From the NCBI GenBank assembly GCA_015066115.1, contig SVOZ01000001.1, forward strand, positions 62,001 through 126,000: a DNA stretch of 64,000 nt. Reading direction: 5' to 3'. The translations under genes and the position numbers were made by a program. Positions 1 through 64,000 of this stretch are shown here, piece by piece; within the stretch, counting starts at the first letter, position 1; each line of letters begins with the position of its first letter. The notes under the pieces are model-generated. The model was not told the DNA's origin and did no database searches. It saw only the letters and a program-made list of their open reading frames with translations. The stretch is from Oscillospiraceae bacterium (lineage in GTDB: Bacteria > Bacillota > Clostridia > Oscillospirales > Ruminococcaceae).

Positions 1-9
1 AAAAAAGTA

Positions 10-42
10 AAAATCCGCCGTGCAACTGCACGGCGGATTTTG
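10..42. terminator. Bidirectional hairpin terminator
   Basis: aaatccgccgtgcaactgcacggcggatttt: GC-rich perfect stem flanked by A/T runs. Confidence 0.7.
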
Positions 43-43
43 T

Positions 44-829
44 TTATATTATGTAAGATGGATCGCTCTCTTTTTTGCTCTCAAAAACCTCTATCTCTTT
101 AAAGCTTTCTGAAAGCAGAGAAACGATATTTTGCATTGCAGGCTTTTCCATTTGATAGTGGGTGGGAACAAAAAGCGCAATGTTACAGTCTTTTGCGCGT
201 GTAAAGTGAGAATGCTTTACATCTGAAGTCATATAGGCATCACAGCCTAAGTCAATAGCCTTTTTAAGATACTCTCCGCCTGCGCCGCAACAGAATGCAA
301 TTTTCTCTATCTGCTTGTCTGAGGAAACACATCTGAGGGCATCGCAACCTAAAATTTTCTTTAATCCTGCGGCAAATTCCTCCGTCGAAACTGCTTTTTT
401 TAGTTTTCCTATTCTTCCAAACCCGTGAGGCGATGGATTGTTTTGGGTAATGTCAAGAGCTCCGTCGCAGATAAATCCCATTTCATTGGAAAGAAGCTCT
501 GCAAGATGAGCGTCTGCGCCAAAATCGCTTACATCAAAATTGGTGTGCGCCGAGATAATGGCAATGTCCTTTTTGAGAGCCATTACGGCCGGATTGGCCT
601 CGCTAAGATTTTTGAGCGGATAAAAAATAACGGGATGATGTGTTACTATAAGCTGAGCGCCCACTTTTTCCGCCTCAGAAACGACTTGTTTGGTGGCATC
701 AAGCGCAACAAGAATTTTGTCTACCGCTTTATCGCCATCAACCAAAATTCCGCTGTTGTCCCAGCTTTCCTGCTCGCAGAAAGGAAAGACAGAATTTAAT
801 TTGCTGTAAATATCTAAAACAGTTGCCAT
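44..829 (-). CDS. Nif3-like dinuclear metal center hexameric protein (YqfO family)
   Basis: ORF with SWDNSGILVDG, VTHHPVIFYPLK, SAHTNFD and H-x-M/E C-terminal motifs typical of Nif3/DUF34. Confidence 0.9.
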   Translation of the reverse strand: MATVLDIYSKLNSVFPFCEQESWDNSGILVDGDKAVDKILVALDATKQVVSEAEKVGAQLIVTHHPVIFYPLKNLSEANPAVMALKKDIAIISAHTNFDVSDFGADAHLAELLSNEMGFICDGALDITQNNPSPHGFGRIGKLKKAVSTEEFAAGLKKILGCDALRCVSSDKQIEKIAFCCGAGGEYLKKAIDLGCDAYMTSDVKHSHFTRAKDCNIALFVPTHYQMEKPAMQNIVSLLSESFKEIEVFESKKESDPSYII

Positions 830-839
830 AATATCCTCC

Positions 840-1544
840 TTAATTTTTTAAAAGCCTTTGCTCTGTCTCGAATAAAACTTTTTCGTGATGCTCTAAAAGA
901 GAGGGATTTTCTGAGGCGGATTTTTTTATCTGAGCAATAGTTTTCTCTGCAAGCTTTTGCCGCCAGATAAGATATTCCTTGCCGGCATCCAAGGTTTTTG
1001 CCGAAATTCCGCCAAGCTCGTAAACCGCGTTTGCAAAATTAAAATAGTGCTTTTGCTCTGCTTTAAACTGCGCTTTAATTATAACATAAAATCGGTTCTG
1101 TTCTTTTACAACCCGCTCGTCATGGATAGAAAATCCGCGTTTTATAAGATGCTCGCGTAAGAGCTCGCTGTGGGTCATAGGCTGTAAAATAAGGGTCGAG
1201 CCCGATAAAACGGGGTAGTCGGTTGCAGATAAAATATCCCGTATCGTTTCTCCGCCCATTCCTGCAATAACTATGCAGTCGGGCTTACGGGAAACAACAT
1301 TTTCAAGACCATCGGATTTTATAACCTCGATTTTGTCATCAAGCTTGTGTGCGCTTATGTTCTTTTTTGCGGCGGCAAGCGGCCCGTCAACAATGTCGCA
1401 GGCAAACGCATTGGTACACTTACTGCTCTGAATAAGGCTTATCGGCAGATGGGCGTGGTCGGTCCCAATGTCTGCAATAAGGGCGCCGCTCGGCACTAAA
1501 TCGCAGATAACCTCAAGCCGCCTTGGAAGTAAAATACTGGGCAT
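840..1544 (-). CDS. trmK: tRNA (adenine(22)-N(1))-methyltransferase, TrmK family
   Basis: ADIGTDHAHLPI, CIVIAGMGGETI, LILQPM motifs; adjacent to Nif3 gene as commonly seen in Firmicutes. Confidence 0.88.
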   Translation of the reverse strand: MPSILLPRRLEVICDLVPSGALIADIGTDHAHLPISLIQSSKCTNAFACDIVDGPLAAAKKNISAHKLDDKIEVIKSDGLENVVSRKPDCIVIAGMGGETIRDILSATDYPVLSGSTLILQPMTHSELLREHLIKRGFSIHDERVVKEQNRFYVIIKAQFKAEQKHYFNFANAVYELGGISAKTLDAGKEYLIWRQKLAEKTIAQIKKSASENPSLLEHHEKVLFETEQRLLKN

Positions 1545-1565
1545 AAAAAGCTCCTTTTACGAAAA

Positions 1566-1590
1566 AAGCCCGCTTAAAAAGCGGGCGTTA
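1566..1590. terminator. Hairpin terminator
   Basis: agcccgcttaaaaagcgggcgttattt. Confidence 0.5.
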
Positions 1591-1605
1591 TTTCTTATTG
1601 TCGGA

Positions 1606-1809
1606 TTATTTCTTAACAGCAGCATTAAGCTTAGCAACTATCTCGTCAGCATCAACGCCGTGAACTGCACAGGCATCTGCAACGCATTCGCTTCTTGCAC
1701 TGGGGCAGCCCAGACAGTGCATTCCCATCTCTAAGAAAATGGGAGCGGTTTCGGGAGCATTGTCAAGAATATCGCCGATAATGGTGTCTTTAGTAATAAC
1801 AAAAGCCAT
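1606..1809 (-). CDS. DUF1858 domain protein (hybrid-cluster-associated redox disulfide type)
   Basis: 67 aa with GMHCLGCPSA motif. Confidence 0.8.
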   Translation of the reverse strand: MAFVITKDTIIGDILDNAPETAPIFLEMGMHCLGCPSARSECVADACAVHGVDADEIVAKLNAAVKK

Positions 1810-1961
1810 TTTTATATCTCCTTAATATTTAATTTCTATCTATATTATAATACCCAAAGCACGAAAAATCAATACCGTATAAATAAAAATCGACATTATC
1901 TTGTCTGTTTTGAAAAGTTGTGATACAATATACTAAACAGATTATTAAAATGGAGTAAATT

Positions 1962-4373
1962 ATGCATCAGTTTTTGGCTTTAAGAAAAAGTATACTTGAA
2001 AACACCTTTTCAAAACTCAATAATATGCAAAAGAAAGCGGTTTTCAGCGTAAACGGTCCGCTTTTAATTCTCGCGGGCGCAGGAAGCGGCAAAACGACCG
2101 TACTTATTAACAGAATCGTAAATATGATAAAATTCGGAGACGCCTATAACAGCGATAAGGCGCAAACTATAATTTCCGAGGACGATATTAAGTTTCTCTC
2201 TCGCGTTTCTCAAAAAAATGGGGAACTTTCTGAAGAGGAAAAGCTGAGGGTAGAGGAACTTGTTGCTGTTAATGCCGTAAAGCCCTGGAATATCCTTACC
2301 ATAACCTTTACAAATAAAGCCGCCAATGAGCTTAAGGACCGCCTTGAACTTGCCCTTGGAGAAAAGGGAAGGGATGTAAATGCAGGCACCTTCCATTCCG
2401 CCTGTGTGCGCATTTTGAGACGGGATATTGAAAAAATCGGCTATCAGAAAAACTTTACTATTTATGATACAGACGATAGCAAGCGCGTTGTTAAAGAGTG
2501 CTTAAATGCCCTTCATCTTGATGAAAAGCGCTTTCCACCAAAGCAAATGCTTTCTGAAATCAGCCGCGCTAAAGATAAGCTTCAAACCCCCGAAAAGTTT
2601 TCATCCGACGGTATGGGAGATTTTTACAGACAGGGCGTTTCAAGAGTATACTCAATGTACCAGGCGCGCCTTAAAAACGCAAATGCGCTGGATTTTGATG
2701 ATATAATTATGCTCACCGTCCGCCTTTTTGAAGAAAGCCCTGAAACCCTTGAATATTACAGAAACAGATATAAATACATAATGGTCGATGAATATCAGGA
2801 CACCAATATGGCGCAGTATAAGCTTATAAGTCTGCTTGCAGGAGAGCATAAAAATCTCTGCGTTGTCGGCGATGATGACCAGAGTATTTATAGATTTCGC
2901 GGAGCCACTATCGAAAATATCTTAAATTTTGAGCATCAGTTTGAGAACACAAAGGTAATAAGATTAGAGCAGAATTACCGCAGTACACAAAACATCCTTG
3001 ATGCCGCAAACGCGGTTATAAAAAACAACACCGAGCGAAAGGGTAAAAACCTCTGGACCTCGCAGGGAAGCGGCGAAAAGATCGTGCAGTTTCGCTGTGA
3101 CGATGAGCGCGGCGAGGCGGAATATGTAACCGATAGAATTCTTGACCGCATTGCCGAGGGCGGCTCTTACGGCGACTGCGCCGTGCTTTACCGCACAAAC
3201 TCGCAGTCGAATAACTTTGAGCGTAGCTTTGTAAAATCGGGCGTGCCTTACAGAATTATCGGCGGTCATCGATTTTATGACCGTATGGAGATAAAGGACA
3301 TCGTTTCCTATCTCTGCGTTATAAATAACAGCGACGATGAATTAAGGCTTGAAAGAATTTTAAATCAGCCAAAACGCGGCATAGGCGATGCGAGCATAAA
3401 GGCGGCAAAGGAAATTTCATCGGCGCTCGGCCAAAGCCTTTTTGAAACGGTTTGCAGAGCGGATGAATATGTGGCATTAAAGCGCTCGGCGTCTGCTATG
3501 CGTGCCTTTGGAAAAATGATCCGCTCGCTTAGCGAAAAAAGTGAAAACTGCACCGATCTTGGAGCTTTTGTCGATGAAGTTATTAAAATGAGCGGATATG
3601 ACGCTTATCTTAATTCGCTCGGTGATGAAGGCCTTACACGAATAGACAACGTGCAGGAGCTTGTTAACACAATGACCCGTTATAGCGAGGAAAATCCTGA
3701 TGCACGCCTTTCGGATTATCTCGAAGAGGTTTCACTTATGAGTGATGTTGATAATTACGACTCCGAGTCCGATTCTGTTGTGCTTATGACCATCCATTCG
3801 GCAAAAGGTCTTGAATTTAATGAGGTGTTCCTTGTCGGAATGGAGGATGGAGTTTTCCCGGGTGTTATGAGCCTTAACAGCAGTAGCGAGCTTGAGGAGG
3901 AAAGACGCCTTGCCTATGTTGGCGTGACCCGAGCTAAACAAAAACTGCACCTTACAAGCTGTGCCTACCGAATGATGTACGGAAAGAGCCAGCGCAATAG
4001 AATTTCAAGATTTGTAAATGAAATCCCCGATTCTCTTAAGGAAATAATCGACCGCTGTTACAGCGAACCCTGCTATGAAGAAGGCTTTTCAGGCTCTTCT
4101 TTCTCGGGCAAAAGCTTTGACACCGGCTTTTCACTCGGTTACTCTAAGGAGCGCAATAAACCTATGTTTACAACCTCGTCTGTGGTTTCAAATAAACCGC
4201 AGTCGAGCAGTCTTGACTATAAGGTAGGCGACAGTGTCGTTCACCGAGTTTTTGGCGAGGGAATGGTGGTTTCTATGACACCTATGGCAAACGATACCCT
4301 TGTCGAAATTAGTTTTGATAGGGTTGGAACTAAAAAAATTATGGCAAATTTCGCTAAATTAACTAAAAAGTAA
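1962..4373 (+). CDS. UvrD/PcrA-type superfamily 1 ATP-dependent DNA helicase
   Basis: GAGSGKT Walker A, VDEYQDTN, GDDDQSIYRFRGA, TIHSAKGLEF, VGVTRAK helicase motifs. Confidence 0.93.
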   Translation: MHQFLALRKSILENTFSKLNNMQKKAVFSVNGPLLILAGAGSGKTTVLINRIVNMIKFGDAYNSDKAQTIISEDDIKFLSRVSQKNGELSEEEKLRVEELVAVNAVKPWNILTITFTNKAANELKDRLELALGEKGRDVNAGTFHSACVRILRRDIEKIGYQKNFTIYDTDDSKRVVKECLNALHLDEKRFPPKQMLSEISRAKDKLQTPEKFSSDGMGDFYRQGVSRVYSMYQARLKNANALDFDDIIMLTVRLFEESPETLEYYRNRYKYIMVDEYQDTNMAQYKLISLLAGEHKNLCVVGDDDQSIYRFRGATIENILNFEHQFENTKVIRLEQNYRSTQNILDAANAVIKNNTERKGKNLWTSQGSGEKIVQFRCDDERGEAEYVTDRILDRIAEGGSYGDCAVLYRTNSQSNNFERSFVKSGVPYRIIGGHRFYDRMEIKDIVSYLCVINNSDDELRLERILNQPKRGIGDASIKAAKEISSALGQSLFETVCRADEYVALKRSASAMRAFGKMIRSLSEKSENCTDLGAFVDEVIKMSGYDAYLNSLGDEGLTRIDNVQELVNTMTRYSEENPDARLSDYLEEVSLMSDVDNYDSESDSVVLMTIHSAKGLEFNEVFLVGMEDGVFPGVMSLNSSSELEEERRLAYVGVTRAKQKLHLTSCAYRMMYGKSQRNRISRFVNEIPDSLKEIIDRCYSEPCYEEGFSGSSFSGKSFDTGFSLGYSKERNKPMFTTSSVVSNKPQSSSLDYKVGDSVVHRVFGEGMVVSMTPMANDTLVEISFDRVGTKKIMANFAKLTKK

Positions 4374-4386
4374 AGGTTTTGATGTT

Positions 4387-5079
4387 ATGGGCGCAAGTGT
4401 TATAATAGCGGCGGCAGGAACTGCATCAAGAATGCAGGGAACCGACAAAATAATGTATAAAATAAACGGCAAAGAGGTGCTTTTGCACTCTGTGCTTGCC
4501 TTTAAAAATGCAGGCTGCACCGACAAGATCGTTGTTGTCACTTCGGCGGATAAAATTGAAAAAATAACCGATATTTTAAATAATGCAGAGCTAAATCTGC
4601 CATTTGAGGTGGTGCGCGGGGGAGAAACCCGCCAGAAATCTGTTTTAAACGGTCTTGGGCGCTGCTGCGATAGTTCTGATTGTATTATGATCCACGATGC
4701 CGCAAGACCTATGATAAGCCCCGAGCTTATCAAAGAGCTTTATAAAAAGGTAGTGGATGAAAAAATAGGCGCCGCGGCGGTCGGAGTAAAGGTAAAGGAC
4801 ACCATAAAAGAGGTGTCTGAAAGCGGAGTCATCCTTTCAACTCCCGATAGAAACAGCCTTGTAGCTATTCAGACCCCGCAATGCTTTGAAACGGCTCTTT
4901 ATAAAAAAGCCTTTGAAGAAGCCGAAAAACAGGGCAGAGATTACACCGATGATTGCCAGCTTGTTGAGGCAATAGGAAAAAGCGTTTATGTAGTCGAAGG
5001 CGACTATAAAAATATAAAAATAACCACCCCTGATGATTTGATCCTTGCAGAAACTTTTTTAAAGGAGCGGGAAAAATGA
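4387..5079 (+). CDS. ispD: 2-C-methyl-D-erythritol 4-phosphate cytidylyltransferase
   Basis: IIAAAGTASRM, IHDAARP, TPQCFE motifs; followed by ispF. Confidence 0.93.
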   Translation: MGASVIIAAAGTASRMQGTDKIMYKINGKEVLLHSVLAFKNAGCTDKIVVVTSADKIEKITDILNNAELNLPFEVVRGGETRQKSVLNGLGRCCDSSDCIMIHDAARPMISPELIKELYKKVVDEKIGAAAVGVKVKDTIKEVSESGVILSTPDRNSLVAIQTPQCFETALYKKAFEEAEKQGRDYTDDCQLVEAIGKSVYVVEGDYKNIKITTPDDLILAETFLKEREK

Positions 5080-5549
5080 TTAGAATCGGAAACGGATACG
5101 ATGTTCACAAGCTTGTAGGCGGAAGAAAGCTCATTCTTGGCGGTGTTGAAATTGAGCACAGTATGGGCCTATTGGGGCATTCTGATGCCGATGTTTTAAC
5201 CCACGCAATAATGGATTCTATGCTTGGCGCCTGCGCCCTCGGCGATATAGGAAAGCTTTTTCCTGATAGTGACCCTGAATATAGCGGAGTAGACAGTATC
5301 GAGCTTTTAAAGGAAGTCGCCGATTATTTAAGGGACAGAGGCTTTTCGGTCAATAACATTGACAGCATAATCGTTGCTCAAAAGCCCAAGCTTTCTCCTT
5401 ATTTAGATGAAATGCGTGCAAACATTGCAAACGCTGTGGGACTTCACATTTCCTGCGTAAGCATAAAAGCAACAACAGAGGAAGAATTAGGCTTTACGGG
5501 CAGACAAGAGGGCATTTCTGCTCATGCCGTCTGCCTTGTAAACGGATAA
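5076..5549 (+). CDS. ispF: 2-C-methyl-D-erythritol 2,4-cyclodiphosphate synthase
   Basis: RIGNGYDVHKL, LGHSDADVLTHAIMD, FPDSD, TTEEELGFTGRQEGI. Confidence 0.95.
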   Translation: MIRIGNGYDVHKLVGGRKLILGGVEIEHSMGLLGHSDADVLTHAIMDSMLGACALGDIGKLFPDSDPEYSGVDSIELLKEVADYLRDRGFSVNNIDSIIVAQKPKLSPYLDEMRANIANAVGLHISCVSIKATTEEELGFTGRQEGISAHAVCLVNG

Positions 5550-5569
5550 TTTGTTTGGAGTAGATAAAG

Positions 5570-6748
5570 ATGGCGGTTTTTGGTATAGTTGCCGAATATA
5601 ACCCTTTCCATAATGGTCACGCCTACCAGATAAATAAGATAAAACAGTCTGGCAATCACGCCGTTGTGGTAGTAATGAGCCCCAATGTAGTGCAGAGGGG
5701 CGATTTTGCCATGCTCAGTAAGTGGACAAGGGCTCAGGCCGCGCTTTTGTGCGGAGCAGATCTTGTAATTGAGCTTCCGAGTAGTTTTGCTCTTGCAACT
5801 GCTGAGAGATTTGCCTATGGCGCGGTAAAGTGTTTAGATTTGCTTGGCTGCGTCGATTTTCTATGCTTTGGAAGCGAAAGCGGAAATATAGATAATTTAA
5901 CCGCCGCCGCCAATCTTTCCGATGATGATGCCGTCAGGTCCGATATGAAAAAATTGCTTTCAGAGGGAATGACCTTTGCAAAAGCCAGAAGCCTTGCGGT
6001 GTCAAACCAAAATAGCGATGCCGCTTTGAGCCTGTGTAATCCCAATGATATTTTGGCGGTCGAATATATAAAAAGCCTTAAAAAGTTCAATTCTAAAATA
6101 AAGCCTTATCCCATTTTGCGAAAGGGTGTAGAGCACAATTCGGATGAAGTTTGCGAAAATATAGCATCAGCATCCTATATTCGCCAAAATTTCGATTTGG
6201 AAAAGGTTAAAAATTTTGTTCCGCAAAAAGCCTTTGAGCTTTACGAGAATGCAGTTAAAAACGGAGAAAAATCAAAGGGAATAAAAGAGCTCGAGTCAGC
6301 GCTTATTTTAAAACTTCGCACAATGTCAAAAGAACAAATTGCTGAGCTGCCCGACATTTCGGAAGGCCTTGAAAACAGGATAATGCGCGCATCAAAGGAG
6401 AGTGCTTCTTTTGAAGAATTGTGCGAAAAAATCAAAACAAAGCGCTACACCCTGTCGCGCATCCGCAGGATACTTATGTACGCCCTGCTTGATTTTTCAA
6501 AGGATATGATGACTAACGATATCCCTTATTTAAGGGTGCTCGGCCACAATGGCAAAGGCCTTGAGCTTTTAGGACTTAAAACTGCCGAGGTCCCTGTCAT
6601 TTCATCGCTTGCAAGGGCAAGAGAAATAGGCGATGCGGCAAAGAAATTTGCCCAAACCGAAGAAAAAATAGGCGATGTTTACAGCCTTACCCTTAAAAAT
6701 AAGAAAAACACAAAAAACGAGTTTTCAACACCAGTCATAAGATTATAA
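5570..6748 (+). CDS. tmcAL: tRNA(Met) cytidine acetate ligase-like nucleotidyltransferase
   Basis: N-term GIVAEYNPFHNGHAYQI, MSPNVVQRGDFAMLSKW. Confidence 0.88.
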   Translation: MAVFGIVAEYNPFHNGHAYQINKIKQSGNHAVVVVMSPNVVQRGDFAMLSKWTRAQAALLCGADLVIELPSSFALATAERFAYGAVKCLDLLGCVDFLCFGSESGNIDNLTAAANLSDDDAVRSDMKKLLSEGMTFAKARSLAVSNQNSDAALSLCNPNDILAVEYIKSLKKFNSKIKPYPILRKGVEHNSDEVCENIASASYIRQNFDLEKVKNFVPQKAFELYENAVKNGEKSKGIKELESALILKLRTMSKEQIAELPDISEGLENRIMRASKESASFEELCEKIKTKRYTLSRIRRILMYALLDFSKDMMTNDIPYLRVLGHNGKGLELLGLKTAEVPVISSLARAREIGDAAKKFAQTEEKIGDVYSLTLKNKKNTKNEFSTPVIRL

Positions 6749-6751
6749 AAA

Positions 6752-6787
6752 GCAAAAAACCGCGCCGAACTCGGCGCGGTTTTTTAA
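6752..6787. terminator. Hairpin terminator
   Basis: aaaaaccgcgccgaactcggcgcggttttttaa. Confidence 0.75.
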
Positions 6788-6810
6788 AATCAAACTACTT
6801 TTTAAAACTG

Positions 6811-6999
6811 TTATTTAACAGAGTTCTCGTAAGCCTCGATCATCTTCTTAACCATCTGACCGCCAACAGAACCGGCCTGTCTAGAAGTAAGATCGCCATT
6901 GTATCCCTGCTTGAGATTTACACCAACTTCGCTTGCAGCTTCCATCTTGAAACGATCAAGAGCCTCGCGAGCCTGGGGAACAACAATCTTCTTGCTCAT
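6811..6999 (-). CDS. Alpha/beta-type small acid-soluble spore protein
   Basis: EALDRFKMEAASEVGVNL...GDLTSRQAGSVGGQMVKKMIE. Confidence 0.95.
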   Translation of the reverse strand: MSKKIVVPQAREALDRFKMEAASEVGVNLKQGYNGDLTSRQAGSVGGQMVKKMIEAYENSVK

Positions 7000-7309
7000 C
7001 TATTTTACACTCCTTGCTTTTAAATTTAACAAACACCGTGTTGCGTTTGCAATAATATTGTTTGAATCCTGCCTTAAAATATCAATGGTAATTTAAAGCA
7101 AAAAAATATCAAAATTTGTCTGAAAATTCTGCAGAATAAAGGTGAAAATATTTATATGGACATTTGTTTCGGGATGGCTTTAACCTGCCGTTTAATGAGT
7201 AAATTATCATTGACTTTTAGACTTAAAAATACTATAATAATAAAATGGCATAATTATGTGCCAAAACAATTTACTATAAACGAGAAAAATGTAAAAAAAT
7301 GTTGACAAA

Positions 7310-8464
7310 ATGGAGGTCAATTCCATGCGTTGTATAAACTGCGGAGCCCCGCTTAATGATGAAAATTCAATATTCTGTGAAAAGTGCTATAAAGAAGAGG
7401 TAGCCAAAAATGCAGGCCAGGTCCAAAATGAAAAGCCTGATAAAAAAGAGGACAAGCCTAAGAAAAGTAAAAAGAAAATTGTCAGAAATGTTATTATTTC
7501 TGTCGTCGCAGTTTTGCTTGCAATTGTTCTTATAGCGGTTATGTGGCTGCTTTCGCTTTTAGATAAGCCTAATAAGGACACCCTTTCGGGCGATCTTGGC
7601 ATCGAAAGCGAACAGCAGGGGGCAGACCTTCCCTTTACCGAGGATGTTAAAAACATTGCCCTTTATGGCCTTGATACAAGACAGGATAATAACAGCGGCC
7701 GTTCCGATGCCATTATCGTTCTTTCAATCGACCGTATAAATAAAGAAATAAAGCTAACATCTATAGCAAGGGACACTTATATTACATTTGAAAGCGGTAA
7801 GCACGATAAGCTTACACACGCCTGGGCTTACGGCAAGGCAGACCTTGCGGTTAAGACACTTAACAGTAATTTTAACCTTGATGTTACCGATTATGTTTCT
7901 GTAAACTTTTTCCAGTTTGCTGAGATAATCGATTATATCGGCGGCGTTGTAATTGACGTTGACGAGGCTGAAATGAAGGTTATGAATAAAACATATATGC
8001 CTTATATAATTGATTCGGGAATAAAAACCGAGTATATAACCGAGCCGGGTGTTCAGCGCCTTGACGGCGGACAGGCACTTGCCTACGCAAGAAATCGATA
8101 CACAGGAAGCGACCTTACACGCGGAAACCGTCAGCGTGAGGTTCTTGAGGCAATGTTTAATCAGGTCAAGGAAATGAATCCGCTTAAGTACCCCAAGCTT
8201 GTTGAAATGATTCTTTCCGAGTGCACAACAACCTTGAGCAGCAGCGAAATGCTTTCAATAGGCTCCTGGGCGCTCTTTAATTCTCCAACAATTCATTCGC
8301 TCGGAATTCCTAACGCCGAGTGTGGCGCAAAGGGCCAGATGATAAACGGAAAAAGCTATATGGTCTATGACCTTGAGCTTGCCTCAAGCATTATGCACGA
8401 TTTTATTTACACCTCGGCTAAAGAACCCGTTTCTTCTGAGGTGTCAACCTCGTCTGAAAAATAG
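7310..8464 (+). CDS. LytR-CpsA-Psr (LCP) family protein with N-terminal zinc ribbon and TM helix
   Basis: MRCINCGAPLNDENSIFCEKC zinc ribbon, hydrophobic segment, then LCP domain (YGLDTRQDNNSGRSDAIIVLSID, YARNRYTGSDLTRGNRQREVL); start may be 7325. Confidence 0.9.
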   Translation: MEVNSMRCINCGAPLNDENSIFCEKCYKEEVAKNAGQVQNEKPDKKEDKPKKSKKKIVRNVIISVVAVLLAIVLIAVMWLLSLLDKPNKDTLSGDLGIESEQQGADLPFTEDVKNIALYGLDTRQDNNSGRSDAIIVLSIDRINKEIKLTSIARDTYITFESGKHDKLTHAWAYGKADLAVKTLNSNFNLDVTDYVSVNFFQFAEIIDYIGGVVIDVDEAEMKVMNKTYMPYIIDSGIKTEYITEPGVQRLDGGQALAYARNRYTGSDLTRGNRQREVLEAMFNQVKEMNPLKYPKLVEMILSECTTTLSSSEMLSIGSWALFNSPTIHSLGIPNAECGAKGQMINGKSYMVYDLELASSIMHDFIYTSAKEPVSSEVSTSSEK

Positions 8465-8499
8465 TTTTCAAATGCGGCAGTAAAGAAATAACTAAAAAT

Positions 8500-9624
8500 A
8501 TGGAGAATTTCTTTATGAAACATTATGATTATCTGATAGTCGGTGCCGGTCTGTTTGCAAGCGTTTTTGCCTGTAAAGCAAGAGAGCAGGGAAAATCTTG
8601 CCTTGTAATCGATAAGAGAGAGCATATTGGCGGCAATATATACACCCAGAACATCGATGGCATAAATCTTCATAAGTACGGCGCTCATATATTCCACACA
8701 GATAGTGAGGAAGTTTGGCAGTTTGTAAATAGGTTTGCAGAGTTTAATGACTTTGTAAATACACCTATTGCAAATTATAAGGGTGAGCTTTATAATCTGC
8801 CCTTTAATATGAACACCTTTGAGCAGATGTGGGGAGTAAAAACGGCGCAGGAGGCTCAGCAGAAGATAAATGAGCAAAAAAGTGTAATCAAAGGCGAGCC
8901 TAAAAATCTTGAACAGCAGGCAATTTCGCTTGTCGGAACGGATATTTACGAAAAGCTCGTCAAGGGCTACACAGAGAAGCAGTGGGGAAGAGAGTGCAGT
9001 GAGCTTCCCGCCTTTATTATAAAAAGACTTCCCGTAAGATTTGTTTATGATAACAATTATTTTAACGATAGGTATCAGGGCATTCCAATCGGCGGATACA
9101 CTAAAATGATAGAAAAAATGCTTGATGGATGCGATGTCATTCTTGAAACCGATTATTTTGACCAAAAGCAAAAATGGGACTCTATGGCAGACTGCGTGCT
9201 TTACACCGGTTGTATTGACCTGTACTATGATTACTGCTTTGGTAAGCTTGAATACAGAAGCCTTAGGTTCGAAAACGAGCTTTTGGATAAGGAGTATTTT
9301 CAGCCCGTCGCGGTAGTTAACTACACTGATGAAGAAACTAAGTTTACAAGAATAATCGAGCATAAGCATTTTGAAAAAACCGATTGCCCCAAAACCATTA
9401 TAACCCGCGAGTATCCTGCAGATTGGACAGAGGGCATGGATCCCTATTATCCTGTTAATAATGAGGAAAATCAGGCGGTTTATCAAAAGTATGCCGCGCT
9501 TGCAGAAAAGGAAAGTAAGGTTATTTTCGGCGGAAGGCTCGGCGGATATAAGTATTACGATATGGATGACACAGTGCTTGCGGCTCTTGAGCTTGCAAAA
9601 AAGGAGTTTCAAAGTGGACATTAA
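8500..9624 (+). CDS. glf: UDP-galactopyranose mutase
   Basis: YLIVGAGLFASVFA...HIGGNIYTQNIDGINLHKYGAHIFHTD; WGRECSELPAFIIKRLPVRF. Confidence 0.96.
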   Translation: MENFFMKHYDYLIVGAGLFASVFACKAREQGKSCLVIDKREHIGGNIYTQNIDGINLHKYGAHIFHTDSEEVWQFVNRFAEFNDFVNTPIANYKGELYNLPFNMNTFEQMWGVKTAQEAQQKINEQKSVIKGEPKNLEQQAISLVGTDIYEKLVKGYTEKQWGRECSELPAFIIKRLPVRFVYDNNYFNDRYQGIPIGGYTKMIEKMLDGCDVILETDYFDQKQKWDSMADCVLYTGCIDLYYDYCFGKLEYRSLRFENELLDKEYFQPVAVVNYTDEETKFTRIIEHKHFEKTDCPKTIITREYPADWTEGMDPYYPVNNEENQAVYQKYAALAEKESKVIFGGRLGGYKYYDMDDTVLAALELAKKEFQSGH

Positions 9625-10384
9625 AATTATTATTGCAGTGCATAAGCCATACAGAATGCCTGAGGACAAAATGTATTTGCCCCTTCATGTTGGTAAAAAG
9701 GGTAAAAAAAGTCTTGGTTTTGAAGGTGACGATACGGGCGACAACATTTCTCATAAAAACCCGAATTTCTGTGAGCTTACGGGTATTTATTGGGCTCATA
9801 AAAACCTCAAGGCTGATTATGTTGGGCTCGCTCATTACCGTAGGCATTTTTCGCTTAAACCGAGGGTAGAGGATTTTGATTGCCTGCTTTCTTCCGCTCA
9901 GGCAGAAGAGCTTTTGAAAAAACACGATGTGATTTTGCCTAAAAAACAGAGATATTTTATCGAAAGCGTCTATTCCCACTATTCGCACACACACGGCGAG
10001 GAACATCTTAAAATTCTTGAAGAGGTGCTTGTGAAAAAATGCCCCGAGTATCTCAAGTGCTTTGAAAACCTCAAAAAGCGCACCTCGGCCCATATGTTTA
10101 ATATGTTTATTATGAAGCGCGAGATCTTTGATGCCTATTGTCAGTGGCTTTTCGATGTTCTGTTTGAGGTTGAGCATAAAATTGATGTTTCCCAAATGAC
10201 CCCGTTTGATTCAAGGGTCTATGGAAGGCTTGGAGAGCTTCTTTTTGATGTATGGCTTGAAAAGAACGGCGTTGATTATTGTGAAATTCCGTATGTTTAT
10301 ATGGAAAAAATCAATTACCGCAGAAAGATCTTTGCATTCCTTAAGGCAAAGTTCTTTGGAAAGAGATATGATAAGAGCTTTTAA
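9614..10384 (+). CDS. DUF4422 domain protein (putative glycosyltransferase)
   Basis: In-frame GTG at 9614 overlaps the end of glf; IIAVHKPYRMPEDKMYLPLHVG...YWAHKNLKADYVGLAHYRRHF. ORF-track start 9461 lies inside glf. Confidence 0.85.
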   Translation: MDIKIIIAVHKPYRMPEDKMYLPLHVGKKGKKSLGFEGDDTGDNISHKNPNFCELTGIYWAHKNLKADYVGLAHYRRHFSLKPRVEDFDCLLSSAQAEELLKKHDVILPKKQRYFIESVYSHYSHTHGEEHLKILEEVLVKKCPEYLKCFENLKKRTSAHMFNMFIMKREIFDAYCQWLFDVLFEVEHKIDVSQMTPFDSRVYGRLGELLFDVWLEKNGVDYCEIPYVYMEKINYRRKIFAFLKAKFFGKRYDKSF

Positions 10385-10423
10385 ACAAGAAACTCCTGCA
10401 GAAAAAGCAGGAGTTTCTTTATA
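10384..10423. terminator. Hairpin terminator
   Basis: aagaaactcctgcagaaaaagcaggagtttcttt. Confidence 0.75.
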
Positions 10424-10925
10424 AATAACCCAATAAAATAAGAAGCAGGCTTGCGCAGAGAATGCCGTACCTGTCTTCGTCAGGGGTGCAGTAGAGCGGA
10501 AGCTCAAAAGGCTCAACTGTTTTTCCGTCTGATCTTGTAAGCCTGCGCTGAACGCTTAAAACGCATCCGTCGTCTGTAAAGCTTGAAAAGGTTACGCTGT
10601 CGCGAAGCGACATTCCGCAGGTTATAACCTCGCCGCCGCTTCTGCGTGCGATCTCGGCGTCCTCGCTGTTAGAGCTGCTAAGAATGCAGTAGCGCTCTCC
10701 AAAAATGCTTTTTGCGGTAAAACAGCCGTTTAAAATTAAAATTGCACCGCTCGCTTGTATGTTGAGCGGACTTTTTTCAAAAATAACTGTCAGATTATTA
10801 GAATTTACCTCGGAAATAATTCTTCCGCTTGAAATCTCGGTTATATCGGTTTTTTCTCTCAGACGTTTGCAAACGGTCTTGCGAAATGTGCTGTCAACAT
10901 CCCGACCGGCAAAAATAGCAAGCAT
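10419..10925 (-). CDS. Hypothetical protein
   Basis: 168 aa ORF in correct intergenic context; no family recognised. Confidence 0.55.
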   Translation of the reverse strand: MLAIFAGRDVDSTFRKTVCKRLREKTDITEISSGRIISEVNSNNLTVIFEKSPLNIQASGAILILNGCFTAKSIFGERYCILSSSNSEDAEIARRSGGEVITCGMSLRDSVTFSSFTDDGCVLSVQRRLTRSDGKTVEPFELPLYCTPDEDRYGILCASLLLILLGYL

Positions 10926-11002
10926 TTTTTCCTCCCAAATAAAAGGATTTTAATGTTTTTTAGGCGTCTTTTTTAAAATACCACAATTTGCGAAAATAAT
11001 TC

Positions 11003-11031
11003 TTGATATTTTGTAATTTTTTTGATATACT
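11003..11031 (+). promoter_or_regulatory. SigA-type promoter of SRP RNA
   Basis: TTGATA-17 nt-TATACT upstream of the SRP RNA. Confidence 0.7.
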
Positions 11032-11052
11032 TTTATAGGTCGAGAATATATA

Positions 11053-11175
11053 GCCTTATATGAACGGGTTGGCCCTGTGCGACGGCAGGCTGTGAACCAT
11101 GTCAGGCGGGGAACCGAGCAGCATTAAGCGGTTTTTGCCGTGTGCCGCAGTTTAGCCTGCCCGTTCATATAAGGC
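11053..11175 (+). ncRNA. ffs: Bacterial small signal recognition particle RNA
   Basis: Perfect 16-bp terminal stem gccttatatgaacggg/cccgttcatataaggc; core ATGTCAGGCGGGGAACCGAGCAGCA with GGAA tetraloop and GCAGC internal loop. Confidence 0.93.
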
Positions 11176-11209
11176 AATATGTTTGATTAAAACTTTTTGC
11201 GTTTTTCTA

Positions 11210-11238
11210 TTGACAGAACACCGCGAATTGTGTATAAT
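11210..11238 (+). promoter_or_regulatory. SigA-type promoter of tRNA-Ser
   Basis: TTGACA-17 nt-TATAAT. Confidence 0.75.
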
Positions 11239-11260
11239 AATTAAGCGTTTTAACGCATAC

Positions 11261-11351
11261 GGAGAGGTGGCTGAGCTGGCCTAAGGCGCACGATTGGAAA
11301 TCGTGTAACGGTTAACCCCGTTCGAGGGTTCGAATCCCTCTCTCTCCGCCA
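11261..11351 (+). tRNA. tRNA-Ser (anticodon GGA), CCA encoded
   Basis: Acceptor ggagagg/tctctcc, anticodon loop ttGGAaa, long variable arm, T-arm gggTTCGAatccc. Confidence 0.95.
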
Positions 11352-11352
11352 A

Positions 11353-11384
11353 AAAATCCAAGTCTTCGGACTTGGATTTTTTTA
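11353..11384 (+). terminator. tRNA-Ser terminator hairpin
   Basis: aaatccaagtcttcggacttggatttttttat. Confidence 0.8.
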
Positions 11385-11385
11385 T

Positions 11386-11578
11386 CCATTGCGAATGCAA
11401 TGGTATATCATCACGCAGTATGCGTGTATATCATCAAAGGCGGCACACCGCCTTTGTATCTCATCACACCTTTAGGTGTGCATCAAAAAACTTTCGCAAT
11501 GATGATATACAAAACTTCGTTTTGATGATATGCAATTTCTTCGAAATTGATGATATACACGGCTTCACCGTGATTATA
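11386..11578. repeat. Hairpin array A
   Basis: Hairpins at 11386-11403, 11413-11425, 11436-11455, 11466-11479, 11511-11523, 11534-11548, 11559-11571, separated on the left by (G)TATATCATC-type linkers and on the right by GATGATATRC, i.e. the reverse complement. Confidence 0.9.
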
Positions 11579-11625
11579 ATATGTAGGTGTTTGAATAATA
11601 TAATAAAGAAAAGGGCGATGATTGT

Positions 11626-11970
11626 ATGGACAAAACTATTTTTGAACAAGAACCAGATGTAGAAGTTCTGTTTGAATTTATTGGAACAAGAAAACATCCT
11701 GCTGCAGATGGTTACCGTCCTCATCATTTGGTGACAGGGGATTATTTGACAACGGGCATTCATCACTATTATGATGTACAGACTGTTTCCCCTAACGGTA
11801 CAGCCAAAGGTACAATCACATTTCTTTCTCCTGAAGCCTATCCAAACAGTCTATGGGTGGACAAGAAGATTAATATTCAAGAAGGCGAACGTATTGTGGG
11901 ATATGCCACTATACTTAAAGTTTTTAATCCTATCTTGTTAGGCGAATGCGATGCAAAATGCACCCCCTAA
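11626..11970 (+). CDS. Stand-alone EF-Tu C-terminal (domain 3)-like protein
   Basis: GYRPHHLVTGDYLTTGIHHYYD...GTITFLSPEAYPNSLWVDKKINIQEGERIVGYATILKVFNP resembles EF-Tu domain 3; no GTPase domain. Confidence 0.7.
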   Translation: MDKTIFEQEPDVEVLFEFIGTRKHPAADGYRPHHLVTGDYLTTGIHHYYDVQTVSPNGTAKGTITFLSPEAYPNSLWVDKKINIQEGERIVGYATILKVFNPILLGECDAKCTP

Positions 11971-12201
11971 CCTAAAACGCACCACCTAAAATGACTTTGT
12001 GCCCCTTACTTCAAAATGGGTGCGTTTGTATCCAAATTAGTGTCAGTTCCCAAAAATCCCTGTACTTATCGTACAGGGATTTTTACTTTCTCACTACCGG
12101 ATCTTCACTTTTGCTTTTAATAGTAACTAACTTACGCCAAAATATTGAAAACTTAACTAAACTATGGTATATTAAATATAGAATATTGTGGAGGTGTCTA
12201 T

Positions 12202-12909
12202 ATGAGAAAAGTTATCTGTTTATTGGCCGTGTTGCTTTTTCTTTTGTGTGGATGTTCTCAAAATAGATGCACTTTTACAAAAAATGAAGGTGGAAACTTT
12301 GTTAGCAATGCCGGAGTAGAGTACGCACATTTGGCAAATGAAGGAATTCTCTATTATTTGGGCAATTTAGAATTTCTTGGAGGTATACAGGGCGAAGAAA
12401 AGACTTCTCAACATTTTGGGGTTTCGCATCAAACAGGAATGTTTGCTATTAAAGATGCTGACAATGACAATATACTAATCAGACACGCTCCCGATAATGA
12501 ATGGTTTGATATTTATCGCAAAACTTCGCTATCGACTTTTGACTTTTCTGTGGATAATTGTATCCGATTGGAACTTGTTTTGGGCACTGGAGACATAGAG
12601 AACGATGTAGTTCATACAGTTTGCGTCGACGGAATTGTTGATGCATCAAAAATTACAGAATTCTTATCTGATATCCGCTCACAAAAAGATCCCCGTGAGG
12701 CTGGACTGCACGAGCTAATTGAGAAACCAAACGGAATGCTTGAGAATTGTTATGTCTGTGGAACAATTTATGGCTTCTTTGAAGAAGAACCTAATTTAGT
12801 TATTCGAATGGATGTTACCTCGTATAATGATTTGGCATATTCTGTTTCTATCGAAAACAAGGAATACGTCTTGCCTGAAAAATGGATTCAGAGCCTTCAA
12901 AAAAATTAA
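12202..12909 (+). CDS. Hypothetical lipoprotein
   Basis: MRKVICLLAVLLFLLCGCSQN lipobox signal peptide; upstream ggaggtgt RBS. Confidence 0.7.
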   Translation: MRKVICLLAVLLFLLCGCSQNRCTFTKNEGGNFVSNAGVEYAHLANEGILYYLGNLEFLGGIQGEEKTSQHFGVSHQTGMFAIKDADNDNILIRHAPDNEWFDIYRKTSLSTFDFSVDNCIRLELVLGTGDIENDVVHTVCVDGIVDASKITEFLSDIRSQKDPREAGLHELIEKPNGMLENCYVCGTIYGFFEEEPNLVIRMDVTSYNDLAYSVSIENKEYVLPEKWIQSLQKN

Positions 12910-12922
12910 CGATACAAAACAA

Positions 12923-12955
12923 AAATGACACCGTCTGGTGTCATTTTTGTTTTTC
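12923..12955 (+). terminator. Hairpin terminator
   Basis: aaaatgacaccgtctggtgtcatttttgttttt. Confidence 0.75.
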
Positions 12956-13054
12956 TGGACAATTTAATGCGAAATCAAATAATAAGTTGAAAAAAGGCGG
13001 CTTTTGTGTTAAAATAAATTGTAATCAGATATTTCGATGAGAATGGGGAGTTTT

Positions 13055-15886
13055 ATGAAAAAGGTCAGCATTATAATTCCTGCCTATAATGTGCAGGACT
13101 ATATAGGCACCTGCCTTGATTCACTCGTAAATCAAACATTGCCCGATCTTGAGCTTATTATAATAAACGACGGAAGTGTTGATAACACCCGCGAGGTAAT
13201 AGAGAGTTACCGCGAAAAATATCCCGATATGATAAAGGCTTTCCATGTTGAAAATTCAGGAGCCGCCGCCGCTCGAAATGTGGGCCTTGAAAATGCGACG
13301 GGCGAATATATCGGCTTTGTTGACAGCGATGATTATGTCCGAGAGGATACCTATGAGCTTCTTTATAACGCCGCCAAAGAAAATGATGCCGGCATTGTTT
13401 GCTGTGGATATTGCCGCGAGGGAATTCACTCAACTCGAAAAATGCCTTTCGGAAACAAAAATATTCTTGCAGAGGATGTTTTTGATAAAAATATCTTTGA
13501 GCAGCCGCTTCTTTTTGATGAGGTTCCGTATCTTTGGAATAAGATTTTCCGCGCCGACATAATCAGAGATAACAACATCAGGTTTCATAAAGAGCTTCGC
13601 ATTTATGAGGATCTTGTTTTCACCTATCAGGCATTTTTATTTGCAAATAAAATCAGCCGCGTTGATGAGCATCTTTATTATTATGTCGTTTCCCGCGACA
13701 CCTCGCTTACCTATAGATTCACCGAAAAACGTTTTGACATAATGAGAGCAACCGAGCTGCTTTTAGAGTTTTATAAGAAAAACGGCTCGCTTACACCCGA
13801 GATAAAAGATGCGCTTGTTTATGTTGTCTTGAAGCACGTTTATGTTATTTTAAACCGCAGGACAAGCTTTAGCGAAAAGAAACTCAAGCTTAAATACCTT
13901 AATATGATATTTGAGTTTTTAAACAGCACCTTTCCCGAATGGAAAACCAATTTCTATTTTGAAAAGCAAAACCGCAAGGTTAAAACCTTTACATCAAAAG
14001 GCTATTGGACCTTCTGTATTTTAGTTGGCAGAATTCACGCGGTTGTGGGTAGAGCCAAAAAAATATTAAAAAGATTGCTAAACCTTCCTAAAAGAGCCTT
14101 GAAGTTCGTTTTTGGGCGTAGGGTAGGGCAACGATATGTAAGGCTTAGGAATAAACCGTTAGAATGTAAAGGGATTTTCCTTTACTCCCAGCAAGGCAGA
14201 AACCTTAACGGAAATATGTTCTACCTTGCAAAAGAACTGAGCACAAACCCCGATTATAAAGACTTTACGGTTTATCTTGGGGTAGAAAGAGCATGCCTTG
14301 TAAAATTTAAGAGCCTTTTGTCTGATTATAAAATATTAGATAGGGTAAAGCTTGTTTTTACAGATACAACTCCGATGCTCAGAGCCTTGGCACAGGCGAA
14401 ATATCTCTTTAGCGACACAAGCCTGCCAACATATTTTATTAAGCGGGAAGAGCAGATCTATTTAAACACCTGGCACGGAACGCCGCTAAAGACTCTTGGA
14501 AAAGCCACCGCTAACGACTTTTTTGATATAGCAAATGTTCAGAAAAGCTTTGTTATGGCTGATTTCCTTTTGTATCCCAATGAATTTATGCGGGATATAA
14601 TGCTCAGAGATTATATGCTCCCTGAGCTTGCTAATAATAAAATTATGCTTTGCGGCTATCCGAGAAATGAAATATTCCTTCAGAGCGGCCAAAGAAACAT
14701 CAAAAACGAGCTTGGATTAGAGGGGAAAGAGCTTGTTGCTTATATGCCCACCTGGCGCGGAAATGTTCGCGACGTAAGCTCTGATATGCAGATTGAAATA
14801 ACTGCTAATCTGCTCTCTGAAATCGACCAAAAGCTTTCTGATAATCAGATTATGTTTGTCAATATGCATCCATATGTGGGTGACAAGATCGATTTGAGCG
14901 TTTATAAAAATATCCGCAAATTCCCAAGCGGTTATGAAACCTATGAGTTTTTATCCTGTTGCGACACCCTTGTAACCGATTATTCCAGCGTTTTCTTTGA
15001 TTTTGCGGCATCGCGTAAAAAAATAGTTCTCTTTATCTATGATGAAGAGGAATATCTTGCGGATAGAGGAATGTACCTTGATATAAAGGAGCTTCCCTTT
15101 AAAAAAGCAAGAACTGCCGATGAGCTTATAAAGGCCTTAAACGGCAGAGATATTACAAAAAAGGCTTATCAGGAATTTATTGATACCTACTGTAAATATG
15201 ACCGCGCAGATGTAAGCCGCGCAATTTTAAATAGGGTGGTTCTTGATAGGGAAAGCGATCTTGTAATAGAGAATATGCCGAGGACAAACAAAAAGCGCAT
15301 TCTTTATTATGCAGGCTCTTTCGTAAACTCTAAAAGCACCGATGAATTTATAAAAGCGGCAAGCAAAACCGAGAAAACAGAGTTTGAACATCTGTTTTCT
15401 TATATAACGCGAAAGGTCAGAAGAAACGCAGAGCAGTTTAAAAAAGTTTTGCCGTATCTTAGCTTTTGGGGCCAGCTTGGAAGCTACACCCTTGTTGGAA
15501 AACTCGATTCGCTTTGCTTCCATCTTCTTAAAAACGGCAAGAAAAACTATCCCAAGATCTCAAAAAGACTGGGCAAGATCTTCGCCCTTGAAAGACAGCG
15601 CAATTATCTTGACACCGAGTTTGAGGCGGTTGTGCTCTTTGGCGATCTGTTTTATCGTAAAATATATGAGTTTGCGCATTTTCCCTGCAAAACTATTTAC
15701 TACGTAAGCTCTGAAAAACATTTTAATATGCGCGTTCATCCGTCGGTTTACAGAACCCTTGACAAAATTCTTGTCACCGATGAGCAAACTTTTGAGCTTG
15801 TAAAGAATTACTGCGGAAGTGATGAAAATCTTGAAATTATCTCTCCCGTGCAGTCGCTTAATGAGTTTGAAAAATACCTTAAATAA
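13055..15886 (+). CDS. GT2-family glycosyltransferase fused to CDP-glycerol glycerophosphotransferase (TagF-like) domain
   Basis: N-term KKVSIIIPAYNVQDYIGTCLDSLVNQTL (GT2); middle NTWHGTPLKTLGK...CGYPRNEIFL...YMPTWRG...VTDYSSVFFDFA (CDP-glycerol transferase); start taken as MKK (ORF track 13037). Confidence 0.87.
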   Translation: MKKVSIIIPAYNVQDYIGTCLDSLVNQTLPDLELIIINDGSVDNTREVIESYREKYPDMIKAFHVENSGAAAARNVGLENATGEYIGFVDSDDYVREDTYELLYNAAKENDAGIVCCGYCREGIHSTRKMPFGNKNILAEDVFDKNIFEQPLLFDEVPYLWNKIFRADIIRDNNIRFHKELRIYEDLVFTYQAFLFANKISRVDEHLYYYVVSRDTSLTYRFTEKRFDIMRATELLLEFYKKNGSLTPEIKDALVYVVLKHVYVILNRRTSFSEKKLKLKYLNMIFEFLNSTFPEWKTNFYFEKQNRKVKTFTSKGYWTFCILVGRIHAVVGRAKKILKRLLNLPKRALKFVFGRRVGQRYVRLRNKPLECKGIFLYSQQGRNLNGNMFYLAKELSTNPDYKDFTVYLGVERACLVKFKSLLSDYKILDRVKLVFTDTTPMLRALAQAKYLFSDTSLPTYFIKREEQIYLNTWHGTPLKTLGKATANDFFDIANVQKSFVMADFLLYPNEFMRDIMLRDYMLPELANNKIMLCGYPRNEIFLQSGQRNIKNELGLEGKELVAYMPTWRGNVRDVSSDMQIEITANLLSEIDQKLSDNQIMFVNMHPYVGDKIDLSVYKNIRKFPSGYETYEFLSCCDTLVTDYSSVFFDFAASRKKIVLFIYDEEEYLADRGMYLDIKELPFKKARTADELIKALNGRDITKKAYQEFIDTYCKYDRADVSRAILNRVVLDRESDLVIENMPRTNKKRILYYAGSFVNSKSTDEFIKAASKTEKTEFEHLFSYITRKVRRNAEQFKKVLPYLSFWGQLGSYTLVGKLDSLCFHLLKNGKKNYPKISKRLGKIFALERQRNYLDTEFEAVVLFGDLFYRKIYEFAHFPCKTIYYVSSEKHFNMRVHPSVYRTLDKILVTDEQTFELVKNYCGSDENLEIISPVQSLNEFEKYLK

Positions 15887-15921
15887 AAAAATCCCACCTG
15901 CGAGAGCAGGTGGGATTTTTG
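15886..15921. terminator. Hairpin terminator
   Basis: aaaaaatcccacctgcgagagcaggtgggatttttg. Confidence 0.75.
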
Positions 15922-15922
15922 C

Positions 15923-16507
15923 TTAAAGCTTTTCTGAGTCGTAAGCCGCTCTTGAGCCGCCAATAAATTTAGGCCTTGTGCGAGCGCAAACGATCGGCGC
16001 ATTTCCGATCTTTTTTATCTCAAGCCTTACAGGAACTGCAACGCTTTTAAGATGCATTCCTATCATCGTAAGACCAATGTCAATTCCGAGCGTTGCCGAA
16101 ATTTTTTCGACCGCAACGGCACAGTCAAAGTTTTCATAAGCCGTCGTGGCAAAACTTCCGCCTGCTTTTGGCTGAGGAATGACATTAACAGCCTCGTATC
16201 CGTATTTGTCGGCGGCGGCTTTTTCAATTATAACCGCGCGGTTTAAATGCTCACAGCACTGAACCGCTAAATATAAATCATTTTCCTTAATAACAGGATA
16301 AATGCCTTCAAAAAGCGCCTTTGCAACATCAAGGCTTGAATTTGTGCCTATCTTTTGGCCTAAAACCTCGCTTGATGAGCATCCTACAACAAAAATATCA
16401 TCCTTTTGCGGCTTGGCAATTTCAACAAGAGCCTTAACTGCTTTGTTAGCCTCTTCTTTTATGCTATTTAGCAATGCCTTGTCGTCAACATTGTAAACAC
16501 CTGTCAT
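15923..16507 (-). CDS. TIGR01440/DUF436 family protein
   Basis: VVGCSSSEVLGQKIG...CCEHLNRAVIIE...VPQPKAGGSFAT...DIGLTMIGMHLK. Confidence 0.85.
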   Translation of the reverse strand: MTGVYNVDDKALLNSIKEEANKAVKALVEIAKPQKDDIFVVGCSSSEVLGQKIGTNSSLDVAKALFEGIYPVIKENDLYLAVQCCEHLNRAVIIEKAAADKYGYEAVNVIPQPKAGGSFATTAYENFDCAVAVEKISATLGIDIGLTMIGMHLKSVAVPVRLEIKKIGNAPIVCARTRPKFIGGSRAAYDSEKL

Positions 16508-17277
16508 ATAAGTCCCTCCAACTCGTACACCGTAACGGCGTTTTTAAAGGTTTTGTCAAGAATTTCTTCGGTCGTAACATTTTTAAGTCCCGCCAGCACG
16601 CGCGCAACCTCGATAAGCATCGAGGAGTCACACCTCTCGCCGCGATAGGGTGTAGGCGCCATGTAAGGACAGTCGGTTTCTATAAGAAGCCTGTCAAGTG
16701 GAACAAAGGCGGCGCTTTTTTGCGCTTTAGCGGCATTTTTAAAGGTTACGACTCCGGTAAAACCAATGTATAAACCAAGGTCAAGCACCTCACGCGCCGT
16801 TTCAACACTTCCAGAAAAACAATGCACAACGCCCTTTGGCCGAAACTCTTTTAAAATTTCAAGCATATCGCCTGTAGCCTCTCGGCTGTGAATTATAACC
16901 GGCTTGTTAAGCTCCCGCGCAAGCTCTAACTGCTCTGTGAAAAACTTTTTCTGTAGATCCTTGGGGGTGTCATAATGATAATCAAGCCCTATCTCGCCGA
17001 CGGCGGCGAGCTTTTTGTTTGCCTTAAAAAGCTCTCTAAGCTTTTCAAGATATGGGCCCTTGTGCTCCTTGCAGTCAATAGGATGAATTCCTGCGCTTCC
17101 GAAAACAAAAGGGTATTTTTTTGTAAGCTCATCTATACAATAGCACCTGTCAAGGCTGCATCCAGCAAGCATAACGGCGCCAACGCCTTTGTCTTTAAGA
17201 GATGATAAAACCAGATCCCTGTCCTCGTCAAATTGCGAATTGTCATAGTGCGAGTGCGAATCGAAAATTAAAGCCAT
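16504..17277 (-). CDS. TatD family hydrolase/DNase
   Basis: FDSHSHYD, GEIGLDYHYD, IIHSREA, VVHCFSGS, IETDCPYMAP. Confidence 0.93.
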   Translation of the reverse strand: MALIFDSHSHYDNSQFDEDRDLVLSSLKDKGVGAVMLAGCSLDRCYCIDELTKKYPFVFGSAGIHPIDCKEHKGPYLEKLRELFKANKKLAAVGEIGLDYHYDTPKDLQKKFFTEQLELARELNKPVIIHSREATGDMLEILKEFRPKGVVHCFSGSVETAREVLDLGLYIGFTGVVTFKNAAKAQKSAAFVPLDRLLIETDCPYMAPTPYRGERCDSSMLIEVARVLAGLKNVTTEEILDKTFKNAVTVYELEGLI

Positions 17278-17286
17278 AATAACCTC

Positions 17287-19221
17287 TTATCTGATGCGGC
17301 TTCCGTCGGGAATAGAGGGGTCAATAAACAACACCTTAACATCATTTTCGGACACATCTGCCGCTAAGATCATTCCGCAGCTTTCCTCGTCGCAAAGCTT
17401 GGCGGGTTTTAAGTTTGCAACCAAAACTATCTTTTTACCGATAAGGTCTTCGGGAGAGTACCAAGGCGCAATTCCTGAGCAAACCTGTCTTTCGCCCTCG
17501 CCGTCATTTAAGGTGAGTTTTAAAAGCTTCTTTGCTTTCTTTATAGGCTCGCAGGCTTTGATGCTTGCAACTCTGAGCTCGACCTTTGCAAAATCCTCAA
17601 TTCCTATCTGTGCAAGACCTTCAATTTTCTTGCTTTCCTCTTTTTTGCCGTATTTTTTATCAATGTCGGCGGCAATTTCCTCAAGCTTTTTGTCAGTGTC
17701 AATGCGTGAGAAAATAATTTTTGCTTCCCCAACCTTGTGGCCGTTTTCGATTTTACCAAAGCTTGAAAGCGACTCGTAGGTGCTTACGGGGTTTCCAAGC
17801 TGAGAAAGAATTTCCTCTGCTGTCTGAGGAAGGAAAGGAGCAATTAAAACAGCGATAAAACGAATTGACTCGGTAAGATTGTAAAGAACGGTTTTAAGTC
17901 TGTCCTCTTTGCTCTCGTCCTTTGCAAGCGCCCAGGGCATAGTTTCGTCAATGTATTTGTTGCTTCTTCTGGCAAGCGATAAAATTGCTTCAAGGCTGTC
18001 GGCAACATGGAATTGCTCCATAAGCGAGTCGACCTCTTTAACGCATGAAAGAGCCTCGTTTTTAAGCTCATCATCAGAGCCTTCGCAGACATTTTTGTTT
18101 TCAACAATGCCGCCGAAATACTTGTTGCTCATAGCAATAGTGCGGTTTACAAGGTTTCCTAAGGTGTTGGCAAGGTCGGAATTGTATCTTGCAATGATGG
18201 TTTCATAGGTGATGTTTCCGTCCTGAGCATAGGGCATCTCGCTTAAGACATAATATCTAACGCCGTCGACGCCGAAATAATCAGCTAAATCATCGGCATA
18301 TATAACATTTCCCTTTGATTTGCTCATCTTGTCATTGCCTGCAAGAAGCCAGGGGTGACCGAACACCTGTTTAGGCAGCGGCTCACCGAGAGCCATAAGC
18401 ATAATAGGCCAGTAAATTGTGTGGAAACGAAGAATGTCCTTGCCGATAATGTGAACGTCAGCGGGCCAGTATTTGTTATAAAGCTCGCCACTGCCGTCGG
18501 GATCGTAGCCAAGCGCAGTAATGTAGTTAGAAAGCGCGTCTATCCAAACGTAGATTACGTGATTATCATCAAATGTAACAGGCACGCCCCATTTAAATGA
18601 GGTACGGGAAACACAGAGGTCCTGAAGACCCGGCTTTAAAAAGTTGTTTATCATCTCGTTCTTTCTTGATTCGGGATGAATGAAGTCGGGATTTTCCTCG
18701 ATGTATTTCATAAGCTTGTCGGCATATTTGCTCATCTTAAAGAAATATGCTTCCTCGCGCGTCTTTGTAACCTCTCTGCCGCAGTCGGGGCATTTTCCGT
18801 CAACAAGCTGTGTTTCGGTAAAGAAGGATTCGCAGGGGGTGCAATAAAGTCCCTCGTACTCGCTCTTGTAAATGTCGCCCTGGTCGTAGAGCTTTTTAAA
18901 TATTTTCTGAACCGCCTTAACGTGATAATCGTCGGTGGTGCGGATGAATTTGTCGTAAGAGGTGTTCATAAGGTCCCAGATGCCGCGGATCTCGCCTGCA
19001 ACCGAGTCAACATATTTTTGGGGAGTAATTCCCGCTGCGTTTGCGTATTCCTCAATTTTTTGGCCGTGCTCGTCTGTTCCTGTAAGGAAGAAAACATCGT
19101 CTCCGACAAGCCTTCTGTATCTTGCAATGGCATCGGTTAAAATGATTTCATAGGTGTTGCCTATGTGGGGCTTTCTTGAGGTGTAGGCAATAGCGGTGGT
19201 TATATAAAATTTCTTTGACAT
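17287..19221 (-). CDS. metG: Methionine--tRNA ligase
   Basis: MSKKFYITTAIAYTSRKPHIGNTYE, HGQKIEEYA, KMSKSKGNVI, C-terminal tRNA-binding domain; in-frame start moved from track start 19266. Confidence 0.95.
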   Translation of the reverse strand: MSKKFYITTAIAYTSRKPHIGNTYEIILTDAIARYRRLVGDDVFFLTGTDEHGQKIEEYANAAGITPQKYVDSVAGEIRGIWDLMNTSYDKFIRTTDDYHVKAVQKIFKKLYDQGDIYKSEYEGLYCTPCESFFTETQLVDGKCPDCGREVTKTREEAYFFKMSKYADKLMKYIEENPDFIHPESRKNEMINNFLKPGLQDLCVSRTSFKWGVPVTFDDNHVIYVWIDALSNYITALGYDPDGSGELYNKYWPADVHIIGKDILRFHTIYWPIMLMALGEPLPKQVFGHPWLLAGNDKMSKSKGNVIYADDLADYFGVDGVRYYVLSEMPYAQDGNITYETIIARYNSDLANTLGNLVNRTIAMSNKYFGGIVENKNVCEGSDDELKNEALSCVKEVDSLMEQFHVADSLEAILSLARRSNKYIDETMPWALAKDESKEDRLKTVLYNLTESIRFIAVLIAPFLPQTAEEILSQLGNPVSTYESLSSFGKIENGHKVGEAKIIFSRIDTDKKLEEIAADIDKKYGKKEESKKIEGLAQIGIEDFAKVELRVASIKACEPIKKAKKLLKLTLNDGEGERQVCSGIAPWYSPEDLIGKKIVLVANLKPAKLCDEESCGMILAADVSENDVKVLFIDPSIPDGSRIR

Positions 19222-19413
19222 ATCCTTGCTTCTCCTTGTTGTGTCAAAATTTCTACTTAGGTACATATTTATTTTATTATATAACTTTTAAATTAAAAAA
19301 TCAAATAAAAAGCGCAATAATCAGTAAAAAATATAACTTTCCCCTCAAAATGCGGAATAAAGCTTAAATAAAGCGAATATTTATCATAAAAAAGGACAAA
19401 GCATGGAGGGAAA

Positions 19414-20625
19414 ATGATGTTTCGTAAAAAAGAATGGATAGCAATGCTTCTTGCGGGTGGACAGGGCAGTAGACTCGGGGTGCTGACTAAAAATATGGCA
19501 AAGCCTGCACTGCCGTTTGGATGCAAGTACAGAATAATTGATTTTACGCTTTCAAACTGCGTAAATTCCGGCATTGACACGGTGGGCGTGCTAACTCAAT
19601 ATCAGCCGCTTGAATTAAATGAATACATAGGTAACGGAAGCGCCTGGGACCTAAACAGAATGTTCGGCGGTGTGCATATCCTGCCGCCTTACCAGCAGAG
19701 TGAGGGTGGAAAATGGTACAAGGGAACTGCAAATGCGGTGTATCAGAATTTAACCTTTATAGACAGATATGACCCCGAATATGTTATAGTTTTGTCTGGT
19801 GACCATATCTATAAAATGGATTACGAAAAAATGCTTGAGCAGCATAAGAAAAACGGCGCTGATTGCAGTATTGCAGTGCTTAACGTGCCGCTTAATGAGG
19901 CTTCACGCTTTGGCATAATGAATGCTGATGAAGACGGAAGAATATTTGAGTTTGAAGAAAAGCCCAAGCATCCCAAAAGCACCCTTGCCTCAATGGGTGT
20001 CTATATCTTTAATTATGAAAAGTTAAAAAAGTATCTTAAGGCCGATGAAAAGGACAAAACCTCTGATAACGATTTCGGTAAAAACATCATTCCTCAGATG
20101 CTCAGTAGCGGCGAAAAAATTTATGCCTACCGCTTTGATGGCTATTGGAAGGATGTTGGCACAATAAAGAGCTTGTGGCAGGCTAATATGGATATTCTTG
20201 ACAGCAGTGAGCCTTTAAAGCTTTCCCAGAGAGATTGGAGGATCTATTCGCAAAATCCCATTCTGCCGCCGCAGTTTGTTTCAAAGGAATCAAAGGTTAC
20301 AAATTCGATAATGTCAGAGGGCTGCGAAATATATGGAGAGGTGAAAAATTCGGTTATTTTTTCGGGAGTAAAGATAGGTAGGGGATGCCGCATTTGTAAC
20401 AGCGTTATAATGCCCGATACCGTTATCGGAGAAAACTGCAAAATAGATTACAGCATTGTTGGAAGCAATTGTATTTTAGGAAGTGGGTGCAGAGTGAACG
20501 GAAGGGAAGAAAATATAACTGTGCTTGCAAATAAAATCAAGCTTGCAGACAAAGTGGAAATTGCGGCGGGAGAGGCTGTGAGAGCGTCGGTAAAAGGTGT
20601 AAAAACCATGGAAACAGCAGTTTAA
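19414..20625 (+). CDS. glgC: Glucose-1-phosphate adenylyltransferase
   Basis: [54 protein letters not shown]. Confidence 0.93.
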
Positions 20626-20651
20626 AATGTAAATTTATGAAAAAGTGCACA

Positions 20652-20686
20652 AAGCGGAGGAAAATTTTTCCTCCGCTTTGTGTGTT
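20652..20686. terminator. Hairpin terminator
   Basis: caaagcggaggaaaatttttcctccgctttgtg. Confidence 0.7.
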
Positions 20687-20913
20687 TTTGGTCTTTAAAA
20701 ATGCAATTTCGGTTTGTTTTTCAGTAAAAAGTTGTGAAAATAATGAATTTTATTTGAATTTAAGCTAAAATTACTTGCAAAATGCTTAATTTTTATGTAC
20801 AATATATGTGTACTATAAACAAATGTGCAAATTGAACAAAAGAAAGTCGTATCAGACGCCGAATAAACAATTTAAAGGCGGTTATTTTCGGCGGCAAAGA
20901 GAGGTTATCAGTA

Positions 20914-21999
20914 ATGTCAAACAAACTTTTCAAGGACGTAATTTCACAGATGAAGGTCTCTATCGACCGCACAATCGGAGTTGTTGATTCTTCCGCAACA
21001 GTTGTTGCCTGCAGCAATCCTTCTAAAATAGGCGAGTCGAATGAGATAGTTCTTCTTGATATTGCAGACGCATCTGACGTTTTTGTGCGCGACGGATTTA
21101 CATACAGAACCTTTGGTACCGTTTCCAAGTTCGGTTATGCCGTTTTTGTTGAAGGCACCGATGAGATCGCCGCACGTTATGCAAATATCCTTGCGGTTTC
21201 TTTTGGAAACATCAAGCAATATTATGATGAAAAGTACGATAGAAATAATTTTATAAAGAACATAGTTTTAGATAATATCCTTCCCGGCGAGGTTTACTTA
21301 AAGGCAAGAGAGTTTCATTTTAACACCGATGTAAGCCGCGTTGCAATTCTTATCCGCGTTCTTTCGGATAATGAGGTTTCGGTTTATGATGTCATTCAAA
21401 ATCTTTTCCCTGATAAGCAAAAGGATTTTGTTCTTAATATCAGCGAAAAAGAGGTCGTTCTTGTAAAGGAGATCAAGTCGACTATCGACACTCGCGATCT
21501 TGAAAAGCTTGCCCGCTCTATTGTTGACACATTAAGCAGTGAGTTCTATACACAGACCTCTGTTGGAATAGGAACAGTTGTCAGCGGAATTAAAGAGCTT
21601 GCAGCATCCTATAAAGAGGCTCAGATAGCGCTCGAGGTAGGAAAGGTTTTTGACACCGATAAAACCATTGTAAGCTATGACAATCTCGGAATTGCACGTC
21701 TTATATATCAGCTTCCCACAACACTTTGCGAAGCGTTTCTTCAGGAAGTGTTTAAAATGGGCTCGATAGAGAGTCTTGACCAGGAAACCCTGTTTACTAT
21801 TCAGAAGTTTTTTGAGAACAACCTCAACGTATCCGAAACCTCAAGAAAGCTTTTTGTTCATAGAAACACCCTTGTTTATAGGCTTGAAAAGATTAAAAAA
21901 CTGACAGGATTGGAATTGCGCGAGTTTGACCACGCGATCATTTTTAAGGTCGCTCTGATGGTTAAAAAATATCTTGCCGCAAATCCGGTTAAATACTAA
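20914..21999 (+). CDS. CdaR/PucR-type helix-turn-helix transcriptional regulator
   Basis: C-terminal TIQKFFENNLNVSETSRKLFVHRNTLVYRLEKIKKLTGLELREFDHAIIFKVALMV. Confidence 0.85.
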   Translation: MSNKLFKDVISQMKVSIDRTIGVVDSSATVVACSNPSKIGESNEIVLLDIADASDVFVRDGFTYRTFGTVSKFGYAVFVEGTDEIAARYANILAVSFGNIKQYYDEKYDRNNFIKNIVLDNILPGEVYLKAREFHFNTDVSRVAILIRVLSDNEVSVYDVIQNLFPDKQKDFVLNISEKEVVLVKEIKSTIDTRDLEKLARSIVDTLSSEFYTQTSVGIGTVVSGIKELAASYKEAQIALEVGKVFDTDKTIVSYDNLGIARLIYQLPTTLCEAFLQEVFKMGSIESLDQETLFTIQKFFENNLNVSETSRKLFVHRNTLVYRLEKIKKLTGLELREFDHAIIFKVALMVKKYLAANPVKY

Positions 22000-22066
22000 T
22001 GACAGAATTGGCGGACTTTAAAAAAGCCCGCCAAATCAAATTTTATTTATAGGCGGTGTCTGTTCA

Positions 22067-22747
22067 TTGATTTGTTTTGACTGTGTTTCTAAAGTGTATC
22101 CAAACGGCACCAAGGCACTTGACAATGTAAGTTTTGCTATAGAGAAAGGCGAATTTGCCTTTATTGTCGGAGCATCGGGAGCGGGAAAAAGCACCCTTTT
22201 AAAGCTCATTATGCGCGAAGAGAAGACCTCTTCGGGCCATATATCTGTTAACGGCTATGAGCTTTCAAATCTCCGTCAGAGCGATATTCCCAAGCTTCGT
22301 CGTTCTATGGGCATTGTTTTTCAGGATTTCCGTTTGATTGAAAATATGACGGTTTATGAAAACGTTGAGTTCGCGATGCGTGTTACGAATGCGTCTTCGC
22401 GCAGTATTCGCAAAAGAGTTCCTTATGTGCTCGGCCTTGTAGGGCTTGCTGATAAGGCAAGAAGCTATCCTGCTCAGCTTTCGGGTGGTCAGCAGCAGAG
22501 GGTGTCGCTTGCAAGAGCGCTTGTTAATAACCCCTCTATAATTATTGCAGATGAGCCGACAGGAAATGTCGACCCTCAGATGTCGCATGAGATAGTAGAG
22601 CTTTTAAATGAGATAAACCATTGCGGCACGACCATTCTTATGGTAACCCACGAACACAATCTTGTGTCCGAATTTGGCCGCCGCGTCATCACCATCAGAG
22701 ATGGCAAGGTGGTTTCGGATATTCCGGATGGGGGCGTGAGAAGATGA
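22067..22747 (+). CDS. ftsE: Cell division ATP-binding protein FtsE (TTG start)
   Basis: GASGAGKSTLLKLI, LSGGQQQRVSLARAL, IIADEPTGNVDP; followed by ftsX. Confidence 0.93.
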   Translation: MICFDCVSKVYPNGTKALDNVSFAIEKGEFAFIVGASGAGKSTLLKLIMREEKTSSGHISVNGYELSNLRQSDIPKLRRSMGIVFQDFRLIENMTVYENVEFAMRVTNASSRSIRKRVPYVLGLVGLADKARSYPAQLSGGQQQRVSLARALVNNPSIIIADEPTGNVDPQMSHEIVELLNEINHCGTTILMVTHEHNLVSEFGRRVITIRDGKVVSDIPDGGVRR

Positions 22748-23640
22748 GATTTGGAAGCTTTACATATTTGTTAAAACAGGGCGCTAAAAACACCTATCTT
22801 AATAAAGCTATGTCGGCTGCATCTGTTGGCGTTCTTACAGCCTGTCTTGTTATAGTAGGATTTTCTATCCTTGTTTCCGAAAACATTAAAAGCATTGTTG
22901 GCTTTGTTCAGCAGCAAAATGAAATTATAGTTTTTGTTGAGGATAATATTCCCTCGTCGGTTGAGGCGACCTTAGAGCGCCAGATTCGCTCAATGGATAA
23001 TGTTGCCGAGGTGAGCTACACCTCAAAGGAACAGGCTTTTCAGAACCAGAGTGAAAAGCTTGGCGACCTTTTGGAAGGCTATGAAAATGAGGATATTTTT
23101 CCTGCCTCGTACCATATAAAGATCAAGGACATTTCGCGCATTGAAGAAAATGTTGAGATCATTTCGTCGCTTGACGGGGTGGAGTCTGTTGACGCACCAA
23201 CCAATGTTGCGCAGGTAATGGTTAAAACCGAGCGTGGAATTTCGGTTGCCTGCAGCGTTGTTGTAATCGCGCTTCTTATTGGTTCGCTTGTAATAATTAT
23301 GAACACCATAAAGATTACAGTCTACAACAGACGCAGGGAAATAAACATTATGAAATATGTCGGCGCCAAAAACGGATTTATCCGTATGCCTTTCCTTGTG
23401 GAAGGAATGATTCTCGGCTTTTCGGCGGCGCTTGCGGCATTTATTATTGTGTGGAGCCTTTATGAGCGGCTTTATATGGGAATTGAGTCGGACGCAAACA
23501 GTTGGATAAATTCCCTTACATCATCACTCATTCCCTTTGAAAATGTTATATGGAAATTAGTTTCTGCCTACCTTGTAACAGGTGTTGCAATAGGCGGATT
23601 CGGAAGCCTTATAAGTATTCGTAAACACCTTAAGGTTTAA
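22744..23640 (+). CDS. ftsX: Permease-like cell division protein FtsX
   Basis: MRFGSFTYLLKQGAKNTYLNKAMSAASVGVL; start overlaps ftsE stop; track start 22621 lies inside ftsE. Confidence 0.92.
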   Translation: MRFGSFTYLLKQGAKNTYLNKAMSAASVGVLTACLVIVGFSILVSENIKSIVGFVQQQNEIIVFVEDNIPSSVEATLERQIRSMDNVAEVSYTSKEQAFQNQSEKLGDLLEGYENEDIFPASYHIKIKDISRIEENVEIISSLDGVESVDAPTNVAQVMVKTERGISVACSVVVIALLIGSLVIIMNTIKITVYNRRREINIMKYVGAKNGFIRMPFLVEGMILGFSAALAAFIIVWSLYERLYMGIESDANSWINSLTSSLIPFENVIWKLVSAYLVTGVAIGGFGSLISIRKHLKV

Positions 23641-23665
23641 CTTCATAAAAAAGGAGGTAAACAAA

Positions 23666-24844
23666 ATGTGCAAACGTAGTACAAAGCATAAAATAATAGC
23701 GGCTTTTCTTGCTTTTGTTTCGGTTTTTACCTTTGTGTGCGCACAAGGCGGTTTTGAAACAAAGGCGGCAAGCTCGCTTTCAAGTCTTGAGGATAAATAT
23801 AGTAAGCTTGAAAAGGATCTTGAAAAGCTTAAAAGTGATATGAAGAAAACTCAGAATCAAAAAAATCAGCAGCTTAAATATAAAGAGCAGCTTGATTCTG
23901 AAATAAACCTTGTTGAACAGCAGATAGAGGTCTTAAACAGCCAAACTGCTGCGCTTAACGCTCAGATTGCTGAAAACGAGGCGCTTCTTAAAGATAAAGA
24001 GGCAGAAATTTCGGAAAACGATGAGCTTTTTAAGGCAAGGCTCAGAGCTATGTATGTTTCGGGAGAAACTTCTGTCTGGGAAGTGATCTTCGGCTCGGCA
24101 AGCTTTTCGGATTTTCTTGTTAACACTGAATATATGAAAAGACTTGCTGAAAATGATAATAAGCTTTTAAGCCAGCTTAACCTTGATAAAAAGAGCATTA
24201 TTGAGGCTAAAGAAATAATTGAAAACTCCAAGATAAAGCTTGATGCAAACAAGCAGACTCTAAGCTATAAAAAGAGCTCGCTTAATTCTAAGTATAGCGA
24301 AAGCCAAAAGCTTTTGGCATCGCTTACAAAAGAGGAAAATTCTCTTAAAAATCAGCAGATAAAAATAAATGAGGAAATGGAACAAATTGACGATGAGATT
24401 CGTCAGATGATAGCAAATTCCGGCTCGAGCGGAAGCTTTGTCGGCGGAGAATTTCTCTGGCCTGTGCCCGGATATTCAACCATAACCTCGAAATTTGGCT
24501 GGAGAACCCTCTACGGAAAGAAAAACTGGCACACAGGTATTGATATTTCAGGATATAATGTGTATGGCAAAAATATCGTTGCCGCAAACAGCGGAAAGGT
24601 TATTAAGGCTGTTACTACATATACCCCCAAAAAAGGTTACGGAAAATATGTTATTATTGACCACGGCGGCGGTTATACTACTCTTTACGGACACTGCAGC
24701 AGCCTGCTTGTAAAGGTTGGACAAACTGTAAAGAGGGGAGACCCGATAGCGCTTGTTGGCTCAACAGGAAACTCCACAGGTCCGCATCTCCACTTCGGAA
24801 TTTACATCAACGGAAAAGAGGTAGACCCGCTTCCGTATCTGTAA
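23666..24844 (+). CDS. EnvC-like murein hydrolase activator / M23 peptidase
   Basis: Signal peptide, coiled coil, then GWRTLYGKKNWHTGIDIS...VIIDHGGGYTTLYGHCSS...GSTGNSTGPHLHFGI. Confidence 0.92.
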   Translation: MCKRSTKHKIIAAFLAFVSVFTFVCAQGGFETKAASSLSSLEDKYSKLEKDLEKLKSDMKKTQNQKNQQLKYKEQLDSEINLVEQQIEVLNSQTAALNAQIAENEALLKDKEAEISENDELFKARLRAMYVSGETSVWEVIFGSASFSDFLVNTEYMKRLAENDNKLLSQLNLDKKSIIEAKEIIENSKIKLDANKQTLSYKKSSLNSKYSESQKLLASLTKEENSLKNQQIKINEEMEQIDDEIRQMIANSGSSGSFVGGEFLWPVPGYSTITSKFGWRTLYGKKNWHTGIDISGYNVYGKNIVAANSGKVIKAVTTYTPKKGYGKYVIIDHGGGYTTLYGHCSSLLVKVGQTVKRGDPIALVGSTGNSTGPHLHFGIYINGKEVDPLPYL

Positions 24845-24865
24845 AGCGGACGGAAAGGAAACATA

Positions 24866-26062
24866 ATGAATAAAAAAATATCATTAGGCGTAGCGGTTTT
24901 TTTAATGGCACTTGCCTCGGCTGTGACCTTTGTTCTCGGATGGATATTTTCAAATTACAGAAGTGACAGCCTTCTTAACCAACCCATAACTGTAAACAAT
25001 AATATGTATAAAAAGATTGACGAGATAAATGATATTGTCCGTGAAAACTATAACGGAGAGATAGATGAAACATATCTTCTTGATTTTATCTCTGAAGGCT
25101 TTGCCTACGGAACAGGCGATACCTATGCAAATTATTACTCGGCAAAGGAATACACCGAGCTTAAAGATGATTTAAACGGTAAGGTCGTCGGAATTGGTAT
25201 CAGCTTTGTTAAGGACACAGAAGGCTATGCCAAAATTATTTCGGTTTATTCCGATTCGCCTGCCGAGATCTCGGGTCTTGCCAAGGGCGACCAGATAGTT
25301 AAGATCGCAGATTTTGACGTGCTTACAAACTATGATAATGCAATAAACGCAGTCAAGGGAGACGCCGGTACAACGGTTAAGCTTGTTTATCGCAGAGCAG
25401 GCGAGGACACAGAGGTTGAAATTACCAGAAGAAAAATTACCGTTCCGAGCGTTGAAAGCCAAATTCTTGAGGATAATATTGCATATATTAAGATAACAGA
25501 TTTCACTTCCAGCACTGTTGATCAGTTTGAGTCTGCCGTAAGCTCTGCCTTGAGCAATAAGGTTGATGGATTTATATTTGACATTAGAAATAACGGCGGC
25601 GGAACAATGAAATCGGTAGCACAGATGCTTGATATGCTTGTTCCCGAAGGACCTGTTATTAAAAGCGTTGATAAAACCGGCGAAGAAAAGGTTGTTTATA
25701 CTTCGGATAACGCAGAGGTTTCTGTGCCTATGGCGGTTCTTGTAAATAAAAACACAGCCAGCGCCGCAGAGCTTTTTGCGGCCGCACTTCGTGATTATAA
25801 TAAGGCAAAGCTTGTCGGTTCAAACACCTATGGAAAGGGTGTTATGCAGGATATTTTCCCGCTTTCCGATGGCTCGGCTATAAAGATCACAACATCTAAA
25901 TTTAATCCGCCTGTTTCTGAAAACTTTGACGGCGTAGGCCTTAAGCCCGATTTTGTCGTTGACCTTACTGCAGAACAGGAAAAGCTCTGGTACGAGCTCG
26001 ACGGCTCAACAGACACCCAGCTCATTAAGGCTATTTCGGTTGTAAAAGCCTTGAATAAATAA
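24866..26062 (+). CDS. S41 family C-terminal processing peptidase
   Basis: PDZ domain, DIRNNGGG, NKNTASAAELFAAAL, GSNTYGKGVMQ. Confidence 0.93.
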   Translation: MNKKISLGVAVFLMALASAVTFVLGWIFSNYRSDSLLNQPITVNNNMYKKIDEINDIVRENYNGEIDETYLLDFISEGFAYGTGDTYANYYSAKEYTELKDDLNGKVVGIGISFVKDTEGYAKIISVYSDSPAEISGLAKGDQIVKIADFDVLTNYDNAINAVKGDAGTTVKLVYRRAGEDTEVEITRRKITVPSVESQILEDNIAYIKITDFTSSTVDQFESAVSSALSNKVDGFIFDIRNNGGGTMKSVAQMLDMLVPEGPVIKSVDKTGEEKVVYTSDNAEVSVPMAVLVNKNTASAAELFAAALRDYNKAKLVGSNTYGKGVMQDIFPLSDGSAIKITTSKFNPPVSENFDGVGLKPDFVVDLTAEQEKLWYELDGSTDTQLIKAISVVKALNK

Positions 26063-26092
26063 TTAAAACACAATAAAAGGAGACTTTTTGAA

Positions 26093-26566
26093 ATGAACTT
26101 GAAAAAGGCAATGACACAAGAAGAGGTCAAAGAACTCGAAATTCAGCTCGACGAGCTGAAAACAATTAAGAGAAAGGAAGTTGCTGAAAAAATTAAGGTA
26201 GCTCGCTCTTTTGGCGACCTTTCTGAAAACAGCGAATATGATGAAGCTAAAAATGAGCAGGCAATGGTTGAAGAGCAGATCATGCAGATCGAGGCAATGC
26301 TCAAAAACGTTGAACTTATAGATAGAGAGGCTCTTACCACCGATGTTGTTGAGATCGGCCTTCACATTAAGGTTTATGACAACAAGTATAAAGAGGAGCT
26401 TACCTATCAGATAGTTGGTTCCAACGGAGCAGACCCCAGCAAAGGAAAAATTTCTGACGAATCTCCGTTAGGAAAGGCTCTTAAGGGCAAAAAGGTAGGG
26501 GACAGCGTTGAGGTTGAGGCTCCCGGCGGTATTATGAGCTTTAAGATTCTTGAAATAACAAAGTGA
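26093..26566 (+). CDS. greA: Transcription elongation factor GreA
   Basis: [42 protein letters not shown]. Confidence 0.95.
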
Positions 26567-26590
26567 TTTTTCAGCAGCGGAGGGATTGCT

Positions 26591-27355
26591 GTGCCGGATT
26601 TTGAAAATAATAGGTATGATATGCTTGATAATAGCGACCGTGCTGAAGCTATCCGTATTAAAAAGTTAAAACAGGGCGTTATTGCAAACACAGATAATGA
26701 AGAGTATCAAAAAGAAAAAAATCTGCGCGAGCAAGCTCCTGTGTCCTTTTTAGATAAGGTTAAAAATTTTTGGTATCATTATAAAAGTGTTGTAATTATA
26801 GGCTCGGTTCTTGGCGTTATCCTTGTTTTTCTTTTGTTGCAGGGAATTAACAAAGAGGTTTACGACACCACGATCATGCTCCACACTAATACATATTACA
26901 GTGATGGCGACCTTGCGATAATTGCCGATGCGTTTTCAGATTATATAGATGATTTAGATGGCGATGACAAGGTAAATATCGGCATTCTTCAGTCAAAGCA
27001 GGTAACTGATGATAGTGAAACGGTCCTCGGTTTTGAAGGCGCAATGCAGGCGAGAATGACTGCGGAAATAGCTTCGGGTAAAAACTGCATATTTATTGTT
27101 GAAAAAGATCTTGTAAATGGGCTCACCGAAAAAGGAGTCTTTGCTGATTTAAGAGATATTTTGCCGATAGAAGCTTCTGAGGCGGTTTATTCTGTGCCTC
27201 TTAAGGACAGCAAACTGCTAAAAAATGAGGCTTTTAAAAATGTTCGGGATAAGTATTATCTTTCTGTCAGAGTTTATAAAGAGGGGACCGATCGAGATAA
27301 ATATAACGGTCAGGTTGAGGCATTAAAAAGGCTTTATAGTGATATGACAAAGTAA
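26591..27355 (+). CDS. Hypothetical single-pass membrane protein
   Basis: ORF with one TM segment (SVVIIGSVLGVILVFLLLQG). Confidence 0.65.
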   Translation: MPDFENNRYDMLDNSDRAEAIRIKKLKQGVIANTDNEEYQKEKNLREQAPVSFLDKVKNFWYHYKSVVIIGSVLGVILVFLLLQGINKEVYDTTIMLHTNTYYSDGDLAIIADAFSDYIDDLDGDDKVNIGILQSKQVTDDSETVLGFEGAMQARMTAEIASGKNCIFIVEKDLVNGLTEKGVFADLRDILPIEASEAVYSVPLKDSKLLKNEAFKNVRDKYYLSVRVYKEGTDRDKYNGQVEALKRLYSDMTK

Positions 27356-27360
27356 TTTAA

Positions 27361-27391
27361 GCGCCCTGTGCAAAAAGCACAGGGCGCTTAA
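27361..27391 (+). terminator. Hairpin terminator
   Basis: gcgccctgtgcaaaaagcacagggcgctt. Confidence 0.65.
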
Positions 27392-27460
27392 AAATTGCAA
27401 ATAAAAAAGCCTCGAACTTTTTATGGTTCGGGGCGTTTTTATGCCTACAATATGCAATAA

Positions 27461-27748
27461 TTATTCAGCAGCTTCTTCTTCCTTCATTTTGGCGAAGCAC
27501 TCGCTGCAATAAACAGGGCGATCCTCACGGGGCTTGAAAGGAACAGTTGCTTCCTGGCCGCAGTTCGCACAAACGGCAGTAAACATCTCTCTTTCAGGTC
27601 TCTGAGCAGCTTTTCTAGCTGCGCGGCATTCTTTGCATCTCTGGGGCTCATTGGTGAAGCCCTTTTCTGCATAGAACTCCTGCTCGCCTGCAGTGAATAC
27701 GAACTCAGCGCCGCATTCTTTGCATACTAAAGTCTTGTCTTCGTACAT
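27461..27748 (-). CDS. Zinc-ribbon domain protein
   Basis: LVCKECGAEFVFTAGEQEFYAEKGFTNEPQRCKECR and CANCGQEATVPFKPREDRPVYCSECF; start at ATG with aggaagaatc upstream (track start 27787). Confidence 0.85.
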   Translation of the reverse strand: MYEDKTLVCKECGAEFVFTAGEQEFYAEKGFTNEPQRCKECRAARKAAQRPEREMFTAVCANCGQEATVPFKPREDRPVYCSECFAKMKEEEAAE

Positions 27749-27973
27749 GATTCTTCCTCGCTTTTTGGTAATATATATTTTGCCCAAGGCGGACTTTCAC
27801 CGCCACCTTTGATAAATCAACGCTCTGTTTAAGCTACACGGGCATATATAACAAAGGGAATAAACCCTATTGTCGCAACGTTTTTGCCAAGATTGGACTA
27901 AGGCGCTGATTACTTAAAAAAGCAAGGAACGCAAAATCGAATCGGGCTGATTTTGTTTTCGCTCATAACGGTA
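27749..27973 (-). ncRNA. Putative structured 5' leader RNA of the zinc-ribbon gene, unclassified
   Basis: ~225 nt between a consensus promoter and the ATG, with several local stems (caaaatc/gattttg, aggg/ccct, ggcgg-tgaaagt-ccgcc). Confidence 0.5.
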
Positions 27974-27980
27974 CTTATAC

Positions 27981-28009
27981 ATTATATATAAATTATCTAT
28001 AAATGTCAA
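27981..28009 (-). promoter_or_regulatory. SigA-type promoter
   Basis: On the minus strand TTGACA-17 nt-TATAAT. Confidence 0.8.
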
Positions 28010-28171
28010 TAAGTTTTTTTATATTGAATAATTTTTGTCAAAAATATACAAATAAGTTGTTCAGTATATATACGAAATTACTCAAAAACCGGCTTTAAAT
28101 CAAGGAAAAATCAGATAAAACACAGCAAAATACACAAAAACGGTGGAGAATTTTCTCCACCGCCTTTACTT

Positions 28172-29569
28172 TTAAAGCATTAGCTTTGCTGCCTTGTATA
28201 TATCGCCACAGCCCAAGGTGATAACTAAATCATCCTTTTCTGCGTTTTGTTTGATAAATTCTGCAACCTCTTCAAATGTGTCAAGCAGTGTGCAGTTTTT
28301 AAGCTTTGCCTGTAAGTCTTTTGAGTCGATTCCAAATGTGTTTATTTCTCTTGAACCCATGATAGGTGTAAGAACAACTCTGTCAGCAAGCGAAAGCACT
28401 CTTGCAAAGTCATCAAGCAGCATTGCCGTTCTTGAAAAGGTAAACGGCTGAAAAACTGCCCACACCTTGTTAAAGCCTAATGAAAGCGCGGCTTTAAGGG
28501 TCGCTTCAAGCTCGGCAGGATGATGTGCATAATCATCGGCAATAGTAACTCCGTTTCTTATTCCTAAAACATCAAACCTGCGCGATGCACTTTTAAACTC
28601 TGCCATTGCAGACTGAACATCCTTAAAATCTACTCCCGACTCAAGCGCCGCGCTGCATGCCGCAAGCGCATTGTAAACATTGTGTTTGCCGGGAATTTTA
28701 ATAGAAATATTTCCGAGAAGAGCTCCCTTGTGGTAGATATCAAATCTTGTTATAAGCGAGTGAGACTCCTGACAGACTTCAGAGGAAATATTGCTTGCAT
28801 AATAATCGTTGCTCTCTGAAAGTCCAAAGGTAACAGTCGTTTTGTCAAGCCCTTTAACTGCGGTCATGGTGTTTGTATCGTCGCCGTTTACAACAAGCAT
28901 TTTGGTTGTTTTTTCGGCAAATTTTCTAAATGACGCAATAAGATTGTCAAGGGTTTTAAAATATTCCATATGGTCCTCGTCGATGTTTAAAATAACTGCA
29001 ACATCGGGCGAGAGCTTTAAAAATGTGTCAACATATTCGCAGGCCTCGCAAACCATATTTTCGCTTTTGCCAACCCTTCCGCTTCCGCCGATAAGCTCAA
29101 GCTTGCCGCCGATAACTGTGGTGGGATCAAAACCTGCCTTCATAAAAATCTGGGTGAGCATTGAAGATGCGGTGGTTTTTCCGTGTGTTCCGCAGATGCA
29201 AACCGCGTTTTCAAACCAGCTTGTAACAATTCCTAAAAGGATCGAGCGTTCAATGGTGGGAATGCCTTTTTCTCTTGCGGCAACAAGCTCGGGATTGTCT
29301 TTCATAATTGCGGCAGAGTGAACAATAAGGTCGGCTCCGTCAATGTTTTCGGCAAAATGTCCGAGCGTGACGGGAATGCCCATGTTCATAACGGCGGTAA
29401 GGGTGTCGCCGGGGTTGTTGTCAGAGCCGCTTAAATTGTAGCCTTTTGCAAAAAGTATCTGCGCTAAAGGGTACATTCCGCTTCCGCCGATACCGATAAA
29501 ATGTATGTGTTTTTTGTCTTTTAAGATGTTGTAATCAATTGACAATGTAAAACCCTCCGTTTTTGGCAA
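28172..29569 (-). CDS. murC: UDP-N-acetylmuramate--L-alanine ligase
   Basis: IHFIGIGGSGMYPLAQIL, CGTHGKTTASSMLTQI, DDYAHHPAELEATLKAA. Confidence 0.95.
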   Translation of the reverse strand: MPKTEGFTLSIDYNILKDKKHIHFIGIGGSGMYPLAQILFAKGYNLSGSDNNPGDTLTAVMNMGIPVTLGHFAENIDGADLIVHSAAIMKDNPELVAAREKGIPTIERSILLGIVTSWFENAVCICGTHGKTTASSMLTQIFMKAGFDPTTVIGGKLELIGGSGRVGKSENMVCEACEYVDTFLKLSPDVAVILNIDEDHMEYFKTLDNLIASFRKFAEKTTKMLVVNGDDTNTMTAVKGLDKTTVTFGLSESNDYYASNISSEVCQESHSLITRFDIYHKGALLGNISIKIPGKHNVYNALAACSAALESGVDFKDVQSAMAEFKSASRRFDVLGIRNGVTIADDYAHHPAELEATLKAALSLGFNKVWAVFQPFTFSRTAMLLDDFARVLSLADRVVLTPIMGSREINTFGIDSKDLQAKLKNCTLLDTFEEVAEFIKQNAEKDDLVITLGCGDIYKAAKLML

Positions 29570-29732
29570 GGATCAATTTCGTTTATGTTACTTACTATTA
29601 TATTGCTAAACTCAAAAAAAATAAACACTTATTGCGAAAAAAATTTAAAAAATGCATAAAAACTTTAAAAAATACGATAATAAAGGCATCGGATACTAAA
29701 ACCGAAAAAAGACCTGAAGGGGAAATGAAGAC

Positions 29733-30017
29733 ATGAATATCAGTCAAATTAAAATCAGAAGACTCTATGATGAGGGCAGAATGAAGGCACTCGTGTCGGT
29801 AACTATCGATGATGATTTTGCCGTGCACGATATCAAGGTAATCGAGGGACCTCAGCGAATTTTCGTTGCAATGCCGAGCCGAAAGGAAGATGGCGGCAAT
29901 TTCAGAGATGTTGTCCATCCTATAACAAAGGAAGCAAGGGACTATATGGAAAAGGCAATTTTGGATGAGTATTATATGGTGCTCGATGAAAATCACCAAA
30001 GAGAAATTCCTATGTAA
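29733..30017 (+). CDS. spoVG: Septation regulator SpoVG
   Basis: DIKVIEGPQRIFVAMPSRK...DVVHPITKEARDYMEKAILDEY. Confidence 0.95.
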   Translation: MNISQIKIRRLYDEGRMKALVSVTIDDDFAVHDIKVIEGPQRIFVAMPSRKEDGGNFRDVVHPITKEARDYMEKAILDEYYMVLDENHQREIPM

Positions 30018-30057
30018 TATATATTGACAAAAAAGATATATAGTAATATAATTTGTT

Positions 30058-30190
30058 TGTAATACAGTTAGGGGCGGGGTGAAATTCTCCACCGGCGGTG
30101 ATGAGCGAAAGCTACAAGTCCGCGAGCGAAAGCCGATATGGTGCGAATCCATAACCGACGGTATAGTCCGGAAGTGATAACGGTATTGCT
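30058..30190 (+). ncRNA. FMN riboswitch (RFN element) aptamer
   Basis: ggggcggggtgaaattctccaccggcggtgatgag...aagtccgcgagc...ccgacggtatagtccggaagtgataac; upstream of riboflavin transporter. Confidence 0.95.
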
Positions 30191-30203
30191 ATATGTATTC
30201 TAC

Positions 30204-30236
30204 GCCCCCGACTTGCTCTGTCGGGGGTTTTTATTT
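30204..30236 (+). terminator. FMN riboswitch expression-platform terminator
   Basis: gcccccgacttgctctgtcgggggttttta. Confidence 0.8.
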
Positions 30237-30250
30237 TTGGAGGAGATGTT

Positions 30251-30841
30251 ATGAAAAATAAAAAACTTTATGCAATGACTGCATCTGCGCTTCTTGGTGC
30301 AATCGGCTTTGTGCTGATGGCAATTGAAATTTCACTTCCCATTATGCCTTCCTTTATAAAGCTTGATTTTTCCGAGCTTCCTGCGCTTATCGCAGCATTT
30401 GCTTATGGACCTGTATATGCTGTTGCAGTATGCTTTATTAAAAATCTGCTTCATCTTTTTATCACAAATACAGCAGGAGTAGGCGAGCTTGCAAATTTCT
30501 TGATGGGCGTTTTCTTTGTCGTTCCTGCAGGACTTATTTATAACAAAATGAAATCCAGAAAAGGCGCTCTTATCGGTTCGCTTTTAGGTGCGGCTGTTAT
30601 GGCTGTTGCATGCGTGTTTATTAATCTTTTTATTACATATCCCATTTATTACAAGATCTTAATTCCCGAGCAGGTAATCCTTTCTATGTATCAGGCGATA
30701 CTTCCTTCGGTCGATAGCATCTTAAAATCGCTTGTTATATTTAACCTGCCGTTTACCTTTGCAAAGGGAATTTTGGTTTCGATGATCTGCTTTTTTGTTT
30801 ATAAAAAGCTCTCGCCTATACTAAAAAAGAAGATGTCTTGA
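30251..30841 (+). CDS. ribU: Riboflavin ECF transporter S component
   Basis: Multi-TM S-component (LDFSELPALIAAFAYGPVYAVAVCFIKNLLHL) directly under an FMN riboswitch. Confidence 0.9.
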   Translation: MKNKKLYAMTASALLGAIGFVLMAIEISLPIMPSFIKLDFSELPALIAAFAYGPVYAVAVCFIKNLLHLFITNTAGVGELANFLMGVFFVVPAGLIYNKMKSRKGALIGSLLGAAVMAVACVFINLFITYPIYYKILIPEQVILSMYQAILPSVDSILKSLVIFNLPFTFAKGILVSMICFFVYKKLSPILKKKMS

Positions 30842-30884
30842 CAATAACAATATAATATATTATAATAATAAAAAAGAATATTAC

Positions 30885-30977
30885 CTTATCAAGAGCGACT
30901 GAGGGACAGGCCCTGTGAAGTCCGGCAACCTGCAATGCAAGGTGCTAAATCCTGCGGAAATGACCGACAGATGAGGA
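30885..30977 (+). ncRNA. SAM-I (S-box) riboswitch
   Basis: cttatcaagagcgactgagggacaggccctgtgaagtccggcaacc...aaggtgctaaatcctgcgg...gacagatgagg; precedes metK. Confidence 0.95.
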
Positions 30978-30983
30978 GCATAT

Positions 30984-31018
30984 AAAAAGCGCTGTCGGAT
31001 TACGACGGCGCTTATTTT
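30984..31018 (+). terminator. SAM riboswitch terminator
   Basis: aaaagcgctgtcggattacgacggcgcttattttaa. Confidence 0.7.
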
Positions 31019-31040
31019 AATTTTATAAAGGAGCAAAAAA

Positions 31041-32225
31041 ATGAACAGAACACATTTATTTACATCAGAATCGGTTACAGAGGGTCATCCCGATAAAATA
31101 TGTGACCAGATTTCCGATGCCGTTTTAGATGCAATTTTGGCGCAGGATAAAAACGCAAGAGTTGCCTGCGAAACTGTTGCAACAACAGGCATGGTAATGG
31201 TTATGGGCGAGATCAGCACAAATAGTTATGTTGATATTCCCAGCCTTGCAAGAGAGGTAATAAGGGAAATAGGCTATGATAATGCCGCTTACGGATTTGA
31301 CTGCAACACCTGCGCTGTGCTTAGCAGTATCGACGAGCAGTCAAAGGATATAGCGCTCGGCGTTGATAACAGCCTTGAAAAGAAAGAGAGCGGAGAAGAA
31401 GAGGAGCAAAACGGAGCGGGCGACCAGGGAATGATGTTTGGATTTGCCTGCGATGAAACTCCTGAGCTTATGCCGATGCCTATCTCGCTTTCCCATAAAC
31501 TTGCAAAACAGCTCACAAAAGTGCGCAAAAACGGCACATTGCCATACCTCAGACCCGACGGCAAAACACAGGTAACTGTACGATATGAAAACGATGTTCC
31601 CGTTTTTGTTGACACAATTGTTGTGTCCTCGCAGCATTCGGAAGATGTTTCCATGAAAAAAATTCGTGAAGACATCATAAAATATGTTATAACCCCAATT
31701 ATTCCTAACGAGCTTATCTCTGAGGAAACCAAGATTTTTGTAAACCCAACAGGCCGTTTTGTTGTAGGCGGACCGCAGGGCGACACAGGCCTTACAGGCA
31801 GAAAGATAATCGTTGACACCTATGGTGGTTATTCCCGTCACGGCGGCGGTGCATTCTCGGGCAAGGATCCTACAAAGGTTGACCGTTCTGCCGCTTACGC
31901 CGCAAGATATGTTGCCAAAAACATAGTTGCCGCAGGCATCGCTAAGAAATGCGAAATTGAGCTTGCCTATGCAATCGGCGTTGCAAAGCCTGTCTCTGTA
32001 ATGGTTGACACCTTTGGAACGGGTGTAGTTTCAGACAGCGAGATCGAAAAGGCGGTAAACCGTGTGTTTGACCTGCGCCCCTCGTCCATCATCAGAGATC
32101 TTGACCTCCGCAGGCCTATTTATCGCGCTCTTGCCGCTTACGGACATATGGGCAGGGAAGACCTCGATGTTTCTTTTGAAAAAACCGATAAAATTGGGGA
32201 ACTTAAGGCCGCTCTCGGCATCTAA
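31041..32225 (+). CDS. metK: S-adenosylmethionine synthetase
   Basis: [56 protein letters not shown]. Confidence 0.97.
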
Positions 32226-32246
32226 AATAAATCGGAGGAGTTTTTT

Positions 32247-33032
32247 GTGTCTGTCGGAATTTCAACAGCCTGTTTTTACCCGGAAATAACTGAAAATGCC
32301 GTCCGGTATCTTTGCGAAAACGGTGTACCTTCTATTGAGATATTCTTTAATTCTGCTTGCGAAATGCAGGGAGAGATATTCTCAAAGGTAAAAAGCTCTG
32401 TTTTACAAAGCTCAGTTAGGGTGACTTCGGTTCACCCCTTCAGCAGTGCGTTTGAGCCTTTTATGCTGTTTTCTGAGTATGAGCGCAGGTTTGAAGATGG
32501 ACTTGAGCTTTATAAAAGATATTTTGATGCCTGCAATGCTCTCGGCGCAAAAACATTGGTGCTTCACGGCGATAAGGCTGACAGAAAACACTGTGACGAC
32601 CGATATATTGACAGATTTTATCGTCTCTTTTCTGCCGCAAAGTCACAGGGAGTGACCTTGGCACAGGAAAACGTGGCTTACTGCCGCAGTAACGATATAG
32701 AGTTTCTTAAAAGGATGAAAGCTGAGCTTAAAGATGATGTTGCCTTTGTTCTTGATTTAAAACAGGCAAGAAGAGCGGGTGTTTGCTGGAGGGAATATGC
32801 CTCTGTGATGGGAAATAAACTTGTCCACCTGCACGCAAATGATTACGATGAAACCCACGACTGCCTTCTTCCCGGAAAGGGAATAACCGATTTTTCCGAA
32901 ATTTATTCCTGTCTTTATAAAAACGGCTTTAAAGGCGACTCTGTTATTGAGGTCTATCGCTTAAATTACAGCGAGCATAGCGAGCTTATATCGAGTATGA
33001 AATATCTTGAAGGATTTGAAGAGAAAAAATAG
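32247..33032 (+). CDS. Sugar phosphate isomerase/epimerase (AP endonuclease 2-like TIM barrel)
   Basis: LVLHGDKAD...LAQENVAYCRSND...FVLDLKQARRAG...LVHLHANDYDETHDCLLPGKG. Confidence 0.85.
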   Translation: MSVGISTACFYPEITENAVRYLCENGVPSIEIFFNSACEMQGEIFSKVKSSVLQSSVRVTSVHPFSSAFEPFMLFSEYERRFEDGLELYKRYFDACNALGAKTLVLHGDKADRKHCDDRYIDRFYRLFSAAKSQGVTLAQENVAYCRSNDIEFLKRMKAELKDDVAFVLDLKQARRAGVCWREYASVMGNKLVHLHANDYDETHDCLLPGKGITDFSEIYSCLYKNGFKGDSVIEVYRLNYSEHSELISSMKYLEGFEEKK

Positions 33033-33103
33033 TCTTTACAGAACGGTAATTTTTTGGTAAAATATAAACAAAGAATAACAAGGTAGCAGGGAGAGGAAAA
33101 ATT

Positions 33104-33559
33104 ATGAAATGTCCTTTTTGCGGATATGCTGAAAGTAAGGTCGTAGATTCCCGTCCAACCGACGAAAACGAAAAAATTCGCCGCAGAAGAGAATGCCTTA
33201 AATGTAACTGCCGTTTTACTACATATGAGGTAATCGAAACTGTGCCTATTATGGTTGTCAAAAAGGATAAATCCCGTGAGGCATTTGATAGGGATAAGCT
33301 CACGCGCGGAATTCTCCGCTCTTGCGAAAAACGCCCCGTTGCCATTGAAGAGATCGTTAAGATGGTCGATAATATTGAGGCCGAGCTTTCAAATTCGCTT
33401 CAGAGAGAGGTAACTTCTTACAGAATCGGCGAGCTTGTTATGAAGTATTTAAAGCCAATTGACGAGGTTGCCTATGTGCGCTTTGCCTCGGTTTACCGTC
33501 AGTTTGGAGATATCAGCGCCTTTATGGACGAGCTTAAAACAATGATAAAGGATAAATAA
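33104..33559 (+). CDS. nrdR: Transcriptional repressor NrdR
   Basis: [45 protein letters not shown]. Confidence 0.97.
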
Positions 33560-33566
33560 ATTTTAA

Positions 33567-33601
33567 ACCCCTCGGATTTTAATCCGAGGGGTAATTTTTT
33601 T
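33567..33601. terminator. Hairpin terminator
   Basis: acccctcggattttaatccgaggggtaattttttt. Confidence 0.7.
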
Positions 33602-33625
33602 GTTTGCTTTGACGGTTTTTGTCTT

Positions 33626-34204
33626 TTAGATTTTGCGGCTTATATTTAATAGCCTTACGACAACAGGACTTAAAACAAGATTGAACAAAAGCTCAAAGGG
33701 GAAGTTGATAAGTCCTAAACCGAATATCATAAAGCTTATAATGTCTTTGTCTCCTGCCCACTCTGCGATGGTCGGCATAAAGAAAATAAGACAGCCTAAA
33801 AGGAATACGCCTGTATTTATTATAGGACAAATGATGGCCGCCGAAATAACACCCAAATAGCGGTTTTTCCTGCTAAAAAGATCGTAAATAAGTCCTGCAC
33901 CAAGTCCGCACAAGGTTCCCTTTAAAAGAACTGTGGCAATGGTTCCGGGGATGTTTATTGCAAGAAATGCAGATGCATCTCCGCTTAAAAGAACCGTCAC
34001 GCCGAATACAAATCCCAGCCAGGCTCCTATGAATTTTCCACACATTGCGGCGCCGATTACAATAGGAATGAGAACTAATGATACAGAGAACATTCCGAGG
34101 TGGATAAATGAGCCCATAAGCTGCAGCACAATTACAAGAGCTGTAAGTATTGCGCCGAGGGCAAGGGTTTTGGTGGACATTTTTTTTGTTGACATAGAAA
34201 ACAC
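33626..34204 (-). CDS. ECF transporter S component, possibly for pantothenate
   Basis: Multi-TM S-component ORF directly downstream of coaX on the same strand; substrate is inference. Confidence 0.75.
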   Translation of the reverse strand: MFSMSTKKMSTKTLALGAILTALVIVLQLMGSFIHLGMFSVSLVLIPIVIGAAMCGKFIGAWLGFVFGVTVLLSGDASAFLAINIPGTIATVLLKGTLCGLGAGLIYDLFSRKNRYLGVISAAIICPIINTGVFLLGCLIFFMPTIAEWAGDKDIISFMIFGLGLINFPFELLFNLVLSPVVVRLLNISRKI

Positions 34205-34250
34205 TCCTTGCTACTGCTCCGAAAACGGATGCAGTGCTAAATTTTCTTTT

Positions 34251-35012
34251 TTAGATGTTCTTTTTGTAAATGGCATATAAACCGTCAAAGAGCAAATTAT
34301 TGTCAACCGTGATTTTTTCACGGCAATGGGGAACGATGGAAGAAGCAAGACCGCCCGTTGCGATAACAGCGGTATCCTCGCCTAAAATCTCCTTGTACCT
34401 TAAGATCATTCCGTCCATCATAGCGGCGTTTCCGATAACTGCACCTGAACGCATACAGTCTATGGTGTTGCTTCCGATAACAGAAACATCGCCTGAAAGA
34501 CTTATCTGGGGGAGCTGTGCAGTCCCTTGCGCAAGAGCGTTAAGGGCAGTACCTACACCTGAAAGGATTGAGCCGCCAACCATTTCGCCCTTTTCGTTTA
34601 AGGCGGAAATGGTGGTCGCAGTTCCTAAATCGAAAACAATGGAGGGAACCGGATATTTTAAAAGCGCCGCAACCGAAACACAAACAAGGTCAGCACCAAG
34701 CTGTGCAGGATTGTCGATCTTTATGTTAAGCCCTGTTTTAACTCCGGGGCCGACCACAAAAACCTTGCAATTAAACAGCTTTTTTATTGCGTTCTCAAGC
34801 ATTCCTGAAACCTGCGGAACAACAGAGGAAATGATTGCGCCTTCAACCTCTCCGTCGGCGCAGTATAGCGAAAGCACCGATTTTATTGCAACGGCGTATT
34901 CATCCTGCGTTTTGTTCCTGTCAGTCGAAATTCGTGAGGTGAATAAAAGTGCATCATCCTTGTATGCGCCGATTATTGTGTGGGTATTGCCAACATCAAT
35001 AGTTAAAATCAT
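34251..35012 (-). CDS. coaX: Type III pantothenate kinase
   Basis: ILTIDVGNTHTIIGAYK, SSVVPQVSGML, DLGTATTISALNEKGEMVGGSILSG. Confidence 0.95.
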   Translation of the reverse strand: MILTIDVGNTHTIIGAYKDDALLFTSRISTDRNKTQDEYAVAIKSVLSLYCADGEVEGAIISSVVPQVSGMLENAIKKLFNCKVFVVGPGVKTGLNIKIDNPAQLGADLVCVSVAALLKYPVPSIVFDLGTATTISALNEKGEMVGGSILSGVGTALNALAQGTAQLPQISLSGDVSVIGSNTIDCMRSGAVIGNAAMMDGMILRYKEILGEDTAVIATGGLASSIVPHCREKITVDNNLLFDGLYAIYKKNI

Positions 35013-35024
35013 ACTATCACCAAC

Positions 35025-36038
35025 TTATTTTTCGTATCCGTTAGGATTGTTTTTCTGCCAGCGCCAGGTGTCCTCGCACATCTCTTTAAGCTCTCTTTCG
35101 GCCTTCCAATTAAGCTTCTCTAAAGCGTAAGAGGGATCTGCATAGCACATTGCAACATCGCCGCTTCTTCGTGGGGCAATTTTGTAGTTTACCTTTTGGC
35201 CGCTTGCGCCTTCAAACGCCTTGACCATTTGGAGAACGCTGTATCCGTTGCCTGTGCCGAGATTGTAGGCATCAATTCCTTTTGAGGAAAGAACCTTCTC
35301 GACAGCCTTTAAGTGACCGAGAGCCAAGTCTACAACGTGTATGTAATCGCGCACGCCTGTTCCGTCGGGCGTTTCGTAATCGTCGCCGAAAACCGAGAGG
35401 CATTCTCTCTTGCCGATGGCAACCTGCGAAATGTAGGGCATAAGGTTATTAGGGATTCCGTTGGGATCTTCGCCTATCTTGCCGCTCTTGTGAGCACCGA
35501 TGGGATTAAAGTAGCGAAGAAGTGCAATGCTCCAGTCGCTGTCAGAATTAGCTATGTCGCGGAAAATATCTTCCTGCATAAGCTTTGTTGCACCATAAGG
35601 ATTGGTGGTTGAAAGAGGGAAGTCCTCGCGGATGGGAACAGTCTTGGGAACACCGTAAACAGTTGCCGAGGATGAGAATACCATTCTCTTTACGTTGTAC
35701 TCGTTCATAAGCTCACAAAGAGTAAAGGTGGTGTCAAGATTGTTGCGGTAGTACATAATAGGCTTTTCAACCGATTCACCAACAGCCTTGTAGCCCGCAA
35801 AGTGAATAACAGCGTCGATTTTATTTTCCTCGAAAATTTTGCGCATATCACACTTGTTTGCAACATCAAACTGATAGAAAGCAAAATCCTTGCCTGTAAT
35901 GTCGCGTATTCTGTTTAAAACCTCGGGCTTTGAGTTTGAAAAATTGTCAACAATAACAACCTCGTAGCCTGCAGAAAGCAGCTCAACGCAGGTATGTGAA
36001 CCGATGTATCCGGCACCGCCCGTAACAAGAATTTTCAT
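35025..36038 (-). CDS. galE: UDP-glucose 4-epimerase
   Basis: [56 protein letters not shown]. Confidence 0.96.
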
Positions 36039-36262
36039 ACATAATCAGTCCTTTGCTTGAAATTATAAATAATGTATATACCATCCTTACTTATTATTTT
36101 ACTACACTTTTTTTGTATCTGCAATAAAAAATGTCTATAAAATATGGATTTTAATTGCATATTTAGAATAATAGGGCAGAGTAAAGACTTTGTTTGCATT
36201 GCATTGCACTAAATAAGCTTGAAATAAAAAACAAAAAAATAAGTAAAATTTTCAAAAATCGG

Positions 36263-36291
36263 TTGACAAAATGAAAGTATGTTGATATAAT
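36263..36291 (+). promoter_or_regulatory. SigA-type promoter of tRNA-Lys
   Basis: TTGACA-17 nt-TATAAT. Confidence 0.8.
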
Positions 36292-36330
36292 ATACAAGCA
36301 TCATCTTGGTGATGCATTTTTGTTGTGGAT

Positions 36331-36406
36331 GATCCATTAGCTCAGTTGGCAGAGCACTTGACTTTTAATCAAGGTGTCCGGAGTTCGAATCTCCGATGGA
36401 TCACCA
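36331..36406 (+). tRNA. tRNA-Lys (anticodon UUU), CCA encoded
   Basis: gatccat/atggatc acceptor, anticodon stem-loop cttga-cTTTtaa-tcaag, T-arm cggagTTCGAATctccg; 5' end position approximate (+/-2). Confidence 0.95.
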
Positions 36407-36618
36407 AAAAAGCGAGATACCCAAAAGGGTACCTCGCTTTTTTAATTGCATAGCAATGTCGGAGATGAGAACTCCGGAGGAGTTCGTCGCAGCAGCTAAA
36501 AATGCGCGATAGCATTTTTAGACTGTGAAGTCGAGAGCAGGTTAAATGCCACTGGGTTACCGCTCGGAGCGGTCAGTGGCATAACCGCGCAGCGTACCTC
36601 CGATGGATCACCAAAAAA
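36391..36618. repeat. 207-bp insertion flanked by 21-bp direct repeats of the tRNA-Lys 3' end
   Basis: ctccgatggatcaccaaaaaa at 36391-36411 and 36598-36618; internal hairpins at 36445-36457, 36469-36485, 36496-36521, 36547-36581. Confidence 0.85.
36411..36443 (+). terminator. tRNA-Lys terminator hairpin
   Basis: agcgagatacccaaaagggtacctcgctttttt. Confidence 0.75.
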
Positions 36619-36732
36619 CCGAGACGGATTTTTCCGTTTCGATTTTTTATTTTTATAAAATAGATTGTCTATTTATTATCATTCGTTGAATTATTTTACA
36701 AAATATTGTAAAATAAAGAAAGAGGTGATTAT

Positions 36733-37761
36733 ATGGATTTCATAAAACAAAATGCAGAGTTCGACCTAATAAGCTTTGGAGAGGTAATGCTTAGATTGTC
36801 CCCGCCCGATAAGGAAAAAATTTCACAGGGTGAGGTGTTTGAAAAGAACTGCGGCGGCTCGGAATTCAATGTTGCCTCCGGCGCGGCAAACCTTGGAATT
36901 CGCTCCGCAATTGTAACCAAGCTTCCCAAAAATAAAATTGGGCATTATATTTCAAGACGTATCAGATACGGTACCGTTTCTGATGACTATGTTGTCTGGG
37001 ATGAAAGCGATAATAAGCGCCTTGGAATTTATTATTATGAAAGCGGGGTTTATCCCAGAAAATCCGCTGTTGTGTATGATAGGGCCAACGCTTCCGTCTG
37101 CTCGCTTAAGCTTTCGGAAATTCCCGATGAAATATATGAGAAAACTCGAATCTTTCATATAAGCTCAATTTCTTTAGCACTTGGAGAAAACCTTCGCGAA
37201 ACCGCTATTCAGATGATTAAACTGATGAAGAAAAACGGTGTTGCCATAAGCTTTGACGTAAATTACCGTGCGGCACTCTGGAGCGAAGAAGAGGCAAAGG
37301 CTGTTATTGAAATGGTGCTTCCTTATGTTGACATCTTGTTTGTGTCTGAGGAAACATCAAGAAGAATGATGCAAAAAACAGGCACGCTTGATGAGATAAT
37401 GAAAAGCTACAGCGATACATACGGCTGTAAGATAGTTGCCACCACACGCCGTGAGGCAGTAAGCCCCACTAAACATAATTTTGGCTCGCGTGTTTATTTT
37501 GACGGCAAGTTTTATGAAGAGCCGCACTACAAAAACATAGAGGTAATCGACCGCTTAGGAAGCGGCGATGCTTATGTTGCAGGCGTGCTTTTCGGAATTC
37601 TTTCGGGAAAAAGTGTTGAGGACGCTATGTCTTACGGCAATGCGCTCAGCGCAATAAAAAACACCGTGTCGGGCGATATGTCAATAAGCTCAATCGACGA
37701 GGTTGAGTCTGTAATAAAATCGCATAAATCGACAGGTGTTCAGGACGAAATGGTTAGATAA
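36733..37761 (+). CDS. PfkB-family sugar kinase (2-dehydro-3-deoxygluconokinase-like)
   Basis: FDLISFGEVMLRLSPP, CGGSEFNVASGAANLG, DRLGSGDAYVAGVLFG. Confidence 0.88.
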   Translation: MDFIKQNAEFDLISFGEVMLRLSPPDKEKISQGEVFEKNCGGSEFNVASGAANLGIRSAIVTKLPKNKIGHYISRRIRYGTVSDDYVVWDESDNKRLGIYYYESGVYPRKSAVVYDRANASVCSLKLSEIPDEIYEKTRIFHISSISLALGENLRETAIQMIKLMKKNGVAISFDVNYRAALWSEEEAKAVIEMVLPYVDILFVSEETSRRMMQKTGTLDEIMKSYSDTYGCKIVATTRREAVSPTKHNFGSRVYFDGKFYEEPHYKNIEVIDRLGSGDAYVAGVLFGILSGKSVEDAMSYGNALSAIKNTVSGDMSISSIDEVESVIKSHKSTGVQDEMVR

Positions 37762-37780
37762 AATTAATAGGTAGTAAGTA

Positions 37781-37813
37781 AAAAGCCCAAGAACGAAGGT
37801 TCTTGGGCTTTTT
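37781..37813. terminator. Hairpin terminator
   Basis: aaaagcccaagaacgaaggttcttgggcttttt. Confidence 0.75.
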
Positions 37814-37823
37814 GTGCAAAATA

Positions 37824-37841
37824 GCGACTAAAAGTAGTGTA
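37824..37841. repeat. Short repeat GCGACTAAAAGTAGTGTA, copy 1
   Basis: 17 of 18 identical to 38296-38313. Confidence 0.8.
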
Positions 37842-37843
37842 AA

Positions 37844-38044
37844 CTAATCGTCTATAACCGATCCACCTTTTGTTCCGTCGGGATTGCTGTAATATCCGTC
37901 GATGATCTCATTAAATCCACCACCGAAATACCAGCCTTTTGACTCAATCAACTCGATAAAAGCATCGGTAAACTCATCCATTGTCATTTCGGGTGGTATT
38001 TCAATGCAACCATTTATCTCCATTTCTTTTCTCAAGATTATCAC
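37844..38044 (-). CDS. Small hypothetical protein, possibly YggL/DUF469-like
   Basis: MTMDEFTDAFIELIESKGWYFGGGFNEI faintly resembles the DUF469 FIE..E..GL.FGGG pattern; weak. Confidence 0.5.
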   Translation of the reverse strand: MIILRKEMEINGCIEIPPEMTMDEFTDAFIELIESKGWYFGGGFNEIIDGYYSNPDGTKGGSVIDD

Positions 38045-38070
38045 CTCTGTGCATATTATAACATATTGAA

Positions 38071-38240
38071 TGAAATATTGCTACGCAATATGAAATAATC
38101 CTTTGGATTATGAAATATTTTGCCTTAGTGGCAAAATGTGAAATAAAACAAATCCCTCATACACCACAGCGTATTTCATAGCGTCAGCTATTTCATAACG
38201 CAACGCGTTATTTCACAAATCCCGCAAGGGATTTATTTCA
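38071..38240. repeat. Hairpin array B
   Basis: Left linkers TGAAATA at 38071, 38091, 38111, 38139; right linkers TATTTCA at 38172, 38189, 38209, 38234; hairpins 38076-38090, 38097-38109, 38117-38137, 38179-38190, 38196-38210, 38217-38234. Confidence 0.92.
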
Positions 38241-38242
38241 TT

Positions 38243-38286
38243 GAAAAGAAACACCCTTTGTCGGTAGACAAAAGGTGTTTCTTTTC
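38243..38286. repeat. Long terminator-like hairpin with CTTTGTCGGTAGACAAAA apex
   Basis: gaaaagaaacaccctttgtcggtagacaaaaggtgtttcttttc; apex shared with 39306-39347. Confidence 0.85.
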
Positions 38287-38295
38287 TGCGAAAGA

Positions 38296-38313
38296 GCGAC
38301 TAAAAGTAGTATA
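38296..38313. repeat. Short repeat GCGACTAAAAGTAGTATA, copy 2
   Basis: 17 of 18 identical to copy 1; a third divergent copy CGACCAAAAGTATG is at 38327-38340. Confidence 0.8.
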
Positions 38314-38355
38314 GGCGAGGTAAAAACGACCAAAAGTATGCTAAGATGTATGTCA

Positions 38356-38736
38356 TCACTGGAAATATCTCTTATATTCCGGCTCCGCTTTTAATTCTTT
38401 AAGCAATTCATCCATATTTTCAAAAATAGATTTACCAACAATCCCTCTGAAAGGTTCCCACATTGCAGGTAGCACATTGTTGTGTGAGCAAATATATTTC
38501 CATTCATCCTCATCGTATTGATAGATCGCTTCCAGTTGATAAGTGAAAAAGTCCTTTTCGTCCTTCAGTACAACATACCTCATCGAACAATCTTTTGAAT
38601 AAATCACTTTTACAATTTCATCGGAAAATGCATCAAGATGTTTGTCGTACATCATTTCAACGACGGTTTCCCAAGAGGGCATTGGCGATATTTCTTCCTT
38701 TGATTTCTTCTTAAACAATTTTGTAAAGAAGTTCAT
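38356..38736 (-). CDS. Hypothetical protein
   Basis: MNFFTKLFKKKSKEE... start overlaps the end of the S23 gene (4 nt), consistent with translational coupling; track start 38796 lies inside that gene. Confidence 0.65.
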   Translation of the reverse strand: MNFFTKLFKKKSKEEISPMPSWETVVEMMYDKHLDAFSDEIVKVIYSKDCSMRYVVLKDEKDFFTYQLEAIYQYDEDEWKYICSHNNVLPAMWEPFRGIVGKSIFENMDELLKELKAEPEYKRYFQ

Positions 38737-39086
38737 TTTACATTCTCCTTTGCGGTTCTGCAAGATGCAATCAAAAGCCTGCGGATATTGCCACAAAGTT
38801 TCTCTGCGTGTTGATATGTTGCATTATCTATCCGTTTGGTTTCAAACATAAGTTTTAGCCAATAGCTTGTTTCGTTGGATTCTTTGAGTGCAATTTCTAA
38901 CTTTGCAACAAAATCTTTCTTGCTTTGTGCATACTGCGCTTCGTGGATGTTGGCGCCGACGGATGTACCGGCTCTTGCAAGCTGATCGGTCATATAAGAA
39001 CTTTTCGATGCAGTTACACCGTCAACAAGATTTACAATAGCAACAGCAAACTCAAAAGATAAGTCAAGTAATTTGTTTTCGGACAT
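38733..39086 (-). CDS. S23/four-helix-bundle protein (rRNA intervening-sequence protein family)
   Basis: MSENKLLDLSFEFAVAIVNL...SSYMTDQLARAGTSVGANIHEAQYAQSKKDFVAKLEIALKESNETSYWLKLM; upstream residues in the ORF track are translated repeat DNA. Confidence 0.9.
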   Translation of the reverse strand: MSENKLLDLSFEFAVAIVNLVDGVTASKSSYMTDQLARAGTSVGANIHEAQYAQSKKDFVAKLEIALKESNETSYWLKLMFETKRIDNATYQHAEKLCGNIRRLLIASCRTAKENVK

Positions 39087-39137
39087 AAATACACCTTCTT
39101 TCATCGGCATTTTATCATAAAATGTTACATTTTTCAA

Positions 39138-39303
39138 TGATATATCGCTGACGCGATATGATATACGGCTATGCCGTATGATATACTTGCTACGCAAGCA
39201 TGATATAATATCCGTTCCTTCATATTCCGCAGGCATATATCATCGCTCGAAGAGCGATATCATATCGAAGATATATCACCCGATCCGACAGGAACGGATA
39301 TCA
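39138..39303. repeat. Hairpin array C
   Basis: Left linkers TGATATA at 39138, 39159, 39179, 39201; right linkers TATATCA/GATATCA at 39236, 39256, 39271, 39297; hairpins 39142-39159, 39163-39179, 39186-39198, 39242-39258, 39262-39274, 39283-39299. Confidence 0.92.
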
Positions 39304-39305
39304 TT

Positions 39306-39347
39306 GAAAAAAGTCACCTTTGTCAGTAGACAAAAGTGACTTTTTTC
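39306..39347. terminator. Long terminator-like hairpin between tRNA-Arg 3' end and array C
   Basis: gaaaaaagtcacctttgtcagtagacaaaagtgacttttttc. Confidence 0.85.
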
Positions 39348-39348
39348 G

Positions 39349-39423
39349 TGGCACCCCTGACTGGAGTCGAACCAGCGCACATGGCGTCGGAGGCCACTGC
39401 TCTATCCACTGAGCTACAGGGGC
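39349..39423 (-). tRNA. tRNA-Arg (anticodon CCG), CCA encoded
   Basis: Reverse complement gcccctgtagctcagtggatagagcagtggcctCCGacgccatgtgcgctggttcgactccagtcaggggtgcca. Confidence 0.94.
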
Positions 39424-39546
39424 GTATTCGGCGGCTTTTGCCGCCATTGAAAGTATAGCATAAACTTATAAAAATAGCAATACAATTAAATATGTGTTGA
39501 TGCAATGCGGTTTTTAGGTGTTAAGTTAAATAACTTTACACCAAAA

Positions 39547-40221
39547 TTAATAGCCAAGCGGCTCACCAACAATGATGACCTTGACTCTCTTATCAGCTTT
39601 TTGCTTTCCTGTTACGGTGTAAAGCCTGCAAATTCTGTCGGCACTGTCGCAACCGTCCGTCATCTGAGGATTTTCGAGCTTTAAAGAAACACACTGTCCG
39701 CATTTGGCGCAGTAGGTGTTTTTAGAAAGCCGCACACAGTTTTTGGGAGCGGCAATTTTCTTAACTCTTTCTACCGCCTCGTCAAGATTTTTAACGATTT
39801 TGTTGTATCCCGCAATTATGATAACCGATTTTGGACCAAACATAATGGCATTGACTCTGTTTCCGTTTCCGTCAACATTGTAAAGCTCGCCATTTTCGGT
39901 TATCGCATTGCTTCCCGAAAAATAAACGTCGGCAGAAAAGCTGTCGCGGTAAATTTTTTCTATATCCTCGCTTGTAAGGCCTTCTTTTGAGCGGTCAAGC
40001 AGATTGTAATCTCCGTTTTTAATAAGATCCATAACACCGCATTCTTTAAGCGTAACAGACCCACCAAATGAGATGGTGTCGCCCTTTTTTATAAGATCTT
40101 TTACAAGCTCAACAGCGGCTTTGCAGTCCTCGGCGAAAACTGCCTGCATATTATTTTTTTCAAGCGCTTTAATTGTGCCCGAAATTCTTTCTTTTAAGCT
40201 TAGATCGAGGTTTTTGTCCAT
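39547..40221 (-). CDS. LutC/DUF162-type lactate utilization protein
   Basis: MQAVFAEDCKAAVELVKDLIKKGDTISFGGSVTLKECGVMD...NAITENGELYNVDGNGNRVNAIMFGPK. Confidence 0.88.
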   Translation of the reverse strand: MDKNLDLSLKERISGTIKALEKNNMQAVFAEDCKAAVELVKDLIKKGDTISFGGSVTLKECGVMDLIKNGDYNLLDRSKEGLTSEDIEKIYRDSFSADVYFSGSNAITENGELYNVDGNGNRVNAIMFGPKSVIIIAGYNKIVKNLDEAVERVKKIAAPKNCVRLSKNTYCAKCGQCVSLKLENPQMTDGCDSADRICRLYTVTGKQKADKRVKVIIVGEPLGY

Positions 40222-40305
40222 ATAGATCCTCCTAATTTTTTCTATATTTAAGTATATTCGTATTTGGGGATAAATTCAAGTGATTTCTTAAAAAAGGGGA
40301 GAATT

Positions 40306-41874
40306 ATGAACAAGAATAAGTTTTTTCAAAATGCACTTATGCTTGTCTTTTCAACCTTTGCTATGCGCCTTGTTTTTACCGCCTTCCGCGTGGTGATCTC
40401 AAATAAGGTCGGAGCAGAGTGTATGGGACTTTTTCAGCTCACCTTTGCTGTTTATAACATTTCGGTCACCTTTGCTACCTCGGGTATAAACTTTGCCACA
40501 ACAAGACTTGTAACTCAGGCGCTTTCAAAATCAAAGCTCGGCGCCGCTAAAAAGGTTATGAGTCTGGCGGTTGTTTATAGCCTTGTGTTTGGATTTGCGG
40601 CTTTTTTTGCGGTTTTTTTTCTTGCAGAGCCAATCGGAGTAAACCTGCTTTGCGACGTGCGAAGTGTGCTCTCGCTTAAAACCTTTGCAATAAGCCTGCC
40701 GTTTATTTCGGTTTCGTCGGCGGTCTCTGGCTATTTTTATGCGACAAGAAAGGTCGGCGCCACTCTTGCATCACGCGCCTTTGAGCAGGGAATACAGATA
40801 GTATCTTTTTTCGCGATTATGCATTTTGTCCCTGCTCAAAATATAGAACTTAGCTGCTGCGCCATTGTGGCATCGTCGGCTGTTTCTGAAATTTTATCGG
40901 CTGTTTTTTTGATGGTTAAATTTTGTTTTGACAACAGAAGGATAAAAAGCCAAAAACAAAAGGGAATGGCAAAAAATCTTTGCGCGGTCGCACTTTCTTC
41001 GGCGCTTGCCGCTTACCTAAAATCCGGCCTGCAAACCGTTGAAAACATTCTTATTCCGATAGGATTTAGAAAATACGGCGCAAGCGCAAGCGATGCCCTT
41101 GCAGGCTACGGAATTTTGTGCTCAATGGTAATGCCTGTGATATTTTTCCCGTCCTTTGTGCTTTCTTCTTTTTCTATGCTGCTTATCCCGGAATTCACAG
41201 AGGCTCAGACCCTTAATAAAAAAGCCGACATCCGTTCTGCCGCAATGATCTCGGTGCGCCTTACCCTTTTATTTTCTCTTTTTGTGTCGGCAATTTTTAT
41301 TGTTTTCGGACAGCAGATAGGAGGGGCTTTGTATAGCGAAGAGCGGGCAGGTCCGCTTATAAAAATTATGGCTCCGCTTATTCCCTTTATGTATCTTGAC
41401 AGCATTGCAGATGGAATGCTAAAGGGGCTCGGTGAATACAACCGAGTTATAAAATACAGTACCATTGACACCGTTTTAAGCATCGCTCTCATCTATTTCT
41501 TGCTCCCCAAAATGGGACTTTACGGCTACGTTGTTGTAATTTATGTTTCAACAATACTCAACGCCTTTTTAAGCATCAGAAGGCTTTTAAAGGTGTCGGG
41601 AAATAGGATTTCGTTTTTTTCGGACATTGTAGTTCCGTTTGCCTCATCGCTCTTTTCGGGCGTGACCGCAAAAAGCCTGAGTAAAGCACTTTTTACACAG
41701 AAAAACACAGTGGGTTTAATAATTATGATATGTTTTTCTGTTTGCTTGCTCGCAGTTTTTATCTTTGTTTCTCATGGAAAGATGTACGACACAGTTATGT
41801 ATGCGCTCAGCACAGTAAAGGCACTTTTGCCTAAAAGTAATTTTAAAAAGCTCAGGCGCATAAATAATAATTAA
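40306..41874 (+). CDS. SpoVB/MurJ-type polysaccharide flippase (MOP superfamily)
   Basis: Multi-TM ORF: NKVGAECMGLFQLTFAVYNISVTFATSGINFATTRLV; start placed at MNKNKFF (track 40264). Confidence 0.85.
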   Translation: MNKNKFFQNALMLVFSTFAMRLVFTAFRVVISNKVGAECMGLFQLTFAVYNISVTFATSGINFATTRLVTQALSKSKLGAAKKVMSLAVVYSLVFGFAAFFAVFFLAEPIGVNLLCDVRSVLSLKTFAISLPFISVSSAVSGYFYATRKVGATLASRAFEQGIQIVSFFAIMHFVPAQNIELSCCAIVASSAVSEILSAVFLMVKFCFDNRRIKSQKQKGMAKNLCAVALSSALAAYLKSGLQTVENILIPIGFRKYGASASDALAGYGILCSMVMPVIFFPSFVLSSFSMLLIPEFTEAQTLNKKADIRSAAMISVRLTLLFSLFVSAIFIVFGQQIGGALYSEERAGPLIKIMAPLIPFMYLDSIADGMLKGLGEYNRVIKYSTIDTVLSIALIYFLLPKMGLYGYVVVIYVSTILNAFLSIRRLLKVSGNRISFFSDIVVPFASSLFSGVTAKSLSKALFTQKNTVGLIIMICFSVCLLAVFIFVSHGKMYDTVMYALSTVKALLPKSNFKKLRRINNN

Positions 41875-41900
41875 CTATATTTTTGAAAGGAGCGAAATAA

Positions 41901-42986
41901 GTGGATTACTTAACACAAGAGCTGATTGAAAAATATAAATCCGAAATGCAAAAAATGATCTCCAATGTTAAAACACTAAATAACAAGATTCAAACAGAAA
42001 ATTCGAATGCTATAAACAATAATGAACAATCAATAAGTCAAACCCCTCAACCCTCTGCGCAATCAACACAAACGCCGCCGGACGAGCAAAATATAGGCAG
42101 ATTTCCTTTTTTAAGCTCGCAGGAGCCGTCGCCGCCGAGGGCTTGGGAATTTCCGAGATTTGAAACAGAGGCAGAGGGACTTACCCGCAGAATAGAGGAA
42201 ATTTTAAGACAAAACAGCGATGTTATTACAAGCGATGATTTTCCAGATCAGCTTGGCGTTAACAGAACGCGCGAGATGCCAAATGAAGCACAAAATGAGA
42301 CGCAAATCGAGGCACAAACAGAGGTGCAAACCCAACCTGAAACCATTAACTTCTCCCAAACCCCTCCACCTATGCAGTTTCAGCTTCCGCAAACTCCTCT
42401 GAATGAAATAACCTTTGAAGATCAAGCGCCCGCGCCTCAAACAGAGCCGCTTCAACAGCCACAACAGCAACCATCACAACAGCTACCTCAAACAGCACCA
42501 CCCCAAACAGAGCCGCCTCAAACCGATGCCAATACAAACGAAACTCCTCAGCAGATAGTCAGCAGAGTTTGCATAAGAGGAGGGCAAAAGGCGCAGTATT
42601 CGCCGCCTGCAAACACAGGGCTTGCCCTCTATCAGCCCGAAAACGCAAATCCTGCTCTTACAGACACAGGCACGCTCAGAATTCAAACCTTTGCAGCAAA
42701 CAGGGCCTTTCCAGTCGCAAACGCGGTGATAAGAATAAGAAATCCCGAGAATAACGAGCTTGTTGCAGTTCTTGTAACCGATGCCGAGGGCGACACAACT
42801 CTTTTAGATCTTCCTGCGCCCGACAGAAACCTTTCTAAAACCCCCGAGTTTCCTAATCCCTTTGTAAATTACCTTGTAGATATCAGCGCAGAAGGATTTG
42901 TCCCTCAAACAGATATAAATGTTCAGATGTTCGGTGGAATTGGTTCTGTTCTTCCTGCAAATTTAGTCCCACAGAACAACAGATAG
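41901..42986 (+). CDS. PQ/TE-rich low-complexity protein with C-terminal carboxypeptidase-regulatory-like beta domain
   Basis: N-term QPQQQPSQQLPQTAPPQTEPPQT; C-term GTLRIQTFAANRAFPVANAVIRIRNPENNELVAVLVTDAEGDTTLLDLPAP. Confidence 0.7.
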   Translation: MDYLTQELIEKYKSEMQKMISNVKTLNNKIQTENSNAINNNEQSISQTPQPSAQSTQTPPDEQNIGRFPFLSSQEPSPPRAWEFPRFETEAEGLTRRIEEILRQNSDVITSDDFPDQLGVNRTREMPNEAQNETQIEAQTEVQTQPETINFSQTPPPMQFQLPQTPLNEITFEDQAPAPQTEPLQQPQQQPSQQLPQTAPPQTEPPQTDANTNETPQQIVSRVCIRGGQKAQYSPPANTGLALYQPENANPALTDTGTLRIQTFAANRAFPVANAVIRIRNPENNELVAVLVTDAEGDTTLLDLPAPDRNLSKTPEFPNPFVNYLVDISAEGFVPQTDINVQMFGGIGSVLPANLVPQNNR

Positions 42987-42996
42987 GAGATGGCGT

Positions 42997-44391
42997 ATGG
43001 TTGAGGTAATTATCCCAAGCACTATAACCGTTCACTTAGGCAGACCTAAGGAGGCGGCAGAAAATGTTACGATACCTTTTATTGACTATATAAAAAACGT
43101 CGCGTCAAGCGAAATTTATCCCACCTGGCCTGAGAGCGCACTTCGTGCCAATATTTATGCACAGACCACCTTTGCTTTAAACCGTGTATTTACAGAGTGG
43201 TACAGGAGCCAGGGCTACCCATTTGATATAACGAATTCAACACAGTGCGATCAGGCCTTTGAGTATGGCAGAGATATTTTTACTCCTGTAAGCCGTATAG
43301 TTGATGAGCTTTTTAACGATTATATCCGCAGAATTGGTACATTTGAGCCGCTTTTTGCACAGTACTGCAACGGAACCACCACCACCTGTAATGGTCTTTC
43401 GCAATGGGGAACAGTTGACCTTGCAAATTCGGGGCAGATACCATTTGAAATTCTGCAAAATTTTTACGGAGATGATATTGAAATAGTGAGAGATGCTTTT
43501 GTTGGCGAGGCTCAGGATTCATATCCCGGCACTCCGATAGGAATAGGCGATACAGGAAAATATCCCTCGGTTATACAAATCGAGCTTAACCGCATTTCAA
43601 CTAACTATCCAAAAATTCCAAAGATCGAGGTAGACGGAAGATACGGCGAACAAACGGCAGAAGCGGTTAGGACCTTTCAGGAAATATTTAATCTTAACCC
43701 CACAGGAATTGTTGATAAAGATACCTGGTACCGCCTTGTCCGTATCTACATAAGCGTTAAAAGATTGTCTGAGCTTAATTCCGAGGGAATAAAGCTTGAG
43801 GATATTTCCTTTCAGTTTCCGCAGGCGCTGTCTGTTGGCTCAGAGGGCGATAACGTTCGGGTTTTGCAGCTTTTTCTATCCTATATCTCGGCATTTAACG
43901 ATTTTATTCCTGCAGTTAATATCGATGGCATTTTTGGCCCCGCAACAGAAGAAGCGGTTCGCGCCTTTCAGCGATATAAAGGTCTTACCGAAAACGGAAT
44001 AGTAGATGAAGAAACCTGGAATCAGATCTATTATGAATATCGAAACATTTTACAGTCGCTTCCAAACATAGAGGGGCAGATAGTGGCAGAGCCTTATCCG
44101 GGAGTAGAGCTGAGGCAGGGAATGAACGGCGAGTCAATAAGGCTTATTCAGGAGTATATAAGCTATATTGCGCTGTTTTTCAGGTCAATAAGCACGGTTG
44201 CTCCAACAGGCTATTTCGGACCGGGAACAGCGGCATCTGTAAGAAGATTTCAGAGCGAGTTTGGCTTGCCTGTAACAGGCGTTGTTGATGAAGCAACCTG
44301 GAATAGAATTGCACTTGTCTATTCTGATTTACAAACCGAGCAGGTAAGACTTGATGGTCAAACACCTGCAAATGCAATCACACAGCAGTAA
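42997..44391 (+). CDS. Protein with SpoIID-like N-terminus and three peptidoglycan-binding domains
   Basis: LRANIYAQTTFALNR...GYPFDITNSTQCDQAF (SpoIID-like); repeated DGRYGEQTAEAVRTFQ, DGIFGPATEEAVRAFQ, GYFGPGTAASVRRFQ. Confidence 0.8.
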   Translation: MVEVIIPSTITVHLGRPKEAAENVTIPFIDYIKNVASSEIYPTWPESALRANIYAQTTFALNRVFTEWYRSQGYPFDITNSTQCDQAFEYGRDIFTPVSRIVDELFNDYIRRIGTFEPLFAQYCNGTTTTCNGLSQWGTVDLANSGQIPFEILQNFYGDDIEIVRDAFVGEAQDSYPGTPIGIGDTGKYPSVIQIELNRISTNYPKIPKIEVDGRYGEQTAEAVRTFQEIFNLNPTGIVDKDTWYRLVRIYISVKRLSELNSEGIKLEDISFQFPQALSVGSEGDNVRVLQLFLSYISAFNDFIPAVNIDGIFGPATEEAVRAFQRYKGLTENGIVDEETWNQIYYEYRNILQSLPNIEGQIVAEPYPGVELRQGMNGESIRLIQEYISYIALFFRSISTVAPTGYFGPGTAASVRRFQSEFGLPVTGVVDEATWNRIALVYSDLQTEQVRLDGQTPANAITQQ

Positions 44392-44404
44392 AGGAGGGGA
44401 AACG

Positions 44405-44953
44405 ATGGCTAAAAAGAATGCACAACATATAAATAAAAGAAGGGCAGTTTATGACCTTCAGAATATGCTTTACACAATCAGCAGATATCAAAACGGCACA
44501 CCTGATGTGCTTCCTGACGGCATTTTCGGGACTAAAACGGCGCAGGCAATAAGCAAGTTTCAGCAAAGTGTTGGCATTGCTCCTACCGGCGTTGCTGATA
44601 ATGAAACCTTTAGAGCAATTTCAGAAAAACATCGTGAAGTTACATTTTTTACAAGCACTCCTGCAAAAATTGCCTTTTATCCAAGGATAATTGTTAAGCC
44701 GTTAAAAAAAGGCGATAAACATGATAGTGTGTCTTTTGCACAGATTTTGTTTAATAGATTGTCAGACGATTTTCCCGATTACCAAAATAACATTGTTTCA
44801 GGAATGCTCGATGACATAACCGAGAGAAACCTAACACTATTCCAGAGAGTTAACCGCATAGAGCCGAATGGAGAGATTGACCGTCAAACCTGGGAGCGAA
44901 TGGCGCTCTACTATAATATGTTTTACAGCGAAACAACATCCCGCCTCGATTGA
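44405..44953 (+). CDS. Peptidoglycan-binding domain protein
   Basis: DGIFGTKTAQAISKFQQSVGIAPTGVADNETF; start MAKKNAQ (track 44351). Confidence 0.8.
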   Translation: MAKKNAQHINKRRAVYDLQNMLYTISRYQNGTPDVLPDGIFGTKTAQAISKFQQSVGIAPTGVADNETFRAISEKHREVTFFTSTPAKIAFYPRIIVKPLKKGDKHDSVSFAQILFNRLSDDFPDYQNNIVSGMLDDITERNLTLFQRVNRIEPNGEIDRQTWERMALYYNMFYSETTSRLD

Positions 44954-44968
44954 GGCGGGATGTTGTTT
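44934..44968. terminator. Hairpin terminator
   Basis: acaacatcccgcctcgattgaggcgggatgttgttt. Confidence 0.75.
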
Positions 44969-45071
44969 CGTAAAATATAAAATCAGATAAAAAATATTTA
45001 ATTTCAGATAATGACAATATAATGCAAATATGATACAATGAAATAAAATAGTACAAAACGGGAGGTATTAT

Positions 45072-45308
45072 ATGCCTGTTTTAGAGAAAAACTTATATTT
45101 TTTTATATTTGCTTTATTATTTGTTATTGGGTTAAGCATATTAAAATTCTATACAAAAAAAGGTTTTTATATTGCACAGGTTGTCGCGACCTTTGCATTT
45201 GCAACACACTTGCAAAATAGCCCTACAGAAAGGTTGGATTCGCTTTTTATCATATGGATTTTGGCATCGTTAGCCGCATTGTCAATAACCAGCGTATCCA
45301 AAGAGTAA
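45072..45308 (+). CDS. Small hypothetical membrane protein
   Basis: 78 aa, two hydrophobic segments, RBS gggaggt upstream. Confidence 0.55.
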   Translation: MPVLEKNLYFFIFALLFVIGLSILKFYTKKGFYIAQVVATFAFATHLQNSPTERLDSLFIIWILASLAALSITSVSKE

Positions 45309-45369
45309 ACACATATTAGCTGATTACTATTTAAACTAACTCCACCTCAAGCGAGGTGGGGTTAATTTT

Positions 45370-46293
45370 TTAGAAAACCGTTTCAATCACCTTTTGTGAC
45401 TCATCAGGCGAATAAACAAACCTGTCAATGTGGCCTGAATCAATAAAGTATTTTGGCTCGCTTTTAGTGTATTGCGCCTCAAATGCATCAATTATAATAA
45501 GCTTTACCTTCATTTTATCGGGAATAATGTTTTTTATGTAAACGCTTGCCTGCTGTCCTGTTTTCACATTTTCTTTAGGCTCTGCAAGACCTGCCAAATT
45601 GGGACTTAGCTCAACAAAAATGCCGTAACTTTCAACAGAACGGATAATTCCCGAAACCGTTTCGCCTATGTTAAAGCTGCGTGCATTTTCCTCCCAGGTT
45701 CCAAGCAGTTCCTTGTGTGAAAGGGTTATCTTGCCGCATTCATCTATCGACTTGACAACGGCACAGATGCTCTGTCCGTTAATAAACCTGTCGCAAGGGT
45801 GTGAAATGCGCGAAACCGAAATAAAATCAATAGGTATCATGGAAATTATGCCGCAGGCAATGTCAACAAAACAGCCAAACGGCTCAAGTCTTGTTATGGT
45901 AACGGGGATAATATCTCCCGGCAAAAGAGAGTCTATGTATTCTTTTTTGCATTCTTCCTGAACCGCTCGCCGCGATAAAATCGCGTAATCACTGCCGTCC
46001 TCGTTTTTTGCAAAGCAGAGAATTTTAAAGCAGGTGGGTTTATTTACCCTTGAGATGATGGCAATGTCCCTGACGTCGCCTGCTTCAATTCCTATAGCCG
46101 CCTCTGCCCTCGGAATAACACCCTTCATACAGCCTAAGTCAAGGATAAGATTGTGGTCGCAGTCGCAGCAGATGGCGCGCGCCTCAAGCGTTTTTCCCTG
46201 AATAAAAGCATCCTGCAGCGCGGCAGGGGATTTGAGGGATAATATGTTGCTTCTGCTCGAAATAAGTGAGCCTTCCGGTTTATAAACAGCCAT
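45370..46293 (-). CDS. S1 RNA-binding domain protein
   Basis: Two S1-like repeats (SLLPGDIIPVTITRLEPFGCFVDIACGIISMIPID; FNIGETVSGIIRSVESYGIFVELSPNLAGLAEP). Confidence 0.82.
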   Translation of the reverse strand: MAVYKPEGSLISSRSNILSLKSPAALQDAFIQGKTLEARAICCDCDHNLILDLGCMKGVIPRAEAAIGIEAGDVRDIAIISRVNKPTCFKILCFAKNEDGSDYAILSRRAVQEECKKEYIDSLLPGDIIPVTITRLEPFGCFVDIACGIISMIPIDFISVSRISHPCDRFINGQSICAVVKSIDECGKITLSHKELLGTWEENARSFNIGETVSGIIRSVESYGIFVELSPNLAGLAEPKENVKTGQQASVYIKNIIPDKMKVKLIIIDAFEAQYTKSEPKYFIDSGHIDRFVYSPDESQKVIETVF

Positions 46294-46492
46294 TATTCTA
46301 TAAGCCTCCCGATTATTTATGTCATTTTAAAGCATTGTATGCTCGTCTTGGTTTAAGTATATGAGGGAGCGGGGCGGTAATATTCGGTAAAAGACTAAAA
46401 AATCCTTTAAGGGAAATATTGCCTTTTGGTGTAAAATCGTGTATAATAATCTATGTATAGTTTTTTTGTGGTTGAAAGGAGAGCACAGGCGC

Positions 46493-46678
46493 ATGGATGT
46501 AAGAGTAAATGACGTTCTTGTTATGAAAAAAACTCACCCCTGCGGATGCAAGGAGTTTACCGTTCTGCGTTCAGGAATGGATTTTAAGCTCAGGTGTAAC
46601 GGATGCGGCCACGAAATTATGATTGCAAGGTCAAAGGCTGAAAAAAATATCAAAAAAATTCAGCGTTCCCAAGAATAA
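46493..46678 (+). CDS. DUF951 family protein
   Basis: VRVNDVLVMKKTHPCGCKEFTVLRSGMDFKLRCNGCGHEIMIARSK. Confidence 0.88.
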   Translation: MDVRVNDVLVMKKTHPCGCKEFTVLRSGMDFKLRCNGCGHEIMIARSKAEKNIKKIQRSQE

Positions 46679-46686
46679 ATTAAAGG

Positions 46687-47772
46687 ATGAATAAAATGTT
46701 TCAAAAAATCGGTTTAATTGCAGAAAAATATGAAAATATCAAAGAGAGCCTTATGGATCCTGACGTGATTTCAGATAATAAGAAATATGCCTCTCTTATG
46801 CGCGAATATAAAAACATTTCGCCTATAGTTGAAAAATATGAGGAGTACCTCACCTGTAAAAGAAATATGGATGAGGCAAAAGAGCTTCTTGATGCGGGGG
46901 GTCTTGAAAAGGATTTTCGCGAAATGGTCCAGCAGGAATTTGAGGAAAACCGAGATAGTATCGAAAAAATTTCCGAAGAGCTTAAAATTCTTCTTCTGCC
47001 CAAGGATCCCAACGATGATAAAAACGTTATCGTTGAAATAAGAGGCGGAGCAGGCGGCGAGGAAGCGGCGCTTTTTGCAGGTTCGCTTTTCCGTATGTAC
47101 AGTATGTATGGCGAGGCTCGCGGCTGGAAAACCGAAATACTTAACGAAAATCCAACAGAGCTTGGCGGTTACAAGGAAATCAGCTTTAATATCGAGGGCG
47201 AGGGAGCCTATTCCTGCCTTAAATTTGAAAGCGGAGTTCATAGGGTTCAGAGAGTTCCCGAAACCGAGGCAGGTGGCAGAATTCACACCTCGACGGTTAC
47301 CGTTGCCGTTCTCCCCGAGGTTGAGGATGTTGAGGTCGATATAAATCCCACAGACCTGCAGATAGACACCTATAGATCGGGTGGAGCAGGCGGTCAGCAC
47401 GTTAATAAAACTGAGTCTGCCATTCGTATCACTCACATCCCGACAGGACTTGTTGTTGAATGCCAGGATGAGAGAAGCCAGCACAAAAATAAGGATAAGG
47501 CAATGAAAATTCTTCGTTCTCGCCTTTATGAGCTTAAACAAAGAGAGCAGAATGACAAAATTGCAAGCCAGCGTAAGCTGCAGGTCGGAACAGGCGACAG
47601 ATCAGAGAGAATTCGCACCTACAATTTTCCGCAGGGAAGGGTTACCGACCACCGTATAGGCCTAACCCTTTACAAGATCGAAAACATTATGAACGGCGAT
47701 CTAACAGAAATTATTGAAGCTCTTAACACCGCCGACCAGGCTGAAAAGCTTGCGATGAGCGCAGAGGGATAA
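46687..47772 (+). CDS. prfA: Peptide chain release factor 1
   Basis: [45 protein letters not shown] (GGQ motif). Confidence 0.95.
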
Positions 47773-47815
47773 AGAAGGGATATTTATTAAAACCGTTATA
47801 AAAGACGCATTTGAT

Positions 47816-48817
47816 GTGCAAAATGATATAGAAAACATAAGGCTTGCTGCCGACATTTTAAAAAACGGCGGACTTGTTGCCTTCCCAACCGAAACTGTTT
47901 ACGGACTCGGCGCAAACGCGCTTGACTCTGAGGCCGTAAAAAAGATTTTTATAGCTAAGGGAAGGCCGCAGGATAACCCCCTTATAGTTCACATTGACTC
48001 GGTAGAAATGATGATGCCGCTTGTAAAAGGCTTTGATGAGCGTGCAAAGGCGCTTGCAGAGCGCTTTTGGCCGGGACCGCTTACAATTATTATGGAACGC
48101 AGTGAGGCTGTGCCTGACACCGTGAGCGCAGGCCTTTCTACAGTGGCAATTCGTATGCCCTCGGATGAGATAGCAAGAGCGCTTATTTCAAAGGCAGGCA
48201 TTCCCGTTTCCGCCCCGTCGGCAAATCTTTCGGGAAGTCCAAGCCCAACAAGTGCAAAGCATGTAATAGATGATCTTTCCGGCAGAGTTGATATGATTTT
48301 AAATTCACATAACTGCACAGTTGGAGTCGAGTCAACTGTTATTTCTCTTGCAGGAGAAAAGCCTCGGCTGCTTCGCCCCGGCTTTGTAACGGTTGAAGAG
48401 CTTTCCGAGGTTATCGGAGAAATCGAGATCGATAAGGCGGTTTATGAGAGCATTTCAAATGACACGGTTGTTAATGCGCCGGGAATGAAGTATAAGCATT
48501 ATGCTCCAAAGGCCAAGGTCGTAGTAATTAAAAGCAATTTTGAAAAATATAAAGAGTTCTTATCACAGAATGCAGATGAAAAAACCGTTGCAATGTGCTT
48601 TGCAGGCGAGGGCAAAGCTCTTTCTTTACCATTTGTAGAGTTTGGAGAAGAGAATAATTCAAAACAGCAGGCAATAATGCTCTTTGATGCCCTTAGAAAA
48701 GTTGATGAATTGGGAGCCAAAACTGTTTATGTCCGTTGCCCTGACTGTAAAGGTGTGGGCCTTGCCGTTACAAACCGTCTTTTTAAAGCGGCGGGATTTG
48801 AGGTGATCGAGCTTTGA
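47816..48817 (+). CDS. L-threonylcarbamoyladenylate synthase
   Basis: GGLVAFPTETVYGLGANALD, KGRPQDNPLIVHI, APSANLSGSPSPT; follows prfA; true start may be slightly upstream. Confidence 0.93.
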   Translation: MQNDIENIRLAADILKNGGLVAFPTETVYGLGANALDSEAVKKIFIAKGRPQDNPLIVHIDSVEMMMPLVKGFDERAKALAERFWPGPLTIIMERSEAVPDTVSAGLSTVAIRMPSDEIARALISKAGIPVSAPSANLSGSPSPTSAKHVIDDLSGRVDMILNSHNCTVGVESTVISLAGEKPRLLRPGFVTVEELSEVIGEIEIDKAVYESISNDTVVNAPGMKYKHYAPKAKVVVIKSNFEKYKEFLSQNADEKTVAMCFAGEGKALSLPFVEFGEENNSKQQAIMLFDALRKVDELGAKTVYVRCPDCKGVGLAVTNRLFKAAGFEVIEL

Positions 48818-49398
48818 TTATAGGTTTAACAGGGCAAACTGGTGCAGGAAAATCAACTGTTTGCGCTTTTCTTAAGGAAAAAGCAATTGCCGTTATAGAT
48901 TGCGATAAGGTTTCCCGAGAAGTAACAGAAAAGGGAAGTGCCCTGCTTAAAAAGCTTGCAGATGCCTTTGGAGCCGATGTTCTTTTTAAGGATGGCTCTC
49001 TTAACCGTAAATGTCTTGCAGAAAAAGCCTTTTCAAGCAAGGAAAAAACTAGGCTTTTAAACAGCATAACCCATCCCGAAATCTTGAAAGCTATAAAAGA
49101 AAAGATAAATGAGCTTGATGCACAAAACATTCTGCTTGATGCACCAACCCTTTTTGAAAGCGGGGCAGATAAGCTTTGCGATAAAATTATTGCAGTTGTT
49201 GCCGATGAAAATTTAAGAAAAAGCAGAATAACTGCACGCGATAATTTAACCGAAAAGCAGGTTTCCCTGCGCCTTTCAGCACAAAAGGACGATAAATTCT
49301 ACATCGAAAAGGCAGATGCTGTTATTATTAACAACGGTGGTACTTCAGAACTAAAAAATAACACCGAAAAAGCCTTGCAGAAAATAGGAGTAATTTGA
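48814..49398 (+). CDS. coaE: Dephospho-CoA kinase
   Basis: MIIGLTGQTGAGKSTVCAFLKEKAIAVIDCDKVSRE. Confidence 0.94.
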   Translation: MIIGLTGQTGAGKSTVCAFLKEKAIAVIDCDKVSREVTEKGSALLKKLADAFGADVLFKDGSLNRKCLAEKAFSSKEKTRLLNSITHPEILKAIKEKINELDAQNILLDAPTLFESGADKLCDKIIAVVADENLRKSRITARDNLTEKQVSLRLSAQKDDKFYIEKADAVIINNGGTSELKNNTEKALQKIGVI

Positions 49399-49401
49399 TC
49401 T

Positions 49402-49968
49402 ATGTCCAGGAGTTTAAAAATAATTTTAAAGATAGCTGCAGCGCTTGTAATAGCCGCAATTCTCGTCGGACTTTTTGTTTATTCACAGCGCTTGTATTTA
49501 AAAAAGGCCTATCCGATTAAATACACCGAGATTGTGGAAAAATACTCAGAGGAATACGAGCTCGACCCTCATTTTGTTTATGCAATAATGAGAACCGAAA
49601 GCGACTTTACGCCGTCGGCTCAATCGTCTGTAGGCGCACGCGGGCTTATGCAGGTAACCGAGGCAACGTTTAACTGGGTAAAGAGCAGGCTTAAAGATAA
49701 TGAAAGCACCTTTGATAGTATGTACGATGCCGAAACCTCTGTTAAATACGGCGTCTACCTGCTTTCCTATTTGAAAAACACTCTTGGAAGCGAACAAAAT
49801 ATTCTCTGCGGATATCACGCAGGGGTAAACAGGGCAAAAGGCTGGCTTTCGGACTTAGAAATTTCTCAAAACGGCGAAATTATTGTTGAAAAAATTCCTT
49901 ATCCCGACACAAAACAATATGTGCAAAAGGTTATGAAAACTTATAATATCTATAAAAAGTTATATTGA
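49402..49968 (+). CDS. Lytic transglycosylase
   Basis: ELDPHFVYAIMRTESDFTPSAQSSVGARGLMQVTEAT. Confidence 0.93.
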   Translation: MSRSLKIILKIAAALVIAAILVGLFVYSQRLYLKKAYPIKYTEIVEKYSEEYELDPHFVYAIMRTESDFTPSAQSSVGARGLMQVTEATFNWVKSRLKDNESTFDSMYDAETSVKYGVYLLSYLKNTLGSEQNILCGYHAGVNRAKGWLSDLEISQNGEIIVEKIPYPDTKQYVQKVMKTYNIYKKLY

Positions 49969-49984
49969 GATTGGAGAGATAGAA

Positions 49985-51385
49985 ATGGAGAAAACTGCAG
50001 GAGAGCTTTTAAAGGAAAAGCTGTTTTACACAAAAAAACATGGCGGTGAGCTTCTTACAGAGGCGGAAATAAACGAGGCTTTTGAGTTTTGCAAGGGTTA
50101 TCGTGAGTTTTTAGATTACTCCAAAACCGAAAGACGTGCTGTCCTTTTTGCTGAGCGTGTTTTGAAGGAAAATGGCTTTGTTAAGTTTGAAGGCGGCGTT
50201 AAATATAATAAAGGTGATAAGGTTTATAAAATAAACCGCGGCAAAGCAATAATTGCGGCTGTTATGGGAGAAAAGTCTCTTTCCGAGGGAGTTAAAATCT
50301 CGGCTGCTCACATCGACTCTCCCAGACTTGATTTAAAGCAGGTTCCTGTTTATGAGGACAATGAGATCGCCTATTTTAAGACCCATTATTACGGCGGCAT
50401 CAGAAAATATCAGTGGCCAACAGTTCCTCTTGCGCTTTACGGAACGGTCGTCAGGGCAGACGGATCGACTGTTGATGTTGTGATAGGCGAGAGCGAGGAT
50501 GACCCCGTTTTCTGCGTTTCCGATCTGCTTCCGCACCTTGCTCAGACCTACGCCAAAAAGCCAATGGCTGAGGCAGTCGATGCTGAGAGCCTTAACCTTA
50601 TTGTAGGCTCGCTTCCTTTCAGAGATGATAAGGCGAGTGAAAAGGTTAAGCTTAACCTTTTAAGCATTTTGTTTGAAAAATATAATATTACCGAGGCAGA
50701 TTTCCTTTCTGCAGAGCTTGAGGCAGTTCCTGCTTTTTCATCTCGCGATATCGGCTTTGATCGCTCGCTAATCGGCGCTTACGGCCACGATGACCGCGTT
50801 TGCGCCTATCCTGCGCTTATGGCGGCAGTTAATTGCATAGCCCCCGAGTACACCACCGTTACCGTTTTGACCGATAAAGAGGAGATAGGCAGCGAAGGCA
50901 ACACAGGCTTAAATTCGTCTTATCTTAAGTATTTTATTGGCGACCTTGCAGCACCCTTTAATCTTGCCGCAAGACAGGTGCTTTCAAAGAGCGAATGCCT
51001 TTCTGCTGATGTTAATGCGGCGTTTGACCCCAATTTCCCCGAGGTTTTTGAAAAGAGAAATGCAAGCTTTTTAAATTACGGCGTTGTTGTAACTAAATAT
51101 ACAGGCGCAAGAGGCAAGTCCGATACATCGGATGCTTCGGCTGAATATACAGGAAAAATCAGAAACCTTTTTGACAGTAAAAACATCATCTGGCAAACAG
51201 GTGAGCTTGGCAGGGTTGACATTGGCGGAGGCGGAACGGTTGCAAAATATATCGCAGGCCTTGATGTTGATGTTATTGATGTCGGAGTCCCTGTGCTTTC
51301 TATGCATTCTCCCTATGAGATTGTTTCCAAAATCGATGTCTATATGGCTTATAAAGCATTCTCGGCCTTCTTTGAGCAAAAATGA
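49985..51385 (+). CDS. M18 family aminopeptidase
   Basis: SAAHIDSPRLDLK, DKEEIGSEGNTG, SADVNAAFDPNFPEVFEKRNA, MHSPYEIVSKID. Confidence 0.92.
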   Translation: MEKTAGELLKEKLFYTKKHGGELLTEAEINEAFEFCKGYREFLDYSKTERRAVLFAERVLKENGFVKFEGGVKYNKGDKVYKINRGKAIIAAVMGEKSLSEGVKISAAHIDSPRLDLKQVPVYEDNEIAYFKTHYYGGIRKYQWPTVPLALYGTVVRADGSTVDVVIGESEDDPVFCVSDLLPHLAQTYAKKPMAEAVDAESLNLIVGSLPFRDDKASEKVKLNLLSILFEKYNITEADFLSAELEAVPAFSSRDIGFDRSLIGAYGHDDRVCAYPALMAAVNCIAPEYTTVTVLTDKEEIGSEGNTGLNSSYLKYFIGDLAAPFNLAARQVLSKSECLSADVNAAFDPNFPEVFEKRNASFLNYGVVVTKYTGARGKSDTSDASAEYTGKIRNLFDSKNIIWQTGELGRVDIGGGGTVAKYIAGLDVDVIDVGVPVLSMHSPYEIVSKIDVYMAYKAFSAFFEQK

Positions 51386-51390
51386 TTGAA

Positions 51391-51421
51391 ATCGCCCTTG
51401 CAAAAGGGCGATTTTTTCTTG
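51391..51421 (+). terminator. Hairpin terminator
   Basis: aaatcgcccttgcaaaagggcgattttttctt. Confidence 0.7.
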
Positions 51422-51482
51422 ATTTCTGAGTTTTTTTATGGTACTATATTTCCATAAACCTTTGAAAGAAAGGGATGATCTT

Positions 51483-52796
51483 ATGATAAAAAAACTAATA
51501 GCAATGATCATATCGATTTTTGTGGTCTTTGCAGTCTTTGTAGGATGTGCCGAAAATAATATGGTGTCATCTGATGTTTCATCAGCAGGGGCATCAAGCG
51601 AAATTTCATCTGATGAGGGTAATAAGGTCTCTTCAAAAATTGAAACAAGCAGCGTAAGCAGTAAAGAGTCGGATTTTTCAAGTGATAAAACAAGCAGTAA
51701 TAAAACAGTAATTATAAAATTGCCTTCAAAGCCGAGCAAAAATGAAACCTCTTCGGTTTCATCGAGCGGGGAGGTTAAAAGATATACAAACCCCGGAAAT
51801 GTAGGTATGATGTCATATTCTCTTAATATGAGCACAACGACTGCGCTTGGTAAAGATGCTGCATCTCGAGAAAAATATTTTAGAGCAATAGTTGAGGAAG
51901 GCTATTTTAACCAGTATTTAGTTAATTGCAATAACGAGCTTCTTACACATGCAGAAATTGTTGCAGAAGCAGGCGGAAGCATTTGGATTATTGCCGGAAC
52001 AAGTGTTAAGAACCTGCCGTCATACATTAATAATGTAAAAACTCAGTTTGAAAAGCTTAAAGAAGCAGAGCTTTTGGATGTTGTGAACGGATTCTTTTGG
52101 GATGAACCAACGCTTGGTAACAGAACCTCTTTAGAGGATTTTCACACCATAACAAAGACACTTTACCAGACCTTTGGCCTTAGAAATTTCCCCGTTTTCG
52201 GAACAGCTGAGTTTACAGGAAACGAAGGAAACACTTCGGTAAACCCTGGAACAAAAAAACAAACGATACTTACCACAAAAAGCCTTGAATATGTCACGGA
52301 TATGGGATTTGACTCGTATTCCATTGATGTTCGTGACGGCGCTTCAAACGGCGGTTCCAGTCAGTTTGCAAAATGGCAGGCAAGCTGTTCTAAAGATATT
52401 GTTGATGGTAAGTCATTTTACACAGAGCATAGAAAGCTGCTTCAAAAAATCGCAAATAAGCCTGTTAACTATTGGCATTGGCCAAGTGCCTGGTACGATT
52501 ATCTTTGGGGCGGACTTAACGGACTTAAATATGCTGATGAAGCCTTTTGGACCGCTCATCTCAATTTTATGGCAAATGATGTATTAGAGCAGGAAAATCC
52601 CGGTGGACTTTGTATTTATACCTTCCGCCGAGTAGATACGGACACAAATGTTGCATTTGAAAGACGAATGGATCTAAAAAATGATAGCAATGATTTTATG
52701 GTTTATCCCGATGTTGATAAATATTATATTTACAGTGAAAGATTGAGATTTTGGAAAGAAGTTTTTGATTCAAAGAAACCGAATATAATAAGATAA
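51483..52796 (+). CDS. Lipoprotein with Ser-rich linker and putative TIM-barrel/glycoside-hydrolase-like domain
   Basis: Lipobox FAVFVGCAEN, SSDVSSAGASSEISSDE linker, WDEPTLGNRTSLEDF; start MIKKL (track 51438). Confidence 0.65.
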   Translation: MIKKLIAMIISIFVVFAVFVGCAENNMVSSDVSSAGASSEISSDEGNKVSSKIETSSVSSKESDFSSDKTSSNKTVIIKLPSKPSKNETSSVSSSGEVKRYTNPGNVGMMSYSLNMSTTTALGKDAASREKYFRAIVEEGYFNQYLVNCNNELLTHAEIVAEAGGSIWIIAGTSVKNLPSYINNVKTQFEKLKEAELLDVVNGFFWDEPTLGNRTSLEDFHTITKTLYQTFGLRNFPVFGTAEFTGNEGNTSVNPGTKKQTILTTKSLEYVTDMGFDSYSIDVRDGASNGGSSQFAKWQASCSKDIVDGKSFYTEHRKLLQKIANKPVNYWHWPSAWYDYLWGGLNGLKYADEAFWTAHLNFMANDVLEQENPGGLCIYTFRRVDTDTNVAFERRMDLKNDSNDFMVYPDVDKYYIYSERLRFWKEVFDSKKPNIIR

Positions 52797-52825
52797 AAAA
52801 GGCGCCCGTCGGGCGCCTTTTTTAT
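52797..52825. terminator. Hairpin terminator
   Basis: aaaaggcgcccgtcgggcgcctttttt. Confidence 0.75.
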
Positions 52826-52834
52826 AATTGAGGA

Positions 52835-53560
52835 TTATTTACAATGTGAAAAAATGTAGTTTTTAATTCGTTTTATCTGCCTTGGTGTAAGCTTCTCTTT
52901 TTTGCCTTGGCAAATAAAATCTAAAAGCTTGTTGTCTCCTCTTTGAGACTTTGAAAAAACAGAAATATTGCAACTGCCGCTTAGATTAACCTCGGCTTTG
53001 GGACTTGAAAAATAAACACAACCCGAAACTATATTATATATTTTCTTTTCAAATAAAAGCTCTGAAAGCAGTTTTGAATGCGTTGCAACCTGAAATAGGG
53101 GGTTGTAAATTTCCTTTCTTTCATAGCTTGAATTTGAGAGATTTTTTGTTTTGTAAAGATACCTGTCATTAACATTTCCGCAAATACTGCCGCTTAGATT
53201 TTTACATTCAATTATAAAAATTCCGGTCGGCCCGACCACAATGTAGTCGATCTGTGCCGTTTTGTTTTTTACACAAAGGGTAACATCGCAAATAACAAAG
53301 TAGACGTCGGGCAAAAGTGAAAGTGTTTCAAGGGTGTTTTCTTCGCCTTTTACACCTGCCAAAAGAATTCCTACCTGCTTTTTAAGCCTTATTATCAGCA
53401 CAAGCAGAAAGGGAATGATTATAAGAGAAATACCGTAGGTGTAAAAAGCTAAAACCGCGCAAAAGATAACTGCTGCTATACATAGATATAGCAGCAGATT
53501 GTGTTTAAAATAACCTTGTTTAACTGTGTTGATAATATGACGGCGAACTATTTTTGCCAT
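52835..53560 (-). CDS. Nuclease-related domain (NERD) membrane protein
   Basis: GVKGEENTLETLSLLPDVYFVICDVTL...AQIDYIVVGPTGIFIIECKNLSGSI; start MAKIV (track 53665). Confidence 0.85.
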   Translation of the reverse strand: MAKIVRRHIINTVKQGYFKHNLLLYLCIAAVIFCAVLAFYTYGISLIIIPFLLVLIIRLKKQVGILLAGVKGEENTLETLSLLPDVYFVICDVTLCVKNKTAQIDYIVVGPTGIFIIECKNLSGSICGNVNDRYLYKTKNLSNSSYERKEIYNPLFQVATHSKLLSELLFEKKIYNIVSGCVYFSSPKAEVNLSGSCNISVFSKSQRGDNKLLDFICQGKKEKLTPRQIKRIKNYIFSHCK

Positions 53561-53573
53561 TAAAATCAGCCTT

Positions 53574-54707
53574 TCAGTCTCCGAGCTTTGAAATATCCGA
53601 AGCGTTTGCAACACTGTCAATATTGTACAGAAGCAGAACATTGTCATAGCTGTCAATGTCGGCAAGCTCGCGATAATTTAAGTTTGTGTAGCGCAAATCA
53701 ATAAGCTTTATTTCTGAGTAGTGAAGCGACAAAAATGGAACTAAACTGTGCGCAAACGAATCCTTAAAAATCAGAAGCTTTTTGTTGTTCTGAACATTTG
53801 TTTTTATGGTAACCTCAGGCTGAACCTGACCCAAAAACACCGAATATTTATCCTTTTTATTAAGCCAATCTCTGAAATATAAGCTGTCGTAGCTCTTTTG
53901 CTGCTTGCCGTCGTTTACAATAACCTCTGTAACCTTAAGCTCAGAGGAGGCAAGAGAATAAATGTCAATTGTGTCGGGGTCAACAGAAATTTTCGATTTT
54001 GAAGAAAATGTTCCGTAAAAATCATTCGAGGCGTGCTCAATATCAAATTGGTTTTTGTTGTATGGCTTGAAATCTAAGGCGGTTGCAATCTGATGATAGG
54101 CATAATATGCACCGAGCGAGGTCCAGTGATGGTCTGTATTGTAATAAATGTATTGGTCGCGGTTTGATAAAAGCGGCGTGTGAATATCTATGCCATAGAC
54201 ATTTTTATCAAGTGAGGCATAAAACTCGTCTATCACCTTTTTTTGTGACCAGGTGCTTTTTTGATAGGGAAGCGAATCTGAGTATATGTCAAGCGCAGTC
54301 GGCGCAATTGCCATATAAACCTTTGTGCCTTGGTTGTTTTCTGTAAAGGTTAAAATTCCGTCAATGTTTCTTGCAAGCCTATTTTGAGAGGGAACACCAA
54401 GGTCTTCAACAAGGGTGTCCTTGTTTGTGAGCAGAATGGAATTGTTTTCTTTTTTCATAGTCAGCAGTTCTATATTTGACTTAAGATTTACCCAGAAGTT
54501 TCTGCCGAAAAAGTGGTCAGAAACATAGGAATCAAATCCGTTCATAAAGGATTTATCCAAAACAGCCGAGCCTGAAAACGAAGGAAACTGTGCAAGATTG
54601 CGGTTTTCTTCCTCAGAAAAGGAGGCTTTTTTTGAAAAGGCAGTTATCAGTGGAAATACAACTAAAATAACAGAGAATAAAACTGCCAGCAGCTTTTTTC
54701 CATTCAT
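53574..54707 (-). CDS. DHHW/AlgX-like family protein (cell-surface O-acetylation)
   Basis: YYNTDHHWTSLGAYYAYHQIA, IFKDSFAHSLVPFLSLHY; paired with MBOAT gene. Confidence 0.87.
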   Translation of the reverse strand: MNGKKLLAVLFSVILVVFPLITAFSKKASFSEEENRNLAQFPSFSGSAVLDKSFMNGFDSYVSDHFFGRNFWVNLKSNIELLTMKKENNSILLTNKDTLVEDLGVPSQNRLARNIDGILTFTENNQGTKVYMAIAPTALDIYSDSLPYQKSTWSQKKVIDEFYASLDKNVYGIDIHTPLLSNRDQYIYYNTDHHWTSLGAYYAYHQIATALDFKPYNKNQFDIEHASNDFYGTFSSKSKISVDPDTIDIYSLASSELKVTEVIVNDGKQQKSYDSLYFRDWLNKKDKYSVFLGQVQPEVTIKTNVQNNKKLLIFKDSFAHSLVPFLSLHYSEIKLIDLRYTNLNYRELADIDSYDNVLLLYNIDSVANASDISKLGD

Positions 54708-54724
54708 AAAAAATCCTCCTTTAC

Positions 54725-56131
54725 TTAAAATCTGAAATATAAAAATGGATTGTATGTTGCATCAACGAGATATGCCGTGCAAATAATAAGCAGGATTATT
54801 GAAATTGCGGGAGCAACATATTCCGAAGTCTTTGGAAATTTCGCTTTGAGTTTTTCAAAAAGCTTTTGAGATCTGTCACTTGAAAAGAAGATGCATATAG
54901 CAAAAATTACAATGTAGGAAAGCAGATAATAAAGGGTGTTTGAATCTGCAAATGCAGTGGCGTTGCCGCCGAACATTGCCCCAAAATAAAGCCAGACATT
55001 AGAAAGCATGTCAAACTCGAACATTACCCATCCGAAAACAACTAAAATAAATGAATAGGCGACCTGCAAAAATGCAGGAAGTTTCTTTAGAAGGTCTCCC
55101 AAGAAAAGCCTCTCTAAAATTATTATCACACCGAAATAAACGCCCCAAAGAACAAAATTCCAACTTGCACCATGCCAAAAGCCTGTAAGCATCCAGGTTA
55201 TAAAGAGGTTTATTACCGTGCGCGAAAGCCCTTTTCGGTTTCCGCCGAGAGGAATGTAAACATAGCTTTTAAACCAAGAACCGAGAGTGATGTGCCATCT
55301 TCTCCAAAATTCCGAAATGCTCTTTGAAACATAGGGGAAATTGAAGTTTTCGGGGAAGTTAAAGCCGAGCATTTTTCCCATACCAACCGCCATATCAGAA
55401 TATCCCGAAAAATCAAAATAGATCTGGAAGGTAAATGCGAGTATTCCAAGCCAGGCAGTTGCGGCAGGTAGAGAGGTGATTTCCTGAGCCTTAATTGTTG
55501 ACCATAGAGCACCGATGTTGTTTGCAAGCAGCACCTTTTTTGCAAGGCCTTTGATAAATATCTTAACGCCCTCGCCAAAAAGGTCGACACTTATAGTTCT
55601 ATGGTCAATTTCATTTTGAACATCTGAATAACGAACTATCGGACCCGCAACGATTTGCGGGAAAAGCGTAACATAGGTTGCAAAGGTAACAGGATTTTTC
55701 TGCACAGGAATGTTGCGCATATAAAGGTCGATGGTGTAGGACATGCTCTGGAAGGTGTAAAAGGAAATTCCGATAGGAAGCATAATTTCGGGAACCGGAA
55801 TAGATGTGCCGAAAATAGAGTTTGCGGTGTTAACAAAAAATCCGCTGTATTTAAAAACTGATAAAAGCCCAACGTTCATTGCAATAGAGGCTATAAGGCA
55901 CAAGCGGCGAATTGCCGGTTTGTCATCGAATTTAGACATTATAAGGCCTGCTGTGTAGTCAATAAGGGTGGAAAGAACCATTATCCAAAGGTAAATCGGC
56001 TCGCCCCAGGCATAGAACAAAAGACCTGCAATGAACATAACAGGGTTTCTAAGAACTTTTGGTACGAGGAAATATATTCCGAGAACTATCGGAAGATATA
56101 CATAAATAAATGTAAGGCTTGAGAATACCAC
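54725..56131 (-). CDS. MBOAT family O-acyltransferase (AlgI/DltB-like)
   Basis: FSGYSDMAVGMGKMLGFNFPENFNFPYVSKSISEFWRRWHITLGSWFKSYVYIPLGGNRKG; GFWHGASWNFVLWG. Confidence 0.93.
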   Translation of the reverse strand: MVFSSLTFIYVYLPIVLGIYFLVPKVLRNPVMFIAGLLFYAWGEPIYLWIMVLSTLIDYTAGLIMSKFDDKPAIRRLCLIASIAMNVGLLSVFKYSGFFVNTANSIFGTSIPVPEIMLPIGISFYTFQSMSYTIDLYMRNIPVQKNPVTFATYVTLFPQIVAGPIVRYSDVQNEIDHRTISVDLFGEGVKIFIKGLAKKVLLANNIGALWSTIKAQEITSLPAATAWLGILAFTFQIYFDFSGYSDMAVGMGKMLGFNFPENFNFPYVSKSISEFWRRWHITLGSWFKSYVYIPLGGNRKGLSRTVINLFITWMLTGFWHGASWNFVLWGVYFGVIIILERLFLGDLLKKLPAFLQVAYSFILVVFGWVMFEFDMLSNVWLYFGAMFGGNATAFADSNTLYYLLSYIVIFAICIFFSSDRSQKLFEKLKAKFPKTSEYVAPAISIILLIICTAYLVDATYNPFLYFRF

Positions 56132-56145
56132 CTAAAAATGCCTCC

Positions 56146-56739
56146 TTATTTTAAGTCAATAGAATTTGCGAGTTTAATAAAATCCTCTTTTGATATTATA
56201 GACGAAAGAATGTCGGGCAGCGAGTTTGCGCTAATGTGAGAGGGAAGACTGAGTTTTTTTAAAAGCTCAGCGCGTTTTTTGCTGCTGTCCTTTCCTCCGC
56301 TTAAGCCTAAAGTGTAAAGATCAAGCTTTGTAATCTTTTCCTCGCAAGCCTCTGTGATTTTGCTGTCTGTAACGCCTGCTCGAGAGAGAGCTAAAAGAAT
56401 ATCATCCTGAGAAATTCCCTCAACGCCCAAAAGCCCTTCCTTTGACTTGCGTGCTTTTCTCTTTTCTTTTCCTTCAATATCGGGAATGTAGGCATCAATA
56501 ACAGTTCCGATTTTTATTTTGTTTTTTATAAAGTTTCTTATGCGGAAACCTGCAAAATCGCTGTCTGTCATAATAATAATTCCGCACTTTTCTGCCAAAA
56601 TCCGCAAAAGATTTATTTTTTCCTCGTTTGAGAAGATCTTAAACCCATCGGTTTCAATAATGGTTGCGTCAAGAATGGAGGAAAGCTTTATTTTGTCGTA
56701 CCTTCCTTCAACAACAACCGCTTGACTTAACTTTATCAT
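56146..56739 (-). CDS. Toprim-domain RNase M5-like protein
   Basis: VVVEGRYDKIKLSSILDATIIETDGF...IIMTDSDFAGFRIRNFI; EGISQDDILLALSRAGV. Confidence 0.82.
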   Translation of the reverse strand: MIKLSQAVVVEGRYDKIKLSSILDATIIETDGFKIFSNEEKINLLRILAEKCGIIIMTDSDFAGFRIRNFIKNKIKIGTVIDAYIPDIEGKEKRKARKSKEGLLGVEGISQDDILLALSRAGVTDSKITEACEEKITKLDLYTLGLSGGKDSSKKRAELLKKLSLPSHISANSLPDILSSIISKEDFIKLANSIDLK

Positions 56740-56740
56740 A

Positions 56741-57787
56741 TTATCTTAACACAGACTCGTTATAGCCTGTAATTGCTACAAGAGTTCTCTCCATAACGGT
56801 TTTTTTGTCATCCTTGGTGCTTTTTAGGGTAACATCAGCTTGAGATAGCAGGGAAATGGCATTTTTCAAAAAGCCAAGAGAACATTTTGGAGCGTCATAT
56901 CCTGCACCGCGCAATTTGTAATCCTTGCCCTTGTAGTTAAAGCTGTCCTTAAGTTCGGAAACAGAGTGGTTGTATTTTTGCATCATCTTGACTCTGTAAA
57001 TGTCAAGGAACGAGGATGCAAGAGCAGAGTTTATTGCAATTGCTTCAACCTGCTGTAAAAATAAGGAATCAAGGATATAAAGCGCCTTATTAGTTTGCTT
57101 GTTTATAAGCTGTTTTACTATTTCATAAGCCTTGTAATCGAGCTGACGGGCGGTTAAATGCTCAATGGCATCCAAAGTGATAACTCCATCAGATTTTTCA
57201 AGTGCAAAGGCACAAAGCTTTACAAGGTCGTTTTCAATTAAAAGCATATCATTAAGGCACCTGTCAGCAAAATCGGCGGCAAGAGAAGGCTCTATGCTGC
57301 AGCCGTGCTTCTTTGCGGTGCTTGTTATCATTGAAATAACATCATTTTGTGATTTTTCAGCGCATTCAACAACAATTCCGCTTTCCTCAATGGTCTTAAC
57401 AAACTTTGCCCATTTTGCAGAGGAGCGGGTGTTTACCTCATGACTTTTTACTATGAAAACAAGTGCAGTAGAGTCGGGCTTTTGAGAAACTATGCTGTAA
57501 AGTATTTCACCTTGCTGGGTGGAAAATCGCTCAATGTCAGGATTTCTTACACAAACACATTTGTCCTCAGAGAAAAAGGAAACACTTACACATTCTTCAT
57601 GTAATTTTTGAAAATCAAGAGCCTGTCCGTCAAATAAAATCGGCTCGGCTTGCGGCGAGACTGCCTTTATAATGCGGCGGTAACAGATGTTTTTTGAATA
57701 TTCGTCAGGTCCGTATAAAAGAAACAGAGAGGCGCTGTTTCCGCCTTTAATAAAGGATATAAGTTCTTTTTCACTAAGTTTGGGCAA
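56741..57787 (-). CDS. holA: DNA polymerase III subunit delta
   Basis: LFLLYGPDEYSKNICYRRII...VEAIAINSALASSFLDIYRVKMM...GYDAPKCSLGFLKNAISLLSQADVTLKST. Confidence 0.87.
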   Translation of the reverse strand: MPKLSEKELISFIKGGNSASLFLLYGPDEYSKNICYRRIIKAVSPQAEPILFDGQALDFQKLHEECVSVSFFSEDKCVCVRNPDIERFSTQQGEILYSIVSQKPDSTALVFIVKSHEVNTRSSAKWAKFVKTIEESGIVVECAEKSQNDVISMITSTAKKHGCSIEPSLAADFADRCLNDMLLIENDLVKLCAFALEKSDGVITLDAIEHLTARQLDYKAYEIVKQLINKQTNKALYILDSLFLQQVEAIAINSALASSFLDIYRVKMMQKYNHSVSELKDSFNYKGKDYKLRGAGYDAPKCSLGFLKNAISLLSQADVTLKSTKDDKKTVMERTLVAITGYNESVLR

Positions 57788-57865
57788 CGCTTCTCACTCC
57801 TTTTTTTAAATAATCAAATTATATTATACATTATTTTAAATTGAAAAACAATGATAAAATGTTGT

Positions 57866-58687
57866 TTAGTTTAGTTTTGTTCTTATGTAATGAAATAGAT
57901 ACTGCTGAGCAATTCCGCCGTATTCTTTAAAAAATTCAGGAACGCCGTCCGGATAAAATTCCTCTAAAGCTTTTTTGATCCACACATCCTTTGGAAAGGC
58001 ATCTAACTTGTGAAATCCAAAAAGCAAAACACAGTCGGCAACCTTTGGGCCGACTCCTTTTATTTTCATAAGCATCTGACGGGCAGTTTCTGTGTCAGCG
58101 GCAACAATTTTATCAAAATCCACCTCTTTATTCGACACCTTTTGCGCCGCATCAATAATATACTTAGCACGAAAACCTGAACGGATCGGGGCAAGATCAT
58201 CTAAAGAGAGGGCGGCAATGCGCTCGACGCTCGGAAAGGAATAATGACCATTTCCGATGTCATCGCCAAAATTTTGGCATAGACGCTCGATTATTCCTGT
58301 AATGCGCTTTATGTTGTTATTCTGCGATAAAATAAAGGAACAAAGGGTTTCCCAATAGGGCTGGCGAAGTATTCTTATTCCGCCTGCGTATTTTATCGCT
58401 TCGGCCATGGTTTTATCTTGACTTAAATCAAAATTTATTTTATCATAATCTCTGTCGAAATCGAAAAATTCTGTTACGTCATTTTCTGAAATTTCGCTGT
58501 CAGAAGAGGCGATAAGCAGATTATTGTCGATTGTAAACTCAAAATATTTATTAAAAGCAACGCCGCAATATTTTCCCTCGTCTTTTTGCGAAAAACGAAA
58601 ACACTGACCGCAGTTAAGTGTTTGTCCCAAATTAAAATATTTCGGCACCTTAAGCTTAACTGTATAACTTTTCACAGCGCTTTTCAT
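57866..58687 (-). CDS. 8-oxoguanine DNA glycosylase (OGG family, HhH-GPD)
   Basis: FNLGQTLNCGQCFRF, LCSFILSQNNNIKRI, MLMKIKGVGPKVADCVLLFGFHKLDAFPKDVWIKKAL. Confidence 0.93.
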   Translation of the reverse strand: MKSAVKSYTVKLKVPKYFNLGQTLNCGQCFRFSQKDEGKYCGVAFNKYFEFTIDNNLLIASSDSEISENDVTEFFDFDRDYDKINFDLSQDKTMAEAIKYAGGIRILRQPYWETLCSFILSQNNNIKRITGIIERLCQNFGDDIGNGHYSFPSVERIAALSLDDLAPIRSGFRAKYIIDAAQKVSNKEVDFDKIVAADTETARQMLMKIKGVGPKVADCVLLFGFHKLDAFPKDVWIKKALEEFYPDGVPEFFKEYGGIAQQYLFHYIRTKLN

Positions 58688-58768
58688 ATGTTTCCTCCAA
58701 AAATTTAAATTACATATTCCATTATATCAAAAATGTGTTATAATTGAAATAGAATTTTTTTCAAAAAG

Positions 58769-59470
58769 GTGATTTTTTTGGCAGAAAGAATTTATACAAT
58801 ACCGGTAAATGAGGTCTTCGAGGAAAAGGACGGCTGTCCCATATGCCGCCTTAGAGATATTCTTGAGGAAAGAAGCCTTGAATATGTGCTCGGCCCTGCT
58901 ATGATGGAAGATGATGTCCGCTCTGCCACAAACAAGACCGGATTTTGCAAAGAGCACTTTTTTATGATGACAGAACGTCGCAGTAGATTGCCGCTCGCGC
59001 TTATCCTTGAGACCCATCTTGATGAGGTTAAGAAAAATATCAAAAATAAAAGCTATCGCCCTGATAAAAAGGAAATAAAAAGCGGCAATGTTGAGAAGAA
59101 GAGCTGTTACGTCTGCGATAGGATAGATTGGGCAAAGCAGCGCATGTATGCCACTATTGCAAAGCTTTACAGCGAGGAAATGGATTTCAGAGAACTATTA
59201 AGAGGCCAGAGCGAGATCTGCTTTACCCATTACAGAGAGCTTCACGCCTTTTCCGCCCCTCTAGTTTCTTCAAGGTGGAGAAGGGAATTTGAAAAGGATG
59301 TTGATGCTCTTACGCTAAAAAGCCTTGAAACTATAAGGGACGATGTTCACCATTTTACAAAAATGTTTGATTATCGCAATTCCGGAGAAAACGCCGATTT
59401 TAAAAACTCGCGCGATTCAATTGAGCGCGCAATAAATTATATGACCACAAGAATGCCCGGAGGTAAATAA
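58769..59470 (+). CDS. DUF6062-type Cys-rich hypothetical protein
   Basis: GCPICRLRDILEERSLEYVLGPAMMEDDVRSATNKTGFCKEHF; CYVCDRIDWAKQRM; family name from memory. Confidence 0.7.
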   Translation: MIFLAERIYTIPVNEVFEEKDGCPICRLRDILEERSLEYVLGPAMMEDDVRSATNKTGFCKEHFFMMTERRSRLPLALILETHLDEVKKNIKNKSYRPDKKEIKSGNVEKKSCYVCDRIDWAKQRMYATIAKLYSEEMDFRELLRGQSEICFTHYRELHAFSAPLVSSRWRREFEKDVDALTLKSLETIRDDVHHFTKMFDYRNSGENADFKNSRDSIERAINYMTTRMPGGK

Positions 59471-59471
59471 T

Positions 59472-60173
59472 ATGTGTAAAAAAATAAAAAGAGGAGCAGA
59501 GCTTGCCTGGCTATTTGGGATAATTTTATGTCCCCTCGGAGTTTGCCTTTCGGCAAAAAGCGGGCTTGGTGTGTCTATGGTTGTAGCTCCTGCTTATGTT
59601 TTGTATCTTAAGTTGTCGCAGTATTTTTCTTTTTTTACTCTCGGAATGGCAGAGTACCTTTTTCAAGGTCTGCTTATCGTTATAACAAGCCTTGTTCTAA
59701 GGCGGTTTAAATGGAAATATCTGCTTTGCTTTGTCACCGCTGTTTTGTGCGGAGTTATGATAGACGTATGGAGCCTTTTGGTTGGAACAGAGGTCTGCAC
59801 GGTTTTCTGGCAACAGTGCGTTTATTGTGTTTTGGGCTCTGTTGTAACAGGCTTGGCAATAGCCTTTATGCTGAGGACATATCTTCCTCAAGAGGTTTTT
59901 GAGCTTGTTGTCAAGGAAATATCGGACAGGTTCTCATTTTCTGTAAACCGTGTAAAATGGGCCTACGACGTGTCATCTCTTTTACTTGCAATAGTCCTTA
60001 TGCTTTGCCTTTTCGGAAGGTTTTCTTTTGAGATGGTCGGCATAGGAACTCTGTTTGTAACCGTTATAAATACTCCGCTTATAACCTTGTTTGGAAAGAT
60101 AATTGATAGGATCTTTGTTTTTGACTCAGCGCTTCCCAAGTTTTACGAAAAATTTGAAAAAATAATGGATTAA
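59472..60173 (+). CDS. YitT/YczE-like (DUF6198-type) membrane protein
   Basis: Multi-TM; LFGIILCPLGVCLSAKSGLGVSMVVAPAYVL; overlaps operon with upstream gene. Confidence 0.75.
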   Translation: MCKKIKRGAELAWLFGIILCPLGVCLSAKSGLGVSMVVAPAYVLYLKLSQYFSFFTLGMAEYLFQGLLIVITSLVLRRFKWKYLLCFVTAVLCGVMIDVWSLLVGTEVCTVFWQQCVYCVLGSVVTGLAIAFMLRTYLPQEVFELVVKEISDRFSFSVNRVKWAYDVSSLLLAIVLMLCLFGRFSFEMVGIGTLFVTVINTPLITLFGKIIDRIFVFDSALPKFYEKFEKIMD

Positions 60174-60281
60174 AAGGCCTGCTCCGTTTTGGAGCGGGCT
60201 TTTAATTTCTACAAAAAGTTGATTTACATAATTATGAATAATTCAGTCGGATTTTTAAATAAAAATGGCTTGTCTGCACAC

Positions 60282-60332
60282 TTTTTCACATTTTCCACCG
60301 CCTTTTCCACACAAAAATCAAAATTATTCACA
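60282..60332 (+). promoter_or_regulatory. DnaA-box cluster (candidate)
   Basis: TTTTTCACA (60282), TTTTCCACC (60291, one mismatch), TTTTCCACA (60303), TTATTCACA (60324); three match TTWTNCACA exactly, all in the same orientation. Confidence 0.5.
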
Positions 60333-60449
60333 GAATTATGTAAACTAACGAAAATACCAAAAGTATACGAGATACAGAAAACTTAGCCTGCATATTTTAA
60401 AATAAATAATCCAAAATTATATATAAGAAATCCTGCGGAGGAGAGTCTT

Positions 60450-60734
60450 ATGATAAGAGGAGTAAAAAAACAGGTTATCGAGGTTTTAAATACAGAAAAC
60501 GAATATTTTGAAAAGGCTATTTTGGTGGTTTCGGATAGATATATAGAATGCGATAGGGCAAGGCTGAGAAGAAAGGCGGCAGAATATGTTTCGTCGATAA
60601 CACCATTTTCGGTTTCTGAAGAAAACGTAAAGGCAAAAAAACGAGTTAATATAATGAAAAAAGTTTTCTGCGCCCTTAAATATTTTGCCGTTTCGGGAAT
60701 AGGCGCGGCAGTGGTATATTTTGTTGTAAGATAA
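60450..60734 (+). CDS. Small hypothetical protein with C-terminal TM helix
   Basis: 94 aa, upstream cggaggagag RBS. Confidence 0.65.
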   Translation: MIRGVKKQVIEVLNTENEYFEKAILVVSDRYIECDRARLRRKAAEYVSSITPFSVSEENVKAKKRVNIMKKVFCALKYFAVSGIGAAVVYFVVR

Positions 60735-60747
60735 TAATAAAAAAATG

Positions 60748-60776
60748 TTGGAATTTGTCAAGCGGTATGCTATAAT
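60748..60776 (+). promoter_or_regulatory. SigA-type promoter upstream of rlmB
   Basis: TTGGAA-17 nt-TATAAT. Confidence 0.55.
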
Positions 60777-60830
60777 GTATTTAAAATAGGTAAATATGCT
60801 TGATTTTATATAAAGTTAAGAGGAAGATAT

Positions 60831-61562
60831 ATGGATAATCATTATATAGTTGGCAGAAACGCCGTTCTCGAGGCGATAAAATCGGGAAAAGAAATTGATT
60901 TTGTAATGGTGCAAAAGGGCGAGCTTAAAGGAAGCATTAACCAAATTCTTGCGCTGTGCAGAAAAAATAATATTGTTATAAAAGAAGCCGAAGCGGCAAA
61001 GCTTTCAGAGCTCTCTGAAAATATGGTGCATCAGGGCGTTATAGCACAGCCTGCCGCCGTTACATATTCAAGTGTTGAGGATATTTTAGAAATCGCAAGG
61101 CAAAAAAATGAGCCACCATTTATAATTATTGCCGACCAGATCGAAGATCCCCATAATCTCGGTGCAATAATAAGAACTGCCGAGGCCTGCGGAGTTCACG
61201 GAGTTGTTATTCCCAAAAGAAGATCGGTCAGCGCCAATGCAACGGTTTATAAAACCTCGGCCGGTGCGCTATCTCATATGGCGGTCGCCAGAGTTACAAA
61301 TCTAACCGAAACTATTAAAGAGCTTAAGAAAAACGGCGTTTGGGTATATGGAGCTGATGCCAAAGGTGAGAGCTATTGTGACATAAAATTTGATGGAGCG
61401 GTCGCTCTTGTTATAGGCTCAGAGGGAAGAGGAATTTCAGAGCTTGTTTTAAAACAGTGCGATTTTCTCGTTTCGCTCTTTATGCGCGGCAAAGTCAATT
61501 CACTAAATGCGTCGGTTGCGGGTGGAATTCTTATGTATGAGATCGCCCGTCAGCGTCTGTAA
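60831..61562 (+). CDS. rlmB: 23S rRNA (guanosine(2251)-2'-O)-methyltransferase RlmB (SpoU family)
   Basis: IVGRNAVLEAI, ADQIEDPHNLGAIIRTAEACGVHGVVIPKRRS, VIGSEGRGIS, VNSLNASVAGGILMYEIARQR. Confidence 0.93.
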   Translation: MDNHYIVGRNAVLEAIKSGKEIDFVMVQKGELKGSINQILALCRKNNIVIKEAEAAKLSELSENMVHQGVIAQPAAVTYSSVEDILEIARQKNEPPFIIIADQIEDPHNLGAIIRTAEACGVHGVVIPKRRSVSANATVYKTSAGALSHMAVARVTNLTETIKELKKNGVWVYGADAKGESYCDIKFDGAVALVIGSEGRGISELVLKQCDFLVSLFMRGKVNSLNASVAGGILMYEIARQRL

Positions 61563-61581
61563 AAGAAAGAGAGGAAATGCT

Positions 61582-63915
61582 GTGGATAAAAATTATTCGG
61601 TTGATGATATTTTAAAAGAGCTGGAAAATAAAAAGACACAAACCTCTGCGCAGGACGATGAATTTAACAAAATAATGTCTGAGGTGCTTGGAAAAGAGTT
61701 TAAGCCGGCAGAGAAATTGCCTGCCGAGCTTTTAAAAGAGCAAAAGCCTCAAATAAAAGAAAAGCCGCAGGAGCCTAAGCCTGAAGTTAAGTTAAGTGAG
61801 CCTGCCGCCGAGAAAAAGGTTGATAAAAAACAAAAAGAGAATAAGGAGCTTAGCGGCGATACAGTTGCCTTCGATGAGGTTAAAAAGCCTGTAAAGAGCG
61901 ATTTTAAGGTCAATATAAAGTATGAGGATGAGCCTGCGATCGAGTCTGATGTCAAGGCCGATTTTGAGGATCAGACGATACAGATGGAGCCATTTGGACT
62001 AACTCAGAGCGTTGAGGTTCAAAAAGAAGAGGTAACTGTTAATAAAGAGCTTATAGAGTTTCGTGAAAGCCGAAAGAAAAAGGTTGAAAAGTTTGTGCTT
62101 TTCGGCGAGGAAGAGGAAGAAAACGATCCTGAAACAGAAAACAGTGAGCCGCAGCAGCAAGAGGTAAAGGTGCTTGAGGATTTTAATGATTATTCTGAAT
62201 CCGCCGCAATAATCAAGGACCTTTCAGGAATTAAAGCAAGCCTTACCCTGCGCCTTATAGTGCTTTCGGCGCTGACGATTATTTCGGCATATATAGAGCT
62301 TGGAAACAGATTTAATTTTCCAATGCTTGAAATGCTAAACAGGGATCTTCAGCCGCTTTCCTATCTAATAATTAGCGCTCTTGTTTTTATAGCGGCGGCT
62401 GTTGTTTCGGCGCCTGCTGTTTTCGGCGGAATTGCTTCGCTTTTCAGATTTAAAGCAGATGGGGACTCGCTGCTTTCGGTGTCTGCAATAGGAAGCGCTG
62501 TGCAGTATATAGCGCTGTTTGCTTCTCCGCTTTACATTTCGAGCGCAAGGAACACGGTTTTTGTTTATGGATTTATCTCTATCCTTGCAATGCTCATAAA
62601 CACAATAGGAAAGCTTCTGATCGTAAAAAGGGTACGCCTTAATTTCAGGTTTGTTTCGGGCGGATATGAAAAATATGCCGTTACAATGCCCGAAAGTGAG
62701 AAAATTAATGCCTTTGTAAAAGAACAGTTTGATGTTTCTTATGCAGGTGTTGCAGTTGCTAAGAAAACTGACTTTATCGGAAACTTTTTAAACTACTCTT
62801 TCAGAGAAGATCTTTCCGACACGGTAAGCCGCTTTGTTTCGCCTATGCTTATCCTGGGGGCGCTTGTTTTGGCGGCCGTTAGCTTTGTGCTTATGAAGGA
62901 TGTTCAGAAAGCAGCATCGACATTTGCGGCAGTAACCGCAATTTGCGCACCGGTTTCTGTAATGATTTCTGTAAACCTGCCGCTTCTCAGTGCAGTTAAA
63001 AAGCTTGTGTCAAGAGGAAGTATGATTTCGGGCCTTTCTGCCTGTAACGAGATTTACGACACAAACTCCGTGCTTATCAAATCTTCCGATCTTTTCCCCA
63101 AGGGATCTATTCAGCTTAGCGCAATAAAAACCTTTGCGGCAGGCAAAATTGATGATGTTATCCTTGATGCCGCAAGCGTTGTTATAAGAGCAGAGAGCGA
63201 TCTTTCGGATGTTTTCCTTTCGGTAATCGGCGGCAGACGCGACCTTTTGCATCCTGTAGACAGCATTGTTTATGAAGAGTCTATGGGATTGAGCGCTTGG
63301 GTTCAGTCGAAAAGGGTGCTTATCGGAAACAGAGAGCTTATAAGTAACCACGGAATAGATGTTCCCTCAAAGGATTATGAAGAAAGATATTTAAGCAGCG
63401 GAATGGATATGGTATATCTCGCAGAGTCGGGAGAACTTGCTGCGGTTTTCCTTATTCAGTATAAACCCGGCAAACAGATCAAAAAGGCAATGAAGGCTCT
63501 GAGAAATCTCTCAATAGGCGTTGTTGCCGTTTCTACCGACCCCAATATAAATGCTCAAAAAATCGCCAAGATTTTCGATGTTGAAGAAAGCATGATAAAA
63601 ACTGTTCCTGCCGATAAGCAGGGTGAAACAGAAAGAGTTATGCGTCAGAGCAGCAGGGAAGATGTGGGGGTCGCAAGCATCTCGAGCTTTACCGCCTTTG
63701 TGCAGACTATTTTTGCCGCTATAAAGCTTAAAAGCATTGCGGCACTTGCTGTTTCTCTTCAAACAGCAGGCGCAATTCTCGGCTTTGCAATTATGGCATT
63801 CTTCACGCTTATGTCGGGAAGCATAAGCATTTCTATTGAGGCGATCTTGCTGTATCAGCTCTTCTGGCTTATGGTTGTAATAATTATTCCTGCCTTCAGA
63901 AAGGTTAAAATTTAA
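61582..63915 (+). CDS. Large membrane protein resembling a P1-type ATPase without recognisable catalytic motifs (GTG start)
   Basis: Charged N-terminus, TM helices, ATPase-like CAPVSVMISVNLPLLSAVKKLVSRGSMISG and C-terminal TM pair; DKTGT and GDGxND not found. Confidence 0.7.
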   Translation: MDKNYSVDDILKELENKKTQTSAQDDEFNKIMSEVLGKEFKPAEKLPAELLKEQKPQIKEKPQEPKPEVKLSEPAAEKKVDKKQKENKELSGDTVAFDEVKKPVKSDFKVNIKYEDEPAIESDVKADFEDQTIQMEPFGLTQSVEVQKEEVTVNKELIEFRESRKKKVEKFVLFGEEEEENDPETENSEPQQQEVKVLEDFNDYSESAAIIKDLSGIKASLTLRLIVLSALTIISAYIELGNRFNFPMLEMLNRDLQPLSYLIISALVFIAAAVVSAPAVFGGIASLFRFKADGDSLLSVSAIGSAVQYIALFASPLYISSARNTVFVYGFISILAMLINTIGKLLIVKRVRLNFRFVSGGYEKYAVTMPESEKINAFVKEQFDVSYAGVAVAKKTDFIGNFLNYSFREDLSDTVSRFVSPMLILGALVLAAVSFVLMKDVQKAASTFAAVTAICAPVSVMISVNLPLLSAVKKLVSRGSMISGLSACNEIYDTNSVLIKSSDLFPKGSIQLSAIKTFAAGKIDDVILDAASVVIRAESDLSDVFLSVIGGRRDLLHPVDSIVYEESMGLSAWVQSKRVLIGNRELISNHGIDVPSKDYEERYLSSGMDMVYLAESGELAAVFLIQYKPGKQIKKAMKALRNLSIGVVAVSTDPNINAQKIAKIFDVEESMIKTVPADKQGETERVMRQSSREDVGVASISSFTAFVQTIFAAIKLKSIAALAVSLQTAGAILGFAIMAFFTLMSGSISISIEAILLYQLFWLMVVIIIPAFRKVKI

Positions 63916-64000
63916 ATAACATTTTTTACCCTGTCGGTTCATATAATCGACAGGGTAATTTTTTTATTTTTGTATGAAATTTTTATTGAAATTAATATAA

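Follow-up and report, generated by a model that had tools for sequence, protein, structure and literature searches.

The window, by which we mean the whole 64,000-nucleotide stretch of DNA that was analysed, carries on its minus strand two gene cassettes in direct succession, which are located downstream of a tRNA-Arg gene (39352-39423; cmscan, and aragorn on locus L087). The first of these, cassette C, comprises in this order a terminator hairpin (39306-39347; sequence and repeat search), array C with its TGATATA linkers (39138-39306; cmscan and covariation), a promoter-like element TTGAAA-17-TAAAAT adjoining the last linker of the array (39109-39137; promoter scan), an IVP gene (38736-39089), a second gene (38356-38736) and a tail, TACTACTTTTAGTCGCTCTTTCGCAGAAAAG, which runs into the hairpin of cassette B (38281-38311; repeat search). 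The IVP gene encodes a four-helix bundle of 117 aa that belongs to the 23S rRNA-intervening sequence protein family (PF05635, E 7.5e-25), while the second gene, the start of which overlaps the IVP stop (ATGA), encodes 126 aa without a Pfam family. Cassette B follows directly and consists of a perfect terminator-like hairpin, GAAAAGAAACACC..GGTGTTTCTTTTC, immediately 5' of array B (38243-38286; repeat search), array B itself, a small cargo ORF of about 59-65 aa (37844-38035), a conserved tail, TACTTTTAGTCGCTMTTTYGCA (37814-37841), which is 88% identical to that of cassette C by repeat search, and a terminator hairpin 3' of this tail (37780-37813, given without strand; inverted repeat search). 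The terminator hairpins preceding the two arrays have the core CTTTTGTCTACYGACAAAG in common. The anatomy of a cassette begins with a terminator hairpin and the array, continues with a promoter at the last linker and a small cargo gene, which an IVP gene may or may not precede, and closes with a conserved tail, after which the next cassette starts.

Cassette B carries its cargo ORF without an IVP gene, whereas the adjoining cassette C has one; array B would thus be the IVP-less sibling of its neighbour. As a point against recognition of the arrays by IVP, arrays of this kind are numerous, and no TGAAATA array was seen beside any of the six IVP genes that this genome, at a completeness of 97.75%, contains. 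The cargo ORF matches the YggL-like family PF04320 weakly, at 18.5 bits and thus under the cut-off of 27, and its relatives in genomes G107 and G064 stand without an array in front.

Within array B, the first-pass annotation had placed TGAAATA linkers at 38071, 38091, 38111 and 38139 (plus strand) and TATTTCA linkers at 38172, 38189, 38209 and 38234, with hairpins in between, and all eight heptamers as well as the hairpins were found there. The heptamer TGAAATA occurs 34 times in the whole window as opposed to 18.9 expected occurrences, a count that 0 of 100 shuffles reached. The proposed symmetry held for the four linkers per half but not for the arrangement of three hairpins, a centre and three further hairpins. 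In minus-strand orientation, four TGAAATA linkers and four hairpins, the fourth of which is weak, make up half 1 (38168-38243; cmscan), and half 2 (38064-38145) has inverted TATTTCA linkers and three hairpins. The first hairpin of half 1, AAATCCC ttgc GGGATTT (38217-38234, minus strand), recurs in part at the centre of the array, where GAGGGATTTGTTTTATTTCA (38139-38158, minus strand) contains the first stem sequence for a third time, together with the first linker of half 2. Since this centre can also base-pair with the stretch made up of first linker and first stem arm, TGAAATAAATCCC, to form a closing stem, the first stem arm of array B has two alternative partners, one local and one central. 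Folding of the array, calculated for a stretch that took in the neighbouring terminator hairpin, is strong on both strands when compared with shuffled sequences (z of -9.3 as DNA, -8.7 and -8.9 as RNA). A reading as CRISPR array was rejected, because the segments between the linkers are self-complementary hairpins and the repeats are inverted half-way. One survey lists IVP as CRISPR-linked (PMC10910872), and we would guess that this listing may reflect hairpin arrays of the present type.

That arrays B and C share one design with different linkers, as had been noted from the sequence, was borne out and extends to array A (11383-11580, plus strand; linkers TATATCATCA/TGATGATATA), which was located by a word-cluster scan of the window and is preceded by a tRNA (11261-11348) and subsequently a terminator (11351-11383). 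The same annotation had proposed that structure is conserved over sequence, and the relatives of both arrays agree with it. Across eight relatives of array C, array C included, 97.8% of the stem cells in the four hairpins are paired and 11 of 23 pairs have changed on both sides, which 0 of 500 shuffles equalled. In the family of array B (n=12), for which pair counts are limited to the closing stem and the first hairpin as column-wise alignment breaks in hairpins of differing length, 91.6% of the closing-stem cells are paired and the covariation score amounts to 0.68 versus 0.235 in shuffled data (0/500). The first arm together with its local partner, in a register one column over, attains 96.4% and a score of 0.667, about equal to the closing stem, so both alternative partners are backed by covariation. 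Moreover, half of the inter-linker segments in a wider set (50%, n=342) contain a stem of at least five pairs, as compared with 9% after shuffling, and the 4+4 design recurs widely, four linkers being the commonest count in each half (35 and 38 of 66 arrays). Both hairpin drift without preserved pairing and a lack of further 4+4 arrays were looked for, and neither was found. Linkers are uniform inside an array and differ by IVP clade; as this is also expected from selection by a cognate protein, the templated, duplicative growth suggested at first is not needed. The hairpin apexes of all arrays mostly read CTTCG or CTNCG on the linker strand, and hence CGAAG (a GNA-type loop) on the opposite one, in both halves. 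Counts of G-U versus A-C mismatches were rejected as an uninformative test of RNA against DNA folding, because the excess of T-G pairs at the stem base stems from the linker letters themselves.

The association of arrays with IVP was followed in genes gathered from 120 genomes of the family and 80 loci of named genomes, mostly ruminant-gut Clostridia. An inverted-linker array (score of at least 6) is located upstream of 70 of the 97 IVP genes with enough upstream sequence, mostly from gut Clostridia, in comparison with 6 of 1,067 control windows taken from these loci and with 1 of 97 sequences that were simulated, and most of the IVP genes that scored no array (n=15) have one-sided or plain heptamer repeats, as judged by eye. 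Linker identity is predicted by IVP identity (Mantel r 0.60, 0/2000 permutations). Above 90% identity, every pair of IVPs has its linker in common, while at 40-60% identity 20-28% of the pairs do so. The linkers of the individual clades comprise TGATATA, TGATGNN, TGAAATA, GATGAAATC, TGAATTG, TCGATAT and AGCTAAAT. From this co-variation we infer that an IVP clade probably recognizes its own 7-base linker; as array and IVP may be co-inherited as one 5' module, the co-variation suggests such recognition but does not prove it. The IVP family profile matches the PDB entries 2RLD and 2GSC, which have five chains each.

The genes downstream of IVP are diverse. Judged by sequence appearance, a methyltransferase, an acetyltransferase, a nucleotidyltransferase and a pyrophosphatase-like protein are among their products. 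In about two dozen loci with mutually unrelated cargoes the IVP stop and the cargo start overlap in ATGA; IVP is often translationally coupled to the second gene in this way. The second gene of cassette C is 83% identical to the cargo of locus L148 over the aligned 64 aa, with IVP identity at 47% and different arrays. Similarly, the cargoes of L133 and L083 are 95% identical and their IVPs 52%, while L095 combines an IVP that is 95% identical to that of the window, and an array homologous to array C, with an unrelated cargo. BLASTN homology between such module-swapped loci ends at the IVP stop codon, or else begins close to where the IVP gene ends and continues up to the point at which the following array begins. 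Both 5' modules and cargo modules have been exchanged between cassettes, and some of this exchange could be ordinary homologous recombination between them. In addition, the array of L010 (G000 C6, about 204430-204600) resembles a chimera of TGATGC-type and TGATATA-type halves, and its cargo gene (MIYGVKVIHTHTVGEN..) is of the same kind as one behind a TGAAATA array in L046, which stems from another genus.

Arrays are preferentially found behind tRNA genes: a tRNA gene lies just upstream of 48 of 70 arrays, with 17 isotypes overall, against a background of 0.027 per 300 nt in the remainder of these loci. Behind the orthologous tRNA-Arg, genome G002 differs in its terminator as well as in its array, which has no IVP, and G003 contains four ORF-less units of about 205 bp, which are 90-98% identical, have a common tail and stand each behind a different terminator. 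The tRNA context and these differences in G002 and G003 point to mobility of the cassettes. A clean empty site with target duplication was not found, and the pfkB/LUD locus was rejected as such a site, because gene order there differs in G001 and G002 and yields no precise junction. In the window, the 3' end of a tRNA-Lys, CTCCGATGGATCACCA (36391-36406), is repeated about 200 bp downstream (36598-36613) and followed by a second terminator, and tRNA 3' fragments also precede the hairpin in L098, L106, L112, L120 and L132; these repeats look like attachment-site duplications. The ORF-less arrays L053, L048, L020, L056, L058, L059 and L060 end in a conserved tail, GAGTTCGAATTCAYACGCAAA, which resembles the tRNA T-arm GTTCGAATTC and is often followed by ATATCTTTTTTGTAGCCCATAGACA.

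On balance, we consider it probable that array B heads a modular gene cassette, arranged in tandem and apparently mobile, within a family that is defined by the IVP/S23 four-helix-bundle protein, with the linker as IVP site and the array as both cassette end and operator. According to this model, the IVP of a given clade would recognize the 7-base linker, while the conserved hairpins would space the linkers and let both halves fold on each other. The array would then constitute the cassette end used in swapping 5' and cargo modules behind tRNA genes and terminators, the cassettes being presumably mobile, and may double as operator of the adjoining promoter.

The strongest competitor of this model retains the operator and dispenses with the cassette end. 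A promoter is present 3' of the array in 31 of 47 loci as compared with 9 of 177 controls, its -35 box mostly adjoins the last linker, and in 23 of the 31 promoter-bearing arrays the box starts at a distance of 5-8 bases from where the last linker word begins. Together with linkers that track the IVP clade, this spacing, which agrees with the preferred model as well, would suit an array that is an operator only, at which IVP or a host factor represses the adjoining promoter of an autoregulated operon, the cassettes being passengers of ordinary recombination. In Geobacter, paired sets of five tandem heptamers, located on opposite strands, had been interpreted as 'global regulator binding sites' (PMC2700814). 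Nevertheless, we regard an operator-only function as unlikely, for covarying hairpins are not needed by a double-stranded operator, ORF-less units exist in which the conserved tail replaces the gene, and the plain-heptamer IVP elements of other phyla have inverted copies 3' of the gene as well.

Somewhat less likely still is an action of the array as RNA in the manner of a 23S rRNA intervening sequence, where the halves would form a long double-stranded stem that is cut by RNase III and the host transcript would be insulated. The intervening sequence of Coxiella combines heptameric repeats with terminal inverted repeats and RNase III excision, and its heptamers are located ahead of the S23 gene, their copy number differing from strain to strain (PMC4990558). 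Moreover, an Azospirillum IVP (L196), as read from the flanking sequence, sits within 23S rRNA and is flanked by heptamers, and the strong RNA folding of array B would also agree. Like the intervening sequences with their S23/IVP ORF, cassettes such as C feature this protein family, inverted repeats and heptamers by the ORF, and array B itself has complementary ends and heptameric repeats in the form of its closing stem and inverted 7-nt linkers. In contrast to them, the cassettes stand outside rRNA, in tandem behind tRNA genes, with unrelated cargo and with hairpins separating the heptamers, and array B is intergenic, behind tRNA-Arg, instead of residing in a 23S rRNA gene. The RNase III reading is further opposed by the position of most arrays between terminator and promoter, outside the upstream transcript barring read-through, and by the local hairpins, which compete with the half-to-half stem.

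The arrays have a catalogued counterpart in Gut-1 (RF01706), a candidate noncoding RNA known in its original description from human gut metagenome sequences only (Weinberg 2010, PMC2864571). Against a gathering score of 50, cmscan assigned 63.3 bits to half 1 of array B on the minus strand and 48.1 bits, slightly less than required, to half 2 on the plus strand (38064-38121), while array C constitutes a second pair of Gut-1 halves and exceeds the gathering score with 58.6 bits. Each half of arrays B and C matches with the same linkers and hairpins, but the model covers one half as a lone candidate RNA, devoid of inverted half, closing stem, terminator, IVP, cargo and tRNA context; the inverted pairing of the halves, their neighbours and their IVP partner appear undescribed so far. 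The original idea, that one strand is transcribed, with UGAAAU linkers as contact sites for a protein or RNA partner, is favoured by an Rfam family with covariation and a gathering score that is passed. We deem it improbable, as the halves are inverted copies of one unit, so that the linkers in any one RNA half read as their complement, as both strands match Gut-1, and as the CTTCG/CTNCG apex is commonest relative to the linker strand in both halves. Our literature search, outside of which lay most subscription journals and preprints, found no published link of Gut-1, or of heptamers in general, with IVP except for the heptamers of the Coxiella intervening sequence.

Finally, it is scarcely credible that the array is a miniature DNA element moved in trans by a Y1 (REP-type) transposase or a reverse transcriptase: dispersed palindromic repeats and several Y1_Tnp matches in this genome would fit, but both enzymes were rejected as movers, as Y1_Tnp has no match in the array-rich G003, G074 and G087, and RVT_1 none in six of eight array-bearing genomes tested (this genome, G001, G002, G003, G036 and G087). 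The Y1 transposase that marks REP/BIME systems in repeat-rich genomes is accordingly missing from G003, G074 and G087, and the reverse transcriptase that marks diversity-generating retroelements and group II introns is missing from this genome. Avd of diversity-generating retroelements has the same fold as the IVP-family structures; without a reverse transcriptase in this genome, the system is not such a retroelement.

Returning to the preferred model of an IVP-defined cassette, its protein is not confined to Clostridia. Next to most plasmid-borne IVP genes inspected, which include genes of five other phyla, plain tandem heptamers occur on one side or on both and are usually inverted (Monoglobus, Treponema, Bernardetia, Nostoc, Gloeocapsa, Planktothrix, Chlorohelix and Azospirillum). 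In a test that does not register hairpin arrays, as these have no constant period, a strong tandem repeat lies near 25 of 114 IVP loci and has period 7 in 24 of these 25, while 9 of 1,244 control windows reach that level. Intergenic tandem heptamers have been surveyed before (SPADE survey, PMC6344855; Xanthomonas/Nostoc, PMC4692102; Geobacter, PMC2700814) and share the period of 7, often four units and some inverted pairs with the arrays; in Xanthomonas, most have four units, and inverted pairs are found among them (PMC4692102). IVP is not named in the relevant passages of those papers, whereas here it is the common neighbour and, in these Clostridia, hairpins separate the heptamers. We tentatively propose, as a possibility that falls somewhat short of probable, that IVP/S23 proteins are the sequence-specific partners of bacterial intergenic tandem heptamers and that all of these form a single, hitherto unrecognized class of modular mobile elements, whose ends would each offer about four heptamers to a pentameric IVP. 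The rRNA intervening sequences would then be a special case, and the hairpin variant of gut Clostridia would shuffle cargo behind tRNA genes.

Array B is a real and well-conserved structure, the halves of which are catalogued as an orphan RNA, and it leads to a modular element not described before and to a protein that may be the partner of bacterial heptamers. The co-variation of IVP and heptamer ties together heptamer repeats, the orphan RNA Gut-1, the IVP/S23 family, which is annotated without function, and the rRNA intervening sequences, whose origin is unsettled; four linked puzzles thus become testable through one protein of 117 residues. The presence of IVP beside 7-base repeats in many phyla provides a first lead on the purpose of widespread unexplained repeats. 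If the cassettes do move, gut Clostridia would own a gene-shuffling system behind their tRNA genes that is invisible in annotation.

Further loci show additional configurations. In the hybrid arrays of L171, L086 and L094, one half consists of plain TATTCAT-type heptamers and the other of heptamers with a single central hairpin, an apparent intermediate between the plain-heptamer and hairpin types. L197 (MT835815.1), which was obtained from human faeces and is labelled bacteriophage though it may be bacterial sequence, carries a Gut-1-like array followed by IVP. In the plasmid loci L187, L192 and L194, IVP genes reside inside restriction-modification or defence-like operons, namely between hsdS and hsdR, between genes for DUF1156 and Swt1, and flanked by a helicase gene and an N-6 DNA methylase gene, respectively.
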